Source: Vulcanimicrobiota bacterium
Lineage (GTDB): Bacteria > Vulcanimicrobiota > Vulcanimicrobiia > Vulcanimicrobiales > Vulcanimicrobiaceae
Reading direction: 5' to 3'
NCBI GenBank assembly: GCA_027315245.1
Contig: DAHUYK010000007.1
Location: 1 to 59,802 of the forward strand
DNA length: 59,802 nt
The position numbers were made by a program, and so were the translations under genes. The notes beneath the pieces were generated by a model, which saw only the letters and a program-made list of their open reading frames with translations, ran no database searches and was not told where the DNA came from. This document shows, in pieces, positions 1-59,802 of this stretch (position 1 is its first letter; the number at the start of each line of letters is the position of its first letter).

Positions 1-812
1 AAGCGCTGCTGGCGAGTCCAGGCGCATCCGAGGAGATGGAACGCGTGGTCCTGGAGCGCTTCGGGCTCGAAGCCAGCGACGTCGGCACGCAGACGTACTC
101 GCGGACGCTCGATTACCGCGTGCTCAGCGCGCTCGCCGGCCTGGGAGCGTCGCTGTCGAAGTTCGCCGCCGACGTGCGTATCTTGAGCGCGCCGCCGTTC
201 GGCGAACTGCGCGAGCCATTCGAAGAGCATCAGGTGGGTAGCTCGGCGATGCCGTTCAAGCGCAACCCCATTCTCTGCGAGCGCATGGATTCGCTCGCAC
301 GACTGTTGCCGTCGTATGCGGACGTCGCGTGGCAGAACGCGGCGACGAACTATCTGGAGCGTACGCTCGACGACAGCGCCAACCGGCGCACGATCCTTCC
401 CGAAGCGATGCTCTGCACCGACGAACTGCTCGGCTTGGCCTATCGCGTCGTCGACGGATTGCATGTCGACGAACGGCGCATCGCGCAGAACCTGCGGACG
501 TACGGTCCCTTCGCGGGTACGGAGGCGGTGATGATCGCGGCTGCGCGCGCGGGCGGAGATCGCCAGCGTCTGCACGGCGCGATTCGCGACGCGGCGCTCG
601 CAGCGTGGAGCGCGCTCGAGCGCGGCGAGGACAACTCGCTTGCGATTCTACTCGCCGAGCAGACGGAGCTGACCGCGTACGTCGATCCGGCGGAGATCCG
701 CAGCCTGCTCGACCCGTCGGCGCACATCGGCACCGCACCGGCGCGCGCACGCCGCTTGGCCGAACGCGTCGATGCGCTCGCGCCCTTCCCGAAGCAGGAA
801 CGCGTGTCATGA
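1..812 (+). CDS. purB: Adenylosuccinate lyase, 5'-truncated
   Basis: This is the C-terminal part of adenylosuccinate lyase, which acts twice in purine synthesis: SAICAR to AICAR, and adenylosuccinate to AMP. The frame is open from base 3, so the gene begins outside the window. The fumarase/ASL superfamily signature is visible around bases 238-275 as GSSAMPFKRNP, followed by the helical C-terminal region. The stop overlaps the purC start by four bases (ATGA), so the two genes are translationally coupled. It is the first visible gene of a purB-C-L-Q-S-P operon. The family and position are clear; only the missing N-terminus limits the call. Confidence 0.93.
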   Translation, partial: ALLASPGASEEMERVVLERFGLEASDVGTQTYSRTLDYRVLSALAGLGASLSKFAADVRILSAPPFGELREPFEEHQVGSSAMPFKRNPILCERMDSLARLLPSYADVAWQNAATNYLERTLDDSANRRTILPEAMLCTDELLGLAYRVVDGLHVDERRIAQNLRTYGPFAGTEAVMIAAARAGGDRQRLHGAIRDAALAAWSALERGEDNSLAILLAEQTELTAYVDPAEIRSLLDPSAHIGTAPARARRLAERVDALAPFPKQERVS

Positions 813-1576
813 CGCAGATGACGAAAGGGCCTGAGGTCGCGCGCGGCAAGACGAAGATTCTCTACGAGTTCGCCGATGCACCGCAGCAACTCGTCGTGCA
901 GCAACTCGACGCAATCTCTGCAGGCGATGGCGCGCGTCGCGACACGATCGCCGGAAAGGGACGCCTCGCGGCGCTGACGACATCGCGGGTCTTTCGTCTG
1001 CTCAATAGGCAAGGGCTGCCGACGCACTTCGTCGCTGGAGGAGAAGACGACGACGCAAACGAGATGCTCGTGACGCGCTGCAGCATGATTCCGCTCGAAG
1101 TGGTGACGCGCGGCGTCGCCGCTGGATCGTACGCGCGGCGGCACCCGGAGTTGGAGCGCGGATCGGTGCTCTCGCCACGCGTCATCGAGTTCTTTTTCAA
1201 AGACGACGCGCATCACGACCCGATGATTTCTGTTGAGGAGATCGTCGCGCGCGCCATCGCAACGCCTGCGGAGGTGGAACGGATGACCGAGCTCGCGCAG
1301 GCGACGTTTGCCGTGCTCGAGCGCGCGTGGTCGGAGCGCGACGTGTTGCTCGTCGACTTGAAGACCGAGTTCGGGAGAGCCGCCGGCGGGGCATTGCTCG
1401 TTGCCGATGTCATCGACAACGACTCGTGGCGTATCTGGCCGGGCGGCAGCGAGGCTGCGATGCTCGACAAGCAAATCTACCGCAACCTCGAGCTGCGCGA
1501 CGCGGAGAGTTTGGCGCACGTCAAGCGCGCGTACGAGGAGGTCGCTGCGGCCGTCGCCGGATTCACGGCTTCGTGA
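809..1576 (+). CDS. purC: SAICAR synthetase
   Basis: This is phosphoribosylaminoimidazole-succinocarboxamide synthase, 255 aa, which joins CAIR and aspartate with ATP. The N-terminal region shows the usual ARGKTKILYEF loop. The middle has PLEVVTRGVAAGSY, the family hallmark (E-V-V-x-R-x-x-x-x-GS). The C-terminal half has VLLVDLKTEFG and VADVIDNDSWR, which match the D-x-K-x-E-F-G and D-E-x-x-x-D-S-x-R signatures. The start was chosen at the ATG overlapping the purB stop rather than a longer open frame upstream, because the upstream part is antisense-like sequence within purB. Its stop overlaps the purL GTG start. Confidence 0.96.
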   Translation: MTQMTKGPEVARGKTKILYEFADAPQQLVVQQLDAISAGDGARRDTIAGKGRLAALTTSRVFRLLNRQGLPTHFVAGGEDDDANEMLVTRCSMIPLEVVTRGVAAGSYARRHPELERGSVLSPRVIEFFFKDDAHHDPMISVEEIVARAIATPAEVERMTELAQATFAVLERAWSERDVLLVDLKTEFGRAAGGALLVADVIDNDSWRIWPGGSEAAMLDKQIYRNLELRDAESLAHVKRAYEEVAAAVAGFTAS

Positions 1577-3621
1577 TCGACGTCGCGCTGCACGCGGACG
1601 AGCGGCAGCGTATCGCGAGCGCGCTCGGCCGGGAGCCGACGCGCGTTGAACTTTATGCGTTCGACGCGCAGTGGAGCGAGCATTGCAGCTACAAATCGAG
1701 CCGTGCGCAGCTGCGCCGGTTACCCGTCAGCGGCGAAGACGTCGTCGTAGGGCCCGGTGAAGACGCCGGCGTGCTGCGCCTGGGCGAGCATGACGGTGAG
1801 TTCTACTGCGTCGTCGTCGCGCACGAATCGCACAATCATCCTTCGCAGGTCGTGCCTTTCGAAGGCGCCGCAACCGGTGTCGGCGGCATCGTTCGTGACG
1901 TGTTGTGCATGGGCGCCCAGGTCGTTGGCATTGCCGACGCGCTGCGCTTCGGCGACGTAAGCGACCCTGCAGGGCATCCGCGCCACGTGGCCCGCGCCGT
2001 CGTCGACGGCATTTCGGCGTACGGTAACGCCATCGGCGTGCCGAATCTCGCCGGTGACGTGCATTTTCATCGTGGCTTCGACGAGAACTGCCTCGTCAAC
2101 GTCGTCGCGCTCGGCATCGTGAAGGAAAACGAGATCGTGCACTCTCGTGCGCCCGCGGGCAGCAGCGGATGGCCGCTGCTCCTCGTCGGAAAAGCGACGG
2201 ACCACAGCGGCTTCGGCGGCGCGGCGTTCTCGTCGCTGACGCTCGATGGTGCGAGCGAGGTTGGGAACAGGGGTGCCGTGCAAGTGCCGGATCCGTTCCT
2301 AAAGAGCGTGCTCATGCGCGCGTGCTACCGCGTCTTTGCACTGCTGCGCGAGCGCGGCGCTGTATTTGCCTGCAAAGACCTGGGTGCCGGAGGCATCATG
2401 GGCTGCAGCGCGGAGATCTGCGCAGCCGGCGGGTATGGCGCGAGTATCGATCTCGATCGGGTCAACGTGGCGCAAGAGGGTTTGCCCGCGGAAGTGATCG
2501 CGGTCGGCGAGACACAAGAGCGAATGCTCTTCGTGGTTGCGCCCGAAATGCTCGACGACGTTCTTGCCGTTTTCAACGATGAGTTCTCCCTGCCGCAGAT
2601 CGCGTACAACGCGCGCGCCGTCGTCATCGGCGCGGTGACGCAGGAAAAGCGCTACGTGCTCGTGCATCGCGGCGAGCGCGTCATGGACGTCGACATCGAG
2701 GTGCTGACGACGCCACCGGAGGTGCCGCCGCCGCGCTACGACCCCATCGCACCCGCGACGAAGACGACGCCCGGCGACCGAGAAGCGCTGCCGCAGGTGA
2801 CCGAGGCGCTCTACCGCCGCTACGACAGCGTCGTGCGCGGCTGCACCGTGCTTCCGCGCGGCTATGGAGATGCCGGCGTCGTCGCGCCGATTCCAGGTTC
2901 GCATCTCGGCGTTGCCATCGCGGTCGCAGGTGACCCGGAGATCGGCAGTCACGATCCACGCTTGGCGGCGGAGTACGCGGTGCTGGAAGCCGTGCGCAGC
3001 GTGGCCGCCGTCGGCGCGTGCCCGGTCGGCTTGACCGATTGTCTGAACTTCGGCAACCCGACGAAGCCAGAGCACTACGCGCAGTTCGTCGCAGCGGTCG
3101 ACGGCCTCGTACGCGGCGCTGGAAAGCTCAATCTGCCGTTCGTCTCGGGTAACGTCAGCCTCTATAACGAAGGCGCCCGCGGCGAGGCGGTGCCGCCGTC
3201 GGCGATCGTCGCGTGCGTCGGCGTCCTCGAGGACGTGCGGCGCGTCGTCACGCCGGGGCTCAAAGCGGCAGGAGCGCTCCTCGTTGCTATCGACGACATC
3301 ACAGAACTGCAGCGCATGATGGCGGATGACCGGGTCGCCGCGTGTGCGGTCGCGTGCAGCGAGGGTCTCGTGCCGGCGGTCGCGCGCATGGCGTTTGCCT
3401 CGGCGCGCGAGGGGCGCGCGCTCGGTGCAGAGCTTCACGATGCTGCGCCGGACGATGGCTTCGTTGCGTTCGTCGTCGAGATCGCTGCCGGCGAACACCA
3501 CGCCGGACGCGTCGTGGGGCGCGTCGTGGCAGAGCCGGTCGTGCGTTCGCGCGATCGCCGCGAGGCGACGGCCGATCTCTACGCGGCATGGTCGGAGCGC
3601 CTGACGGAACTCTACGCGTGA
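1573..3621 (+). CDS. purL: FGAM synthase large subunit
   Basis: This is phosphoribosylformylglycinamidine synthase subunit II, 682 aa, the small PurL form that works with separate PurQ and PurS subunits. It uses ATP and PurQ-derived ammonia to convert FGAR to FGAM. The catalytic-site motif HCSYKSSR starts at His37, and ESHNHPSQVVPFEGAATGVGG follows as the nucleotide-binding segment. Two AIRS-like halves can be followed, with KDLGAGGIMGCSAE in the first and GNVSLYNE in the second. Translation is taken from the GTG that overlaps the purC stop; a much longer upstream frame would lie inside purC. The stop overlaps the purQ GTG. Confidence 0.95.
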   Translation: MIDVALHADERQRIASALGREPTRVELYAFDAQWSEHCSYKSSRAQLRRLPVSGEDVVVGPGEDAGVLRLGEHDGEFYCVVVAHESHNHPSQVVPFEGAATGVGGIVRDVLCMGAQVVGIADALRFGDVSDPAGHPRHVARAVVDGISAYGNAIGVPNLAGDVHFHRGFDENCLVNVVALGIVKENEIVHSRAPAGSSGWPLLLVGKATDHSGFGGAAFSSLTLDGASEVGNRGAVQVPDPFLKSVLMRACYRVFALLRERGAVFACKDLGAGGIMGCSAEICAAGGYGASIDLDRVNVAQEGLPAEVIAVGETQERMLFVVAPEMLDDVLAVFNDEFSLPQIAYNARAVVIGAVTQEKRYVLVHRGERVMDVDIEVLTTPPEVPPPRYDPIAPATKTTPGDREALPQVTEALYRRYDSVVRGCTVLPRGYGDAGVVAPIPGSHLGVAIAVAGDPEIGSHDPRLAAEYAVLEAVRSVAAVGACPVGLTDCLNFGNPTKPEHYAQFVAAVDGLVRGAGKLNLPFVSGNVSLYNEGARGEAVPPSAIVACVGVLEDVRRVVTPGLKAAGALLVAIDDITELQRMMADDRVAACAVACSEGLVPAVARMAFASAREGRALGAELHDAAPDDGFVAFVVEIAAGEHHAGRVVGRVVAEPVVRSRDRREATADLYAAWSERLTELYA

Positions 3622-4331
3622 GGCGAATCGCTGTGCTCGTCTTTCCCGGGACAAACTCCGAAGAAGAGACCGTTCGCCTTCTCCGCGCGTATGCAGGCGA
3701 GGCGGAGCTCGTCCATTGGAGCCGCGCCCGTACGCTGCCCGCGTACGACGCGTATGTCATCGCGGGCGGCTTCGCGTACGAAGACCGGATTCGCGCCGGC
3801 GCAATCGCGGCGCGCGACGCAATGATGGAGCCGGTCATCGACGGTGCGGTACGCGGAAAGCTCGTGCTCGGCATCTGCAATGGCGCGCAGATTCTGCTCG
3901 AGGCTGGTCTGGTTCCGGGCGGGTCCAACGGACGGCCAACGGCGGCGTTCACGCGCAACGCGCCTAACGGACATTTCATCTGCAAGCAAGTCAGCGTAAA
4001 ACTCGCAGTCGATCCCCAGCGCAGTGCCATCACATCGTCGCTGGCACCCGGAGCGGTGATGCCGGCGTGGGCGGCGCACGCCGAGGGGCGCCTGGCGGCA
4101 CGGGCGGCGGACCTGGCGGCACTCGTCGACGGCGAGCACGTGGCATTCGTCTACGCAAGACCCGACGGCGTCGTCGACGATGGCGCAACGCCGAACGGAT
4201 CGGCATTGCGCTGCGCAGGGCTTGTAAACCGCGAAGGCAATGTTCTCGCGGTCATGCCGCATCCCGAACGCATCTATCCACAGCACTCGCCGCTCTTCGA
4301 GAGCTTCGTGCGGGCCGTGAACGCGCCGTGA
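3618..4331 (+). CDS. purQ: FGAM synthase glutaminase subunit
   Basis: This is the glutamine amidotransferase subunit of FGAM synthase, 237 aa. It hydrolyses glutamine and feeds ammonia to PurL. The class I GATase triad is present: the nucleophile Cys87 in LVLGICNGAQIL, and His and Glu in the C-terminal AVMPHPERIY. The N-terminus RRIAVLVFPGTNSEEE is typical of PurQ. The GTG start overlaps the purL stop and the stop overlaps the next GTG, so the purL-purQ-purS set is coupled as expected for a three-subunit complex. Confidence 0.95.
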   Translation: MRRIAVLVFPGTNSEEETVRLLRAYAGEAELVHWSRARTLPAYDAYVIAGGFAYEDRIRAGAIAARDAMMEPVIDGAVRGKLVLGICNGAQILLEAGLVPGGSNGRPTAAFTRNAPNGHFICKQVSVKLAVDPQRSAITSSLAPGAVMPAWAAHAEGRLAARAADLAALVDGEHVAFVYARPDGVVDDGATPNGSALRCAGLVNREGNVLAVMPHPERIYPQHSPLFESFVRAVNAP

Positions 4332-4717
4332 AACGCTGGATCGCCGTGCGTCTGAAGCTTTCCGACAACACGGCCTATACGGCCCTCGTCGCGTTGCGAA
4401 GCACCGGCATCGACGTCGCCCACGTCGAGCGCGCGCGGCTGGTGCGCGCCGAGGGCGTGAGCGAGGCTGCGATGATCGCTGCGGTCGAGCGCGACGAAGC
4501 AATCTTCAACACGCATCTTCACGAAGCGCACGTACGTGAGGCTGACCATCCGCAAGCCGGCGAGATATGGGTCTGGCCGAGGGACGCAGGCGGCGACGCC
4601 TGGAGCTGGCAACTGCGAGATGGACGCGGCGCGCCGCTCGACACGGCCACGCTGAGGCGCGCATGCGATGCGCTCCTGTGCAACCCCGCCATCGAAGAGG
4701 CGCGGTACCCCGCATGA
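4328..4717 (+). CDS. purS: PurS-like third subunit of FGAM synthase, extended
   Basis: This 129-aa protein occupies the place where a PurS subunit is required beside a small-type PurL and PurQ. Canonical PurS is about 80 aa. The C-terminus, LRRACDALLCNPAIEEARY, closely resembles the PurS ending (helix, then L-x-N-x-V-I-E-x-Y). The N-terminus WIAVRLKLSDNTAYTALVAL could form the first strand and helix. About 45 residues in between, including EIWVWPRDAGGDAWSW, have no counterpart in PurS that I recognise. It is coupled by overlaps to purQ and purP. The assignment is inferred from context plus the C-terminal match; an unrelated small operon protein is possible. Confidence 0.6.
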   Translation: MKRWIAVRLKLSDNTAYTALVALRSTGIDVAHVERARLVRAEGVSEAAMIAAVERDEAIFNTHLHEAHVREADHPQAGEIWVWPRDAGGDAWSWQLRDGRGAPLDTATLRRACDALLCNPAIEEARYPA

Positions 4718-5736
4718 ATCCGTCGTATACGATTGCGACGCTCGGCTCTCACTCCGCACTGCAAATTCTCAAGGGCGCACACGACGAGGGCTTTGCGACG
4801 CTTGCGATCGCAAACCGCGAAACCGAGGGTCTGTATCGCTCGTTTCGGTTCGTCGACGAGGTGATGACGCTCGAGCGCTACGCGGAGTTTCCGTCGATCG
4901 TCGCCGAACTCGAGCAGCGCAGGGTGATCATCGTTCCCCACGGCTCCTTTGTCGCGTACCTTTCGCTCGACGATCACAAACGCATGAAGATTCCATACTT
5001 CGGAAACAAGGCGGTGCTCGATTGGGAGGCGAGCCGGGACATGCAGCGCGAGTGGCTCTCGCGCGCCGGCTTGCGTCTTCCGCGGCAGTTTCGCAGCGGA
5101 GCGGAGATCGATCGCCCGGTGATCGTGAAGCTCTATGGGGCATTGGGCGGTAAGGGGTACATGTTCATCCGGGATGCCGCCGATTTCGAGACGCGTGCGA
5201 CGCGCCTGCACGAAGCGTACATCATTCAGGAGTACGTTATCGGCGTGCCGCTCTACGTCCACTATTTCTATTCGCCGCTCGAGGACCGTCTGGAGATTCT
5301 GTCGATGGATCGCCGCTACGAGACGAACGTCGACTCGCTCGGCCGTATTCCTGCGGCTGCGCAAGAAGGCATGGACGTCGACCCTTCGTACGTCGTCGTC
5401 GGCAATCAGCCGGTGAGCCTGCGGGAGTCGATGCTGGCGGAAGCCTATGACATGGGCGAACGCGTCGTGAAGACGAGCCGGGAGATATGCGGGCCGAAGG
5501 GACTCTTCGGCGCATTTTGCATCGAAACGATCATCACGCCCGACATGAAGTTCTACGTCATGGAGATTTCGGCCAGGATCGTCGCCGGAACGAACCTCTT
5601 CATCGACGGATCTCCGTACTCATATCTCTACTATTCGGAACCGATGTCGACGGGCAGACGGATCGCGCGGGAGTTGAAGAACGCGCTGTTGAGCAACAAT
5701 CTCGCGCTGGTGCTGGATGATTCGAGCGTTCTGTAG
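4714..5736 (+). CDS. purP: PurP, formate-dependent FAICAR synthetase (archaeal type)
   Basis: This is 5-formaminoimidazole-4-carboxamide ribonucleotide synthetase, 340 aa, an ATP-grasp enzyme. It formylates AICAR using formate and ATP instead of the folate-dependent PurH reaction. PurP hallmarks run in order: IATLGSHSALQILKGA at the N-terminus, IIVPHGSFVAYL, IPYFGNKAVL, the ATP-grasp glycine loop GALGGKGY, IHYFYSPL-like YVHYFYSPLED, and the C-terminal metal/ATP region VMEISARIVAGTN with PYSYLYYSEPMS. All expected functional segments are intact. The family is best known from Archaea, so its place inside a bacterial pur operon is unusual. The ATG overlaps the purS-like stop. Confidence 0.92.
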   Translation: MNPSYTIATLGSHSALQILKGAHDEGFATLAIANRETEGLYRSFRFVDEVMTLERYAEFPSIVAELEQRRVIIVPHGSFVAYLSLDDHKRMKIPYFGNKAVLDWEASRDMQREWLSRAGLRLPRQFRSGAEIDRPVIVKLYGALGGKGYMFIRDAADFETRATRLHEAYIIQEYVIGVPLYVHYFYSPLEDRLEILSMDRRYETNVDSLGRIPAAAQEGMDVDPSYVVVGNQPVSLRESMLAEAYDMGERVVKTSREICGPKGLFGAFCIETIITPDMKFYVMEISARIVAGTNLFIDGSPYSYLYYSEPMSTGRRIARELKNALLSNNLALVLDDSSVL

Positions 5737-6838
5737 CGCGCTCGCGCTGTCGTTCGCGCTGCTGCCGCTTGCGGCAAGCGCCACGCTGGAGGCGGATCCG
5801 CAAGTGCTGTATGCGCAGATGAAGGCCGCGTACGACAAAGCTCAGGCGAACGGATGGGATTACCTCGATCAAGAGTACTATCTGAGCACGATCTTCAACG
5901 CTGGGCGCGCGTACTCGCTGCAGCGGCCGAACGACCCCGCGTACGGCGAGCTTGCGACGCTCGCGGTGCGGATGGGTGCAGCGCTCGACTACAACCCGCT
6001 GACGAATGAAGACGCGGCAACGTGGTACGTGCGTGAAGCGTGTCTGTGGGTGGGGAAGAACACGACTGACCCGAACCTCTTGCGCGATGCGGCGACGCTG
6101 CTCGTTCGCGTGAATGCGGAAGACGGTAATCCCGAGACGCTCGCAACGTTGGCGGACGAGGACGCCGTTGCGCTCGCGGCGCAGTTTCCGCACGACGTAC
6201 AGGCGGAACGTCTTCCGCTGGAAGCCGATTGGCGTGCGTGGCAGCTCACGCACGATCCCGCGTGGCGCTCGAAGGCGCTCGCGCGCGCGGCGCAGCCGGA
6301 TTTCCCGATTGCTGACCTTTCGGTGCTGGACGCGGGTGCCTTCGTCGACGCCGCGCAGAATGCCCTCGCGAACGTTAGCGGTTACACACCGCAGGACCGC
6401 GCGAACGCGGCCGTCATCGTCGATCGGCTGCGCCGCGTCGGGAAGCTGCAGGTCATCGCCCGGACGCGCGCCGTCCCGGAGAGCGTCTATTTGACGCGGC
6501 TCGCGCCGGCCGACGAGTACTTCGGGCCGTTCGGGATGTCGGTGCTTGGCATCGAAAACGATATCAAACACGTGAACTTCATGCTCGACTACAAGTACGG
6601 AAATCGCGAGAGCGATGCGGCGGTGAACGTTGCGGTGGCGGTTGACGACATGCACCGCGTCTATCCGCGCGACCGCGACATGGCAAAGCTCCTGTACGAG
6701 TGCATCGCGATGCTCGGCCGAATGACGACGCCGCAGGCCCAGGCGGAGGCGGCGCATTTGCGCGGCATCTTGACCGTGGAGTACCAGAGCTCGCCGCAGG
6801 CGCAGCAACTGCTCGGCAGCCCGCAACCCGGCTCGTGA
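5717..6838 (+). CDS. Secreted protein of unknown function between the two purP genes
   Basis: This 373-aa protein starts with a clear signal peptide (MIRAFCSALALSFALLPLAASA, cleavage likely after ASA). The rest is a soluble, alpha-helical-looking, Ala-rich domain without a motif I recognise; its spacing of aromatic and alanine residues is compatible with helical repeats. Its start lies 20 bases inside the end of purP and its stop overlaps the GTG of the purP-like gene, so it is embedded in the purine operon. An exported protein between two cytosolic purine enzymes is odd, and no role in purine synthesis can be read from the sequence. Confidence 0.75.
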   Translation: MIRAFCSALALSFALLPLAASATLEADPQVLYAQMKAAYDKAQANGWDYLDQEYYLSTIFNAGRAYSLQRPNDPAYGELATLAVRMGAALDYNPLTNEDAATWYVREACLWVGKNTTDPNLLRDAATLLVRVNAEDGNPETLATLADEDAVALAAQFPHDVQAERLPLEADWRAWQLTHDPAWRSKALARAAQPDFPIADLSVLDAGAFVDAAQNALANVSGYTPQDRANAAVIVDRLRRVGKLQVIARTRAVPESVYLTRLAPADEYFGPFGMSVLGIENDIKHVNFMLDYKYGNRESDAAVNVAVAVDDMHRVYPRDRDMAKLLYECIAMLGRMTTPQAQAEAAHLRGILTVEYQSSPQAQQLLGSPQPGS

Positions 6839-7932
6839 AGGGGATCGCGCTCAGCTGCATCGGCAGTCACTCCGCACTCGACGTGGCGGCGGGCGCGCGC
6901 GCGCAAGGACTGCGCAGCATCGTGCTCACGGCGCGCGGACGGGAGCGCACGTACGCGCAGCACTTTGCACGCCGGGCCGGTCCGCCCCCGCGCGGGTGCG
7001 TCGACGAAGTGATCGAGCTGCGCGACTTTACGGAACTCTTGGACGCGAGCGTGCAGGCTCGACTCCTGGCGAACAACGCGATCTTCGTTCCCAACCGCTC
7101 GTTCGAGGTCTATCTGCGCCGACGCTACACATACGACGAGATCGAGCGCGGCATGACGGTTCCGGTGTTCGGAAACCGGCGTCTGCTGCGTGCGGAGGAG
7201 CGCGATGAGCCCGACAATCAGTACGCGCTCCTGCGGCGCGCGGGGATCGTGCATCCGCTGCAGTTCGGCTCGCCCGAGGAGATCGATCGGCTTGTGATGG
7301 TGAAGGCGCCGCACGCGCGTATCAGCTTCGAGCGCGCGTTCTTCCTCTGCTCGTCGCCGCGCGAGTATCGCGAGGCGGCGGCGCGGCTCATGGACGAGGG
7401 AAGCCTGAGCGAAGCGGGATTGGCGGGTGCGATCATCGAGGAGTATTTGCTCGGTCCGGCGATCAACTTGAACTTTTTCTACTCTCCGGTGCTGGGCGAA
7501 CTCGAACTGCTCGGCACCGACACGCGCCGTCAGACAAACCTCGAAGGGTTGCGCAACGTGCCGCCGAGCGCGTTGGATGCGGTACGCTCGATTCCGATGC
7601 GCCTGGAAGAAGCCGGCCACATCGCCGCGACGATGACGGAGTCGATGTTGGAGACGGCGTTCGCGATGGGTGAAGCGTTCGTCGCGGCAGCAAGCGAGGC
7701 AACGCCTCCCGGCGTCATCGGACCGTTCGCGCTGCAGTGTACGATCGTCGCCGGGCCGCCGAAAGGGCTCGTCTGCTACGACGTGTCGCTGCGCATTCCC
7801 GGCTCCCCCGGCACGCGCTTCACACCCTACTCGGCATACCGCTGGGGGCGCGACGTCTCGGTCGGCGAGCGCATCGCGATGGAAGTAGTCATGGCGCGCG
7901 ACGCGAATACGCTGGACGCAATCGTCACATAG
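6835..7932 (+). CDS. PurP-like paralog with degenerate ATP-grasp loop
   Basis: This 365-aa protein is a second PurP-family member. It keeps the N-terminal CIGSHSALDVAAGARAQG, VPVFGNRRLL, the NFFYSPVLGELELLGTD segment and GVIGPFALQ. Key positions differ from the first copy. The VPHGS motif is VPNRS, the glycine loop (GALGGKGY in PurP) is replaced by PHARISFERAFF, and E-x-S-x-R near the C-terminus is DVSLR. ATP binding as in true PurP is therefore doubtful. It may be a regulatory or structural partner of PurP, or have a different substrate. The start is the GTG overlapping the upstream stop. Confidence 0.8.
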   Translation: MKGIALSCIGSHSALDVAAGARAQGLRSIVLTARGRERTYAQHFARRAGPPPRGCVDEVIELRDFTELLDASVQARLLANNAIFVPNRSFEVYLRRRYTYDEIERGMTVPVFGNRRLLRAEERDEPDNQYALLRRAGIVHPLQFGSPEEIDRLVMVKAPHARISFERAFFLCSSPREYREAAARLMDEGSLSEAGLAGAIIEEYLLGPAINLNFFYSPVLGELELLGTDTRRQTNLEGLRNVPPSALDAVRSIPMRLEEAGHIAATMTESMLETAFAMGEAFVAAASEATPPGVIGPFALQCTIVAGPPKGLVCYDVSLRIPGSPGTRFTPYSAYRWGRDVSVGERIAMEVVMARDANTLDAIVT

Positions 7933-7941
7933 GAGGAGTTT

Positions 7942-8471
7942 ATGGCTACACAAGCATTGGAAGAGCGCGCCGGCGCGATCACGTTCAAAGGTGAGCCCAA
8001 AACGCTCGTCGGACGCGCGCTGCGCGAGGGCGACGCGCTACCGCAGTTCACGCTCGTCGGCGCGGATCTGCAGCCGGTCTCGCCGCGGGCGCTCACGGCG
8101 AAGGGCGCGGCGATGCTCGTCGTGGTTCCGTCGCTCGACACCGGCGTCTGCTCCCTGGAATCCAAGACCTTCAACGCACGCATCGGCGAGCTGCCGGCCG
8201 GGGTGACGGCGTACGTCGTGAGCCGCGATCTGCCGTTCGCGATGGCGCGATGGGCGAAGGAGCAGGGCGACATGAAACTGCAGATGCTCTCGGATTATTT
8301 GGATCATAGCTTCGGACGGGCGACAGGCTTGGAGATCAAGGAGTTGGGTCTGCTCGCGCGGGCCGTGATCGTCGTCGGAAAGGACGGCCGCGTGCGCTCC
8401 GTGCAGCTCGTGCACGAGGTCGCGCAGGAACCGAACTACGACGACGCGATCGCCGCTGCGAGGGCGGCCGC

Positions 8472-8478
<7 letters not shown>
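7942..8478 (+). CDS. tpx: Thiol peroxidase lacking the resolving cysteine
   Basis: This is a Tpx-family peroxiredoxin, 178 aa, which reduces peroxides in the cytosol. The peroxidatic cysteine is in PSLDTGVCSLESKTF (family form D-T-x-V-C). Canonical Tpx has a resolving cysteine in LPFAQARFC. Here the equivalent is LPFAMARWA, and no second cysteine exists anywhere in the protein, so it must work as a 1-Cys enzyme or rely on an external thiol. It has one of the strongest ribosome binding sites in the window (AGGAGGAG, 7926-7937 region). It lies between the purine genes purP-like and guaA. Confidence 0.88.
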
Positions 8479-10004
<1,526 letters not shown>

Positions 10005-10014
10005 CGGCGCGCTG

Positions 10015-11289
10015 ATGCGAGTGCTCGTGGTCGGAGCTGGAGCGAGGGAAGATGCATTGTCGTGGCGTCTCGCAGCATCGCCGTCGTGTGAGGCGATCTT
10101 TGCATCGCCGGGGAATGCGGGGACCGCGCAACGTGGCGCAAACTGGGCGATCCCGGCGACCGATGGGAAACGGCTCGCGCAGCGCTGCAAGGACGAGCGC
10201 ATCGATCTCGTCGTGCTCGGACCCGAGACGTCGATCGCGGCTGGCGTCGGCGACCGGCTGCGTGAAGCGGGCGTTGCCGTCTTCGGGCCTTCACGCGCGG
10301 CGGCCCGGCTCGAATCGAGCAAGATATTCGCCAAGCGCTTCATGGAGCGGCACGGTATTCCGACGGCTCGAGCGAGCGCTGCGCACTCGCTCGAGAGCGC
10401 AGTGCGCGCTCTCGAGCACCACGGCGAGAGCGTTGCGATCAAAGCCGACGGCCTCGCGTCGGGTAAAGGCGTTGTCGTCGCCGGCGACCGTCACACCGCG
10501 CGCGCGACGCTCGCGCAGTGGTATGGAAGCGCACACGTTCCGGGCGGAGGCAACGATGTGCTCATCGAGGATCGCCTCGAAGGACGCGAGTTGAGTCTTT
10601 TTGCAATCGGAGACGGCAGGCGATTCGCTCCGTTTTCGTCGGCGTGCGACTACAAGCGTGCCGGCGATGGCGATACGGGCCCGAACACCGGCGGTATGGG
10701 CGCGTATTCGCCGCCGCTGGGATTTCCAGCGGACGTTCAAGAGATCGTGCGCGAGCGCGTGCTCGAACCGCTACAGCGCGGCTTGGCGGAAGAAGGGGAA
10801 AGGTTCGTCGGCGTGCTTTACTGCGGGCTTATGTGGACCGCCGCGGGACCATTCGTCATCGAGTTCAACGTGCGCTTCGGCGATCCGGAGGCACAGGTGC
10901 TGTTGCCCCGCGTCGAGGGCGACGTTGCCGCTGCGTTGCATGGAGCAGCGACGGGTCATTTCGACGAACGCGCGCTTTCGTTCTCGCACGATGTGTGCGT
11001 CGGCGTGGTGCTCGCAACGTCTGGGTATCCTGCGACGTCGACACCGCTATCCGGCCTGCCGGCGCAGGTGGACCTGCCCGACGGCTGCTGCATGTTCTGG
11101 GGAAACTCGACGCTGCGCAACGATACGGTCGACGTGGACGGGGGAAGGGTTATGACGGTGACCGGCCGCGGGGTCGATCTCGCAGCGGCACGCGAGCGCG
11201 CGTACGCGGGCATACAAACGCTCGCGTCGATACTCGGCGCGTACGAGCTCACCTATCGCGGTGACATCGCCTGCGGTCCGGCGCGTTGA
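10015..11289 (+). CDS. purD: Phosphoribosylamine-glycine ligase (GAR synthetase)
   Basis: GAR synthetase, 424 aa, joins phosphoribosylamine and glycine with ATP. It has the ATP-grasp fold with KADGLASGKGVVVA, GPNTGGMGAYSPP and the metal-binding EFNVRFGDPEAQVLLPR, all diagnostic for PurD. The N-terminal phosphate-binding loop, normally GGREHAL, reads GAREDAL here, so the conserved histidine is aspartate; this may be lineage-specific. It is ten bases after guaA, probably in the same transcript, and convergent with the reverse-strand aspartyl protease gene. Confidence 0.95.
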   Translation: MRVLVVGAGAREDALSWRLAASPSCEAIFASPGNAGTAQRGANWAIPATDGKRLAQRCKDERIDLVVLGPETSIAAGVGDRLREAGVAVFGPSRAAARLESSKIFAKRFMERHGIPTARASAAHSLESAVRALEHHGESVAIKADGLASGKGVVVAGDRHTARATLAQWYGSAHVPGGGNDVLIEDRLEGRELSLFAIGDGRRFAPFSSACDYKRAGDGDTGPNTGGMGAYSPPLGFPADVQEIVRERVLEPLQRGLAEEGERFVGVLYCGLMWTAAGPFVIEFNVRFGDPEAQVLLPRVEGDVAAALHGAATGHFDERALSFSHDVCVGVVLATSGYPATSTPLSGLPAQVDLPDGCCMFWGNSTLRNDTVDVDGGRVMTVTGRGVDLAAARERAYAGIQTLASILGAYELTYRGDIACGPAR

Positions 11290-11300
11290 GTAGGGCGCTC

Positions 11301-12881
11301 TTAGGTTCCGAAGCGTTGTGTGTAGCGCGCGTTCGGAGCGAGCAGTATCCGACCGTGCGGATAGTCGAGATAGAGATCGTAATAGCGTAGAAAGTCTTGG
11401 CCGAGGATGCCGTCGTAGTCTTCGATTTCAAACTTCGACGGATCTTGCGTGAGGTAGAAGAGCCATCGCGGAAATGTCCATGACGAGACGCGCAGCGGGC
11501 CGAGATCGATTGGACGATATCCGACGGTGCCGCCCACGCCTTCGAAGTTGCCGAGAAACGGCGATTGCGCCTCCATCTCGTCACCAAGACCTTGATCGAC
11601 GAGCGCAGCGGGATGCTCTCTGGCGAAGCTCGAGAAGAGCAAGCTCCGATCCGCGCCCGTGTCGACGAGCATGCGCATCGTGGAGACCTGGCCAAGGCTG
11701 ACGAAAATGGCGGGAATGCCGTCGTCGAGGGCAATGGGAATCGCCACGGCACCCGCAGGCGGCGTGAAGCTTTGCGGCGAGATCGCTTCGACGGTGCCAT
11801 CGGCGTAGTCGACGTGGAGCACGACGCAGTCGAGGAAGTCAAATCCCAATAGGCCCGCCACCGGCTCGTTGCCGGCGATCGTTTCGAAGGGCAGGCTCTC
11901 GATGTGGACGTTCTGCATCGAGAGCGCGCCGATCGTCATGGATGGAACGACCGCATCGCTTTCGGTGTACGTGCCTGCCGTCTCTTCGGTGATATGGCCG
12001 TGCTCCACGTAACCGAGCGCATGGACGATGCCGCGATCGAGCGCGATCGCGCTCGCGCCGCTGTCGAGCTGCATGTTCACCGTATGTGATCCCATCCGGA
12101 CCGGAATGATGATACGATCGTCGATGATCTTGGCCGGTAGGATCGCCGTTGGCTGCGCGAACGTGACAATGCTGCGACTCTGCGGCATCGCGATGAGTGA
12201 CGGGTCGATCGGTCCACCGACCTGCGCATCGACCAAACGGCGGTCGATTTCGCGCAGGCCGTTGTCGATGTTTTCGTGGACGTGCCAGGCGAACGAGAGC
12301 CCCAGCGTCGTGCGGTAATCGCTGTACGTGAAGACCATCGTATGCCCTGGATAGTTCACGGTGCGTTCGTCCAGAAGTGACGTTCGCGCGTCGATGTAGA
12401 GCGTCTGTGGCACGCCCGACGGCGGATCGACGAGCACCTCGTACGCGTCGTACGGCTGTGAGACGTGGCCGACGAGGCGAACGCCGGTAGGTGCAGCGCG
12501 CGGGTTGAGCACCGCCGCCGTGAAAGCGTTATCGTCGATCGTGACGCGGTCGTGAACGCCGCTCTCCTCCATGATCTCCCCGTTGGCGTTCTGCGACCAG
12601 CCATGACCGCCGATCGAGCCTTGCGCGTCGGTGACCGACCCGATCGTGCTATCGGTGCGGTAGTCGTCGCCTGAAAACACGTCGGCCTCGGTTCCGCTGA
12701 GATCGCCTTCGGTGATGCTCCAATGCAGCACGCGCGTTCGCGGCCTTCCCGGCGTCGACGTCCCGAGCGCCGTGCGGTACGCGCGTAGCACTCCGACGAG
12801 GGCGCTGCGTGGGGCCGCACGGTGGGCGGGCGCCGCGCTCACGGTGAGGACGGCGAGCACGACGACGAGCGAGCTACGCAT
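11301..12881 (-). CDS. Secreted protein with two retropepsin-like aspartyl protease domains
   Basis: This 526-aa protein has an N-terminal signal peptide (MRSSLVVVLAVLTVSAAPA). An N-terminal beta-rich region resembles lipoprotein-carrier-like domains and contains a WHVHENIDNG segment. Two tandem retropepsin-like modules follow. The first has the active-site motif LDSGAS (in VNMQLDSGASAIALD) and a GLLGFDFLD flap-side motif. The second has VDTGAD (in MRMLVDTGADRSLLF) and GILGQDFLRYYD. Both catalytic aspartates are retained. The start overlaps the stop of the paralogous upstream gene by eight bases, so the two form a bicistronic unit. Export suggests proteolysis or peptide binding in the periplasm; the substrate is unknown. 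Confidence 0.8.
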   Translation of the reverse strand: MRSSLVVVLAVLTVSAAPAHRAAPRSALVGVLRAYRTALGTSTPGRPRTRVLHWSITEGDLSGTEADVFSGDDYRTDSTIGSVTDAQGSIGGHGWSQNANGEIMEESGVHDRVTIDDNAFTAAVLNPRAAPTGVRLVGHVSQPYDAYEVLVDPPSGVPQTLYIDARTSLLDERTVNYPGHTMVFTYSDYRTTLGLSFAWHVHENIDNGLREIDRRLVDAQVGGPIDPSLIAMPQSRSIVTFAQPTAILPAKIIDDRIIIPVRMGSHTVNMQLDSGASAIALDRGIVHALGYVEHGHITEETAGTYTESDAVVPSMTIGALSMQNVHIESLPFETIAGNEPVAGLLGFDFLDCVVLHVDYADGTVEAISPQSFTPPAGAVAIPIALDDGIPAIFVSLGQVSTMRMLVDTGADRSLLFSSFAREHPAALVDQGLGDEMEAQSPFLGNFEGVGGTVGYRPIDLGPLRVSSWTFPRWLFYLTQDPSKFEIEDYDGILGQDFLRYYDLYLDYPHGRILLAPNARYTQRFGT

Positions 12882-14499
12882 GGTGAATCACCCGCATGAA
12901 GAGCGCGTTCGGCTTGACGATGACGCGCCCGTGCGGATAGTCGAGATAGACGTCAAAGAATCGTAAGAAGTCAAAGCCGAGCGCGGCGTCGACTGCGCGG
13001 TTCTCGCTCAAGTAGAGCGGTTCGTTCGATGCGCGTACGTTCGGCTGTTGAAAATTGACGGTTCCGAAGTGCACCGACGTCGGCTGCGCGATCCATTCGC
13101 GTGCAACGCGTTTGCCAAACGATCCGTTGTTGGCAAATGGCAGATTTTGGCTCGCGATTGCGCCGCCGCCGGTGAACAACTCGGGGTGCGCGGCGAGAAA
13201 CGTTCCGAAAAACTCGGTGTGGACGATTTCGTTGGCAAGCAGAACGTTACCACTCGTCACGTCGCCGACCCCGACGGAGAGAAAAGGAAAACCATCATCG
13301 AAATCGAGCGGGTAGATCAATCCGCCGGGCACAGGATCGTTGGAGTCGAACGACGACGCAGGCAAGACCTGCACGGTTCCGTTCACATAGTCGATTTTGA
13401 AGACGTTTCCGGCGAGAAAATCGTAGCCCAGCACGCCGACGACTTCGGTGTTGCGAAACCACGCAAAGCTAAACGGCATCGCGTCGAGCGCCAGTTCGTT
13501 GCGCACGAGAGGGCCGACGGTTGCCGTGCGGACAAGCGTTTCGAAGGGCACGTCTGCGCCGCTGGGCGACCGGTCGACGCTTCCGTACGTGGGCAGCCCC
13601 ATTTGTTTCGCGACGTCTTCGTCGATGATGTCTTCCGGCGACGCCGTGTCGAGCATCATGTCCAGTCCTCGTCCGTTGACGGTCATGCGCAGAATTATGG
13701 TACCGTCGTCGTACATCTGCGCGGGAATCGTGAGCGCGACCTGCGAGTAGGGCGTGAACGGCGCGCTCGGTGGCTGCGCAAACTGAGAGGCACTGATGGC
13801 GACGCCGCCTTGCATCGACGTGCAGACGTAGTCGTCGTCGAGGGTTCTGGGATACCACGTGTCGTGGACGTGCCAGGCGCTCGTGACGCCGTCGACGGTC
13901 CGAAAGTCGTCGAAGGTTCGCACGAGGCGATGACCATCGTGCACCCATTCGACGCGCGTAATGAGTCCGCTCGCGACGTCGTAGAATATCCATTCGGGAT
14001 GAGCGCTGCCGGCGACCTGCACTTTGACGACGTACGCGGGATCGGCGCCTTGCGTTTGGCCGGCAACGCTCGCGTCATTCTTCGGATCCGCGGCATCCTC
14101 GTTGACCTGCTGTGAGAAGAAGGTCACGTCGTCCGTCGTCGTCGTCGGTGAGACGAAACCGTTCTGATCGCGGTGCCAGCGGTGCCCGTTCTGCTGCCCG
14201 TACTCCTCAAGAAATGGTCCGCGCATGATGCGCGAATGGTAGTCGGTGCCGGAACGCTCGAGGTGCAGGGTCCCCGACATGCCGCTGTCGGTGAAGCGCC
14301 AGTCTTCGACGACCGTGTCGCGGCCCAACGGTCGCCCCACGGCCACGTCGTGAGCGGACAAGATTGCCGCCAAATGGGCGGACGCCGGCGCGAGGTTTGG
14401 AGGCGGAGCATCGAGCGCGTCGACGCTCTGCGCTCGCGCGGAAAAACCCATGGCGAGCAACGCCGCTATCCAAGCCGCGCTGGCGATTCCTACTCGCAT
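12874..14499 (-). CDS. Secreted retropepsin-like protein, paralog with weakened active sites
   Basis: This 541-aa protein is a paralog of the downstream gene with the same layout: signal peptide (MRVGIASAAWIAALLAMGFSARA), a beta-rich N-terminal domain with TSAWHVHDTW, then two retropepsin-like modules. The first module reads LDTASP, where DTG has become DTA. In the second the expected D-T-G is replaced by LLANEIVHTEF. The GVLGYDFLA and ALGFDFLRFFD motifs are kept. It may be a low-activity or non-catalytic partner of the intact protein. I chose the internal ATG that opens the signal peptide, not the longer upstream frame. Confidence 0.75.
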   Translation of the reverse strand: MRVGIASAAWIAALLAMGFSARAQSVDALDAPPPNLAPASAHLAAILSAHDVAVGRPLGRDTVVEDWRFTDSGMSGTLHLERSGTDYHSRIMRGPFLEEYGQQNGHRWHRDQNGFVSPTTTTDDVTFFSQQVNEDAADPKNDASVAGQTQGADPAYVVKVQVAGSAHPEWIFYDVASGLITRVEWVHDGHRLVRTFDDFRTVDGVTSAWHVHDTWYPRTLDDDYVCTSMQGGVAISASQFAQPPSAPFTPYSQVALTIPAQMYDDGTIILRMTVNGRGLDMMLDTASPEDIIDEDVAKQMGLPTYGSVDRSPSGADVPFETLVRTATVGPLVRNELALDAMPFSFAWFRNTEVVGVLGYDFLAGNVFKIDYVNGTVQVLPASSFDSNDPVPGGLIYPLDFDDGFPFLSVGVGDVTSGNVLLANEIVHTEFFGTFLAAHPELFTGGGAIASQNLPFANNGSFGKRVAREWIAQPTSVHFGTVNFQQPNVRASNEPLYLSENRAVDAALGFDFLRFFDVYLDYPHGRVIVKPNALFMRVIHHA

Positions 14500-14612
14500 T
14501 GCGACACCCCCGTGACGAATGCGTGCTTGTATTCGCCCCCGGCAAGCAATCCCCCGGCGTGTTACGCAAACCTTCGGTTGCCGAACAGGCGTTCGAGGCG
14601 CGTCGGCGAAGA

Positions 14613-15284
14613 ATGAACGCGATGCAATATCAGTACCAACCGCCTCAGCAGCGCTTGGCAGCGCCGGCGATCCCCACGCACTCACTGCTCGCGCAGGTGC
14701 TCGGTATCTCCGCGCTCGGCTTCTGCATTACGGCGCTCGCAGCATGGCTCTTCCCCGGGATTGCGCCCGGTGCCGGGATGATCGCCATGCTTGCCGGCCT
14801 CGGGTTGCTCTTCGGCTGCATGGCAGCACGAAAAAACGAGGCGCTCTCGTTGACGCTCTTCTACGCTTTCACGTTCTGTGAAGGGCTCGGCATCGCGCCC
14901 GTCATCAGCCAGCATAATCAAACGATGGGGCCGAGTGTCGTCACCGAAGCGGCGCTGACGACGGGCCTAGGCATGTTCGCACTCGGCGCAGTCGTCTACG
15001 CGACGGGGCTCGATTTGCGGCGCTTTCAAGGCTACGTGACGCTTGCGCTCTTGGGGCTCGTGCTGCTCGGTATCGTCTCGATCTTCGTACGCTTCATTCA
15101 CCCGCAAGTCTACGCGTATTTGGTGCTCGCCATCTTCACCGCGTACGTGCTCATCGACTTCGCGCGCATTCGCGCGGGAGGCGATGGGTACACGCCCGTC
15201 ATGCTTGCGGTGAGCATCTACCTCGACGCGCTCAATATCTTTTTGGCCCTGCTGACGATCTTCGGGGGCCGTCGCAGGGACTAA
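14613..15284 (+). CDS. Bax inhibitor-1 / YccA family membrane protein
   Basis: This 223-aa polytopic membrane protein has about seven hydrophobic helices. It shows the BI-1 family pattern: FTFCEGLGIAPVI in the middle, and a C-terminal YLVLAIFTAYVLIDFARI followed by SIYLDALNIFLALLTIFGGRRRD, where the paired acidic residues of the last helices are typical. Family members are calcium-leak or protease-interacting integral proteins; the bacterial role is not well defined. A Gln- and Pro-rich N-terminus precedes the first helix. It ends one base before purF, so the two are probably co-transcribed. Confidence 0.88.
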   Translation: MNAMQYQYQPPQQRLAAPAIPTHSLLAQVLGISALGFCITALAAWLFPGIAPGAGMIAMLAGLGLLFGCMAARKNEALSLTLFYAFTFCEGLGIAPVISQHNQTMGPSVVTEAALTTGLGMFALGAVVYATGLDLRRFQGYVTLALLGLVLLGIVSIFVRFIHPQVYAYLVLAIFTAYVLIDFARIRAGGDGYTPVMLAVSIYLDALNIFLALLTIFGGRRRD

Positions 15285-15285
15285 C

Positions 15286-16644
15286 GTGTGCGGCGTCGTC
15301 GGCATCTACGCTCCGGGGCGCGATGCCGCGCGCCTCGCGTTCTTCGCGCTCTATGCCCTGCAGCATCGCGGACAGGAGTCTGCGGGCATTGCAGCAGCCG
15401 ACGGCGGGGCCATTCGCTCGCACAAAGCGATGGGGTTGCTCGGTGCGATCTTCGACGAAGCGATCCTCTCGGAGTTGTCTGGGCCCATCGCCGTCGGGCA
15501 CACGCGCTACTCGACGAGCGGATCATCGATCGTCGTCAACGCGCAGCCGCTCTTGGAGCGCAGTGAACTCGGCGACTTCGCGTTCGCGCACAACGGGAAC
15601 CTGACGAATACGCAGACCCTACGTGAGACGCTCTCGCCGCAGGTCGTCTTGCAAGCAAGTTCCGACTCCGAAGTGCTTGCGAAGATGCTCGTCGAGCGCT
15701 CGGGATCGCTTGTGGAGCGCACCGCGCACGTGCTCGAGGTGGCGCGCGGCGCGTACTCGGTCGTGCTCTGCACCGGCGACGAGCTGTACGCGTTTCGCGA
15801 TCCATGGGGCGTGCGTCCCCTCGCGCTCGGCGCGCTCGACGAGGGCGGGTACGTCGTCGCATCCGAGTCGTGCGCGTTGGGAACAATCGGCGCGCGCTTC
15901 GTGCGCGAGATCGAGCCGGGCGAGATTCTTCGCATCGGTGAGCACGGTATCGAATCACGAAGGGTGATCGACGACGACAAACCACCGGCGCTCTGCATGT
16001 TTGAGTACATCTACTTCGCGAGACCCGACTCGCAGTTCGCCGGGCGTTCGGTCTACATGGCGCGCTACGCGATGGGTCAGGCGCTCGCGCGCGAGCATCC
16101 CGTCGAGGCCGACGTCGTGATGGCCGTTCCCGACTCGGCGGTGCCGGCCGGCATCGGATACGCAGCGCAGAGCGGTTTGCCGTACGTCGAAGGCTTGATC
16201 AAGAATCGCTATATCGGCCGCACGTTCATCAGCCCCGATCAGCAGATGCGCTCCCGAGGCGTCCAGCTGAAGTTCAATCCGTTGGTCGAGAACCTGCGCG
16301 ACCAGCGCGTAGTCGTCGTCGACGACTCCATCGTGCGAGGAACCACGACGCCGCGAATCGTCTCCTTGCTTCGAGAAGCGGGCGCGCGCGAAGTGCACTT
16401 ACGCATCAGCGCGCCGCCCATTACGCACCCGTGTTATCTTGGTGTCGACATGGCGACGTACGACGAACTCATCGCGGCGAACAAGAGCGTCGAGGAAATT
16501 CGAGCGCACACCCGTGCAGATTCACTGGGCTACTTGAGCCTAGCGGCGCTCATTGCCGCAACCTCACGGCGCCGCGAGGAGATGTGCCTCGGCTGCCTTA
16601 CGGGCACGTACCCCAGCAAACCCGAGGCAGCGACAGTCAAATAG
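15286..16644 (+). CDS. purF: Amidophosphoribosyltransferase (Fe-S type)
   Basis: PurF catalyses the first committed step of purine synthesis, PRPP plus glutamine to phosphoribosylamine. It is 452 aa. The GTG start is directly followed by the Cys nucleophile (CGVVGIYAPG), so there is no propeptide beyond the initiator Met. The PRTase loop is VVVVDDSIVRGTT. Four cysteines match the iron-sulfur ligands of the Bacillus-type enzyme: ALCMFEYIYFA, THPCYLGVDM and MCLGCLTGTYP. This suggests an oxygen-sensitive [4Fe-4S] regulated form. It is separated from the rest of the pur operon by three genes and converges with panB. Confidence 0.96.
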   Translation: MCGVVGIYAPGRDAARLAFFALYALQHRGQESAGIAAADGGAIRSHKAMGLLGAIFDEAILSELSGPIAVGHTRYSTSGSSIVVNAQPLLERSELGDFAFAHNGNLTNTQTLRETLSPQVVLQASSDSEVLAKMLVERSGSLVERTAHVLEVARGAYSVVLCTGDELYAFRDPWGVRPLALGALDEGGYVVASESCALGTIGARFVREIEPGEILRIGEHGIESRRVIDDDKPPALCMFEYIYFARPDSQFAGRSVYMARYAMGQALAREHPVEADVVMAVPDSAVPAGIGYAAQSGLPYVEGLIKNRYIGRTFISPDQQMRSRGVQLKFNPLVENLRDQRVVVVDDSIVRGTTTPRIVSLLREAGAREVHLRISAPPITHPCYLGVDMATYDELIAANKSVEEIRAHTRADSLGYLSLAALIAATSRRREEMCLGCLTGTYPSKPEAATVK

Positions 16645-16654
16645 CCATACATCC

Positions 16655-17533
16655 TTACGTGTTCTTCGGAGTCATAGCATCAGGGCTGTCGTCGCTTTGT
16701 GATGATATGGGGAATCGGTGTTCGCGGACGTCGACAGCGTACGCGCGCAGTGCTTCGACTGCGTCGCGTCCGAACTCGGCGTAGCGGCGCGCGAAGCTCG
16801 GTGAGTGCGCATAGAGCCCGAGCACGTCGTGCAAGACTAATACCTGCGCGTCGCAGTGCGGCCCCGAGCCGATGCCGATCGTCGGAATCGATAGCAGTGC
16901 GGTGATCTCGCGCGTGATCTCGGCATCTACGACCTCGAGCACGATCGCGTAGGCACCGGCAGTTTCGATCGCCTGAGCATCGGCGACGAGCCGATCGTGA
17001 TGCGTGCGCATCTTGTATCCTGGCCCGAGACCGGCGGTCTGCGGCGTGATTCCGATGTGTCCGACGACGGGAATGCCGGCGCGCGCGATTGCGCGCACAC
17101 GATCCGACTCGTGTACGCCGCCTTCGAGCTTCACCGAGCACGCGCCGCCCTCTTTCACGAGGCGAATCGCGTTCGTGAGGGCTTGCTCGTCGCTCACCTG
17201 ATACGAGCCGAAGGGCATGTCGACGATGACGTGCGCACGCGCGGTCCCGCGCGCGACGGCCTGCGCGTGGTGGACCATCTGTTCCATCGTGACGGGTGTC
17301 GTTTCGTCGTATCCGAGAACGACGTTGCCGAGGCTGTCGCCGACGAGCACGACGTCGATACCGCTCTCTTCAGCGAACCTGCCGAATGGCGCGTCATAGG
17401 CGGTGATGACCGGAAAGATGTGCTTATTCTTGCGGCGTTTGATGGCTCCGGCGGTCAAGCGCCGGAAGACGGGCGCTCTTGCCGGCTCGTACGGGCGTGC
17501 GTCGTGAGCGCCGGACTGCGGTTTCGTCGACAT
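16655..17533 (-). CDS. panB: Ketopantoate hydroxymethyltransferase
   Basis: PanB, 292 aa, makes ketopantoate from alpha-ketoisovalerate and methylene-THF in pantothenate/CoA synthesis. The family signatures VITAYDAPFGRFAEE, VLVGDSLGNVVLGYDETTPVTMEQM, VDMPFGSYQ, KLEGG and GHIGITPQ are all present, and GIGSGPHCDAQVLVLHDVLG lies near the C-terminus. The 30 N-terminal residues are a low-complexity extension. I start at the ATG just downstream of the pepA stop, which gives a two-gene pepA-panB unit. panC and panD are not in the window. Confidence 0.94.
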   Translation of the reverse strand: MSTKPQSGAHDARPYEPARAPVFRRLTAGAIKRRKNKHIFPVITAYDAPFGRFAEESGIDVVLVGDSLGNVVLGYDETTPVTMEQMVHHAQAVARGTARAHVIVDMPFGSYQVSDEQALTNAIRLVKEGGACSVKLEGGVHESDRVRAIARAGIPVVGHIGITPQTAGLGPGYKMRTHHDRLVADAQAIETAGAYAIVLEVVDAEITREITALLSIPTIGIGSGPHCDAQVLVLHDVLGLYAHSPSFARRYAEFGRDAVEALRAYAVDVREHRFPISSQSDDSPDAMTPKNT

Positions 17534-17535
17534 CG

Positions 17536-19020
17536 CTACTGCGCCAATCGCTCCGCGAGAGCGAGGAAGGCACGCACCGGTACGCCGGTCGGTCCCTTTG
17601 CAGACCATGCCGATCCGCGATCGAGATACGCGGTGCCGGCGACGTCGAGGTGAACCCAGGGCGTCTCGCCGACGAAGGCGTGGAGAAACGCGGCCGCCGT
17701 TAGCGTGCCGCCGTCGCGTCCGCCGGTGTTCTTGAGATCGGCGATGTCGCTGCGCATCTGCCGGCCGTAGTCGTCGAAGAGCGGCATGCGCCAGTAGCGT
17801 TCGCCCGTCGGCTTCGCACACGCGAGCACGAGCTCGGCAAAGGCGTCGTCATTCGAGATGAGGGCCGCCGCAGCGTGCCCGAGCGCGATGACACAGGCGC
17901 CGGTCAACGTCGCGCAGTCGACGATGCGCGTCGCGCCGCATTCGTTTGCGTAGCAGAGCGCGTCTGCGAGGATGAGGCGGCCCTCCGCATCCGTGTTGAT
18001 GATCTCGATGCTCTTGCCGTTCATGGCGCGCACGATATCACCGGGTTTCGTCGCGCGGCCGCCGGGCATGTTCTCCGTCGCCGGAACGATGCCGACGACG
18101 TTCAGCTTGGGTTTGAGCTTACCGATAGCCGACATCGCGGCGATCACCGCCGCGCCGCCGGACATGTCGTACTTCATATCCTCCATGCGCTCCGCCGGCT
18201 TGATCGAGATGCCGCCCGTGTCGAACGTGATTCCCTTACCGACGAGCGCGAGAAGGTCTTTGCTCGAAGGCGCTCCATTATAACGAAGCACGATGAACTT
18301 CGGCGGCTGCGCGCTGCCGGCAGCAACGGAGAGAAAAGAGCCCATACCTTTGGCGCGGGCCCAATCTTCGTCGCGCACCTCCGCCGTCATCCCGCTCTCG
18401 CTTGCAGCCTTGACGGCCTCCTCGGCGAGATGCGTCGGCGTCATGTCGTTCGACGGCGTGACCGCGAGGCGGCGTGCGAAGTTCACCGCGTCGCCGGCGA
18501 CACTACCGTAACGCGCGCCGGCCTCGAGCGCCTTTCGATCGCCATTGCCGGAGAGGATCGCGACGCTCTCGATTGCGACGCGCCGCTCTGGATCGCGCTG
18601 GTAGATCGTGATCTCGAAGGAGCCCGTCGTCGCGCCTTCGGCAACTGCCGCCGCAGCCTCCCTCGCGCGGCCGGAGAGTTCTTCGGGAAGTGCGATCGCG
18701 ACGTCGGAGATGCCCAGGCGTCCGAGTACGCGGACTGCGGCGCCGGCGTAGCGTGCGAGCATGAACGGTTCGAGTTGCGCGCGGTCGCCGAGCCCGACGG
18801 CAAGCACGCGGCGAAACGGCTTGTCTTTGGCATGGAGCAATGCGTGTTCGCAGAGTTTCCCCTGCAGTTCGCCTCCTGCTACAACGTCGGCCAGCGCTCC
18901 GGAGAGCGCGGCATCGAGTGCGACAGCCGCACCGGACAGGCGCCCGTCGCTGAAGACGGGGACGACGATCGCGCCGGCGCGCACTTCGACTGGCGCATCG
19001 TGAACGATGCGAATTTGCAT
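17536..19020 (-). CDS. pepA: Leucyl aminopeptidase, M17 family
   Basis: This cytosolic M17 metallo-aminopeptidase, 494 aa, removes N-terminal residues from peptides. The catalytic C-terminal domain has the two-metal site segments: GKGITFDTGGISIKPAERMEDMKYDMSGG with the Lys and Asp ligands, and NTDAEGRLILADAL, the diagnostic M17 motif. The N-terminal macro-like domain occupies roughly the first 170 residues. The start is the ATG of MQIRIVHDAPVE, 61 bp from the divergent purM start. A longer in-frame extension would overlap purM and looks non-coding. Confidence 0.94.
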   Translation of the reverse strand: MQIRIVHDAPVEVRAGAIVVPVFSDGRLSGAAVALDAALSGALADVVAGGELQGKLCEHALLHAKDKPFRRVLAVGLGDRAQLEPFMLARYAGAAVRVLGRLGISDVAIALPEELSGRAREAAAAVAEGATTGSFEITIYQRDPERRVAIESVAILSGNGDRKALEAGARYGSVAGDAVNFARRLAVTPSNDMTPTHLAEEAVKAASESGMTAEVRDEDWARAKGMGSFLSVAAGSAQPPKFIVLRYNGAPSSKDLLALVGKGITFDTGGISIKPAERMEDMKYDMSGGAAVIAAMSAIGKLKPKLNVVGIVPATENMPGGRATKPGDIVRAMNGKSIEIINTDAEGRLILADALCYANECGATRIVDCATLTGACVIALGHAAAALISNDDAFAELVLACAKPTGERYWRMPLFDDYGRQMRSDIADLKNTGGRDGGTLTAAAFLHAFVGETPWVHLDVAGTAYLDRGSAWSAKGPTGVPVRAFLALAERLAQ

Positions 19021-19081
19021 GGTCTGCCTTTCGATGAGGTGAAGGGAGAAGTATGCAGAGAACCCACGCCGGGCCTTCGCG

Positions 19082-20101
19082 GTGAGCGATGCGTACGCCC
19101 GCTCGGGCGTCGACATCGGGGCCGGAAACGAGGCCGTTTCGCGCTACAAAACCCTGCTGCGGCAATGGCGGCATCCCTCGCAGCTCGACGCGGTGGGCGG
19201 CTTCGCGGGGCTCTTCCGGCTGCCCGGCGACGACAGCCGCGCGCTTGTCGCCTCCGCCGACGGCGTGGGAACGAAGCTGCTCATCGCGGCTGCGCTGCAG
19301 TGTTATGATGACGTCGGCGCCGATCTCGTGAACCACTGCGTGAACGACCTCCTCGTGCAGAACGCGACGCCGCTCTTCTTTCTCGACTATCTCGCCGTGG
19401 GGCGGCTGAACCCCGATGTTGCGGCCCGCATCGTCGGCGGCTGCGCGCGCGCCTGCGCGGCGCATACGTGTGCGTTGCTCGGAGGAGAGACCGCGGAGAT
19501 GCCGGGCGTCTACGCCGACGATCACTTCGACCTCGCCGGAACGATCGTCGGCGTCGTCGCCGTCAACGAAATTCCCGATCCAGCCAAGGTCGTGCCCGGT
19601 GACGCGATCATCGCGCTGCCAGCCGCCGGTATGCACACGAACGGGTACTCGCTCGCGCGCGCGTTCATTCCGTCGCAGGAGTGGGCCCAGCCGTTCGGCT
19701 TGGGTGGCACGTATGCCGACGCTTTGCTTGCCGAACACTCGTCATACTACGAATCGGTGCGCGCCATTCAAAGCGTCGCGCGCGTGAAGGCAATGGCACA
19801 CATCACGGGCGGCGGATTGCTCGAGAACGTGCCGCGCACGCTGCCCGAGAACGTGAAAGCAATCTTCGAACAGTCGCGTTGGGAGGTTCCGGCGATCCAG
19901 CGCGAGCTCGTACGGCGCGCGGGGCTTGCGCACGAGGAGCGCTATCGCACGCTCAACATGGGCATCGGTTTTACGCTCGTCGTGCCGCTGAACGAAGCGA
20001 TGCGAGCCGTCGGCGCGGTTCCGCGCGCGAAGGTCGTTGGGTGGATCGAAGGGCGCAATGGAGACGAGTCGCAGGTTATCGTGCATCCGGCGCGCGAGTA
20101 G
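19082..20101 (+). CDS. purM: AIR synthetase
   Basis: PurM, phosphoribosylformylglycinamidine cyclo-ligase, 339 aa, closes the imidazole ring (FGAM to AIR) with ATP. AIRS-family markers are the N-terminal YARSGVDIGAGNEAV, ADGVGTKLLIA, the DLVNHCVNDLLVQNATPLFFLDYLA stretch and GGETAEMPGVYADDHFDLAG. AHITGGGLLENVPRTLP is in the C-terminal half. The GTG start sits 61 bp from the divergent pepA. The stop TAG shares its last base with the GTG start of the next gene, coupling purM to the GNAT-PurN fusion. Confidence 0.96.
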   Translation: MSDAYARSGVDIGAGNEAVSRYKTLLRQWRHPSQLDAVGGFAGLFRLPGDDSRALVASADGVGTKLLIAAALQCYDDVGADLVNHCVNDLLVQNATPLFFLDYLAVGRLNPDVAARIVGGCARACAAHTCALLGGETAEMPGVYADDHFDLAGTIVGVVAVNEIPDPAKVVPGDAIIALPAAGMHTNGYSLARAFIPSQEWAQPFGLGGTYADALLAEHSSYYESVRAIQSVARVKAMAHITGGGLLENVPRTLPENVKAIFEQSRWEVPAIQRELVRRAGLAHEERYRTLNMGIGFTLVVPLNEAMRAVGAVPRAKVVGWIEGRNGDESQVIVHPARE

Positions 20102-21228
20102 TGCACGAACTCGTCAATCTCGTGGTCGCGCTCGACGAGCGATTCGACGAAGCGGCGTGCGCTTCGGCTCGCCTGCGCGTTGCGGCAACAGAATGTACGG
20201 TCGAGGAGCGCGGGAGCGCCGACGATCGCACCCTGGCATGGATCGATCTGCGGTTCGGCGGATCGTGGAGCGGCGAAGCACTTCGCTCGCGCAACGTCGT
20301 CGCCGCGCGTGACGGTGAGCCCGTCGGCTTTGCGTCGTTCGCTGCGCAGGGTTTGCGCTTCCGGTGGCTGCGCGGCATGGCGAGCGAGCCCGGTGTCGGC
20401 GTCTTCGGCCCGTTCGGGGTGACAGCGAGCGAGCGCGGGCGGGGGACCGGAGGCGCGCTTGCGACAGTTGCGTTATGCGGGTTACGCCGTCTTGGCTTCA
20501 AGAGGGCGCTCATTGCAGCGGTGGGCGACGAACGGCTCGTAGAGTGGTACGCGGGCGCCTGCGGCGCCACGGTAGCGGAGCGTTTCGATCGCTCCGCGCT
20601 TGTATCGCGCACGCGCGCGGTGGTCATGGCGTCGGGTGCGGGAACGAACGCGCAAGCGGTGATGCGCGCGTCGCAGCACAGTGCGATTCCGCTCGACATC
20701 GCCGCGGTCGTGACGAATCATGCGGATGCCGGCGTGCGGGAACGTGCGAGTGCGCTTGGAGTGCGGGACGTCGTGCTGGAGTGGCGACGGGACGCTGAGA
20801 CGCGTGAGGCCTACGACGAGCGGCTCCTGCAATGCGTTCTCGCGCTGCAGCCAGAGCTCGTGCTCTTGCTGGGCTGGATGCATCTCCTGCCATCGCGGTT
20901 CGTGGATGCGTTTGGGGAGCTGCTGAACTTGCATCCTGCATTTCTGCCGCTCGATCCTTCACGCGACGTCGTCGGCATGCCCGATGGCTCGATGATCCCG
21001 GTATTTCGTGGACCGCACGCTGTGCGCGACGCCGTACGCATGGGATGCCGATGGATCGGCTCGAGCGTGCATCGCGTCACCGCGCAGACGGACCGCGGAT
21101 CAGTCTTGATGCGCGTGCCGTTGCAACTGCAGCCGGAAGAAGATGAAGAGCGGGTCTACGCACGCCTGCGAACGATGGAGCGCGCCATGGTGCCGCGCGC
21201 CGTCATGTGCTGGGCGTACGAGCGATGA
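20101..21228 (+). CDS. purN: GNAT acetyltransferase-PurN fusion
   Basis: This 375-aa protein is a two-domain fusion. Residues 1 to about 170 look like a GNAT acetyltransferase, with the acetyl-CoA loop region ERGRGTGGALATVAL and a preceding beta-strand set. Residues from about 175 are GAR transformylase (PurN). The substrate loop is VVMASGAGTNAQAV, catalytic Asn and His lie in LLNLHPAFLP, and SSVHRVTAQTDRGSVL supplies the second conserved His region and the catalytic Asp position. The folate-loop region LDPSRDVVGMPDGSMIPVFRG is longer than in standard PurN. The start GTG overlaps the purM stop. Its 3' end overlaps the convergent metX by 26 bp. Confidence 0.85.
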   Translation: MHELVNLVVALDERFDEAACASARLRVAATECTVEERGSADDRTLAWIDLRFGGSWSGEALRSRNVVAARDGEPVGFASFAAQGLRFRWLRGMASEPGVGVFGPFGVTASERGRGTGGALATVALCGLRRLGFKRALIAAVGDERLVEWYAGACGATVAERFDRSALVSRTRAVVMASGAGTNAQAVMRASQHSAIPLDIAAVVTNHADAGVRERASALGVRDVVLEWRRDAETREAYDERLLQCVLALQPELVLLLGWMHLLPSRFVDAFGELLNLHPAFLPLDPSRDVVGMPDGSMIPVFRGPHAVRDAVRMGCRWIGSSVHRVTAQTDRGSVLMRVPLQLQPEEDEERVYARLRTMERAMVPRAVMCWAYER

Positions 21229-22186
21229 TCGCGGTGAGCGCATGCGGTTCGGCCAAGAACGCGTCGTGCCCGTGATCGCTGCGCAGTTCCGCGTACGATG
21301 CATGCGCCCCTCGAGCGCGGAAGCGCTCTGAGGCGGCGCGCACGTCCTGCGGCCGAAAGAGCCAATCCGACGAGATTCCGACAAAGAGGAGGTTGGTACC
21401 GGCACGTATGCGCGCCTCGCGTACGTCGAACGCGTCCATCGCGCGCGTGAGCGTCGCATACGTTGCAGCATCCATGCGTGCAGAGAACGCTTGCGCTTGG
21501 CGGTCGAGGTAGCCCTCGACGTCGAAGCGATCGACGCCCGCGCGGTCCGGGCGCCTTCCGTGGCGCTCGTTCAGCAGCTCCTCCGACTTGTAGGTGAGCA
21601 TCGCGATCTTGCGTGCCAGGCGCAGTCCGCGGTCCGGGTCGAGGTCGAGCGCTTCACGTTGCACCGCGTTGAGCGCGACGCCCATGGCGCTGAAATGGTC
21701 GTGTGCGCCGACGACGATCGCACGGCCGACGCGATGCGGTGCGTCGAGCGCCCACTGCAGCGCCTGCATGCCGCCGAGCGAACCGCCGATGACCGTCTCA
21801 AGACGTTCGATTCCCAGCACGCTCAGCGCGCGCTGCTGCGCGCGCACGATGTCGGCAACGGTGACGCGGCCGCAAGAGATCGCAGATGATCCATAGCATC
21901 CGCCCAGCACGTTGATGCCGATGACACTCCAGGAACCGTCGGCGAAGAGCCCGCCCTTCTCGAACATACCGGGCCACCAATCGCGAACGCGGCTCGAACC
22001 GGTGAGTGCGTGCGTCACGAGTGCGATGCGCTCGGCGGCCCCTCGACCTCGTTCACTTCGTGCGCTATGCCCGGGATATAGGGTGACGCGCTGAGTGGCG
22101 CGGTCGAGGCGTTCACCGGAATCGAGCGTGAACGCCCCGATTTCGACGTCGAGTTCCTGCGCTTCCATCGGCTGGGACGCGATCAC
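21203..22186 (-). CDS. metX: Homoserine O-acyltransferase
   Basis: This alpha/beta-hydrolase-fold protein, 327 aa, activates homoserine for methionine synthesis. It has the oxyanion segment LVTHALTGSSRV, INVLGGCYGSS, the nucleophile elbow VIGGSLGGMQALQWA, and C-terminal GISSDWLFRPQD with RSDHGHDAFLAE carrying the catalytic Asp and His. Acetyl- and succinyl-CoA users share this fold, so the acyl donor is not settled; pairing with metY favours acetylation. The GTG start overlaps the metY stop (GTGA). An ATG seven codons in is an alternative start. Confidence 0.92.
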   Translation of the reverse strand: MIASQPMEAQELDVEIGAFTLDSGERLDRATQRVTLYPGHSARSERGRGAAERIALVTHALTGSSRVRDWWPGMFEKGGLFADGSWSVIGINVLGGCYGSSAISCGRVTVADIVRAQQRALSVLGIERLETVIGGSLGGMQALQWALDAPHRVGRAIVVGAHDHFSAMGVALNAVQREALDLDPDRGLRLARKIAMLTYKSEELLNERHGRRPDRAGVDRFDVEGYLDRQAQAFSARMDAATYATLTRAMDAFDVREARIRAGTNLLFVGISSDWLFRPQDVRAASERFRARGAHASYAELRSDHGHDAFLAEPHALTAIIARTPST

Positions 22187-23478
22187 GCCGAGAGCGCCTG
22201 CTCGAGGTCGCCGATGATGTCGCGGCGGTCCTCGATACCGATCGAGAGCCGGATCGTCGATGCGTCGATTCCGCTGCGCAACCGTTCGGGGACCTGCAGC
22301 TGCTGGTGCGTCGTCGACGCAGGGTGAATGACGAGGGACTTCGCATCGCCGACGTTCGCGAGAAGAGAGAAGAGCTTCAGCCGATCGATGAGCGCCTTTG
22401 CTTCCCTCTCACCACCGTCGACGCGGAAGGTAAGGATCGCCCCGAAGCCGCCGCGCAGATACTTCTTCGCGCGGGCGTGCGCCGGATCGTCCGCAAGCCC
22501 TGGGTACGAGACGCTGCGGACGCGTGGGTGACGTGCGAGAGACTCGGCGACGGCGAGGGCGTTGCTGCAATGCCGCTCCACGCGCACGCCGAGCGTCTCG
22601 AGACCTTGGAGCAGCAGCCACGCGTTGAAGGGTGAAAGGGCCGCGCCGACATCACGTAGCAGCTGTACGCGCGCCTTGACAATGTACGCTTGATTGCCGA
22701 ACGCCGCTGCGTACTGTAGACCGTGGTACGACGGATCGGGTTCGGTAAACTCCGCGAAGCGTTCGTGCGCTGTCCAGTCGAAAGAGCCTCCGTCGACGAT
22801 GACGCCGCCGATCGCCGTGCCATGACCGCCGATGAACTTCGTCGCCGAGTGCACGACGACGTCTGCTCCCCAGTCGAACGGGCGCAGAAGATAGGGCGTT
22901 GCCAACGTGTTGTCGACGATGAGGGGAAGGCCGTGCGCGTGCGCGATCGCCGCGACGGCTTCGACGTCGAGCACGTCGATCTTCGGGTTTCCGATCGTTT
23001 CGGCGAAGAGCGCCTTTGTGTTCGGGCGAATGGCGGATACGATGGCCGTGGGATCGGAGAAGTCGACGAGTGAGACCTCGACGCCGAAACGCGGCAGCGT
23101 GTGTGCGAACGCGTTGTAAGTGCCGCCGTAGAGAGAGGCCGCGCTCACGACGTGATCGCCGGCGCGCGCGATGTTGAGAATGGAATAGACGACGGCTGCC
23201 TGTCCGCTTGCCGTCGCGAGCGCGCCGGCGCCGCGTTCGAGCGCAGCGACGCGCTGCTCGAAGACGTCGGTCGTCGGGTTCATGATGCGCGTGTAGATGT
23301 TGCCGAACTCCTCGAGGGCAAAGAGTTTGCCGGCGTGGTCGGTCGAGTCGAAGAGATACGAGGTCGTCTGATAGATCGGCACGGCGCGTGCCTTCGTCGC
23401 CGGATCGCCGGCGTGTCCGCCGTGCACGGCAAGCGTGTCGAAATGCGGTACGGCGTCAGCGTGTGCTGTAACAGTCAT
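22183..23478 (-). CDS. metY: O-acetylhomoserine sulfhydrylase
   Basis: This PLP-dependent Cys/Met-metabolism enzyme, 431 aa, makes homocysteine from O-acetylhomoserine and sulfide. The N-terminus FDTLAVHGGHAGDPATKARAVPIYQTTSY is typical. YTRIMNPTTDVFEQRVAALE and the PLP-lysine motif VVHSATKFIGGHGTAIGG follow, with VIHPASTTHQQL in the C-terminal domain, also diagnostic of this branch. Direct sulfhydrylation means no cystathionine intermediates are needed. It is the middle gene of hom-metY-metX; its start overlaps the hom 3' end by 23 bases. Confidence 0.95.
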   Translation of the reverse strand: MTVTAHADAVPHFDTLAVHGGHAGDPATKARAVPIYQTTSYLFDSTDHAGKLFALEEFGNIYTRIMNPTTDVFEQRVAALERGAGALATASGQAAVVYSILNIARAGDHVVSAASLYGGTYNAFAHTLPRFGVEVSLVDFSDPTAIVSAIRPNTKALFAETIGNPKIDVLDVEAVAAIAHAHGLPLIVDNTLATPYLLRPFDWGADVVVHSATKFIGGHGTAIGGVIVDGGSFDWTAHERFAEFTEPDPSYHGLQYAAAFGNQAYIVKARVQLLRDVGAALSPFNAWLLLQGLETLGVRVERHCSNALAVAESLARHPRVRSVSYPGLADDPAHARAKKYLRGGFGAILTFRVDGGEREAKALIDRLKLFSLLANVGDAKSLVIHPASTTHQQLQVPERLRSGIDASTIRLSIGIEDRRDIIGDLEQALSA

Positions 23479-24532
23479 CGGTGATGATCCTTTCGTTCCA
23501 AATCGAGTAGGGCAGTTCGCGGTGGCGTTCGAGGCCGAAGAAGAGGGGCGAGACGTCGATGACCGGCTCGAGGCGAGGCGCAGGCGCATGGCTGCGTGCA
23601 CGGCGATCTGCGCGATCGCGCAGAAGCGTGACGAGGTCGCCGAGGATGGGCGAGGCGCTCGCTGCACCGCCGGCTCCTTGACCGTGCAACCAGAGCGTGC
23701 CGGCATCCGCAGCGTCGATGCGCACGACGTTCTCGACGCCGGACGTCTGCGCGAAGGGATGCATGAGAGGCACGAGCAGGGGAGCGGCTTCGGCTGCGAT
23801 GCCGCTGCGAGAACGGTGCGCGGCCGCGACGAGCCGGATGCGATAGCCGGACGCCTCGGCCTGCACGACGTGCTCGCGCGTCACGCCGGCAATGCCCGTT
23901 TTGCGAATGCGCGGCGAGATGATCGCGGCCTCGAATGCGCGCTGAAGCAGCAACGCCAGCTTGTGCGCGGCGTCGAATCCTTCGATGTCGGCGGCTGGGT
24001 CGGCTTCGGCGTAGCCGTGCTCCTGCGCGTCGAGCAACGCGGCTGCGTAGTCGGCGCCGTTCTCCATTGCCGACAGGATCGCCGTCGTGGTCCCGTTCAT
24101 GACGCCAGCGACGCTGTGAATGGTATCGCCGGCGAGCGCGTCCGCGATCGTGCGCACGACCGGCACCGCGCTGCATACCGCTGCTTCGTAACGCAGCGAG
24201 ACACCTCGAGTTGCTGCAAGCGCGATGAGACGCGGCCCTTGTGTTGCGATAAGGTCCTTGTTGGCCGTGATGACGTGGCGCCCGCGGTCGAGCGCGTGCT
24301 CTACGTACTCTGCGGCAGCGCCGGTGCCCCCCACCGCCTCGATGACGACGTCAACATGGGGGTCATCGAGGAGCGCGAGCGCGTCGCCGCTGCGTCGCGT
24401 CGCAATGCCGCGGAGTTCGCAGCGGACGCCCGTACGGCGCTCGATGAGCTCCGCGTGCTCGCGCAGACGCTGCGCGACGGCCCTTCCGACGGTTCCGTTC
24501 CCCAGCAACGCGATGCCGGCGATCAACTGCAT
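23456..24532 (-). CDS. hom: Homoserine dehydrogenase without ACT domain
   Basis: This enzyme, 358 aa, reduces aspartate semialdehyde to homoserine. The N-terminal Rossmann loop is IALLGNGTVGRAVAQRL. The catalytic region shows VITANKDLIATQGPRL, YEAAVCSAVPVVRTI (family form EA-x-V-x-x-x-x-P), the substrate motif VAGVMNGTTTAILSAM, and YAEADPAADIEGFDAAHKLALL with the catalytic Lys. It stops after the catalytic domain, so the C-terminal ACT regulatory domain of many homologs is missing. The ATG follows a good AGGAGT ribosome site. Lack of ACT feedback fits control by the upstream attenuator-like leader. Confidence 0.94.
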   Translation of the reverse strand: MQLIAGIALLGNGTVGRAVAQRLREHAELIERRTGVRCELRGIATRRSGDALALLDDPHVDVVIEAVGGTGAAAEYVEHALDRGRHVITANKDLIATQGPRLIALAATRGVSLRYEAAVCSAVPVVRTIADALAGDTIHSVAGVMNGTTTAILSAMENGADYAAALLDAQEHGYAEADPAADIEGFDAAHKLALLLQRAFEAAIISPRIRKTGIAGVTREHVVQAEASGYRIRLVAAAHRSRSGIAAEAAPLLVPLMHPFAQTSGVENVVRIDAADAGTLWLHGQGAGGAASASPILGDLVTLLRDRADRRARSHAPAPRLEPVIDVSPLFFGLERHRELPYSIWNERIITDDCYSTR

Positions 24533-24570
24533 TCTCGGTACTCCTGGTGAGATGGGAAGTGCGAGAAACG

Positions 24571-24597
24571 AAAAGCCCCTCGCGTTCTGCGAAGGGC
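24571..24597 (-). terminator. Intrinsic terminator before hom (attenuator)
   Basis: On the reverse strand, GCCCTTCGC and GCGAGGGGC form a nine-pair stem (one G-U) with a five-base loop, followed immediately by TTTT. It stands 38 bp before the hom start and after the leader peptide stop, which is where a transcription attenuator should be. A competing pairing is possible between GACGCCC at the 5' side of the terminator and GGGCCGTC (one bulged C) within the leader region near 24642-24653. It would sequester the terminator arm and act as antiterminator. Pairings were worked out by eye. Confidence 0.7.
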
Positions 24598-24627
24598 GTC
24601 TGGTTGAAGCGTTTGCTCTTTTTAGCT

Positions 24628-24717
24628 CTACGTATCGCTTCCCACGACGGCCCCGCGCGCATGCATGATCTGCATACAGCACATGGAGCACATCGGCGTC
24701 GTCGCGAGCAGAGACAT
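24628..24717 (-). CDS. Met/Cys-rich leader peptide of the hom-metY-metX operon
   Basis: A 29-codon reading frame lies upstream of hom on the same strand, ending in TAG about 95 bp before the hom ATG. An alternative start at 24693 gives 21 codons. The core, from 24693, reads MCSMCCMQIM: five Met and three Cys in ten residues. This is the classic look of an attenuation leader peptide sensing charged tRNA-Met and tRNA-Cys, in front of an operon for exactly these amino acids. No strong ribosome site is visible. The two other frames here are also open, one of them Cys-rich, so this is a probable rather than certain gene. Confidence 0.6.
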   Translation of the reverse strand: MSLLATTPMCSMCCMQIMHARGAVVGSDT

Positions 24718-24835
24718 TTCGAGCAGGGTACCACGAACCGAGGCGAGGGTCAAGAGGTCCGCGGCGCCATGCTTTCTTCAGTTGTTCCTTCGCCCTTCAT
24801 CACGGCGCTGTACCATACGACAGAGGAGATTACGC

Positions 24836-25192
24836 ATGAACACGCTTGCGAGATTCGTCGCTGTGGCGGTGCTGGCCGGAGCCGTGGGCGCCGCGGCCTC
24901 AGTGGCCGCCGCGCATCCGAGCATCGACATCGTGGCGTCAAACTGGACGTTTACGCCATCGACGATCGAGCTCCACGTCGGAGAGGCGACGAGCCTTCGG
25001 CTTACGTCAGCGCAGGGAGTTCACGGCCTTGCTTCGCGTGCGCTGGGAATTCCGCTGACGACGATTCAGCCCGGGCAGTGGGCGACGATCGTCGTCACCC
25101 CCAAGACGGCCGGAACCTATGTGCTGCACTGCGCGATCGTCTGCGGCGCTGGTCACCCGAACATGACGCTGACCGTGAACGTGGTACGATGA
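24836..25192 (+). CDS. Secreted CuA-type cupredoxin (copy 1)
   Basis: This 118-aa protein has a signal peptide (cleavage near VAAAHP) and a single cupredoxin domain. The C-terminal copper loop CAIVCGAGHPNM gives Cys99, Cys103, His107 and Met110 with spacing C-x3-C-x3-H-x2-M, identical to the binuclear CuA site of cytochrome oxidase subunit II and N2O reductase. His63 in QGVHGLASRALGI is the remaining ligand. There is no transmembrane hairpin or oxidase partner, so it is a soluble or periplasmic electron carrier or copper carrier. It overlaps the cytochrome gene downstream by ATGA. A close paralog of the same length lies at 35.8 kb. Confidence 0.85.
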   Translation: MNTLARFVAVAVLAGAVGAAASVAAAHPSIDIVASNWTFTPSTIELHVGEATSLRLTSAQGVHGLASRALGIPLTTIQPGQWATIVVTPKTAGTYVLHCAIVCGAGHPNMTLTVNVVR

Positions 25193-26328
25193 AGCTCGTC
25201 CGAGCCGTTTTGTTGGTTGGCGCGATCGCGGGCTTTACCATCTTCGTCTGGTTCTCACCTAGAGAGATGCAGGAAGCGCAGGCGATGCCGCCGTTCGCGC
25301 AAGCATACGGCGTACCGTGCAGCCTCTGCCACGTGCAAGTCCCCGGGCTCAATGCGTATGGACGCTACGTGCAGCGCACCGGCTACGCGTCGCTCGACCC
25401 GCACGTGCTCGCAAGTGCGCTTCCTATTTGGCTGGGCGAAAACACCTGGTACGATAGTCAGGATCCCAGCCAGCCTCACCATGTGCAGCTAGGTAATCTC
25501 GCCGTCCACGCGGTCGGCGCGTTCGGAAGTGACTTCACCTATCACTTCCAGCAGTGGATTTGGCAGAACGATCAAGCGGGTAACCTCGACACGCTTTGGC
25601 TAGCATACAACAACATCTTCCACCGCGACGGGCACCTATTCTTCGGAAAAATTGAGGCGCCCGGACCCTCGTTCTTCAGCCAGTGGTTTGATCTCGCTGG
25701 ATTTGAACCGCCGGAAATCAGTGTCGGCGAGCACCCCTATCAGCTCGACGCGAATCGGTGGGGAGCGAAGGTCAACTACGTCTACGGCGACCTCGACGCG
25801 GAGGCCGGATGGCTCGGCAGCGACCAAGGCTGGGGTGGACTCAGCGACTTTTCCAATGACACCGACAAGACGTTCCAGTACAAGGTCGCGTACGCAACCC
25901 CGGTCAACCCGCTCGAGTTTGGGACGTTCGGGTCGAGCGGCACCTACCCGCTGGCCGAGGGTGGCATCGATCGGTATCACTCGCTCGCGGGATACCTCGA
26001 GCGCGATCCCGTAGGCGGCTTTCCGGGCGTGCTTGCGATCTACCAGGCAGCCTACGATGCGAATCCGGGGATGGGCCTCGGACCGGCATCGAGCACCGCT
26101 GCAACTCTCGAGTTATACGAGCCGGTGCTGGACAAAGGCCTCGTCTCCCTCCGGGAAGCGTGGACGAACGATGGACTGGGCACGCGGCTTGAAACCGGAA
26201 ACGTCGACTTCAGCTACCATATCTTGCCGTTCGTACACGTTTACGTCGAGGATGCGCTCGCGCAACACAACGTTCCTGACTGGCGTTACATGATTTGGCT
26301 CACCGTTCCGATAAGGAACGTGAAGTAG
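25189..26328 (+). CDS. Monoheme cytochrome c with C-terminal barrel-like domain
   Basis: This 379-aa exported protein has an N-terminal membrane anchor or signal (VRAVLLVGAIAGFTIFVWF). The heme c motif C44-S-L-C47-H48 sits in MPPFAQAYGVPCSLCHVQVPGLNAYG, a pattern shared with a family of outer-membrane cytochromes. The remaining 300 residues alternate hydrophobic and polar residues with many aromatic residues (VNYVYGDLDAEAGW, VDFSYHILPFVHVYVEDAL), like a porin barrel, though this is inferred. Coupling to the CuA cupredoxin suggests a short electron-transfer chain in the periplasm or outer membrane. The terminal acceptor or donor is not shown. Confidence 0.75.
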   Translation: MKLVRAVLLVGAIAGFTIFVWFSPREMQEAQAMPPFAQAYGVPCSLCHVQVPGLNAYGRYVQRTGYASLDPHVLASALPIWLGENTWYDSQDPSQPHHVQLGNLAVHAVGAFGSDFTYHFQQWIWQNDQAGNLDTLWLAYNNIFHRDGHLFFGKIEAPGPSFFSQWFDLAGFEPPEISVGEHPYQLDANRWGAKVNYVYGDLDAEAGWLGSDQGWGGLSDFSNDTDKTFQYKVAYATPVNPLEFGTFGSSGTYPLAEGGIDRYHSLAGYLERDPVGGFPGVLAIYQAAYDANPGMGLGPASSTAATLELYEPVLDKGLVSLREAWTNDGLGTRLETGNVDFSYHILPFVHVYVEDALAQHNVPDWRYMIWLTVPIRNVK

Positions 26329-26334
26329 CGACGC

Positions 26335-27732
26335 TCAGGCGCGGACCAAGGAGTCCATAATTCGGTCCGCAGCTACTTGGCCGCCGGCAAGGCAAGCCGG
26401 AACTCCGGCACCATGATACGCGGCACCCACGAGTGCGAGGCGATCGTAGCGCCTTACGCGCGCTTCGATTGACGCAACGAGATCAACGTGACCGACCTCG
26501 TATTCGGGAAGTGCGCGGTTCCATCTTTTCACGCGCGCAAAAGCGGGGCTAGTTGCGATCCCAAAGAGGCGCGCCAGTTCGTGCTGCGCGACGCACGCAA
26601 GTTGTTCGTCGGGCCAGGCAGCGCGCTCGGGATGCATCGCGCCGCCGATGAAAGCGCGTAGCAGAAAGCCGTGCTTGGGAGACCGATAGGGGTATTTATG
26701 CGTCGACAGGGTTGCGGCAAGTATCGGATGATCCTCGATCTCCGGGACGACTACCCCTTGTATTTGCGGAAGCTCGGCGAGCGTTGGCGCATCGTACGCG
26801 AGATTGACCGTAGCGATGGAACTGTACGCGATGTGCCGCAGTGACTCCGCAAGGCGTCGATCTACGCCACGTAGGACGTCCGCCGCGGCTGTCGCTGGAA
26901 GCGCACATATGACGGCATCGGCTTGCGTGCGCGTCCCGTCTGCAAACGTTATGCACCAGCTGTTGTTGCGGCGCGAGAGTGCCCTAACCTCGCTGGACAG
27001 GCGTACGGAACGACCAAGGCGTCGGGCTAACGCGTCGATGAGTGATTGCAATCCGTCGCGAAGACTAGCCAAGCGAGGTGTCTGAAGATCGCGGGAGCGC
27101 GCGCTGACTCGAGTGCTCATCGCGCGAATGAGACTGCCGTGCTTACGCTCCATGTCGACGAGCTGCGGGAGCGTTGCCTGCATACTCAGACGTTCGGGAT
27201 GGCCGCAGTAGATGCCGCCGACGAGCGGTTGAGCGAGGCGATCGAGCACCTCGCGGCCGAATCGCCGCCTGACGAACGAGGCAACGCTCTCGTCTTCGGT
27301 AGAGACTCGAGGCGGTATCAGCGGTTCCATCGCCGCGCGTAGCATTCCAAAACTGCTAAAGATGCGGCTCCTCATCACGGCGGCGAGCGAGGATGGAGCG
27401 AAGAGCCGAAATTCGCTTGGGATTGGGCGCAGGCGCCCGTGCCGCACGACGTGGGCTCTACGGTATTCGGGGCGCGTCTCTATGAGGGCATCTCTCAGAT
27501 CCAAACGCTGCAGCAGTGCTTGCGTCGCCGGCCGATCGAGAAGCAGCGAGTCCGGCCCAAGTTCCATGGTATATCCCTGCTCTCGCAACGTCTGAACGCA
27601 GCCGCCGACGCGCGAGGCGCCTTCGAAGAGCACGACATCGACATCCATCTGGCGCTCCTGCCGCAGGTCAGAGAGCCGAAGTGCGGCGGCCAATCCGCTG
27701 ACGCCGCCGCCAAGGATGGCTACACGCTGCAC
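26335..27732 (-). CDS. hemY: Protoporphyrinogen/coproporphyrinogen oxidase, HemY type
   Basis: This FAD-dependent oxidase, 465 aa, carries out six-electron oxidation of protoporphyrinogen IX or coproporphyrinogen III. The N-terminal dinucleotide-binding loop is VAILGGGVSGLAAALRL, followed by FEGASRVGGCVQT. The end has LALVGAAYHGAGVPACLAGGQVAADRI, the usual FAD-binding C-terminal motif of this family. It is last in a hemE-hemH-hemY order, which in Firmicutes belongs to the coproporphyrin-dependent branch; the substrate cannot be decided here. The start overlaps the end of hemH by 13 bases. Confidence 0.92.
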   Translation of the reverse strand: MQRVAILGGGVSGLAAALRLSDLRQERQMDVDVVLFEGASRVGGCVQTLREQGYTMELGPDSLLLDRPATQALLQRLDLRDALIETRPEYRRAHVVRHGRLRPIPSEFRLFAPSSLAAVMRSRIFSSFGMLRAAMEPLIPPRVSTEDESVASFVRRRFGREVLDRLAQPLVGGIYCGHPERLSMQATLPQLVDMERKHGSLIRAMSTRVSARSRDLQTPRLASLRDGLQSLIDALARRLGRSVRLSSEVRALSRRNNSWCITFADGTRTQADAVICALPATAAADVLRGVDRRLAESLRHIAYSSIATVNLAYDAPTLAELPQIQGVVVPEIEDHPILAATLSTHKYPYRSPKHGFLLRAFIGGAMHPERAAWPDEQLACVAQHELARLFGIATSPAFARVKRWNRALPEYEVGHVDLVASIEARVRRYDRLALVGAAYHGAGVPACLAGGQVAADRIMDSLVRA

Positions 27733-28601
27733 TGTTGTACTAAATCCGCCAACATGTGAATGAACAAGGGGTGGTCATTCAGCGTGGCGGCGCGTTCCAT
27801 GCGCAGCCCGGCTTGGCGAGCCACGGCAGCAGCATCCACATCGAGATCATACAGTACTTCGGCGTTATCGCAGAGGAAGCCAATTGGAGCGACGATTGCC
27901 TCCAGGCGGCCTTGCTGCGGCAAAGCCGTGATCGTATCGCGGATATCCGGTCCAAGCCACGTTTCGGCTGGGCCCACGCTCCTGCTCTGATAGGCAATGC
28001 GCCACGCCGGGCACCCAAGACTGGTTGCGATCAACGCAGACGACCGCGCCATCTGATACGCGTATGGCCCCATATTCGCTGCGGCTTGGGGAATGCTGTG
28101 CGCGGTAAAGACCACTTCTACGTCATCGAATGAGGACCTGTTCAAGGGCACGAGAGCTTCCCGTATACGGAGCGCGTTCGCTTCGATGAACAACGGATGA
28201 TCATAATACTGAGGAGCGTACGTAGCATCAGGGATGACGCCGATGTACTTGTCCCAGCTTACGGCGCTTCGGTGCGCGGCCAAGATAATGACAATCGTCT
28301 GCGCCGGCCCGTCTCGACGCAGTGCGTCGGCCACTTCAGAAGCAAACGGAGCGCAATGCAAGTACGCAGTTCGCACACCGGCATCCACTCCCCGCTGATG
28401 CAACTCATGCAGCAGCAATGTAGCCTGGGCCTGCGTCCGTTCATTGAACGGCGACTTGCCGCCAATATGCTCGTAATGACTGACGATAAGGTCAGACCGT
28501 TCTCGAGAAACGTTCCTCCCCCTCAACACCCTGTCCACAAACGGTCGAACGTCCTCTTGCGTTGCCGGGCCTCCGAACCCGAGCAGCACGACGTTTAGCA
28601 C
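27720..28601 (-). CDS. hemH: Ferrochelatase
   Basis: This ferrochelatase, 293 aa, is slightly shorter than the usual 310-340. It inserts Fe2+ into proto- or coproporphyrin. The N-terminus VVLLGFGGPATQEDVRPF, the catalytic His in VVFTAHSIPQAA, YQSRSVGPAETWLGPDI, and the acidic metal-site region GFLCDNAEVLYDLD are all in place. I chose the GTG that overlaps the hemE stop, because the upstream open frame is inside hemE. The short N-terminus lacks nothing conserved. Confidence 0.92.
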   Translation of the reverse strand: MLNVVLLGFGGPATQEDVRPFVDRVLRGRNVSRERSDLIVSHYEHIGGKSPFNERTQAQATLLLHELHQRGVDAGVRTAYLHCAPFASEVADALRRDGPAQTIVIILAAHRSAVSWDKYIGVIPDATYAPQYYDHPLFIEANALRIREALVPLNRSSFDDVEVVFTAHSIPQAAANMGPYAYQMARSSALIATSLGCPAWRIAYQSRSVGPAETWLGPDIRDTITALPQQGRLEAIVAPIGFLCDNAEVLYDLDVDAAAVARQAGLRMERAATLNDHPLFIHMLADLVQQCSV

Positions 28602-29677
28602 CCGGCAGTACTCATTTCGTGCACCGCATCGACGAGCGCGCGAACGTTGTCTAACGGCGTTTGCGGCAGAATGCCGTGGCCGAGATTGAAGATATGACCC
28701 GGTCTGCCGGCAGCCCGCCTCAGGGTTGCCGTTACGGCCTGTCGAATAGTGCGTCGATCGGAAAACAGGAGCGTGGGGTCGAGATTGCCTTGAACGGCAA
28801 CGTCGGTTCCGAGACGAGCCCAAGCCTCGTCCAGATTAACGCGCCAATCCAACCCGATGACGTCTCCGCCCGCTTCTCGCATATCGGTGAGCAGTGAACC
28901 GCTCATGGTGCCAAAGTGTATCACCGGCGTCCCAGAACGCAATGATTCGATCACCTTTGCAGAATACGGCTGAACATACTTTCGGTAATCTTCCGGCGAC
29001 AGCGCACCTACCCAACTGTCGAACAGTTGCACGGCATCTGCACCCGCATCGATTTGCATATTCAGGTAGTCGATCGTTATCCTAACAACCGACTCCATTA
29101 GCTCATGCCAGATGACCGGCTCATTATACATGAGCGATTTTGTCGCAACATAGTTCCGTGAAGCGCCTCCTTCAACTGCATACGCCGCTACGGTGAATGG
29201 CGCGCCGGCGAATCCGATGACGGGAACCGTCTTGCCCAGCTCGCGGCGTGTTAGCAGTATCGTTTTGGCCACAAAGCCCAACGCGTCTTCAACGTTAAGC
29301 CCCTTGAGCGACTCAATGTCTTCGATACGACGAACCGGCCTCGCTATCCGAGGACCGTCGCCATTCTCGTATGTAAGGCCACTATCAACAAGGGGAAGCA
29401 AAATGTCTGCGAACACGATTGCTGCGTCGACGCCCAGCGTTGCAACCGCGCCTACGGTGACTTCCGCAGCGGTCGCCGAATCGCGGCAGAGATCGAGAAA
29501 TGAGAACCGCTCTCGTATTCTCCGGTATTCCGGCAAGTATCGTCCGGCTTGACGCATAAGCCACACCGGCGTGTAGGCTGATGGCTCTCGACGACACGCT
29601 TGCAAGAACGGACGATCGGAGAGCGCACGGTCAGCCACCGTAGGTGTACGACGGCGGAGATCACCTGTATGGCGCAT
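28595..29677 (-). CDS. hemE: Uroporphyrinogen III decarboxylase
   Basis: UroD, 360 aa, converts uroporphyrinogen III to coproporphyrinogen III. The signature VWLMRQAGRYLPEYR lies near residue 38, followed by VFADILLPLVDSGLTYE, the second signature VIGFAGAPFTVAAYAVEGG, and QLFDSWVGALSPEDY. The C-terminus contains HIFNLGHGILPQTP. It opens the hemEHY operon. The annotated ATG gives about 25 unconserved residues before the family start, so a later start is possible. The 109 bp upstream must hold the promoter, but no clear boxes were found. Confidence 0.95.
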   Translation of the reverse strand: MRHTGDLRRRTPTVADRALSDRPFLQACRREPSAYTPVWLMRQAGRYLPEYRRIRERFSFLDLCRDSATAAEVTVGAVATLGVDAAIVFADILLPLVDSGLTYENGDGPRIARPVRRIEDIESLKGLNVEDALGFVAKTILLTRRELGKTVPVIGFAGAPFTVAAYAVEGGASRNYVATKSLMYNEPVIWHELMESVVRITIDYLNMQIDAGADAVQLFDSWVGALSPEDYRKYVQPYSAKVIESLRSGTPVIHFGTMSGSLLTDMREAGGDVIGLDWRVNLDEAWARLGTDVAVQGNLDPTLLFSDRRTIRQAVTATLRRAAGRPGHIFNLGHGILPQTPLDNVRALVDAVHEMSTAGC

Positions 29678-29786
29678 CGTATTCCTGAGTATGTCACCTC
29701 AGCTCATACCAGAATGAGAACGACTGGGGAATCTGAGCGAGGGTGCGGCTCATGACCGCGCGGGCTACATATTCTGCTCGATTGGC

Positions 29787-30080
29787 TTAGTCGGCATCGC
29801 CGCTAAGCGCGCGAAGCGATGCGCTTGCCTCGCGTAGCAGATCGCTGATCCGGCTCAACCGTGCGTCGGTGATCGGCACGACGCCGTCGAGCATGGCTTC
29901 GACGGAAGCTTCGGCGATCGAAAGCAGGTTGCCAAGATCATGACGTGTTTTCGCCATGCTCCTGTGTCGCTCGTGAAGGCATTCCTGAATTCCTCGGAGT
30001 TTTTCTTCAACAATGGCGAGGTTGCCGCGTTTTGCTAGGACGAGCGCTTGCGTGATCGTGTCGAAAAGGGGATCCTCCAT
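29787..30080 (-). CDS. Orphan DHp-like phosphoacceptor protein
   Basis: This 97-aa all-helical protein contains MAKTRHDLGNLLSIAEASVEAML. His47 lies in an H-D-L-G-N context resembling the dimerisation/phosphoacceptor helix of HPK families in which H-D-L/H-N is conserved. No ATPase domain, PAS or membrane segment is present. The ATG overlaps the stop of the OmpR-type regulator (TAATG), so the pair is co-translated. It could be a phosphotransfer protein, a kinase inhibitor, or the relic of a sensor kinase. The call rests on the motif and context only. Confidence 0.55.
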   Translation of the reverse strand: MEDPLFDTITQALVLAKRGNLAIVEEKLRGIQECLHERHRSMAKTRHDLGNLLSIAEASVEAMLDGVVPITDARLSRISDLLREASASLRALSGDAD

Positions 30081-30778
30081 TACGTGCCCGGATCGATCTT
30101 GTAGCCGACGCCGTATACGGTGACGAGGTATGTCGGCCTTTCGGGGTGGGGTTCGATTTTGTGACGCAGGTGATTGATGTGCCGATCCAGCGTGCGTTCG
30201 AAAATGCCGCCGTCATCGTGCAAAAGATCGAGCATTTGCGAGCGCGAGAGCACTTGGCCGGCATGGCGCGCAAGAACGGCGAGAATACGAAACTCTGCCG
30301 GCCGAACGGGAACCACGTTGCCCTGCACACGCACCTCGTGCGCCGTCTCGTTGATCTCCAAATCCCGGATCCTGTGCACTGCACTCGGTGCCTGTTCGGC
30401 TCGCGTAACCGCTTCGATGCGGCGGAACAGGGCACGAACTCGCGCCATCACTTCGCGGGGCGAGAAAGGCTTAGCAACGTAGTCGTCCGCACCGAGTTCC
30501 AACCCAACGATGCGATCGACTTCTTCGCTGCGCGTGGTCAATACGATGGTCGGAATGCGCCACGGCGCCTGGCTCGTCTTACGCAGCACCTCGAGGCCGC
30601 TACCATCTGGAAGGCCGATGTCCAGCAAGACGAGGTTCGGCGACCGCTGCTCGATTTGCGCGATAGCGGCCTCGACAGTTCCTACAGCGACGGGATCGAA
30701 GGACTCCTTGCGAAGATAACCCTCGAGCAGTTCGCGGATCTCGGGTTCGTCGTCGACGACAAGTATGCGCTTTGCCAT
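30080..30778 (-). CDS. OmpR/PhoB-family response regulator
   Basis: This 232-aa response regulator has a receiver domain (residues 1-120): acidic pocket VVDDE at 8-11, phosphoacceptor Asp53 in LVLLDIGLPDGSG, and the switch Thr and Lys in VLTTRSEEVDR and DDYVAKPFS. The C-terminal winged-helix DNA-binding domain has RPAEFRILAVLARHAGQVLSRSQML, DRHINHLRHKIEP and VYGVGYKI. Its cognate partner in the operon is the 97-aa DHp-like protein, not a full kinase. The start is the ATG of MAKRILVVDDEPE. Confidence 0.93.
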   Translation of the reverse strand: MAKRILVVDDEPEIRELLEGYLRKESFDPVAVGTVEAAIAQIEQRSPNLVLLDIGLPDGSGLEVLRKTSQAPWRIPTIVLTTRSEEVDRIVGLELGADDYVAKPFSPREVMARVRALFRRIEAVTRAEQAPSAVHRIRDLEINETAHEVRVQGNVVPVRPAEFRILAVLARHAGQVLSRSQMLDLLHDDGGIFERTLDRHINHLRHKIEPHPERPTYLVTVYGVGYKIDPGT

Positions 30779-30910
30779 CCCTCTCTCTTCGTCACGACGT
30801 TCACGTTCCTGGTGGGAGGAAGTCCCGATCACCTGCGGTGCCCGGGTACCCTTGCCACTGGAGCCTTCCCCGCATTGCGGCTACGGCGGAGCAGAAAGCC
30901 GGCGCGGGGA

Positions 30911-31144
30911 CTAGCGCGGCACAAAGAGGACGTGCCACTCGTCGGTTGCCACTTCCTCGCAACGAGCCTCGAAGCCTCGCTTGTCCATAACGTGCAGCAG
31001 CGGCTTGGGCTCGAACGAGTTGATCAGAAGAAACGGCTGAGTGGGCGCGAGCGATTCCACCGCCCGCATGATCGCATCGAATGGCTCTTCGCCGCGTTCG
31101 TGGAAGGGCCGTACGTCGAGCTGCAGCGGCTTCTCGAGATTCAC
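30911..31144 (-). CDS. DUF2249 domain protein
   Basis: This 77-aa single-domain protein, NLEKPLQLDVRPFHERGEEP onward, has the DUF2249 pattern: an opening L-D-V-R-P, then FLLINSFEPKPLLHVMDKRGFEA and a closing EWHVLFVPR. The fold is TusA-like, and such proteins commonly accompany nitrogen-oxide and Fe-S genes, but no biochemical role is established from this sequence. The GTG start overlaps the stop of the preceding DUF2249 gene; a longer ATG start would overlap it by 31 bases. It is third in the ferredoxin-DUF2249-DUF2249 unit. Confidence 0.8.
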   Translation of the reverse strand: MNLEKPLQLDVRPFHERGEEPFDAIMRAVESLAPTQPFLLINSFEPKPLLHVMDKRGFEARCEEVATDEWHVLFVPR

Positions 31145-31368
31145 GAAAGCCTCAGTATCTCGACGCGCCACGTTTCGGGGCCGTTTTCGAGATACGTCCA
31201 GCCGAACCGGTCCGGGTAGTCGGCTTCAAGTTCAAAACGCAGTGGGCGCGGGTCATGGTCGTTGAGAATCGTCAATGCCTCCCCGGCCTGCAGCTCGTTC
31301 AGCCGTGCGTGGATCGTCGGGTGCTTCTCCCGCGGCTGGATGACGCGCACGTCGAGTTCGGTGCTCAT
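31141..31368 (-). CDS. DUF2249 domain protein
   Basis: This 75-aa protein is a canonical DUF2249 domain: LDVRVIQPREKHPTIHARL, then ALTILNDHDPRPLRFELEADYPDRFGW and ENGPETWRVEI. The N-D-H-D-P-R-P-L segment is the family hallmark. The ATG overlaps the TGA of the broken ferredoxin frame (ATGA), so the three genes were one translational unit. Sequence similarity to the N-terminal domain of the divergent Crp-like protein at 31.7 kb suggests a shared ligand or partner. Confidence 0.85.
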   Translation of the reverse strand: MSTELDVRVIQPREKHPTIHARLNELQAGEALTILNDHDPRPLRFELEADYPDRFGWTYLENGPETWRVEILRLS

Positions 31369-31590
31369 TGGACGATCTTCTCCTTTTGAAAATGGACGGC
31401 GTTAATCTCGATGTAGGACTGCCACTTACCGGGAACGTCGGCGTCCGGATAGATTGCAATCGATGCAAACCTCGGGATCGATGTAGAGCATTGGGTCGCT
31501 CTCGCCGCCGTGGATGCAGTCAACTGGGCAAACGTCGACGCAAGCGCGATCTTTCGTGCCGATGCAGGGTTCCGTGATGACGTGTGCCAC
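31365..31590 (-). pseudogene. fdxA: Ferredoxin broken by an internal deletion/frameshift
   Basis: The first part, VAHVITEPCIGTKDRACVDV then CPVDCIHGG and YIDPEVCIDC, is the N-terminal half of a 7Fe/8Fe bacterial ferredoxin. In that frame it ends at a TAA after ten unrelated residues. Another frame resumes at 31453-31459 with AIYPDADVPGKWQSYIEINA, the normal C-terminus of the same family. The missing stretch would encode about ten residues including a C-x-x-x-C-P motif, so roughly 32 bp appear deleted. The C-terminal stop still overlaps the downstream DUF2249 start. It is either a recent pseudogene or a consensus error. Confidence 0.75.
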
Positions 31591-31624
31591 AACATTACGG
31601 TACCGAATGTCTCGGTGGGCGTCA

Positions 31625-31656
31625 TTGACACCCGGCATATGGGGCTTGCGATAAAA
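31625..31656 (+). promoter_or_regulatory. Possible promoter of the DUF2249-Crp gene
   Basis: A perfect TTGACA lies at 31625-31630. About 19 bases downstream is GATAAA (31650-31655) preceded by TGC, an extended -10-like arrangement. The ATG follows within seven bases of that hexamer, so the transcript would be nearly leaderless. Spacing is longer than ideal, so this is tentative. Confidence 0.3.
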
Positions 31657-31661
31657 GTCTG

Positions 31662-32603
31662 ATGCAGCAGAGCGTGAACCTGGACGTCCGAATGATTCCG
31701 CAGTGGCAGCGCCACGCCCGGATCTTCGCGATGTTCGAGGCATTGCTGGCCGGCCAGAGGCTGATGATCCTTTCCGATCACGAGCCGCGCCCTCTCCACG
31801 CGCAGCTCGAACTGCGCTACGGAAGGCGGTTCGCCTGGGAGCAGCGGCAACTCGGCGATGGTCGCTGGGAAGTAGCGATCGCGCGGAGTGGAGCATCCGC
31901 AGGCGACTGCTCACCGCTCGCCGTTTTGCGCCGCAATGCAATCTTCGGGCGACTTGGCGACGAAGCGTTGGGCAGAATCGTCTCGTGCGCGCGTTCCGTC
32001 GCGATAAAGCGTCATCACAGCGTCGTTGAGCAGGGTGTGCAGTGGCCATATGCCGGAGTCGTCGAAAGCGGGATCGTTCAAGCCGTGCTTTCCGGACCGT
32101 CGGGGCGCGAGCAGGCGATTTACGATGCGCTGCCCGACGAGTTTTTCGGTGAAACAGCGCTGCTGGACGGTGGGGTGAGCGCGCTGCGTCACGTGGCGCT
32201 TACCGCCAATACACGCGTTGTGCTGGTTCCGACACGCGCAGTTGACGAATGCCTCGTGCGCGAGCCCCGTGTTCTGCCGGCGCTGGCGGCCCTGAGCGCA
32301 CAGCGCTTTCGCACGGTCCTGGAGCGATTCGCCGTCCGCCTCGGATCCTCCACGACGGCGCGGGTCGCGCGGGTGCTCTTACCGTTTGCCGGTCCTGGCC
32401 CAGGATTGTGCGCTGCGCTTCCGCCGCTACCCGCGATGACGCAGACTGAAATCGCCATTTCCGCGGGAACGGTCAAAGAAGTCGTGAGCCGCGCCTTTAA
32501 CGAGCTCGAAGCGGCCGGCGCGATCGAACGCTTCGGGGGGCGCGTCGTCCGCCTGGAACGCGCAAAGCTCGCTGAAGCGGTATCGGACAATTGGGGCGCA
32601 TAA
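31662..32603 (+). CDS. DUF2249-Crp/Fnr fusion transcription regulator
   Basis: This 313-aa protein has an unusual architecture. Residues 5-73 are a DUF2249 domain (VNLDVRMIPQWQRHARIF, MILSDHEPRPLHAQLELRYG, GRWEVAI). Residues about 87-205 are a cyclic-nucleotide-binding-like effector domain (IFGRLGDEALGRIV, FFGETALLDGG). Residues about 220-305 are a Crp-type helix-turn-helix (MTQTEIAISAGTVKEVVSRAFNELEAAGAI). No Fnr-type cysteine cluster is present. It diverges from the ferredoxin-DUF2249 unit and likely controls it, with the DUF2249 domain as an extra sensor. Target sites were not identified. Confidence 0.85.
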   Translation: MQQSVNLDVRMIPQWQRHARIFAMFEALLAGQRLMILSDHEPRPLHAQLELRYGRRFAWEQRQLGDGRWEVAIARSGASAGDCSPLAVLRRNAIFGRLGDEALGRIVSCARSVAIKRHHSVVEQGVQWPYAGVVESGIVQAVLSGPSGREQAIYDALPDEFFGETALLDGGVSALRHVALTANTRVVLVPTRAVDECLVREPRVLPALAALSAQRFRTVLERFAVRLGSSTTARVARVLLPFAGPGPGLCAALPPLPAMTQTEIAISAGTVKEVVSRAFNELEAAGAIERFGGRVVRLERAKLAEAVSDNWGA

Positions 32604-32625
32604 CCCGCCGGCGCACATTGCGGTC

Positions 32626-32925
32626 CTAACGTCCTAATAGCACACGAGCTCGCGCCGTCAGCCGTTCTGGCGTCCACGGCGGATCGTACGTGACGCGCAC
32701 GTTGATATTCTCGATCCAAGACATCTGCCGCAGACGTTGCTCGACGTCGGCGCTGATCGTGCCATGCATGGGGCATCCTGGCGTCGTGAGCGTCATAACG
32801 ACGCAGACGTCGTCTCCATCTATCGAAACATGGTAGACGAGCCCGAGCGAAACAATATCGATGCCCAGTTCCGGATCGATGACACTGCTGAGCGCTCGTT
32901 CGACCTCCTTTCGGCGATCCGTCAT
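32626..32925 (-). CDS. DUF59/MIP18-family Fe-S assembly protein
   Basis: This 99-aa protein of the PaaD/SufT/MIP18 family starts with the typical VERALSSVIDPELGIDIVSLGLVY. The conserved cysteine loop is TLTTPGCPMHGTI, and it ends with VTYDPPWTPERL. Members help deliver Fe-S clusters to client proteins. The ATG overlaps the stop of the upstream DUF2249 gene, placing it with the large membrane protein and DUF2249. This fits Fe-S or nitrosative-stress repair. Confidence 0.9.
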   Translation of the reverse strand: MTDRRKEVERALSSVIDPELGIDIVSLGLVYHVSIDGDDVCVVMTLTTPGCPMHGTISADVEQRLRQMSWIENINVRVTYDPPWTPERLTARARVLLGR

Positions 32926-33146
32926 CGCTTCGTAATGGTCAGCAGAAAACCGCCCTCCAAGCTTGGTTCACATCGGTACGCGCAGCCGCGCTCGTCCAGT
33001 TCCGAAAAGAGAAATATAGGGCGACGATCCATCTGTGCGATGATCGTTCCGCCGCTCGGGAGCGACTCGAGCGCGGCGAGGATCCGCAGCATCGGCTCGG
33101 GCGGAGATAGACCACGGTTATCCAGCAATACCGGTTGCGATTGCAC
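32922..33146 (-). CDS. DUF2249 domain protein
   Basis: This 74-aa protein with VLLDNRGLSPPEPMLRILAAL, IIAQMDRRPIFLFSELDERG and GFLLTITKR represents the P-P-E-P subtype of DUF2249. It is the fourth such domain within 2.3 kb. I use the GTG that overlaps the 3' end of the membrane-protein gene by 29 bases; a longer version would run further into that gene. Its stop overlaps the DUF59 gene start. Confidence 0.8.
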   Translation of the reverse strand: MQSQPVLLDNRGLSPPEPMLRILAALESLPSGGTIIAQMDRRPIFLFSELDERGCAYRCEPSLEGGFLLTITKR

Positions 33147-34335
33147 TGGGCGTCCGTCTGAAGAGATAGATTGACACCAGCTTCGAGAGCGCCGCGACGG
33201 CGCATGCCCCGCCGGCGGCAAAGAGGTCGTACCCCAGTTGCGCGTGCGCCGGGTTCACGACGTCGAACGCAGCGGAAACGACCGCGCCGAACGCGAGCAA
33301 TGCCAACCCAACGTGCGCTGTGAGAGGACTAAGAGCGCCGCTCAGTGCCGGGAGCTGCGCTGACGGATCACGTTCCTTCGCTGTTTGCCATGCAAGGAAG
33401 CCTGCCACTTTGTACGTGTACCCGAGAATCGTAATGCACAGCCACCCGAGAATGCCAAGCGTCAACGACGCAAGCCAGAGTCGCGGATTCCATGTTGCGG
33501 CGAACGCGGCGGCGAGCGCGACAATTCCAAGCACCCAAGCAACGCTGCCGTGGCGAAGGCTCACGTCGAGACGTTTGCGCAAGCGGAAGGCCACGGTTTT
33601 CGTATGGGTTCTGGCGATCACGCATGCGGCCGTGAAGAGTCCGGCAAGTCCGATGCGCAGGCCCAAAGGATGGTAGAGAAGCGTCGTGATCGTGACGACT
33701 CCGGCAACCGCAAACCATTGCACCGAACGCTTGCCGTATGCGGACCCGTGCGCGACCGCAAACATCGGCACGAAGCGGTACGAGATGGCGACGATTAACA
33801 ACGACGCGAATCCAAGAATAGCGATAGCTGCGTGTAACGGCGCCAGAGAGATGGTCGCAGCCGCCCAGCGACCGGCGAGCCCGCCCGCCATCGATGCACC
33901 GATGCCGGCTGCGACGCCAAAGGCAAGCAGGGCGCACGCAATGAGCGCGCGCATCTGCCCCTCTTCCTTTCCCGTGAACAAGCGCGCCATGTTCCAAGTC
34001 ACCCACGCGAGTGCCGTCATGCTGAGCACGGCGGCTGCAGCGAAAAACGTAGGAGTGCCAAAAAAGCCGCCTATAAGGAGCAAGAAGCCGAGCGCGAATC
34101 CTCCGGCGACGGCGACGACGGTTTGGGGGCGCGCGACGGGAGCGTGGGTCAGAACGGGCAGGAGTTGATTGAGCGCGGCGACGATCGCCAGCACGATGAA
34201 CGCCGCGAGCGCGTGCAGGGTGCCCAAACTTGCGCCGGTGAAGACGAGCAGAAATAAGCCGAGGATAAAAAACGCCAAGCCGCCGGCGAGCACGAAGCCG
34301 CTGCCAAGCGGATCGTTAAGGCGAGAGCCCTGCAT
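33118..34335 (-). CDS. Polytopic membrane protein, heme-copper-oxidase/NnrS-like
   Basis: This 405-aa protein has about 12 hydrophobic helices and few charges. Histidines fall at conserved-looking membrane positions: TLHALAAFI in the second helix, ISLAPLHAAIAILG in a middle helix, and PMFAVAHGS at a helix end. Together with QLLPVL this recalls heme-copper-oxidase subunit I relatives and NnrS-type proteins linked to nitric oxide metabolism. It is the first gene of the unit with DUF2249 and DUF59. I cannot assign heme ligands with confidence; a transporter is possible. Confidence 0.6.
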   Translation of the reverse strand: MQGSRLNDPLGSGFVLAGGLAFFILGLFLLVFTGASLGTLHALAAFIVLAIVAALNQLLPVLTHAPVARPQTVVAVAGGFALGFLLLIGGFFGTPTFFAAAAVLSMTALAWVTWNMARLFTGKEEGQMRALIACALLAFGVAAGIGASMAGGLAGRWAAATISLAPLHAAIAILGFASLLIVAISYRFVPMFAVAHGSAYGKRSVQWFAVAGVVTITTLLYHPLGLRIGLAGLFTAACVIARTHTKTVAFRLRKRLDVSLRHGSVAWVLGIVALAAAFAATWNPRLWLASLTLGILGWLCITILGYTYKVAGFLAWQTAKERDPSAQLPALSGALSPLTAHVGLALLAFGAVVSAAFDVVNPAHAQLGYDLFAAGGACAVAALSKLVSIYLFRRTPSAIATGIAG

Positions 34336-34477
34336 GGAGTCATTCTAGCGCGTCGCCAAACTGAACGACAGTAACCGGGGTCATAGGCAGTCCGTGTAGG
34401 GGCACGTTCGCCTATATGGCGTCCGCCGTTCTCACTCCGTTCCTACTTTGCCGCAACAGCGAGCGTAAGCTGGTGGC
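34336..34477. promoter_or_regulatory. Divergent promoter region with a repeated motif
   Basis: This 142-bp region separates the membrane-protein unit and the radical SAM gene. At 34390-34405 it contains GTCCGTGTAGGGGCAC. A nearly identical motif, inverted and two bases shorter, stands at 35694-35707 before the second cupredoxin. This could be a shared operator. No convincing -10/-35 boxes or Fnr-type palindrome were seen. Confidence 0.35.
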
Positions 34478-35521
34478 ATGGCGATGTTTGCGGGGACGTC
34501 ATATAGCGACGCCCCCCGGGTTGTTATCTGGGAGATGACGCGCGCATGCGCGCTCGCCTGCCGGCATTGCCGCGCGGAGGCGATCCCACGGCGCGATTCG
34601 TCTGAACTGACCACGCTGGAAGCCTTCGATCTCGTGAATGCGGTCAGCGCGTGCGGTAAGCCGATTTTTGTGTTGACCGGCGGTGACCCCCTGATGCGCG
34701 ACGACATTCACACGATCGTCGAATATGCCTCGTCTCGCGGGCTGCGCGTTGCCGTTTCACCCAGCGCTACGGCGCGATTGAAGAGACCTGCGCTGGAACG
34801 CCTGGTGCGCGCTGGGTGTAGACGCATTGCCCTGAGTCTTGATGCGGCGACGGCAGAGATGCACGACCGGTTCCGCGGCGTGAAAGGCTCCTTTGAACGA
34901 ACGCTCGACGCGGCGCACACCGCGCGAGAACTGGGGCTTGGACTTCAAATAAACACCACGTTGTCCCGATTCAACATCGGCGACGTTACGCGGATCGCGG
35001 CCCTCGTGGAACTGCTCGATGCCGCTCTGTGGAGTGCCTTTTTCTTAGTCCCAGTGGGGCGCGCCAGTGCGGACCAAGTGCTCGATGCAGAGGAGACGGA
35101 GCAAGCTTTCCGCACGCTGTATCGGATATCGCAACGAGCGCCATTCGCAATAAAGACGACCGAGGCGCCGCATTACCGTCGCTACGTCGCGCAGCGGACG
35201 TCTAGGCCGTGGAAGGATCTCTCGACGATCGGGGACGGAAATGGTTTCGTCTTCATCTCGCATCTCGGAGAGATCTGTCCAAGCGGCTTTCTTCCGTACA
35301 GCGTAGGGAACGTTCGTACCGACGACTTGCTGAACGTCTACCGACACGACCCGCTTATGCAACGGCTGCGCTCGCCCGAGACCTTCGGCGGGAAGTGCGG
35401 CGCATGCGAGTTCCGTCAGTTATGCGGCGGCTCCCGCTCCCGCGCATTCGCCATGAGCGGCGACCCATTCGCTGCGGAGCCGTCGTGCGCGTACGTGCCG
35501 GCGGCGCTGAGAGGAGCATAA
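34478..35521 (+). CDS. Radical SAM/SPASM protein (heme-biosynthesis-like)
   Basis: This 347-aa radical SAM enzyme has the [4Fe-4S] motif Cys24-x3-Cys28-x2-Cys31 in WEMTRACALACRHCRAEA, then VLTGGDPLMRDD and ALSLDAATAEMHDRFRG. A C-terminal auxiliary-cluster region has ICPSGFLP, GKCGACEFRQLCGGSRSRA and PSCAYVP. It resembles the group labelled TIGR04053, related to AhbD/NirJ enzymes of heme b and heme d1 synthesis. With hemEHY and NO-related genes nearby, a role in heme modification is plausible, but a peptide-modifying role is not excluded. Confidence 0.85.
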   Translation: MAMFAGTSYSDAPRVVIWEMTRACALACRHCRAEAIPRRDSSELTTLEAFDLVNAVSACGKPIFVLTGGDPLMRDDIHTIVEYASSRGLRVAVSPSATARLKRPALERLVRAGCRRIALSLDAATAEMHDRFRGVKGSFERTLDAAHTARELGLGLQINTTLSRFNIGDVTRIAALVELLDAALWSAFFLVPVGRASADQVLDAEETEQAFRTLYRISQRAPFAIKTTEAPHYRRYVAQRTSRPWKDLSTIGDGNGFVFISHLGEICPSGFLPYSVGNVRTDDLLNVYRHDPLMQRLRSPETFGGKCGACEFRQLCGGSRSRAFAMSGDPFAAEPSCAYVPAALRGA

Positions 35522-35522
35522 G

Positions 35523-35642
35523 TTGTCTGGTATTGTAGTGCTGGAAACCTTCTTGGTCGTCGCCGTAGCGGCGATCGGTGCGATGCTTTCGTCGCTCTGT
35601 ACGGCGTGCGCAGTCCGTCAGCCAGGACGTCGTCTCGGCTGA
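35523..35642 (+). CDS. Possible small single-helix membrane protein
   Basis: A 39-codon frame starts at TTG two bases after the radical SAM stop, preceded by GAGAGGAG. The product has one strongly hydrophobic helix (IVVLETFLVVAVAAIGAMLSSL), then cysteines in LCTACAVRQPG and a basic tail. Size and topology are like small subunits of membrane oxidases, but there is no family match I recognise. It is supported only by its ribosome site, coupling and composition. Confidence 0.35.
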   Translation: MSGIVVLETFLVVAVAAIGAMLSSLCTACAVRQPGRRLG

Positions 35643-35788
35643 AGGCTATGCGATGACCGGTATTGGTTCGCCATCCTGATCACGGCAAACGGAGTGCCCC
35701 TACGGACCTCCTGAAAGAACATCAGTTCCTTTCGCGTTCCCGACCCGCTCTTATGAGCACGTTATCGTTGCAATGGAGGTTTTGCTAC

Positions 35789-36145
35789 TTGAAAAGATAT
35801 CAGCGGTTGGTCCTACCCGCTTTCGTGCTCGCACTTGTTGCGGCACCGCTGTCGGCGCCCGTCGCCGCGCGTACCGATATCAACATCGTGGCGTCGAATT
35901 GGAAATTCACGCCGTCCAGCATCACGGTTCCGGTTGGAGAGCCGACGACGCTGCGGCTGACGTCCCAGGAAGGCGTGCACGGCTTGGAATCCGATATACT
36001 CGGTATCCCGCTCACCACGATCATGCCGAATCGGTTCGTTACGGTAACATTCACACCCAAAAAAGCTGGCACGTACGTAGTGCACTGCGCGATCGTGTGC
36101 GGCGCAGGCCATCCGAACATGGCTCTTACGATCAACGTGCGGTAA
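35789..36145 (+). CDS. Secreted CuA-type cupredoxin (copy 2)
   Basis: This 118-aa protein is the same length as, and closely similar to, the copy at 24.8 kb. The CuA loop CAIVCGAGHPNM supplies Cys100, Cys104, His108 and Met111, with His64 in EGVHGLESDILGI. The TTG start is chosen because GGAGG lies nine bases upstream and it yields a clean signal peptide (MKRYQRLVLPAFVLALVAAPLSAPVAA). The ATG at 35753 would add 12 residues in front of it. This copy stands alone without the cytochrome partner. Confidence 0.85.
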   Translation: MKRYQRLVLPAFVLALVAAPLSAPVAARTDINIVASNWKFTPSSITVPVGEPTTLRLTSQEGVHGLESDILGIPLTTIMPNRFVTVTFTPKKAGTYVVHCAIVCGAGHPNMALTINVR

Positions 36146-36216
36146 GCGATCAAGAGCGTTTCGAGCAGTGCAGCTAGCCACGTGCGCGTAGCGCGAGAAT
36201 CCGGAAAACTTCACGT

Positions 36217-36465
36217 ATGAAAAAGAAGGGCGAGCTGCGGCGCGAACCCCAGATGACGATGGACGACATCGCGCTTGCGGCGGCGATCGCGGCTGCGCTG
36301 CAGACGACGTTGCACCTTTCTGGCGTTACCGTCAACGTGTCGCATCGGGCGGTTACTCTCGAAGGCGAGACCGACAGTGAACAGGAGCGCAGCGCAGCGG
36401 AGGCAGTCGCACGGCGCTTATGCTCAAATGTTACGAACACGATACGCCTGAACCGGCGATGCTGA
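36217..36465 (+). CDS. BON-domain protein
   Basis: This 82-aa protein has the BON fold pattern: DDIALAAAIAAALQT, then VTVNVSHRAVTLEGETDSEQERSAAEAVARR and VTNTIRLN. The central V-T-L-x-G-x-x-x-S-x-x-E is the family hallmark. No signal peptide is present, unlike many BON proteins, so a cytosolic role is likely. It is convergent with the two-component genes that follow and has no clear operon partner. Confidence 0.75.
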   Translation: MKKKGELRREPQMTMDDIALAAAIAAALQTTLHLSGVTVNVSHRAVTLEGETDSEQERSAAEAVARRLCSNVTNTIRLNRRC

Positions 36466-36469
36466 GCGG

Positions 36470-36835
36470 TCAGCGAAGCAAATCGGCAAGGATGCTCAAA
36501 ACGACTCTCGGGTCGCCGGGTTTTGGGATGGCGGCACAAATGCCGTACAGATCGTGCAACTCTTGCTTGCCAGGGTCGAAAGACGTCGCGGTATAGACGG
36601 CGATCTTTGCATTCGCCGTGTGCGGCTCTGCGCGGAGGCGCTTAATCAACGCAGTCCCCGTCATATCGGGAAGCGAAAGATCGACAATCACGAGATGCGG
36701 GCTTGCATCGGCTACGATAGCGAGCGCGCAAGCGCCATTGCGTGCTTCGAGCGGTCGATGCCCGGCATGGGCGAGCAAGGTCGCAAGGAGCAGACGACTG
36801 TTATCGTCATCGTCGACGATGAGAACCTCAGCCAC
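36470..36835 (-). CDS. Single-domain response regulator
   Basis: This 121-aa receiver-only protein has EVLIVDDDDNSRL at the acidic pocket, phosphoacceptor Asp52 in LVIVDLSLPDMTG, and switch residues in VYTATS and AIPKPGDP. It lacks an output domain. The GTG start overlaps the end of the upstream receiver gene by eight bases. It is last in the kinase-receiver-receiver unit, so it is probably part of a phosphorelay driven by the PAS kinase. Confidence 0.88.
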   Translation of the reverse strand: MAEVLIVDDDDNSRLLLATLLAHAGHRPLEARNGACALAIVADASPHLVIVDLSLPDMTGTALIKRLRAEPHTANAKIAVYTATSFDPGKQELHDLYGICAAIPKPGDPRVVLSILADLLR

Positions 36836-37202
36836 GATCTTGCAAGAACGTCGAGATCTGACCCGCAAATGCCTGCGGGTCGATCGGCTTGGAGATGTAC
36901 CCGTCGAAACCCGCCTGTAAAATCTTCTCCCGGTCCCCCGTCATGGCAAGCGCAGTGACGGCGATGAGCGGCGTGTTTGCAACCTCGGGAGCAGCCTTGA
37001 AGCGACGCGCAAACTCGAAACCGTCCATGTCCGGCATCAGGATGTCGCTAAGAACGAGATCGTAGGATCCGCATATCGCGTTTGCGAATCCGCAAGCTCC
37101 GTTCGTTTCAGAAGAAACCTCGTAGCCGAACGCACGTAGCAGGTACGTGATGAGTTCTCGATTCACCGCATTATCTTCGATGACGAGAACGCGCGCGCTC
37201 AT
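36828..37202 (-). CDS. Single-domain response regulator
   Basis: This 124-aa receiver protein has VLVIEDNAVNREL, phosphoacceptor Asp53 in LVLSDILMPDMDGFE, and VTALAM with YISKPIDPQAF. The D-N-x-x-N-R-x-L form is typical of receivers that accept phosphate from hybrid-type kinases. The ATG overlaps the kinase stop (ATGA). No output domain; it may signal by protein interaction or pass phosphate onward. Confidence 0.9.
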   Translation of the reverse strand: MSARVLVIEDNAVNRELITYLLRAFGYEVSSETNGACGFANAICGSYDLVLSDILMPDMDGFEFARRFKAAPEVANTPLIAVTALAMTGDREKILQAGFDGYISKPIDPQAFAGQISTFLQDRG

Positions 37203-38317
37203 GCAGCATCCGCGGGAATCGTAAGGGTGAAGGTGCTTCCCCGACCGTACGTGCTCTCGCAGTCGAGTGAGGCGCCGATGAGCGTGGCAAGCTGCTGGCT
37301 CAAATGCAACCCCAGGCCGACGCCCTGAAAGCGGCGCGTGCTCGACGCATCGAGTTGCTCGAAAGCCTGAAAGAGACGGACGCGGTCCTCGTCTCGAATG
37401 CCGAGCCCCGTGTCGCGGACTGCGATGGCGGTGTGCCCGTCGCACGCCTTCTGCATGTCGATCGCTACCGACCCCTGCTCGGTATACTTTATGGCGTTGT
37501 TGGCCAGGTTGAGCAGAATCTGCTGCAATGCGCGCCGGTCCGTGTTGGCGATAACCGGTTCGGCCGGCACTGCGACGTCGATCCGCAAGTGCTTCTCTTC
37601 TGCCAGAGCTCGAAGCGAGTTGCTAACTTCGTGAACGACGTCTTGCAGCACAACCTGTTCCCGGGTGATGTTGACTTTACCGGATTCGATTTTTGCGACG
37701 TCCAGGATATCGTTAATGAGCGAGAGCAGATGGCGTGCACTTGAATCAACGATTAGGAGCTGTCGCTCTTGTTCGTCCGTAAGTGGGCCGGGCAACTTCA
37801 TGAGGAGGGTTCCGGTGAACCCGATGATCGCGTTGAGAGGTGTGCGCAACTCGTGGCTTATTCCGGCAAGAAAGCGATCTTTGGCGAGATTGGCATTCCT
37901 AAGTTCGATGTTTTTATCGTGAAGTGCCTTTTCGATTCGCTTGCGGGCGGTGATATCCCGAATCGCACTAGACACATACCTCTCGCCGCGAATCGTGATG
38001 GGGCTCAGGCTTATCTCGACAGAGAATTCCGTGCCGTCCTTGCGCACGCCGTAGAGGTCCAAGCCGGCGCCCATAGGGCGCACGCGCGGAGCGTGCTGGT
38101 AGCCGTCGCGATGGTGTAGATGCTGCTCGCGCAAGCGAGGTGGGACGAGGTTTTCGACCTTTTGCCCCAGCAACTCGGTGCGCGCGTAGCCGAAGAGTCT
38201 TTCTGCTTGTGCGTTGATGAGCACGATTTGGCCGCGGTGATCGGTGACGATCATCGCGTCAGGTGCCGCCTCAAGGAGCGAGAGTCCAGCCAACGGGGTG
38301 CCCAGCGCTTCGTCCAT
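37199..38317 (-). CDS. PAS-domain sensor histidine kinase
   Basis: This 372-aa soluble kinase has a PAS domain at about residues 12-120 (AAPDAMIVTDHRGQIVLINAQAE) with a PAC-like end (SSAIRDITARKR). A HisKA domain follows with phosphoacceptor His155 in GISHELRTPLNAIIGF. The HATPase_c domain has the N box ILLNLANNAIKYTE, G1 VRDTGLGI and G2 GVGLGLHLS. There is no transmembrane segment, so the signal is intracellular, such as redox or a small ligand. It heads the operon with two receiver proteins. Confidence 0.93.
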   Translation of the reverse strand: MDEALGTPLAGLSLLEAAPDAMIVTDHRGQIVLINAQAERLFGYARTELLGQKVENLVPPRLREQHLHHRDGYQHAPRVRPMGAGLDLYGVRKDGTEFSVEISLSPITIRGERYVSSAIRDITARKRIEKALHDKNIELRNANLAKDRFLAGISHELRTPLNAIIGFTGTLLMKLPGPLTDEQERQLLIVDSSARHLLSLINDILDVAKIESGKVNITREQVVLQDVVHEVSNSLRALAEEKHLRIDVAVPAEPVIANTDRRALQQILLNLANNAIKYTEQGSVAIDMQKACDGHTAIAVRDTGLGIRDEDRVRLFQAFEQLDASSTRRFQGVGLGLHLSQQLATLIGASLDCESTYGRGSTFTLTIPADAA

Positions 38318-38326
38318 GCTGCCGCG

Positions 38327-38896
38327 TTGATTTCAGCAGAGGCGCGACGCGTTCCCCGTCAGTTCTCGGCTGGTTCCCGGCGAATTGCTACGTTTGTCGT
38401 GGTGAAAGATGCTGGCGAACGTGACCGGTATGACCTGTCGAGCATCGTGGCGGTTGCGGTGCCGGTGAACTTTGCCTTGCCTGCGGTAGAGTGCATTTTG
38501 AGCGGCTTTGCGCAGACGCATCACGACGCGCACGAAAGCGTCTCGCTCGCGTTGAACCTGCGTCAATTGCACTTGCCGTTTGAAGCGGAGATCCGCGTTC
38601 CCGTCGAAGCGCGGGTGAGTCCAGGATCGGCGCACAACGAATGGCGCTTGGACATTCGAGCAGCTCACAACGCGGCATTGTATCCCACATTCGAGGGTTT
38701 GTTGACGCTGCTGCCTGTGGGACGCTGCAGTGCGCAGCTGCAGCTTCAGGGGCGCTATACGGTCCCGTTCGGTGCGCTAGGGAAAGCGCTGGACGTCACG
38801 CTGATGCGCGGTGCTGCGCCATCAAGCCTGCAGCGCTTTGTTCGCGAGGTAGCTTGTCGAGTAGCCGCACTTGCGCGATGGGTCCCGACTGAGTGA
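38327..38896 (+). CDS. SRPBCC-like protein, start uncertain
   Basis: The reading frame from about 38327 encodes roughly 189 aa with a pattern like polyketide-cyclase/START-type domains: FEAEIRVPVEARVSPGS, NAALYPTFEGLLTLLPVG, LQLQGRYTVPFGALGKALDVTL and a C-terminal helix LQRFVREVACRVAAL. The same frame is open much further upstream, but that part is antisense to the PAS kinase. I therefore start at TTG 38327; GTG 38399 is another option. Ligand and role unknown. Confidence 0.5.
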   Translation: MISAEARRVPRQFSAGSRRIATFVVVKDAGERDRYDLSSIVAVAVPVNFALPAVECILSGFAQTHHDAHESVSLALNLRQLHLPFEAEIRVPVEARVSPGSAHNEWRLDIRAAHNAALYPTFEGLLTLLPVGRCSAQLQLQGRYTVPFGALGKALDVTLMRGAAPSSLQRFVREVACRVAALARWVPTE

Positions 38897-38939
38897 CGTA
38901 CGGAATGAAGCGCGCGATCACGTCGGCGGGTTAGGTTTT

Positions 38940-39380
38940 GTGCCATATACGTCGCGCCTCTTCATCAAGACGGGGATCGCGTATCTCATCGTTACGTTCG
39001 TCGCGGGAGCGGTCATGCTCTCACTCGAGGCGTCTGGGCACTCGGTTCCATTCATCGTAGGCGTGGAGCACGGTCATGCAGCGTTCGTCGGATGGCTCGT
39101 CAACACCGTGATCGGCGTTGCGCTTTGGCTTCTTCCGGTGAACCGTTCGCGGTTCCCAAAGTCGCAAGGCCGGTATCCTGAAGGCGTCGCGCGATTGTCG
39201 TTCTATCTGCTCAACATCGGCTTGCTGCTGCGTCTCGTCGGTGAGCCCTTGCTGAGTGTCGGGGAAGCGGTGCGCGCAACGGTCGTCGTAGCAGCGCTTC
39301 TCCAGGTGGCCGGAATCGGTGCATTTGCATGGATTGCGTGGCAGCGAGTCTTTGCGCCGCCGCTTCGCCCGAAGATATAA
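38940..39380 (+). CDS. Four-helix membrane protein, oxidase subunit I-like
   Basis: This 146-aa integral membrane protein has four hydrophobic helices (FIKTGIAYLIVTFVAGAVML, AAFVGWLVNTVIGVALWLLPV, LSFYLLNIGLLLRLVG, VVVAALLQVAGIGAFAWIAW). A VEHGHAAFVGW loop with two histidines sits before helix 2. Similar small proteins occur near nitric oxide and oxygen reductases and resemble a fragment of heme-copper oxidase subunit I. The GTG start is uncertain; the frame is open slightly upstream. Function unproven. Confidence 0.6.
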   Translation: MPYTSRLFIKTGIAYLIVTFVAGAVMLSLEASGHSVPFIVGVEHGHAAFVGWLVNTVIGVALWLLPVNRSRFPKSQGRYPEGVARLSFYLLNIGLLLRLVGEPLLSVGEAVRATVVVAALLQVAGIGAFAWIAWQRVFAPPLRPKI

Positions 39381-39401
39381 GCGGTCAATTGGATGCGGGA
39401 G

Positions 39402-40217
39402 CTAACGCTGCGAGTACACGATGGTTGAACCGCCCGCCATTGCTGCCTTGATCGTCGTGGCGTCCGCTCGCGGCACGCACATGTACGATGCGCCTGCACC
39501 ACCCTCCACGGCTAGGGAGGCGCCCAAAAGTTTTGGCTTCATGCTGTCGCGGCAGGCGTCGGAAGCGGCGAAGGCGCGCGCCTCCGCTGCGGCCATGCGA
39601 TCGATTCCCGAGCGTGGGTCGTCGACGTCGCGTAGCACGCGCGGCACGTTCGTGATGATAACGAATGCGCGAGCGCGTAGCTCCGCGGCGATTGCCGCGG
39701 CCGCGAGATCGGCGTTGACATTGTAGGCTTGCGTGCCGTCGCGCGAGACGGCGAGCGGGGCCACGACAGGAACGAAGCGGCCGCGAATAAGCAGCTCGAG
39801 CAAGGTCGCATCGCACGAAGCGATCTCGCCCACGTAGCCCAAACTCGCTTCGCCCGCACCCAAGACGCGCCGCGCCACGAGCATACGCGCGTCCTGTCCG
39901 CTGATGCCGACCGCCGGCGCACCCAGAGCGCAGAGGGCGCGCACGAGACGCTTGTTGAGCGTGCCGCAGAGCACCATCTCGACGACGTCGAGCGACGCGG
40001 CGTCGGTGACGCGCTGGCCGTCGACGCGCTGCGTCACAATGCCGCGGGCAGCCAGTGCGCCATCGATCTCGGGGCCCCCGCCGTGGACGAGGACCACGGG
40101 CTCCTCCCGCGCCGCCAGCGCTGCGATCTCCCGCAGAACCGGGTCGTCTGCATTGCGCTCCGGCAAGGCTGCCCCGCCGTATTTTACGACGATAGGGGTT
40201 GCATAGTTATGCTGCAT
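39402..40217 (-). CDS. argB: N-acetylglutamate kinase
   Basis: ArgB, 271 aa, catalyses the second step of arginine synthesis. The amino-acid-kinase motifs are VVKYGGAA at the N-terminus, VVLVHGGGPEIDG, the substrate region QRVDGQRVTDAASLDVVEMVL, NVNADLAAAAIAAEL, and the C-terminal MKPKLLGASLAVEGGA. It diverges from argF with only 18 bp between the two ATGs. The chosen ATG (MQHNYATPIV) is the one nearest the conserved core; there is no room for a ribosome site, so the mRNA is probably leaderless. Confidence 0.94.
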   Translation of the reverse strand: MQHNYATPIVVKYGGAALPERNADDPVLREIAALAAREEPVVLVHGGGPEIDGALAARGIVTQRVDGQRVTDAASLDVVEMVLCGTLNKRLVRALCALGAPAVGISGQDARMLVARRVLGAGEASLGYVGEIASCDATLLELLIRGRFVPVVAPLAVSRDGTQAYNVNADLAAAAIAAELRARAFVIITNVPRVLRDVDDPRSGIDRMAAAEARAFAASDACRDSMKPKLLGASLAVEGGAGASYMCVPRADATTIKAAMAGGSTIVYSQR

Positions 40218-40235
40218 TATGTATAAATATGCACA
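40199..40235. promoter_or_regulatory. Tandem ARG boxes and argF promoter
   Basis: The right box (40218-40235) reads TATGTATAAATATGCACA, matching the ArgR consensus TG-N-AT-WWWW-AT-N-CA. A weaker left box, TTGCATAGTTATGCTG (40199-40214), is centred 20 bp away, close to the spacing of natural ArgR double sites. The same DNA holds a promoter for argF: -35 TTGCAT (40199-40204), 17 bp, then -10 TATAAA (40222-40227). Initiation would fall at the argF ATG. argR is the second gene of the unit, so autoregulation is expected. Confidence 0.75.
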
Positions 40236-41219
40236 ATGACGGCAGTTTCCCTCGTTCCGGTCCCGGCCTCGACGCTCTTCGGCCGCCATCTTTTAGAGGT
40301 CACTGATCTCCGGACAGAGGAGCTCGCTCGCCTGCTGGCGCTCGCGCGCTACCTGAAGGTGCAAGGGCGCGGCGAACAGCGGACCCTGCTGCGGGATCGT
40401 ACCCTCGCGATGCTCTTCGAGAAGCCGTCGCTGCGAACGCGCGTGTCGTTCGAAGTGGCGATGACGCAGCTCGGCGGTGACGTGCTGTTCGCGCAGGGCG
40501 CCGAGTTCATGATCGGAACGCGCGAGACGCCGGAGGACGCGGCTCGCGTGCTTTCGCGCTACGTCGACGCGATCGTCGTGCGCACGCACGCACACGAACC
40601 GCTGCAGCGGTTCGCGTCGGCGGCGGACGTGCCGGTGGTCAATGCGCTCTCCGCACGCGCGCACCCGTGTCAGGCGCTCAGCGACATGCTCACGCTGCAG
40701 GAGCGGTTTGGCGACATCCGGGGACTGCGCGTCGCGTACGCCGGCGATGCACGCAACAACGTCGCAGCATCGCTAGCCGAGGCGGCGGTCATGCTCGGCG
40801 CGACCGTGCACTTCGGCTGTCCGCCGACGCATCGTCCGTCGGAGTCGTACCTGGCCAAACTCGACGCGCTCGGTGCGAAGAGCGGCGGCTCGGCGCGCGC
40901 GTTCAGCAATGCCGTGCGCGCCGTTCGTGGCGCGGACGTCGTGTACACCGACGTCTGGACGTCGATGGGCGAGGAGCGCTACCGCGAACGCAACGACGCG
41001 ATGCTTCGCCCGTACGCCGTGACCGAAGAACTCTTTTCGTATGCGAAAGCGACGGCAATCTTCATGCACTGTCTCCCCGCGCATCGCGGCGAGGAGACGG
41101 TTGCGGCGGTGATCGACGGTCCGCGCAGCGCCGTCTTCGATCAGGCAGAGAATCGCATGCACGCGCAGAAGGCGCTGCTCGTCGCGCTGCTCACCGAGAT
41201 GAAAGGACTACCGGTATGA
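40236..41219 (+). CDS. argF: Ornithine carbamoyltransferase
   Basis: This enzyme, 327 aa, joins carbamoyl phosphate and ornithine to give citrulline. The carbamoyl phosphate loop FEKPSLRTRVSFEVAMTQLGG, ARAHPCQALSDMLTLQE and the ornithine-binding VYTDVWTSMGEE are all canonical, as is the C-terminal FMHCLPAHRGEE. The ATG lies directly after the ARG box with no ribosome binding site upstream, which suggests leaderless translation. The stop overlaps argR. Confidence 0.96.
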   Translation: MTAVSLVPVPASTLFGRHLLEVTDLRTEELARLLALARYLKVQGRGEQRTLLRDRTLAMLFEKPSLRTRVSFEVAMTQLGGDVLFAQGAEFMIGTRETPEDAARVLSRYVDAIVVRTHAHEPLQRFASAADVPVVNALSARAHPCQALSDMLTLQERFGDIRGLRVAYAGDARNNVAASLAEAAVMLGATVHFGCPPTHRPSESYLAKLDALGAKSGGSARAFSNAVRAVRGADVVYTDVWTSMGEERYRERNDAMLRPYAVTEELFSYAKATAIFMHCLPAHRGEETVAAVIDGPRSAVFDQAENRMHAQKALLVALLTEMKGLPV

Positions 41220-41683
41220 AAGACAATCGTCAGCGCGCGATCTTGACGCTCGTCGCGACGCGGCCCGTGCACTCGCAGGAGGAGCTCGTGGCGCTTCTGG
41301 AGCGCCAGGGTTTCGACGTGACGCAGGCGACGGTGTCACGCGACATCAAAGAACTTGGCCTTGCGAAGGTGCCGATTCGTGAGAACGGCAGCGAGATATT
41401 CAAGTACGTCGTGCCGACCGCCGCGGTGAACTATGTGAGTCGCCTGCATCGCGCCGTTTCGGAGCTCGTGACAACCGTCGAGGGCAGCGGCAACATCATC
41501 GTGTTGCACACGCCGCCCGGAAGCGCGATGCTCGTCGCGTCGGCGATCGACGAAGCCGGCTGGCCCGAGATCGTCGGCACCCTCGGAGGCGACGACACGG
41601 TGCTCACCGTCGTACGCTCTGCCGATGAAACGGCTGTCGTTCGGCAGAGATTCATCGATCTCAAGGGAAGCAGTGCAGCATGA
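41216..41683 (+). CDS. argR: Arginine repressor
   Basis: ArgR, 155 aa, is the arginine-responsive hexameric repressor/activator. The N-terminal winged helix has HSQEELVALLERQGFDVTQATVSRDIKELGL, where S-R-D-I-K-E-L is the recognition helix. The C-terminal oligomerisation/arginine domain has HTPPGSAMLVASAIDEAGWPEIVGTLGGDDTVLTV, with the G-T-x-x-G-D-D-T motif that binds arginine. It lies second in the arg operon, which it should regulate through the boxes before argF. The ATG overlaps the argF stop. Confidence 0.95.
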   Translation: MKDNRQRAILTLVATRPVHSQEELVALLERQGFDVTQATVSRDIKELGLAKVPIRENGSEIFKYVVPTAAVNYVSRLHRAVSELVTTVEGSGNIIVLHTPPGSAMLVASAIDEAGWPEIVGTLGGDDTVLTVVRSADETAVVRQRFIDLKGSSAA

Positions 41684-42906
41684 GCCGGATCGTTCTCGCG
41701 TACTCGGGAGGCCTCGACACGTCGGTTCTGCTCAAGAAACTCGTGCTCGAAGGGAACGACGTTATCGCGATGACTGCGAACCTGGGCGAGAGCGATGCGT
41801 CGACGGCACTCGCGACGGGCGGAGCGAGCGGCGATCCCGCCATCGAACTGCAGCAGGTGCGCGAGAAGGCACTCGCGCTCGGTGCCACCGATGCGATCGT
41901 CATCGACGCGCGCGAACGCTTCGTCGCGCAGTACGTAACGCCGGCGCTGCGTGCGAACGCAAAGTATCAAGGCGTCTACCCGCTTTCGGCGGCGCTCTCG
42001 CGCCCCCTCATCGGAGCGTTGCTCGTCGAGACTGCGCACGCACGCGGCGCTGACACGGTCGCGCATGGGTGCACCGGCAAAGGCAACGACCAAGTGCGCA
42101 TCGAGCTTGCGGTGCGCGCGCTCGATTCCCGCTTGAAAGCACGTGCGCCGCTTCGCGAACAGCCCCTTTCGCGGCCGGATGCGATAGCGTTTGCGCGCGC
42201 GCACGGTATCGCGGTAAAGCACACCGCCGAGAATCCTTATTCGATCGACGCGAATCTCTGGGGGCGCTCCATTGAGGCCGGCATCCTCGAGGACCCCTGG
42301 AACGCTCCGCCGGAGGACGCGTACGCCTGGACTGCCGCACCTGAAGTCCGCCCACGCGAAGCGGATGAGATTGTCGTCACGTTCGCTGGCGGCGTGCCGG
42401 CGATCAGCGGACGCACCGGGACGGAAATGATTACGGCGCTCAATGTTCTGGCGGGAAAGCATGGTGTCGGGCGCATCGACATGGTGGAGGACCGCGTCAT
42501 CGGCATGAAGTCGCGCGAAGTGTACGAAGCGCCGGCTGCGGTGACGCTTCTCCTTGCGCATCAGGCGCTCGAGCGGCTCGTGCTGACGCGCGACGAGCTG
42601 CGCTTCAAAGCGCTCTGCGATCAGCGCTATGCGGAGCTGACCTACGACGGACTCTGGATGTCGCCTCTGCGCGCTGCCCTCGATGCATTCGCGGTATCGA
42701 GTGCATCTCGGGTAACGGGCGACGTGCGCGTTCACGTACACCAGGGTGTCGCGACGGTAGCCGGCGTGCGTTCGGCGTTCGCGCTCTACGAAGCGTCGCT
42801 CGCAACGTACGGACATGGCGACGCCTTCGATCACCATGCCGCCGACGGTTTCATTCGTTTGCACGGACTGCCCCTCGACCTCGTCGCGAGAACCGCAAAC
42901 GCATGA
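41680..42906 (+). CDS. argG: Argininosuccinate synthase
   Basis: ArgG, 408 aa, condenses citrulline and aspartate with ATP. The P-loop of the N-type ATP pyrophosphatase is VLAYSGGLDTSVLLKKL. HGCTGKGNDQVRIEL and YSIDANLWGRSIEAGILEDP are signature segments, and IDMVEDRVIGMKSREVYEAPA is in the synthetase domain. It overlaps argR and argH by four bases each. Confidence 0.96.
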   Translation: MSRIVLAYSGGLDTSVLLKKLVLEGNDVIAMTANLGESDASTALATGGASGDPAIELQQVREKALALGATDAIVIDARERFVAQYVTPALRANAKYQGVYPLSAALSRPLIGALLVETAHARGADTVAHGCTGKGNDQVRIELAVRALDSRLKARAPLREQPLSRPDAIAFARAHGIAVKHTAENPYSIDANLWGRSIEAGILEDPWNAPPEDAYAWTAAPEVRPREADEIVVTFAGGVPAISGRTGTEMITALNVLAGKHGVGRIDMVEDRVIGMKSREVYEAPAAVTLLLAHQALERLVLTRDELRFKALCDQRYAELTYDGLWMSPLRAALDAFAVSSASRVTGDVRVHVHQGVATVAGVRSAFALYEASLATYGHGDAFDHHAADGFIRLHGLPLDLVARTANA

Positions 42907-44282
42907 CGAAAGCGCTGCAGTGGGGCGGGCGCTTCGCGCAGGAACCGGATGCAGCGCTGCTCGCGTTCGGCTCGTCGCTGGAAGAAGATATGGTTCTCGC
43001 GCCGTACGACGTTGCGTGTTCGCTCGCGCATGTCGAGGCGTTGTCGAGTGGCGGCGTCGTCGACGCGCGCATTGCGGGCGCACTGCGAGGCGCGCTAGCG
43101 CAGGTGCAGGCGGAGATCGAGAGCGGCGATTTTGCGCGGTGGGCGCGTTCGCACGGTGGCGAGGACGTTCACGGTGCGATCGATGCGCGCGTCCGGGCGT
43201 TGTGCGAAGGCGGCGAAGGCGAGTTTTTGCATGCTGGGCGGAGCCGCAACGATCAGGTGGCGACGACGCTGCTCTTGTACGCACGAGCGCGCGGGGAGGA
43301 AGGCCATACATTGGCGCGTGGCCTTGCGGAACGTTTCGTGGCCTGTGCTCGCGAAGAGCTGGAGGCTGGCACGCTGCTCTGTGCCACGACGCACGGCCAG
43401 CCGGCGCAGCCCGCGCTGCTCTCCTTTTGGCTCTGCGCGGCGGCCGAGCCGTTCGTACGCGCGACGCGGCGTTTTGCGTGCACGGCGGCTGACGCAAAGC
43501 GCTTCTGCCCGCTCGGCTCGGCCGCCGTCGCGGGATCCTCGCTCGCGCTGGAACGCGCGGCTGCGGCGAGCGCTTTGGAGTTCGAGGCACCATCGCGTAA
43601 CGCCATGGACGCGATCGGCAATCGCGACGCCGTACTCGATGTCGCGCACGCGTTTGTACGGGCGACCGTCGATGCGTCGCGTATTGCCGGGGAGCTCGTG
43701 ACGTGGTGCACGCCAGCGTTTGGGTATGTGCGCCTTAGCGATGCGGTGTCGACGGGCTCGAGCCTCATGCCGCAGAAGCGCAACCCGGACCCGTTCGAGT
43801 TGGTGCGCGGCATAGCGGCTGAACTCACCGGGTCGTACGCGGGTGCGCTCGCAACACTGTGCGGCCTCCCCCTCTCGTATCACCGCGACCTTCAGCAGAC
43901 GAAGCGGCTCTCCATTGCGATTATCGAACGCGGAGGCGCGGCGCTGCGGGCGTTCGTGCGAGCGTTCGACGGCGTTACATTCGAGCGCGATCATCTCAAC
44001 GCGCACGCCGCAGACGGATATTCCGTCGCCACCGATATTGCGGATGCCCTCATCGCAACCGGCGTCTCCGCGCGCCGCGCGCACGAGCGCGTGGGGAATG
44101 CCGTGGCGCGCGCGGAGCGTGAGGAGCGGGCGCTCTCGGCAGCGGACCTTGCGGAACTCGGTGTGACGGCGCCGCTGGCTGCCATGCAGTCGGTGCAGGG
44201 GAAGCGGACGACGGGATCGACGAATCCACACGAGGTTGTAAAGACGATCGCCGCAGTTGAACAAGAGCTACGCTCAGGATGA
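42903..44282 (+). CDS. argH: Argininosuccinate lyase
   Basis: ArgH, 459 aa, releases arginine and fumarate. It belongs to the fumarase/aspartase superfamily; GSSLMPQKRNPDPFELVRG is the signature, with LHAGRSRNDQVATTLLL and TTHGQPAQPALLSFWL upstream. The last residues (LRSG) and the stop lie inside a REP-like repeat (44264-44284), so the original C-terminus may have been replaced. The stop is seven bases before argC. Confidence 0.95.
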   Translation: MTKALQWGGRFAQEPDAALLAFGSSLEEDMVLAPYDVACSLAHVEALSSGGVVDARIAGALRGALAQVQAEIESGDFARWARSHGGEDVHGAIDARVRALCEGGEGEFLHAGRSRNDQVATTLLLYARARGEEGHTLARGLAERFVACAREELEAGTLLCATTHGQPAQPALLSFWLCAAAEPFVRATRRFACTAADAKRFCPLGSAAVAGSSLALERAAAASALEFEAPSRNAMDAIGNRDAVLDVAHAFVRATVDASRIAGELVTWCTPAFGYVRLSDAVSTGSSLMPQKRNPDPFELVRGIAAELTGSYAGALATLCGLPLSYHRDLQQTKRLSIAIIERGGAALRAFVRAFDGVTFERDHLNAHAADGYSVATDIADALIATGVSARRAHERVGNAVARAEREERALSAADLAELGVTAPLAAMQSVQGKRTTGSTNPHEVVKTIAAVEQELRSG

Positions 44283-44284
44283 CA
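44264..44284 (-). repeat. REP-like element, copy at argH/argC junction
   Basis: On the reverse strand this reads TTGTCATCCTGAGCGTAGC, differing at two positions from TTGTCATCCCGAGCGTAGGC in the imuB copy. It contains the argH stop codon and lies just before argC. Confidence 0.6.
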
Positions 44285-44289
44285 AACAA

Positions 44290-45261
44290 GTGACGCGCGT
44301 CCATGTGTGGGGAGCGAGCGGGTACGCGGCGGCGGAGGCGATTCGCATCCTCGATCGCCATCCGCTCGTCGAGTTGGGCGTGCTCGAGAGCCGCAGCCAT
44401 GCAGGCGAATCGGTCGGCAAACACTTTGCACTCTTACGCTGGGTGCGACGGCGTTTTGACGGCGCCGGCAGCGTGGCGCAGACGGTACGTGCGGGCGACG
44501 TCGTACTTGCGGCGGGTGCACAGGGCGAGGCACTCGGAATCCTCCCAGAGTTCTTGGCGTCCGGCGCTCGGGCCATCGATTTGTCCGCTGATTATCGCCT
44601 TGACGGGACGGCGGCGTACGGATTGACGGAATGGCATCGCGACGCGATTGCGTCGGCGGCACTCGTCGCGAATCCTGGATGCTATCCGACGGCGGCCCTG
44701 CTGGCGCTGCTTCCGCTCGCGCGACTCGAACGGCCGCTGCAGATCGTCATCGACGCAAAGAGCGGCATCACCGGCGCAGGTCGCAACCCCGCGGTGGGTT
44801 CACTCTATGCGGAGGTTGCAGGTGAGATTCGGGCATACGGCCTGGACGGACACCGCCATCAACCGGAGATGGAACGCATCTTGCGCGAGCGTAGCATGGG
44901 TGCGCCGCTGCTTTTCACGCCGCACGTCGTTCCACTAGCGCGCGGGATGCTCGTCGATGCGTACGTCCTCTTTTCGGATGCGCTGCTGGCAAGCGATGTG
45001 CGTGCTGCATTTGCAGACGCGTATCGCGGTTCGCCGTTCGTGCGGCTGTTGGAGGAGGAGGAGACGCCGAGCGTTGCGGCCGTTGCGGGAACGAACGATG
45101 CGGAGCTGCGCATCGACGTGCACGGCAATGTCGTGCGCATCCTCTGCGCGATCGACAATCTCGGCAAAGGCGCTGCCGGCCAGGCTGTGCAGAATCTCAA
45201 CGTCATGCTCGGGCATCCAGAGGAAACCGGACTTCGTGAGCGGGTCCTCATCTCTCCGTAG
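44290..45261 (+). CDS. argC: N-acetyl-gamma-glutamyl-phosphate reductase
   Basis: ArgC, 323 aa, reduces the ArgB product with NADPH. The Rossmann start is VWGASGYAAAEAIRIL, slightly divergent from G-A-T-G-Y-x-G. The catalytic cysteine lies in VANPGCYPTAALLAL, and SGITGAGRNP, HRHQPEME and NLGKGAAGQAVQNLNVM are diagnostic. I use the GTG at 44290. The frame is open from an ATG at 44257, but those 11 extra residues are encoded by the REP-like sequence and argH. Confidence 0.93.
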   Translation: MTRVHVWGASGYAAAEAIRILDRHPLVELGVLESRSHAGESVGKHFALLRWVRRRFDGAGSVAQTVRAGDVVLAAGAQGEALGILPEFLASGARAIDLSADYRLDGTAAYGLTEWHRDAIASAALVANPGCYPTAALLALLPLARLERPLQIVIDAKSGITGAGRNPAVGSLYAEVAGEIRAYGLDGHRHQPEMERILRERSMGAPLLFTPHVVPLARGMLVDAYVLFSDALLASDVRAAFADAYRGSPFVRLLEEEETPSVAAVAGTNDAELRIDVHGNVVRILCAIDNLGKGAAGQAVQNLNVMLGHPEETGLRERVLISP

Positions 45262-45265
45262 CACG

Positions 45266-46453
45266 ATGACGCACATGCGCGGCGGTCTTGGGAACGTTCC
45301 GGGCCTTCGTCTGGCGGGCGTGCACGCGGGCATCAAGCAGCGTAAACGGGACCTTGCACTCGTGTTCTTCGAGCAACCGCAGGTCTGCGCTTCCGTAATC
45401 ACGACGAACGAGATCAAGGCTGCGCCGCTGCTCGTGAGTGCCGAGCATTTGAAACGATCGGGAAATGGTATGCGTGCCCTCGTCTGCAACTCGGGCTGCG
45501 CGAACGCCGCGACCGGCGAGCGCGGCCTGCGCGACGCGCGCGCGACGGCGCGCCAGACGGCCGCGCTGCTCGGCATCGGTGCGGAGCAGGTCGTCGTTGC
45601 GTCGACGGGCGTCATCGGTGTGACGCTGCCGATGGATCGCATGCAGAAGGGCCTTGAACGCTCCGTGGCGCAGCTCGAATCCGGCGGCAAGTCGGCGCAC
45701 GATGCCGCGGAAGCGATCATGACGACCGATCGCGTGCCCAAAATGGCAGCGTACGGCTTCTATCGCGGGAAGACGAAGTACGTCGTCGGCGGCATCGCCA
45801 AGGGCTCGGGAATGATTGCGCCGTCGATGGCGACGATGCTGGCCTTCGTTGCGACGGACCTTCCACTCTCGCAGCCATCGCTTGCAAAGGCACTGCGCGC
45901 AGCCGTCGACGAGAGCTTCAATATGATCTCCGTCGACGGTGACATGTCGACGAACGACGCCGTCTATGCGTTTGCGCCTGCGGGCAAAGGAGCGGCGCCG
46001 CCGGAGTTCGTTGAATCGCTGCGTCGTGTCTGCCTCGAACTCGCGCAAGCGATGGTGGCAGACGGCGAGGGCGCGACGAAGACGCTCACGATGCACGTGA
46101 CCGCAGCGCGCAGCGTCGCCCAAGCGCGCAGCATCGCACGTGCGGTGATCAATAGCAACTTGGTGAAGACCGCGCTCTATGGCGAAGACCCGAACTGGGG
46201 ACGCGTGCTTTCGGCCGCTGGGTCGGCGCGCGCAGGGATGGATCCGCGGTCGTGGTCGCTGTTGCTCAATGGCAAGACGTGGGTGGAAACCGGCGGCGTG
46301 GAGGTGCTGTCGGAAGCCGAAGCGCACCGCGAGCTCGAGGAGACGAGCGTTGCGATCGAGCTGCGTCTGGGCCAGGGGAGCGCCGAAGCGACGGGATGGT
46401 GCTGCGACATCTCCCGCGATTACGTGCGCATCAACGCGAGCTACCGCACATGA
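45266..46453 (+). CDS. argJ: Ornithine acetyltransferase (ArgJ)
   Basis: ArgJ, 395 aa, transfers acetyl from acetylornithine to glutamate and may also start the pathway from acetyl-CoA. The precursor self-cleaves. The nucleophilic Thr lies in KGSGMIAPSMATMLAFVATD, between Ala and Thr of M-A-T-M-L. CNSGCANAATG, ASTGVIGVTLPMD and the C-terminal EDPNWGRVLSAAG, with RDYVRINASYRT at the end, are typical. No argA is present in the cluster, so recycling by ArgJ is the expected route. The stop overlaps argD. Confidence 0.95.
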   Translation: MTHMRGGLGNVPGLRLAGVHAGIKQRKRDLALVFFEQPQVCASVITTNEIKAAPLLVSAEHLKRSGNGMRALVCNSGCANAATGERGLRDARATARQTAALLGIGAEQVVVASTGVIGVTLPMDRMQKGLERSVAQLESGGKSAHDAAEAIMTTDRVPKMAAYGFYRGKTKYVVGGIAKGSGMIAPSMATMLAFVATDLPLSQPSLAKALRAAVDESFNMISVDGDMSTNDAVYAFAPAGKGAAPPEFVESLRRVCLELAQAMVADGEGATKTLTMHVTAARSVAQARSIARAVINSNLVKTALYGEDPNWGRVLSAAGSARAGMDPRSWSLLLNGKTWVETGGVEVLSEAEAHRELEETSVAIELRLGQGSAEATGWCCDISRDYVRINASYRT

Positions 46454-47622
46454 GCGATGCACTCTTTCCCACGTATGCGCCGGCGCCCATGACGATCGTT
46501 TCGGGGCACGGCTGCACGCTCGTCGACGACGAAGGACGCGAGTATCTGGACTTCATCGCGGGCATCGCCGTCTGCGCGCTGGGACACGCGCATCCCGCAA
46601 TCACCGCAGCAATCGAAGAGCAGGCGCGGCGGCTCGTGCACGCAAGTAATCTCTACTCGCACGAACCGGCGGGAGCGCTCGCGCGTGCGCTGACGACGCG
46701 ATCGGGGATGGCGCGTGCGTTCTTCTGTAACTCAGGAACCGAGGCGAACGAAGCAGCGATCAAGCTCGCAAGAAAGTGGGCGTTTCGGCGCGACGACCTG
46801 CGGCGCACGACGATTCTCGCGTGCACCGGCTCGTTTCACGGACGCACGCTCGGTGCGCTCGCCGCGACGGACAACGCGCGCTATCGCGAGGGCTTTGCGC
46901 CGCTTCCGGGCGGCTTTGCGTTCGCGCGCTTCAACGTTGTCGAAGATCTGGCGGCAAAGGTCGACGAGCGGGTGGCGGCGGTGATCATCGAACCCGTGCA
47001 GGGCGAGAGCGGCGTGCACCCCGCGGACGTTGTGTTCTTGCGTGGGGCGCGTAGGCTGTGCGACGAGCGTGGAGCGCTGCTCGTCTTCGACGAAATCCAG
47101 TGCGGGATGGGGCGCTGTGGACCGCTCTTCGCGTTCGAGCACTACGGCGTGCGACCGGACGTCGTCACGATGGCAAAGGCGTTGGCGAACGGGCTGCCGA
47201 TCGGAGCGATGCTCGCGAACGAGCGCGCCGCCACGGCGTTCGCGCCTGGCGACCACGGGTCGACGTTTGGAGGTTCGCCGGTGCCCGCGGCCGCGGCCCT
47301 CGCGCACCTGCGCGTGCGCGACGAGCTCGATTTAGAACGGCGCGTCGCCGAGCGCTCCGAGCAACTCTTCGCTGCGTTGCGGCGTCTGCACCAGAAGCAC
47401 GCGAACGTGCTCGGCGAGCCGCGGGGCCTTGGACTGCTCGCCGGGGTTCCCGTAAGTGATGCCTTCGACGCGAAAGCATTGCAGGCTGCGGTGCGCGACC
47501 GCGGACTGCTCGTCGGCGTCGCAGGCGGAAACGCGCTGCGATTCGCGCCGCCGCTCATCATCAGCGAAAGAGAAGTAGAACGCGCGATCGAGGTACTGGA
47601 CGGCGCGCTGCAGTCGCCCTAA
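46450..47622 (+). CDS. argD: Acetylornithine aminotransferase
   Basis: ArgD, 390 aa, is a class III PLP aminotransferase that converts acetylglutamate semialdehyde to acetylornithine. FCNSGTEANEAAIKLARKW, TGSFHGRTLGALAAT, VIIEPVQGESGV, LVFDEIQCGMGR and the PLP lysine in VTMAKALANGLPIGAML are all present. It is the last gene of the arg operon and is followed by a strong hairpin before the convergent gene. Confidence 0.95.
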   Translation: MSDALFPTYAPAPMTIVSGHGCTLVDDEGREYLDFIAGIAVCALGHAHPAITAAIEEQARRLVHASNLYSHEPAGALARALTTRSGMARAFFCNSGTEANEAAIKLARKWAFRRDDLRRTTILACTGSFHGRTLGALAATDNARYREGFAPLPGGFAFARFNVVEDLAAKVDERVAAVIIEPVQGESGVHPADVVFLRGARRLCDERGALLVFDEIQCGMGRCGPLFAFEHYGVRPDVVTMAKALANGLPIGAMLANERAATAFAPGDHGSTFGGSPVPAAAALAHLRVRDELDLERRVAERSEQLFAALRRLHQKHANVLGEPRGLGLLAGVPVSDAFDAKALQAAVRDRGLLVGVAGGNALRFAPPLIISEREVERAIEVLDGALQSP

Positions 47623-47631
47623 GGCTCGCGG

Positions 47632-47668
47632 CGCCATGCCGAGGATCTGCGACGCTTACGGCATGGCG
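47632..47668. terminator. Hairpin between convergent argD and beta-propeller gene
   Basis: A perfect ten-base inverted repeat, CGCCATGCCG and CGGCATGGCG, with a 17-base loop lies at the junction of two convergent genes. It could serve as a bidirectional terminator. There is no T-run, and the right arm overlaps the last codons of the reverse-strand gene, so the assignment is moderate. Confidence 0.4.
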
Positions 47669-48303
47669 AAGGCGACGATTTCATCGTGCTCGCGATGATT
47701 CGACCAAAACTTGACACCGTCGAACGCGAGCGCGCGTGCCGCAAACGGAATGCGAGCGAGGTCTTCGCTCTTGGGTGCGCCGTTGCGCGCGTCAACGCGT
47801 GTGAGCCAATATTCCTCGGTATCTTCGTCTTCGGTCGTCACGAGGTAGAAGTGACCGTCGACGACGACTTGGCCGCAAATGCCGTGCGGTATCGCGATCT
47901 GCGTGACGACGTTGCCGTTCTCGTCGACGCCGACGATGCGCCGGTCGTACCACTGGCTCACGTACAGCAAATCGCCATCATATCCGAGCTGAGAGCCGGT
48001 GTCGTCGGGGCAGCGAAACGCGCCTTGCGCTTTGAAGCCATGGCCCGGAACGAACCGCCGCACCATGCGGTGGTCCTCCGCAGACTCACTGCAGATAACG
48101 CGCAATTCGTCGCCGACGACCGCTAGGCCGTAAGGCTTACCCGGCGCGGCGGCCTCTTCTTCCACCGTCCACTGCGTGGTGCGAATGGCGTAAAGGCGAT
48201 TCGTCGCAATCGAGCCCATCCAGAGCCGCTCCCCGTCGAAGGCCAGCGACTGCGGCTTGGGAGCCGGTGAAGGAAGGCGCAGGATCTCGGTGACGTTCTC
48301 CAT
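47656..48303 (-). CDS. Beta-propeller-like protein of unknown function
   Basis: This 215-aa protein has repeating strands such as PQSLAFDGERLWMGSIATNRLYAI, GKPYGLAVVGDELRVIC, QLGYDGDLLYVSQWYDRRIVGVD and AARALAFDGVKFWSNHREHDEIVAF. The repeated L-x-F-D-G-x-x-L/F-W pattern is that of NHL/SMP-30 or glutaminyl-cyclotransferase-like propellers. No signal peptide is seen. The short length would give only four blades, so it may be a truncated or minimal propeller. Substrate unknown. Confidence 0.65.
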   Translation of the reverse strand: MENVTEILRLPSPAPKPQSLAFDGERLWMGSIATNRLYAIRTTQWTVEEEAAAPGKPYGLAVVGDELRVICSESAEDHRMVRRFVPGHGFKAQGAFRCPDDTGSQLGYDGDLLYVSQWYDRRIVGVDENGNVVTQIAIPHGICGQVVVDGHFYLVTTEDEDTEEYWLTRVDARNGAPKSEDLARIPFAARALAFDGVKFWSNHREHDEIVAFAMP

Positions 48304-48342
48304 AGAGGCGGAGCTTCGCACAGCGGTTCGAAAGTTCCACCC

Positions 48343-49479
48343 GTGCTGCTCCTGGGCATCGAGACTTCGTGCGACGACACGGCTACCGCGCTCGTGCGCG
48401 ACGGCCGCCGTGTGCTCGCCTCGGTATCGACGGATCAAGATGCGTTTCACGCCAAATACGGCGGCATCGTGCCGGAGATCGCAAGCCGTCGGCACACGGC
48501 GCTCCTTTCGGCGGCCATCGAGGATGCGCTCGGCCGTGCGCAAGCACCGCTGGAGAGCGTTGACGGCATCGCGGTCACCTGCGGGCCCGGCCTCATCGGC
48601 AGCCTCGCTGTCGGCGTCGCGAGCGCGAAAGCGCTCGCCTTCGCAACCGGAAAGCCGCTCTATGGCGTGAATCATCTCCACGGACACGTCTTCGCGGCAT
48701 TTCTCGGAGACGGCGAGAAGCCGCAGTTTCCGTTTCTCGCGCTGCTCGTCTCGGGCGGGCACTCGCAGCTCGTCGCGGTGCGTTCCGCAACGTCGATGAC
48801 GATTGTCGGGCGCACGAAAGACGATGCCGCCGGTGAAGCGTATGACAAAACCGCGCGCCTGCTAGGCCTTCCGTATCCCGGCGGCCCCGCGATCGACCAG
48901 CTCGCGCGAAATGGAAATCCGCAAGCGTATGCGTTCCCGCGTCACCGCCCCGGCCGCGGAAGCCTCGATCTCTCCTTTTCCGGCCTCAAAACCTCCGTGC
49001 GCTACTTTCTCGAATCCGCTCAAGGCGCACATGCAAGGCTCGAAGACGTCGCCGCATCATTTCAAGCAGCGGTCGTCGACGTGCTCATGGCACGCATCGA
49101 TGCTGCCTTCTTCATTCTTGACGAGTCGTACGGAACCGCTCCCTGTCATCCCGAGCTGACTCCAAGGTCGGGCAAGCAACAGGAGTATACGAGCGTCGTC
49201 CTCGCCGGAGGTGTCGCCGCGAACTCAGCGCTGCAACGCGCGTTGCGCGACTGGGGCGAGCGTAAGGGCGTACGCATATTTATTCCGGAGCTGTGCTATT
49301 GCACGGACAACGCGGCGATGATCGCTGCCGCAGCGTTCTATCAAGGTGACGCGCTTCGCGCGGATGCGCTCACATTGACCGCGAATCCGAATCTGCCGTT
49401 CGAAATCGCATTCGGTTCCCATGACACCGGCGCATTCGCAGCGACTACGTTCCCTTCTGCCCTCCGGCGTAAAAGATAA
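48343..49479 (+). CDS. tsaD: tRNA N6-threonylcarbamoyladenosine transferase, with in-frame insertion
   Basis: TsaD (Gcp/YgjD), 378 aa, installs t6A37 on ANN-decoding tRNAs. The ASKHA motifs LGIETSCDDTATALV, EIASRRHT, the metal-binding HLHGHVFAAF, LVSGGHSQLV, GRTKDDAAGEAYDKTARLLGLPYPGG and VLAGGVAANSALQ are intact. Homologs are about 340 aa. Residues around 258-283 include APCHPELTPRSGKQQEYT, an insertion encoded by a REP-like sequence (TGTCATCCCGAGC at 49144). The C-terminus also extends past the usual end and overlaps the convergent barrel gene by 35 bp. Confidence 0.93.
   Translation: MLLLGIETSCDDTATALVRDGRRVLASVSTDQDAFHAKYGGIVPEIASRRHTALLSAAIEDALGRAQAPLESVDGIAVTCGPGLIGSLAVGVASAKALAFATGKPLYGVNHLHGHVFAAFLGDGEKPQFPFLALLVSGGHSQLVAVRSATSMTIVGRTKDDAAGEAYDKTARLLGLPYPGGPAIDQLARNGNPQAYAFPRHRPGRGSLDLSFSGLKTSVRYFLESAQGAHARLEDVAASFQAAVVDVLMARIDAAFFILDESYGTAPCHPELTPRSGKQQEYTSVVLAGGVAANSALQRALRDWGERKGVRIFIPELCYCTDNAAMIAAAAFYQGDALRADALTLTANPNLPFEIAFGSHDTGAFAATTFPSALRRKR
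49144..49185 (+). repeat. REP-like element inside tsaD
   Basis: It begins with TGTCATCCCGAGC, shared exactly with the imuB copy, then diverges (TGACTCCAAGGTCGGGC). It is translated in frame as CHPELTPRSG between two conserved blocks of TsaD. Confidence 0.6.
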
Positions 49480-51505
49480 TCTTGAAGATGGCTTGCGGCA
49501 GCGTCGTCAACGTATTAGGGTTGCCATAGGCGGCGTAGAACTCTTCGTGCGCGAGCCGGAGGTGATACGCGATTGAGATGTTCGTGCAGGCGCCAACACA
49601 GTTTCCGCCGCCGTTGGGGACGGGGGGAAGGCCCACGACGCGCCGCAGACCAACGGCAAACGAAGAGTTTGCCGAGACCTGATATGCATACGACAGGTCA
49701 TCGAACCACTGAATATTCGGCGCCGCGTACGGGAGCCATTGTGCGGTGTCGTCGATGGTGAGCGTGAGCGTTCCTCGCATGCCGGCGCGTATCGTCGACG
49801 AACGCATCCACGTATCGAGTACGCCTTCACCGTAGTGGCCCGCGTAGAGGGCAATTTGCGTCGGCGTTGCAGACGCGCCGTGTTGCGGGAAGTTGTTGAG
49901 GTTGTTCTGCATACCGCTATGGTAAGTAATACTGAAGCCCGCGTTCTGCGATATTGGCGTTAGCAACGATCCGAAGCGCCAGTAATCTGATCCCGACATG
50001 AGCTGGATGTCGAGCGCGCTGTTCGTCAGCACGTCCAGTAACACGGCGCTGTCGGCTTGTGCAAGGCCGCCGCCGGTAACGCCGTCATACCGGTCCAGGA
50101 TCGCGTCGACGCCTATGGACGAGAGAACGTCGCGGGGCCCAAACGTCCAGACGCGCGCTGCGTACGCGCCGAATCCTTCGATACCGGGGTGCGAATCGAA
50201 ACCGTCGACGGGGTTGAAGTATACGCCGATCCTACGAAACGCCGCGGCGATGGCGAAATGCTGGTTGATAAAGGCGCCGCCGGTATCAAGCCATTCACCC
50301 TGCGCGGCGCTCGGAACGAGGGCCCCTGCCTCGGTGGCATAGTTTGCATATGCGCTCAGGTACTTGCCGTTCCACCAAGAGACACCGGCTTGATTCGTGT
50401 CGTCCACGATGCCGGGAATGTCGGCGGTCACGTGTTGAAAGGCGGCGTTCCAGTGCGTATCGCTCGACGTGTAGTTGAGTGCGGTCGCAGCGTCCACGCG
50501 CGCGTTGCCGATGGCATCGAATGCCGCTAGGCCGAAGTTCCCCTGCCGCCCTTCGAATGCGTATCCTTCACGCGGCGTCGGAATTCCCGGAGTGTAGAGC
50601 GTTGTGTGAAAGCCGCCGCAAACGCTGCAGTTGAAATCATTGTAAAACGCCGCGGCCTGGGTAAAGAAGGGGCGGACCTCGTTGTAGACGCGCTGATAGA
50701 CCGTGGGAGAGATCGACTGCTGGTCGAGTTCCACGTCCGAGTAGTCGGGATGGAATGTTCCGAAAAACGAGGCCGTCTGGCTGACGGGAACGGAAAAGTC
50801 TGCACCGATGCGCGACGTCGAACCACCGATGGCACGGCTCGCGATCGCGCCAAGGCCGTAGATGGCGAGACGTGGCATGGGAATCTTCGCGCGCGCGACG
50901 ACGGGAACCGTGGCGATGCCGGCGCGCGCCGGATCGTCTGGCGTTGTCTGTGCGGGATCGGACGACCAAACGTCCATCTCGCCTGTCGCACGCACGTAGC
51001 GAGCGAACTGCAGGCGCCAGTTGCCCCGCTTGGCACCATGGATGACGGAGAACGGGATGGCCATCGTCACCGTGTAGCCCCGCGCCGTCTGGACGCCGCG
51101 AGACTCCCAGCTCGGCGCGAAGTCCGCATTCTCGCTCGACGATTCGTTATGTGCGCCGATGGGATTCGATTCGAACTGATATTGAAACCCGCCGGGCCCC
51201 GTCGGCCAGAGATCGACCCACACCGCGTCGTCGGTCCACGCGATGCCTTGACCGATGTTGCTACCGCCGGTCACGAGATCGTTGCTATGCTGTGCCGCAA
51301 CGACCGGCGCACTCTGCTGCGCGTCGAAACGTACGTAGAGAAACGTGCCGTCGGTCGCTACGTGCACGATCGTTGCGTTCTGCGCCGGCTGCTGGCGCGC
51401 GACGTTCCAGGTCATCGTGACGCCGGCACCCGGCCACGACGAGACCGGCTCGCGCGGGTCCATAGGCGGTGCCGTCTGAACGACGGGGACTAGGAGCGAG
51501 AGCAT
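49445..51505 (-). CDS. DUF5916-like outer-membrane beta-barrel protein
   Basis: This 686-aa exported protein has a short signal-like N-terminus (MLSLLVPVVQTA). A CBM9-like region covers about residues 20-215 (AVWVDLWPTGPGGFQYQFESNPIGA, WESRGVQTARGYTVTMAIPFSVI). The long barrel-like part opens with FGTFHPDYSDVELDQQSISPTVYQRVYNEVRPFFTQ, the DUF5916 hallmark. The protein ends with alternating aromatic strands. A small NCSVCGG motif follows the hallmark. Its paralog lies downstream of the blaI-blaR genes; both are likely controlled by BlaI through the palindrome between 51.5 and 51.6 kb. Confidence 0.8.
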   Translation of the reverse strand: MLSLLVPVVQTAPPMDPREPVSSWPGAGVTMTWNVARQQPAQNATIVHVATDGTFLYVRFDAQQSAPVVAAQHSNDLVTGGSNIGQGIAWTDDAVWVDLWPTGPGGFQYQFESNPIGAHNESSSENADFAPSWESRGVQTARGYTVTMAIPFSVIHGAKRGNWRLQFARYVRATGEMDVWSSDPAQTTPDDPARAGIATVPVVARAKIPMPRLAIYGLGAIASRAIGGSTSRIGADFSVPVSQTASFFGTFHPDYSDVELDQQSISPTVYQRVYNEVRPFFTQAAAFYNDFNCSVCGGFHTTLYTPGIPTPREGYAFEGRQGNFGLAAFDAIGNARVDAATALNYTSSDTHWNAAFQHVTADIPGIVDDTNQAGVSWWNGKYLSAYANYATEAGALVPSAAQGEWLDTGGAFINQHFAIAAAFRRIGVYFNPVDGFDSHPGIEGFGAYAARVWTFGPRDVLSSIGVDAILDRYDGVTGGGLAQADSAVLLDVLTNSALDIQLMSGSDYWRFGSLLTPISQNAGFSITYHSGMQNNLNNFPQHGASATPTQIALYAGHYGEGVLDTWMRSSTIRAGMRGTLTLTIDDTAQWLPYAAPNIQWFDDLSYAYQVSANSSFAVGLRRVVGLPPVPNGGGNCVGACTNISIAYHLRLAHEEFYAAYGNPNTLTTLPQAIFKIIFYAGGQKGT

Positions 51506-51528
51506 CGTACCTCCTAATTCTTTAAGAG

Positions 51529-51598
51529 ACCATACCAGCCGCGTTGCAGCATGTCAACTAATATATTAGTTGACAGGGCATGGCCGCCGTGTTAGGCT
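51529..51598. promoter_or_regulatory. Back-to-back divergent promoters around the palindrome
   Basis: Plus strand: TTGACA (51570-51575), 17 bp, then TAGGCT (51593-51598) as -10 for blaI. Minus strand: TTGACA (51557-51552), 17 bp, then TATGGT (51534-51529) as -10 for the barrel gene. The spacing is optimal on both sides and symmetric about the palindrome. Both transcripts then enter matching leaders of the form CTCTTAAA-NN-ATTAGGAG (51600-51617 on plus, 51528-51511 on minus) that supply the ribosome site. Confidence 0.65.
51552..51575. promoter_or_regulatory. 24-bp perfect palindrome, probable BlaI operator
   Basis: The half-site is TGTCAACTAATA followed by its exact complement. It lies in the 119-bp gap between the divergent DUF5916 gene and blaI. 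Both ends of the palindrome are -35 boxes: TTGACA at 51570-51575 on the plus strand and at 51557-51552 on the minus strand. A dimeric BlaI-type repressor bound here would block both promoters. The sequence is AT-rich in a GC-rich setting. Confidence 0.75.
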
Positions 51599-51624
51599 AC
51601 TCTTAAATCATTAGGAGAGTTTCG

Positions 51625-52008
51625 ATGCCGAGAAAACAGTCGCCGACGCTTACAGGAGCGGAGCTGCGCATCATGGAGGTGCTCTGGAAGAGGGCCCATG
51701 CCACAGTCGCTGACGTCGCGGCCGCTCTGCCGCCGCCGCCGCTCGCATACAACACCGTGCTCACGACGCTGCGTATCCTCGAACGCAAAGGCCACGTTAC
51801 CCATGAAGAAGCGGGTCGGGCATTCGTCTACCGGCCCGCAATAGCGCGGGACGACGCGGCACAGACGGCGGTCGGCGACGTGGTCAAGCGTTTCTTCCGA
51901 AACAATCCCGGCGAACTCGCGCTACGCCTGATCGAGCGAGAACGCCCGTCGCCCGATGAGCTCGCCCGCTTGCGATCCCTGATCGAAGAGTACGAGGAGG
52001 AGTCATGA
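51625..52008 (+). CDS. blaI: BlaI/MecI-family transcriptional repressor
   Basis: This 127-aa winged-helix repressor has LTGAELRIMEVLWKRAHATVADVAAALPP, then AYNTVLTTLRILERKGHVTHEEAGRAFVYRPAI, the typical BlaI/MecI DNA-binding domain with the Y-N-T-V-x-T-x-L recognition helix. The C-terminal dimerisation and protease-sensitive region (VVKRFFRNNPGELALRLIE) follows. It is paired with an M56 protease, the classical sensor that cleaves BlaI. The ribosome site is AGGAG at 51613-51617, and the stop overlaps the protease start. Confidence 0.92.
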   Translation: MPRKQSPTLTGAELRIMEVLWKRAHATVADVAAALPPPPLAYNTVLTTLRILERKGHVTHEEAGRAFVYRPAIARDDAAQTAVGDVVKRFFRNNPGELALRLIERERPSPDELARLRSLIEEYEEES

Positions 52009-53681
52009 ATGTCTTTGTGCACGCTGCCGAGCCCGTTGCACGAACTGCAGTTACGATTCTGCTCAATGCGCTTTGGGAAGACGCGGTCATCTTTGCGGTG
52101 ATGGCATTGCTGCTGCGCAGCTGGCGCAATCTCAACGCGGCGACACGCTACTTTGCCTGGTGTATTGCGCTCGTCGCCGCGGTGGCGGTTCCCGCGGTCA
52201 CGATGCACGCCACTGCTGGTGCTTCCGCATACGCACCAACCGCGGCCCACTTCGCAGCGAGGCCCGCACGCACGGCGATCGGAACCATGCCGCACGACGG
52301 CGCCACGAAACAGCGGTCATCATACGAGCACGCGACCGTATCGGAACCGCGTGTCGCTCCGCTGCGTATTACCGTACCCGACGGTGCCGCACTCGCGGCG
52401 ATTGCGTGCTGGGCTCTTGCCGCGCTTTTCTTCATGCTGCGCTTGGTCGTGGCGCTCGCGCGCCTTGAAGGCCTCAAACGCAACGCACTGCCACTGCCGA
52501 TGGAGTATCGCAATGCCCTCGAGCGCTGGAATGCCGATTGGTCCCCAAGTCGAGCCGTGCGGATCTGTGTCAGCGATGAAACCGAGGTGCCCGTTGCGGT
52601 GGGACTCTTCGATGCGATGATCCTGATTCCGCGCAGCCTGCTGGCATCGCTTTCGCCGGGGGAGGTGAGCCAAATCTACCTGCACGAACGCGCACATCTG
52701 CGCCGCGCCGACGACTGGACGAACCTGCTGCAGCGCATTGTCACCGCCCTGCTTTGTTTCAGCCCGGGCATCTACGCGATCGCACGCGCGCTGGACGTCG
52801 AGCGCGAAGCGGCATGCGACGACGACGTCGTCGCGCAGACCGGTGCGGTACGCCCCTACGCGCGCTGTCTGACGCACATGGCCGAAATCACCGCATGGCC
52901 CCACCGGCCGCTTCCGGCGCCTGGCGCATTCGTGACGCGGCGCGGCATCTCGGAACGCATCGAGCGCCTTTTGAGCGCCGGCCGCAGCGCGGCGCGTGGG
53001 CTGGCTATCGCACCGACGGCCGTCGCCCTGGCGATCGTGGGCGCATTTGCGCTCGCCGCGCCCGCGGTTGGGGTCACATTAGCGTCGCCTGCAGCGCCGG
53101 CCCCATCCCGGGTGCGAGTGCTGCACCCGGTACACCGCGCCGTCGTGCCGCCCAAGCACATTCACATGCGCGCAGTGAACGTCGACGTGCCGGCCGTCAA
53201 CGTGCGCATACCGGTGATGCATTTCGACATGCCGGCGGTGAACTTCACCATGCCCGCGATGAGCGTGAACATCCCGGCAATGCACATCGACGTTCCCAAG
53301 GAGGAGCAGATGATGGAGCGGCGCTTCCGTTCGGCTTCGTGCCGGTCGGCGTGCGACTTCAGTAACGTCGATTGGGCGGGCGCGAACTTGAGCGGAAGAA
53401 GTTACTCCGCGAGCGACTTCAGCAACGCCGACCTCCGCCGCGTGAACTTTGCGAACGCACGCTTCGCCGCCGTCGATTTCACCGATGCGGATCTGCGCCA
53501 CGCGGACTTCGACGGCGCGCGGTTCTCGTACGTCGATTTCACGGATGCGCATCTCGACGGGGCGACGTTCTCCGGAGCGGTGATCGACGTCTGCGACTTC
53601 ACCGGCGCCGATCTAACGGGCGTGGATCTCTCGCGCGCGCATCTAGACGGGCTCTGCGAAGAATCGCTGGCGAATCGCTGA
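52005..53681 (+). CDS. BlaR1-like M56 peptidase with proline heptads and pentapeptide repeats
   Basis: This 558-aa membrane protein begins with hydrophobic helices (VTILLNALWEDAVIFAVMALLL, FAWCIALVAAVAVPAV) and another near residue 130. The M56 zinc motif H227-E-R-A-H231 lies in IYLHERAHLRRADDW, and DVEREAACDDDVV gives the third ligand region. After a last transmembrane helix at about residue 345, the exported tail differs from BlaR1. Six heptads of form V-N-V-x-V-P-A (residues 391-432) are followed by a pentapeptide-repeat domain (about 448-552, e.g. ADLRHADFDGARFSYVDF). No penicillin-binding domain exists, so the signal is something else. Confidence 0.85.
   Translation: MNVFVHAAEPVARTAVTILLNALWEDAVIFAVMALLLRSWRNLNAATRYFAWCIALVAAVAVPAVTMHATAGASAYAPTAAHFAARPARTAIGTMPHDGATKQRSSYEHATVSEPRVAPLRITVPDGAALAAIACWALAALFFMLRLVVALARLEGLKRNALPLPMEYRNALERWNADWSPSRAVRICVSDETEVPVAVGLFDAMILIPRSLLASLSPGEVSQIYLHERAHLRRADDWTNLLQRIVTALLCFSPGIYAIARALDVEREAACDDDVVAQTGAVRPYARCLTHMAEITAWPHRPLPAPGAFVTRRGISERIERLLSAGRSAARGLAIAPTAVALAIVGAFALAAPAVGVTLASPAAPAPSRVRVLHPVHRAVVPPKHIHMRAVNVDVPAVNVRIPVMHFDMPAVNFTMPAMSVNIPAMHIDVPKEEQMMERRFRSASCRSACDFSNVDWAGANLSGRSYSASDFSNADLRRVNFANARFAAVDFTDADLRHADFDGARFSYVDFTDAHLDGATFSGAVIDVCDFTGADLTGVDLSRAHLDGLCEESLANR
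53175..53300 (+). repeat. Six-unit heptad repeat in the M56 sensor
   Basis: Six consecutive 21-bp units encode VNVDVPA, VNVRIPV, MHFDMPA, VNFTMPA, MSVNIPA and MHIDVPK. Proline is invariant at position 6, with alternating hydrophobic residues at 1, 3 and 5. This would form a regular beta or polyproline-like stalk between the membrane and the pentapeptide domain. The DNA copies have diverged, so it is an old protein repeat. Confidence 0.8.
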
Positions 53682-53688
53682 CCGCGCC

Positions 53689-55845
53689 ATGATGCCCTCC
53701 CGGTGCAGGACGGCGGCGCGAGCGACGGCCTATGTGCTGGCTGCAACCATGTTTTGCGTCGCCCACGCGCTCGGCGCGCAGGGCATCGCCGTTCCGCTGC
53801 TCTCACACGAGCCGTCGATGAACGGTGTCGTCGATGCCTCTTGGAGCGGCTCAGGGCGCGTGCCGCTCTCGTATGATTTCACGTATCAACGTGTAAGCGG
53901 TGAGCCGACGATCGTCTATGTTGCCCAGGATGCGGCCGGCTTGGATATCGCATTTGTGGCAACGCAGCGTGAACCCATCGTGGACCGTCAAACGACGAAC
54001 GGTTCGAACGTTCTCAGCGACGATTATGTCGCAGTGTATCTTTACCCGAAGCGGACGCAAGGGTTTGCGTACTCCTTTGCAGCCAACCCGCAGGGCGCGC
54101 GTTACCAAACCTCGAGCGAGAACACTGCCTACGCGCCGCAATGGACCGCAGGCGCCCGAACCACCTTGCATGGTTACGTCGTCACCATGCACATACCGTT
54201 CAATCTTATCCGTACCGACGGTTCGACCGTATGGAGAGCTCAGTTTGTTCGTCAGATCGTGGCAACGAATGCCACAGACGTCTGGACGTACTCTCCCGAC
54301 GAGCACACCGACGCGGACGCCGTGTTCGCCGGAACACTCACAGGCGTCGATGCGCGTGCGCCGGTGCGCCGCACACCGGCACGTTTGCAGCTCTATGGCC
54401 TCGGCGGACTGACGACGAAGGCCAATGGCGGCGACACGTCGCGTGTCGGGCTCGATGCGTCGTTGCCGGTTACCGCTACGAGCTCGCTCATCGCGACGCT
54501 TCATCCTGACTACTCGAACGTGGAGATCGATCAGCAGACGATTGCGCCGACGGCCTTCCAGCGCCAATATAACGAGGTCCGCCCGTTCTTCACGCAAGGA
54601 GCGTCGTTTTTCAACTCACATATGGTGTGTAGCGACTGCCCCCAGACGCTCTATACCCCTGCAATACCGACGTTCGGTCAAGGGTATGCCTATGAAGGAA
54701 CCTCCGGACCGCTCGACTTCGCAGCGTTCGATGCCATCGGCACGAACCGCATCGACGACGCACAAGCGCTTACGTACGAAACCTCGAATCCGTACACCCG
54801 TTTTCACTTCGATGCACAGCGAGTCGGCGTCAGCGTGCCTGGCCTGACCGACGACTCTACCACCTTGGACGGCGGGTACTACGACTTTCCCCTACACCTC
54901 GGCGTTTATACGAACGTCGGCGAGGATCGCCAGAACGGAGCATTCGGACCCACCTCCGGCGGCTATCTGGAATCCGGCATCGGATACACCACGCCGACGA
55001 CGACGTCGGTCCTGAGCGTGCAAAACGTTGGTGCAGATTACCTTCCAATCGACGGCTACGTCAGCCAAAACGACCTCTACGGATGGGAGTGGTTCACGAG
55101 CCACACGTTCAACTTTGCTTCATCGTTCCCGTTGCACGACGTCTTCGCGACCAGTTTTCAAGCTCATTACCACAATGTGTTCGGGCTGACCGACCAGACC
55201 GACTCGTCAGAGCAAGTCAACCTCGATTTCAAAGATCTCCTCACGGTTCACGTCTACATCGCGCTTCAAGGCGTTGGTGTGCCGGCGCTTGCGAACGATG
55301 CGGGACGGTACGAGCTGCTGCCGTTCGACGGGAACGGATTCTTCGTCGGCTACAAGGTGAGCACGACGACGCCGACCTATGCATACTACACCGGTGGCCC
55401 GTACTACCATGGCCATCTCGATGCATGGTCGTACGTGACGACGATTCCGCTCTTGTCGCACTTCAATCTCACCCTGGAAGCAGACAGCGACCGGTACCTG
55501 CCGTCGTTTTCCGTAGAGCCTCCGACGAATCAATGGCTCGAACGCGCAAGCCTTGACTGGCAGATCAACCGCGACGCAGAAGTCCTTTTCGGCGCGAGGC
55601 GGATCATCGGCGTGAACCTTCCCAATGCGTACCAGCTGCCGCAGTGGAGCGCTCCGGGACCTTGCGCTGCGGATCCGTATTTGCCCGGCTGTTTCGTCGA
55701 TGCGTCAAACGTAAGCCTCGCATATCATTTTCTCGCCGCGCGTAACGAGTTCTACGTCGTCTACGGCGATCCGAACGACCTCTCCACGCTGCCCGCTCTC
55801 TACGTGAAGTGGATCCGGTACATCGGCGCCGAAAAGGGAACGTAG
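53689..55845 (+). CDS. DUF5916-like outer-membrane beta-barrel protein (paralog)
   Basis: This 718-aa exported protein has a signal peptide ending near ALGAQG. A CBM9-like N-terminal region follows (DDYVAVYLYPKRTQGFAYSFAANP, GYVVTMHIPFNLI). The DUF5916 segment is IATLHPDYSNVEIDQQTIAPTAFQRQYNEVRPFFTQGASFF, followed by a cysteine pair in MVCSDCPQTLYTP. It shares layout, cysteine motif and end (YIGAEKGT) with the divergent paralog (YAGGQKGT). It begins seven bases after the M56 gene, so it should be co-transcribed with blaI-blaR. Confidence 0.82.
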   Translation: MMPSRCRTAARATAYVLAATMFCVAHALGAQGIAVPLLSHEPSMNGVVDASWSGSGRVPLSYDFTYQRVSGEPTIVYVAQDAAGLDIAFVATQREPIVDRQTTNGSNVLSDDYVAVYLYPKRTQGFAYSFAANPQGARYQTSSENTAYAPQWTAGARTTLHGYVVTMHIPFNLIRTDGSTVWRAQFVRQIVATNATDVWTYSPDEHTDADAVFAGTLTGVDARAPVRRTPARLQLYGLGGLTTKANGGDTSRVGLDASLPVTATSSLIATLHPDYSNVEIDQQTIAPTAFQRQYNEVRPFFTQGASFFNSHMVCSDCPQTLYTPAIPTFGQGYAYEGTSGPLDFAAFDAIGTNRIDDAQALTYETSNPYTRFHFDAQRVGVSVPGLTDDSTTLDGGYYDFPLHLGVYTNVGEDRQNGAFGPTSGGYLESGIGYTTPTTTSVLSVQNVGADYLPIDGYVSQNDLYGWEWFTSHTFNFASSFPLHDVFATSFQAHYHNVFGLTDQTDSSEQVNLDFKDLLTVHVYIALQGVGVPALANDAGRYELLPFDGNGFFVGYKVSTTTPTYAYYTGGPYYHGHLDAWSYVTTIPLLSHFNLTLEADSDRYLPSFSVEPPTNQWLERASLDWQINRDAEVLFGARRIIGVNLPNAYQLPQWSAPGPCAADPYLPGCFVDASNVSLAYHFLAARNEFYVVYGDPNDLSTLPALYVKWIRYIGAEKGT

Positions 55846-55868
55846 GGGGCAGAGCTAAACAACGCTCC

Positions 55869-56735
55869 ATGCGAGGCCGCCTCTTTCTCGCCGTCGTCGC
55901 TCTTGCGCTCGCGATCGCGCTGCCGTGGCAAGAGCGCGCGAACGCGGCGCGTCCGCCGGCGACGCCGACGCCGTACGCGCACATGCCATATCCGGCACCG
56001 TCGGTGATCTACCACGGCGTCGCGCGTCCCCTCTGCGCGGCCCTCGTCCGTCACGTGCGCCCGGTCGTCGGTATGATGCTCGAGAACGACCGCACGATCT
56101 CGAAGAGTCCGCCGCTCTTCTCGCAGTACAACCGCGACCTTGCCGATCTCGGTGCAAACGGCGAAGCGGCGGATCAAGCCGAGCGCGATCTCACGCTGTA
56201 CCATCTCGAACAGCTCGTGACGCCGCTGGCGAACAACGTCAATGCGATGCAACGCGAGCTCGCAAGCCAGAACGTCTTCCCCTCGCATCCACAAACCGAC
56301 GATGAGAAGACGCTCGACGAGATGCGCGGAGAGCTGCTCAAGGCGCTTGCAACGCAAGCGGTTGCACTCGACATCATCAACGGATACGTGCAGACCCAGC
56401 AGCTTGCGGAGCTGCAGCAAGAAGGAGCGTCCGGCGCGGAGTCACGCGCAATAAACGGAAGCGATACGACCTATTCCCCGACACCGACGACGCCCGACCC
56501 GCTGCTTCAAGATCCGCATCAAGCCGGTATCGCTCCGAATCCGTACGCGATCGACCCGCTCGCCATTCCCGGCATCACCGGGTCGGTCGGCACGACGCCC
56601 GTCACGCGTCTCATGGCGGCGATTGCATGGCTGCGAGCGGAGACGACACGGCGCGAGAACATCGCGGCGCAGACGGTCGGAGCGGTCGCACACTCGTGCT
56701 CGGCGCATCCAACCGAACCGAGGTCGCACCCGTAA
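55869..56735 (+). CDS. Secreted helical protein of unknown function
   Basis: This 288-aa protein has a signal peptide (MRGRLFLAVVALALAIALPWQERANA). A Pro-rich linker follows, then helices such as VRHVRPVVGMMLENDRTI and YHLEQLVTPLANNVNAMQREL. A Pro/Thr/Asp-rich tail (TPTPTTPDPLLQDP) comes before a last helical segment. No recognised domain. The ATG lies 23 bases after the barrel gene stop, so it may belong to the BlaI-controlled operon. A longer upstream frame overlaps the barrel gene and is unlikely. Confidence 0.6.
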   Translation: MRGRLFLAVVALALAIALPWQERANAARPPATPTPYAHMPYPAPSVIYHGVARPLCAALVRHVRPVVGMMLENDRTISKSPPLFSQYNRDLADLGANGEAADQAERDLTLYHLEQLVTPLANNVNAMQRELASQNVFPSHPQTDDEKTLDEMRGELLKALATQAVALDIINGYVQTQQLAELQQEGASGAESRAINGSDTTYSPTPTTPDPLLQDPHQAGIAPNPYAIDPLAIPGITGSVGTTPVTRLMAAIAWLRAETTRRENIAAQTVGAVAHSCSAHPTEPRSHP

Positions 56736-56772
56736 GCGTTTAGCGCCGGAGCTGCCGGGTAACTCTACCGGC

Positions 56773-57540
56773 GTGCGGCTGAGTGGTATGGCGGCAATCG
56801 TAACGGGCTCCGCCACGGGGATCGGCCGGGCCATCGCAATCGCTTTCGGCGAACAAGGCGCGCTCGTGGCCGTCGACTATCGCGACGGGTCGGAACCGGT
56901 CGACGAGGTGATTGCGCGTATCACCGCGGCGGGCGGCAAAGGGATCGCCGTTCAAGCTGACGTCACGAAACCGGACGACATGGCGCGCCTCGTAACGCAA
57001 ACGCAAGAGGCCTTCGGCCCGCTGCGTATCATGGTAAACAACGCCGGCATCGAGGAGAAGCACCCGTTTCTCGAAACGCCGCTCGAACTCTACGAGCGCA
57101 TCATCGAGGTCAACCTCACCGGCGTCTGGATCGGCGCGCAAACGGCCGCGCGCGCGATGGTTGCCCACGGCAAAGGTGGGCGGATCGTCAACATTTCATC
57201 GATCCACGAAGACGTGGCGATGCCGACGAATGCCGCATACTGCGCGTCCAAGGGCGGCGTGCGCATGCTCGCGCGGACAATCGCCGTCGAACTCGCGCAG
57301 CACGATATCACCGTCAATAACGTCTGCCCCGGCGCAATACAGACGCCGATGGACGTCGCGATCGAGAAGAACCCTCAGCAAGAGCGTGCATTACTCGACG
57401 AGATTCCGCTGCGCCGCATGGGCAAGCCGGAGGAGGTCGCCGAACTCTGCGTCTATCTCGCCTCACCAGCTGCCGCATACATTACCGGCGCCTCGTTCGT
57501 CATTGACGGCGGGATGATGCAGCAATCCGGCAGCCTGTGA
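56773..57540 (+). CDS. Short-chain dehydrogenase/reductase
   Basis: This classical SDR, 255 aa, has the NAD(P) loop AIVTGSATGIGRAIAIAFGE, NNAGIEEKHPF, catalytic Ser in IVNISSIHED, and the catalytic Tyr-x3-Lys in AAYCASKGG. The end matches the glucose 1-dehydrogenase or 3-oxoacyl-ACP reductase style (PEEVAELCVYLASPAAAYITGASFVIDGG). The substrate cannot be read. The GTG start gives RLSGMAAIVTG; an ATG five codons later is possible. Confidence 0.9.
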   Translation: MRLSGMAAIVTGSATGIGRAIAIAFGEQGALVAVDYRDGSEPVDEVIARITAAGGKGIAVQADVTKPDDMARLVTQTQEAFGPLRIMVNNAGIEEKHPFLETPLELYERIIEVNLTGVWIGAQTAARAMVAHGKGGRIVNISSIHEDVAMPTNAAYCASKGGVRMLARTIAVELAQHDITVNNVCPGAIQTPMDVAIEKNPQQERALLDEIPLRRMGKPEEVAELCVYLASPAAAYITGASFVIDGGMMQQSGSL

Positions 57541-57580
57541 AGCGCATCTTCATGGCGTCGTCGCAGGCTTAGAGGTTCCC

Positions 57581-57868
57581 TTAGAGACCTAAGAAAAAGA
57601 CGATCGCGACGACCGCGAGTGCGGCCGCGCACTGCAATGCGACAATCGCGAGTGCGGGGTACCGCATCTTTGGGACCCACGTGTATGCGAAGAACGCGAT
57701 GACGAGCATTTGCAGCGGCATCAATAGCTGAAAGAGATGTGCGCCGGTGCCCTCGTCCGGCTGGCGAACGAGCGTGCCGTGCGCGATGCCGATTGCAAAC
57801 GCAATGAGAAATCCGCTGGAAATCAGCAGTGGAAGAAAAGCGCTCGGCCTGCGTAGCAACGTGACCAT
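57581..57868 (-). CDS. Small three-helix membrane protein
   Basis: This 95-aa protein has three hydrophobic helices (FLPLLISSGFLIAFAIGIAHG, LFQLLMPLQMLVIAFFAYTW, ALAIVALQCAAALAVVAIVFFL) and a short basic N-terminus. No family recognised. A longer start would extend through the SOS promoter of the divergent imuA gene and is less likely. It converges with the SDR gene. Confidence 0.55.
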   Translation of the reverse strand: MVTLLRRPSAFLPLLISSGFLIAFAIGIAHGTLVRQPDEGTGAHLFQLLMPLQMLVIAFFAYTWVPKMRYPALAIVALQCAAALAVVAIVFFLGL

Positions 57869-57910
57869 AGCTATTGCTTTGTAACACAAAGTAACAAGCG
57901 ACGCAAGGGG

Positions 57911-57940
57911 TTGACCTACGAACATATGTTCGATTAGCAT
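57911..57940 (+). promoter_or_regulatory. LexA (SOS) box and promoter of imuA-imuB
   Basis: CGAACATATGTTCG at 57919-57932 is a perfect palindrome matching the Gram-positive/actinobacterial LexA site (CGAAC-N4-GTTCG). It sits between -35 TTGACC (57911-57916) and a -10-like TAGCAT (57935-57940). Repressor binding would therefore block the polymerase. The imuA ATG follows nine bases after the -10, giving a nearly leaderless transcript. Confidence 0.85.
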
Positions 57941-57948
57941 GGAAGGCC

Positions 57949-58542
57949 ATGGGTCTGCCCGCGCGGAGAGCGGCCTTCGAGGAGCTGAAAGAACGGCTTC
58001 GTCCGACGGTTATGCCGGTATGGCAGGAGCGCCTTCCCAGCGCGATTCCGGACTTGGACCGGGCGCTCGGCGGAGGCTTCCCCAAGGGCACCCTCACGAC
58101 GCTCGAAGGGCCACTCTCCTCCGGACGTTGGACGATCGCGACGCGTCTTTTGGCTGCGTGGACGCGACGCGGGCTGGCGGCGGTGGTCGACGGCGGGAGG
58201 GTCTACCCGCCGGACCTCGCCGCCGCCGGGGTGCATCTCCAGCGTCTGCTCGTCGTTCCAGCTTCTGATCCGATCGCCGTTGCACGGGCCGCCGACGCAC
58301 TGCTGCGCTCGCGCGCTTGCGGCGTCGTAGCGCTCGACGCGCCGCTGCTGCGCTCGGCGATCTGGTCGCGCCTCGCTGGAATAGCTCACAGAAACGGAGC
58401 GTTGCTCCTCGTCGTGACGCAGCCGCCTCCGCCGGAGCTTGCAGCGGCGGCGCACCTGCGTCTCCGCTGCGAGCGGGCGTTTCCGAGCGCCTTGTGTCTT
58501 CACGTTCGCAACGAAAACGTTCGCGTTCCATGCTCGCTGTAA
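57949..58542 (+). CDS. imuA: ImuA-like RecA-fold protein
   Basis: This 197-aa protein of the ImuA/SulA-like RecA-related group is an accessory of SOS mutagenesis that works with ImuB and DnaE2. The start VWQERLPSAIPDLDRALGGGFPKGTLTTLEGPLSSGRWTIA resembles RecA but the Walker A glycines and lysine are degenerate, as expected for ImuA. VVALDAPLLRSAIWSRL occupies the Walker B region. It is directly downstream of the LexA box and overlaps imuB by 13 bases. Confidence 0.82.
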   Translation: MGLPARRAAFEELKERLRPTVMPVWQERLPSAIPDLDRALGGGFPKGTLTTLEGPLSSGRWTIATRLLAAWTRRGLAAVVDGGRVYPPDLAAAGVHLQRLLVVPASDPIAVARAADALLRSRACGVVALDAPLLRSAIWSRLAGIAHRNGALLLVVTQPPPPELAAAAHLRLRCERAFPSALCLHVRNENVRVPCSL

Positions 58543-59802
58543 AACGCACGCAACCGCTGCTGCTCTGCGTGCTCGTTGACGCGAGCCGCGTCGCCCCGCA
58601 CTGGGAGGCGATGCTCGATACGCTCGATGCGGTGTCGCCTCTCGTCGACGACGTTGCCGCCGGCCATGCATACGTCGATCTGCGCGGTATACCCGGAGAC
58701 CCCGTAGCATGGATCGCTCGAACGCGCGCGTTGCTCGCACCGTACGCACTACCCACGCGCATCGCGGCGGCCGCGAACAAGTTCACGGCGTACGCGGCGG
58801 CACAAACGCAGGACGGCGCAATCTGCGCCGTAGGTCAAGAACGTGCCTTTCTTGCACCGCTCTCACTCCAACTGCTCGGCATCGACGATCGTCTGCACGA
58901 ACGGCTGCGTATGCTCGGCGTCACGACGCTCGGCGAACTCGCGCGACTTCCGCACGGCCCCTTCGTGCGCCGTTTCGGTATGCAGGCAGCACGCTGGCAC
59001 CTTTGCGCACGAGGAGAAGACCCTACTCCGTTGTTCCCTCGCGCGCAGGCGATCGCCATCGAAGCGACGACGTTCGGCGAAGGGAACATCGAGGAAGAGG
59101 CGCAGCTTTTCTTCGCCATGCGTATCGTGCTCGCGCGCGTCTGCGCGGATCTCGAGCGCTGCGGAAAGCGTGCTGGCATGCTGGAGCTTTCGCTCGAGAT
59201 GCAGGACGGCAGCGAGCGGCATATCGAGGTGCCGGTCGCGACTCCCAGCGCCGACGAGAAGGTACTCGACGACGTGTTGCGCGCAAAACTCGGTGGCAGC
59301 CGCTTTCCCTGTGCCGTTGTAGGGTTTCGTCTACGCGCGGTGCGCTTGGAAGAGGGAGGAGAGGCTGTGACGATGTTCCCTGCCGATGACGTCGATCCGC
59401 AACGCGTTGCCGTCGCGCTCGCACGCCTCGAAGCCGTGACGGGCGAGCCGCCGCAGCGTGCACGCACTAAACCGGCGCACGCGCTCGAGCGCCGGTTTAG
59501 CTTCTCCCCATTTCGTTGTCATCCCGAGCGTAGGCCCGAAGGGCCGGAGTCGAGGGGCGAGGGAGCGCCCGAGGTGCTGCTCGTTCAGCTGTGCCTTTTC
59601 ACCGTACGCGAAATCGACGTCACGATGAAGCACGGCGCGCCTGCATTCGTCGATGCGCGCGCGGTGACCGCATGCGAAGGTCCGTGGCGCATCGAGGAAG
59701 GCTGGTTTAGCGAAACGGAGATCGCGCGCGACGAATATAACGTGCTGCTTGCCGATAAATCCCTACTTCGCATCTATCGTCAAGGCAAACATTGGTATCT
59801 TC
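58530..59802 (+). CDS. imuB: ImuB-like Y-family polymerase homolog, 3'-truncated by the window
   Basis: This frame is open to the window end (424 codons seen). The N-terminal part shows a Y-family layout, but the catalytic S-x-D-E-x-x-x-D motif is replaced by DVAAGHAYVDLRG, as in ImuB, which is non-catalytic and recruits DnaE2 to the beta clamp. LRMLGVTTLGELARLP is the helix-hairpin region. The typical ImuB end (PWRIEEGWFSETEIARDEY, LLRIYRQGKHWYL) is present. Between residues about 313 and 355 lies an insertion made of a perfect hairpin sequence and a REP-like element, all in frame. Confidence 0.82.
   Translation, partial: MLAVKRTQPLLLCVLVDASRVAPHWEAMLDTLDAVSPLVDDVAAGHAYVDLRGIPGDPVAWIARTRALLAPYALPTRIAAAANKFTAYAAAQTQDGAICAVGQERAFLAPLSLQLLGIDDRLHERLRMLGVTTLGELARLPHGPFVRRFGMQAARWHLCARGEDPTPLFPRAQAIAIEATTFGEGNIEEEAQLFFAMRIVLARVCADLERCGKRAGMLELSLEMQDGSERHIEVPVATPSADEKVLDDVLRAKLGGSRFPCAVVGFRLRAVRLEEGGEAVTMFPADDVDPQRVAVALARLEAVTGEPPQRARTKPAHALERRFSFSPFRCHPERRPEGPESRGEGAPEVLLVQLCLFTVREIDVTMKHGAPAFVDARAVTACEGPWRIEEGWFSETEIARDEYNVLLADKSLLRIYRQGKHWYL
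59467..59582 (+). repeat. Hairpin plus REP-like element inside imuB
   Basis: The 12-base perfect inverted repeat CTAAACCGGCGC / GCGCCGGTTTAG (59467-59478 and 59489-59500, ten-base loop) is followed by TTGTCATCCCGAGCGTAGGC (from 59516) and a GGCCCGAAGGGCC-type inner palindrome. The whole block is an open reading frame within imuB and encodes CHPERRPEGPESRGEG. The hairpin resembles a terminator stem but lacks a T-run. Confidence 0.7.

Follow-up and report, generated by a model that had tools for sequence, protein, structure and literature searches.

A predicted leader-peptide attenuator with Met and Cys codons before the hom-metY-metX operon of a Vulcanimicrobiota bacterium

Control of methionine genes is usually ascribed to SAM-sensing riboswitches, T-boxes or repressors. 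The hom-metY-metX operon examined here lies in a 59,802-nucleotide stretch of genomic DNA from a Vulcanimicrobiota bacterium, analysed as a whole and called the window below. It is preceded by a short frame containing a run of Met and Cys codons and then by a terminator. The question is whether this arrangement is a ribosome-mediated transcription attenuator for Met plus Cys, as an earlier note made from the letters alone had proposed. A leader attenuator with Met codons is unexpected, since a shortage of Met starves initiation too.

The leader region and its operon

The features of the region are collected in Table 1. The frame with its MCSMCCMQIM core and stop is present as first described. 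Met and Cys make up 7/28 of its residues, where the local background is 2.7% (binomial p ~8e-6), and among the 417 ATG frames of 15–40 codons in the whole window it is the sole case with at least seven. Folding of the 185-nt leader RNA, a check proposed in the earlier note, gave a structure more stable than dinucleotide shuffles (z = −2.8). The nine-pair terminator, GCCCTTCGC-AGAAC-GCGAGGGGC-TTTT at 24597..24575 (−), is likewise where it had been placed; it is the only terminator-like site on either strand between 24300 and 25100, and 38 bp lie between the end of its T-run and the hom ATG (24532).

Table 1 Features of the hom-metY-metX region (positions in the window)
Feature	Position	Strand	Evidence
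Predicted promoter, TTGACC (24753-24748), 17-nt spacer, TACCCT (24730-24725)	24725..24753	(−)	
Leader peptide frame, MSLLATTPMCSMCCMQIMHARGAVVGSDT-stop	24628..24717	(−)	ORF translation; conserved Met/Cys core, pN/pS, Met/Cys enrichment
Regulatory codons, codons 9-18, MCSMCCMQIM	24664..24693	(−)	Translation, enrichment, pN/pS
Segment 2, predicted antiterminator 5' strand (GCGCGGGGCCGUCGUGGGAAGCG)	24636..24658	(−)	Nascent-RNA folds; shuffle and permutation tests
Predicted antiterminator 3' strand, last 9 nt = terminator 5' arm	24589..24611	(−)	Nascent-RNA folds, permutation, modest column covariation
Intrinsic terminator, 9-pair stem GCCCTTCGC/GCGAGGGGC (24597-24575) and T-rich tail TTTTCGTTTC	24565..24597	(−)	Terminator scan, stem covariation
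Shine-Dalgarno-like AGGAG of hom	24541..24545	(−)	Sequence reading
hom, homoserine dehydrogenase without ACT domain, sole one found in genome	23456..24532	(−)	Domain and genome search
metY-like, Cys/Met metabolism PLP enzyme, start inferred, overlaps hom end	22183..23478	(−)	Domain search
metX-like, alpha/beta hydrolase (homoserine O-acetyltransferase type)	21203..22186	(−)	Domain search

The position of the predicted promoter bears on how the frame is read. In the window, 7 nt separate the end of the −10 box from the leader AUG, so that the transcription start is expected at or beside the AUG. The leader is thus very probably translated as a leaderless mRNA, an inference from promoter geometry for which there are no 5'-end data. 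A TTGAC/TAnnnT promoter with a spacer of 17–18 nt lies upstream of 32/34 leaders in the window and its relatives, with 7 nt between the end of the −10 box and the ATG in 30 of them; as a background control, the same geometry occurs at just 2/1592 ATGs of the window. A stricter generic promoter scan of the window region did not list the leader promoter. A transcription start downstream of 24628 would have undone the proposed reading; the promoter-like sequence of conserved geometry is instead found upstream of the leader, again without 5'-end data.

The predicted Hom protein consists of NAD_binding_3 and Homoserine_dh domains only, in line with the previous statement that it has no ACT domain, and the two genes that follow encode a MetY-like (Cys_Met_Meta_PP) and a MetX-like (alpha/beta hydrolase) protein. 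The source genome, assigned to Candidatus Eremiobacterota (2.12 Mb, 169 contigs, 96% complete), gave no match above the cut-off for threonine synthase. It contains a cystathionine beta-synthase-like gene adjoining a gamma-lyase-like gene, and also a CysK-like gene; family membership and gene order are the grounds for calling the first two CBS and CGL. Homocysteine from the operon could feed methionine and, via reverse transsulfuration, cysteine, which we infer would give a reason for both kinds of codon. At locus L172, a strong inverted repeat, CGCCTTCGC-GAAT-GCGAAGGC, stands just before the CBS-like gene and overlaps the first ATG of its frame.

Conservation of the module and its codon content

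Homologues of hom were detected in 92/148 genomes and about 70 upstream regions were inspected; a covariance model of the module (R1) was used to search the relatives. Met/Cys leaders are found in 15 genera of the family, loci before metY included, and the module recurs complete, with promoter, Met/Cys codons, antiterminator strand and terminator. The earlier reading would have been refuted by loss of the Met/Cys codons or of the stem in relatives, and both are kept. Over 34 leaders, in which 15% of residues are Met and 8% are Cys, the consensus is approximately xxMMCPMCCMQMHAxxAVV, and the Met columns of the alignment are conserved as strongly as the Cys columns. Both residues are kept in leaders of unrelated nucleotide sequence (MNRRSLAMMMCCCSPRGTV, MNGRCMAIMAMC..., MSAMMCMCETCM). 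The leaders of genera g24 and g11 are weak, with just four Met/Cys codons each, and more distant versions (MNLTSMSAMMCMCETCMVSHAEARALSK and MKRRRTCCTMMTGTRREFRSRCMREE) occur in two genomes of a second family of the class. The pN/pS ratio is 0.37–0.41 in the Met/Cys core, ~0.9 at the N-terminus and ~1.2 over segment 2. These values are rough because the peptides are short, and the pattern is the one expected of an attenuator, in which codons count in the core and base pairing counts downstream of it.

In 33/33 leaders of complete sequence the stop codon is followed by a GC-rich stem that has a T-rich tail; one of the 34 (L021), broken by Ns, was left out of the terminator and antiterminator counts. 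When 21 terminator stems were aligned, 94.7% of cells were paired compared with 47–66% in slid controls, and compensatory double changes were seen in 9/12 pairs (32 cells), a level reached in 0/500 shuffles. The covariance analysis that had been called for thus finds the stem to be strongly compensatory.

The alternative pairing with the terminator 5' arm that had been visible by eye is also supported. In 33/33 complete leaders, the stretch of nascent RNA that runs from the core's end through the terminator 5' arm is predicted to form a hairpin of 17–29 pairs containing the arm, and the mean pairing of the arm falls from 0.86 to 0.29 once the upstream part is shuffled and the arm kept. The antiterminator halves pair better with their own partners than with swapped ones (−27.3 vs −22.4 kcal/mol; z = −7.6, 0/50,000 permutations). 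These statistics are not exact probabilities, since related sequences are not independent. A gapless 14-mer variant of the swap test was weak (p ~0.03) because GC-rich arms cross-pair. Column covariation of the antiterminator is modest (73.6% paired vs 37–54% slid, with double changes in seven pairs). RNAalifold found no consensus pairs on the antiterminator sequence alignment, probably as a result of register shifts, and the permutation of whole hairpins was used instead. In g36 leaders nearly the same nucleotides (GGGUCGUCGUGA) occur in a different reading frame and include the stop codon, which points to constraint at the RNA level. A protector (1:2) hairpin overlapping the regulatory codons is predicted by folding in the window; across relatives its mean of 0.74 vs 0.63 for shuffled sequences is not significantly above the shuffles, and it was rejected as a proven element.

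The genes that the module accompanies are informative. It precedes hom in most of the genera that possess it, and in g20 and one g30 genome (G055) the Met/Cys leader is directly upstream of metY, hom being elsewhere in g20, near a threonine synthase gene. The gene order in g9 (L220-L222, L225) is Met/Cys leader, metY, metX, Thr/Ile leader, hom; MNRRSLAMMMCCCSPRGTV and MNGRCMAIMAMCATREGWCRSSSP are examples of the former leader and MFAHGVITTTMTTTLGEGGSGSTSA of the latter. Thr/Ile-rich leaders before hom are found in g9 and g19 (L121, L123, L125, L127, L128, L131, L133-L136, L150), and every one is accompanied by a terminator of its own and by a strand complementary to the 5' arm of that terminator. 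Codon identity, Met/Cys before metY-metX and Thr/Ile before hom, thus fits the downstream gene. The sequences link the module to the met genes rather than to hom as such, since in some genera it stands directly before metY and hom may have the Thr/Ile version. The attenuator reading put forward in the earlier note is strongly supported by comparison, with two refinements, namely that the start is very probably leaderless and that the module is linked to the met genes and not to hom itself.

Several loci depart from this arrangement. Some genera have hom without an upstream leader in the regions inspected. G003, of the window's own genus (L005, L168), has a promoter-like sequence upstream of hom with neither leader nor terminator between the two, and no metY separates its hom from metX. 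Eight loci (L117, L118, L120, L122, L124, L129, L130, L144) share a different promoter-like sequence and 5' region upstream of hom, and no leader frame or terminator was seen before hom in them. The g9 gene cluster carries two predicted attenuators of different codon content, and in two g9 genomes (L153, L155) a second homoserine dehydrogenase gene lies between the CBS-like and Cys/Met PLP-enzyme genes. In G005 a leader of the same score occurs at the ends of two contigs, L194 (C268) and L113 (C308), perhaps an assembly or strain duplicate.

A model of the element and its alternatives

Comparison of the sequences establishes a constrained Met/Cys core, the promoter position, the terminator, a mutually exclusive predicted antiterminator and the conservation of all of these. 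On this basis we are confident, short of certainty, that the element is a ribosome-mediated transcription attenuator through which charged Met-tRNA and Cys-tRNA control hom-metY-metX. It is an inference that the ribosome stalls, that transcription terminates, that Met and Cys are what the element responds to and that initiation is leaderless; the evidence is computational, with no expression, term-seq or ribosome data. Transcription would begin at or beside the AUG, and the leader would be translated as a leaderless mRNA. With Met and Cys plentiful, the ribosome would pass MCSMCCMQIM quickly, reach the stop and cover part of segment 2; the 24597-24575 hairpin would then form and transcription would end. 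With either scarce, the ribosome would stall in the core and leave segment 2 free to pair with the region holding the terminator 5' arm, and RNA polymerase would enter the operon. A ribosome resting on the stop may be enough to keep segment 2 blocked, without a protector hairpin.

A point against this model is that Met shortage should slow initiation as well. Only one amino acid, most likely Cys, might be sensed, with the other codons incidental or kept for RNA pairing. We think this unlikely. In its favour, adjacent ATG and TGC mean that a nucleotide motif ATGTGC yields both residues, the +1 frame is likewise somewhat rich in Met/Cys (0.16), Met limitation would lower initiation, and Cys-only leaders are known in actinobacteria (PMC1262725). 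Such a sensor does not account for Met columns as well conserved as the Cys columns, for leaders that retain both residues over unrelated nucleotides, or for an operon whose product is methionine. In the attenuator model too, much of the signal may come from the Cys codons.

The remaining alternatives concern the step that the leader acts on, or whether it acts at all. Stalling could work through translation, by ribosome access to hom, or through Rho-dependent termination, and mycobacterial polycysteine leaderless uORFs are reported to work by translation attenuation (PMC13236596); an intrinsic terminator that is always present, covaries strongly and has a T-rich tail, together with a predicted antiterminator that includes its 5' arm, makes this improbable here. 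Direct binding of SAM or uncharged tRNA by a riboswitch or T-box, with the short frame incidental, is very improbable. Methionine genes are often controlled by such elements, which likewise have a terminator at their end, but the window has no Rfam family at gathering score, T-box included, the core of the frame is under constraint at the protein level and its codons vary with the downstream gene. SAM-I (RF00162) has no match in the window or in G000, and a search with strict filters found none in the class, and SAM-I was set aside as the regulator; SAM-I riboswitches are present in other classes of the phylum (L184-L189), several near a MetB-like gene. Chance or artefact, with a terminator that has nothing to do with the short Met/Cys frame, is hardly credible: high-GC DNA has many stems and short frames are common, but only 1/417 short frames in the window is alike, and the arrangement is kept in 15 genera with covariation.

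Returning to the attenuator, we consider it probable, with distinctly more reservation, that the class has a modular two-signal device reading the charging of Met- and Cys-tRNA jointly in place of SAM riboswitches, with codons fitted to the gene (Met/Cys for metY-metX, Thr/Ile for hom), and that Met codons would here, for the first time, form the basis of a leader-peptide attenuator. It would extend ribosome-mediated attenuation to Eremiobacterota, a little-studied phylum. Variants found in nature (leader upstream of hom, leader upstream of metY, Met/Cys beside Thr/Ile, leader absent) lend themselves to asking whether specificity follows from codon identity alone and whether transcription attenuation can be coupled to leaderless translation.

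Relation to known systems

Our literature search found no Met or Met plus Cys leader peptide; subscription literature was mostly not covered, and this absence is not proof. To the Proteobacteria and Actinobacteria, where leader peptides were already known, a 2010 survey added the Firmicutes (PMC2965389). For methionine control in Proteobacteria, PMC4239095 lists MetJ, MetR, SahR, SamR, SAM/SAH riboswitches and the metXZ RNA element. The last, from beta-proteobacteria, is like the present module in its predicted terminator-antiterminator control of metX/metZ; it differs in having six conserved RNA regions and a pseudoknot, and the section describing it mentions no leader peptide (PMC4239095). 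SAM-I riboswitches and the Met T-box are also cis-acting RNAs that control methionine genes by premature termination, but in them SAM or uncharged tRNA is bound by the RNA itself, and neither has a match here.

Actinobacterial Cys leaders and mycobacterial polycysteine uORFs share with this leader a Cys-rich short frame before sulfur amino-acid genes; leaderless translation, as in the mycobacterial uORFs, is inferred here from promoter geometry. The mycobacterial uORFs (Canestrari et al., cited in PMC13236596) are reported to act by translation attenuation; control without an intrinsic terminator, taken as a mark of that type, does not fit here, where a covarying terminator is present. Predicted actinobacterial Cys leaders have no conserved terminators, and for actinobacterial methionine operons the authors report no conserved upstream RNA structures (PMC1262725); the present module has Met codons in addition, and a covarying terminator.

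Classical attenuators (thrL, trpL, hisL and the ilv leaders) have, like this one, a short frame rich in codons for the product, followed by an antiterminator and an intrinsic terminator that exclude each other. Among them, thrL is similar to the Thr/Ile leaders that stand upstream of hom in g9. In contrast to the classical cases, the protector hairpin is unsupported here, and the leader combines Met with Cys codons, is very probably leaderless and belongs to Eremiobacterota.
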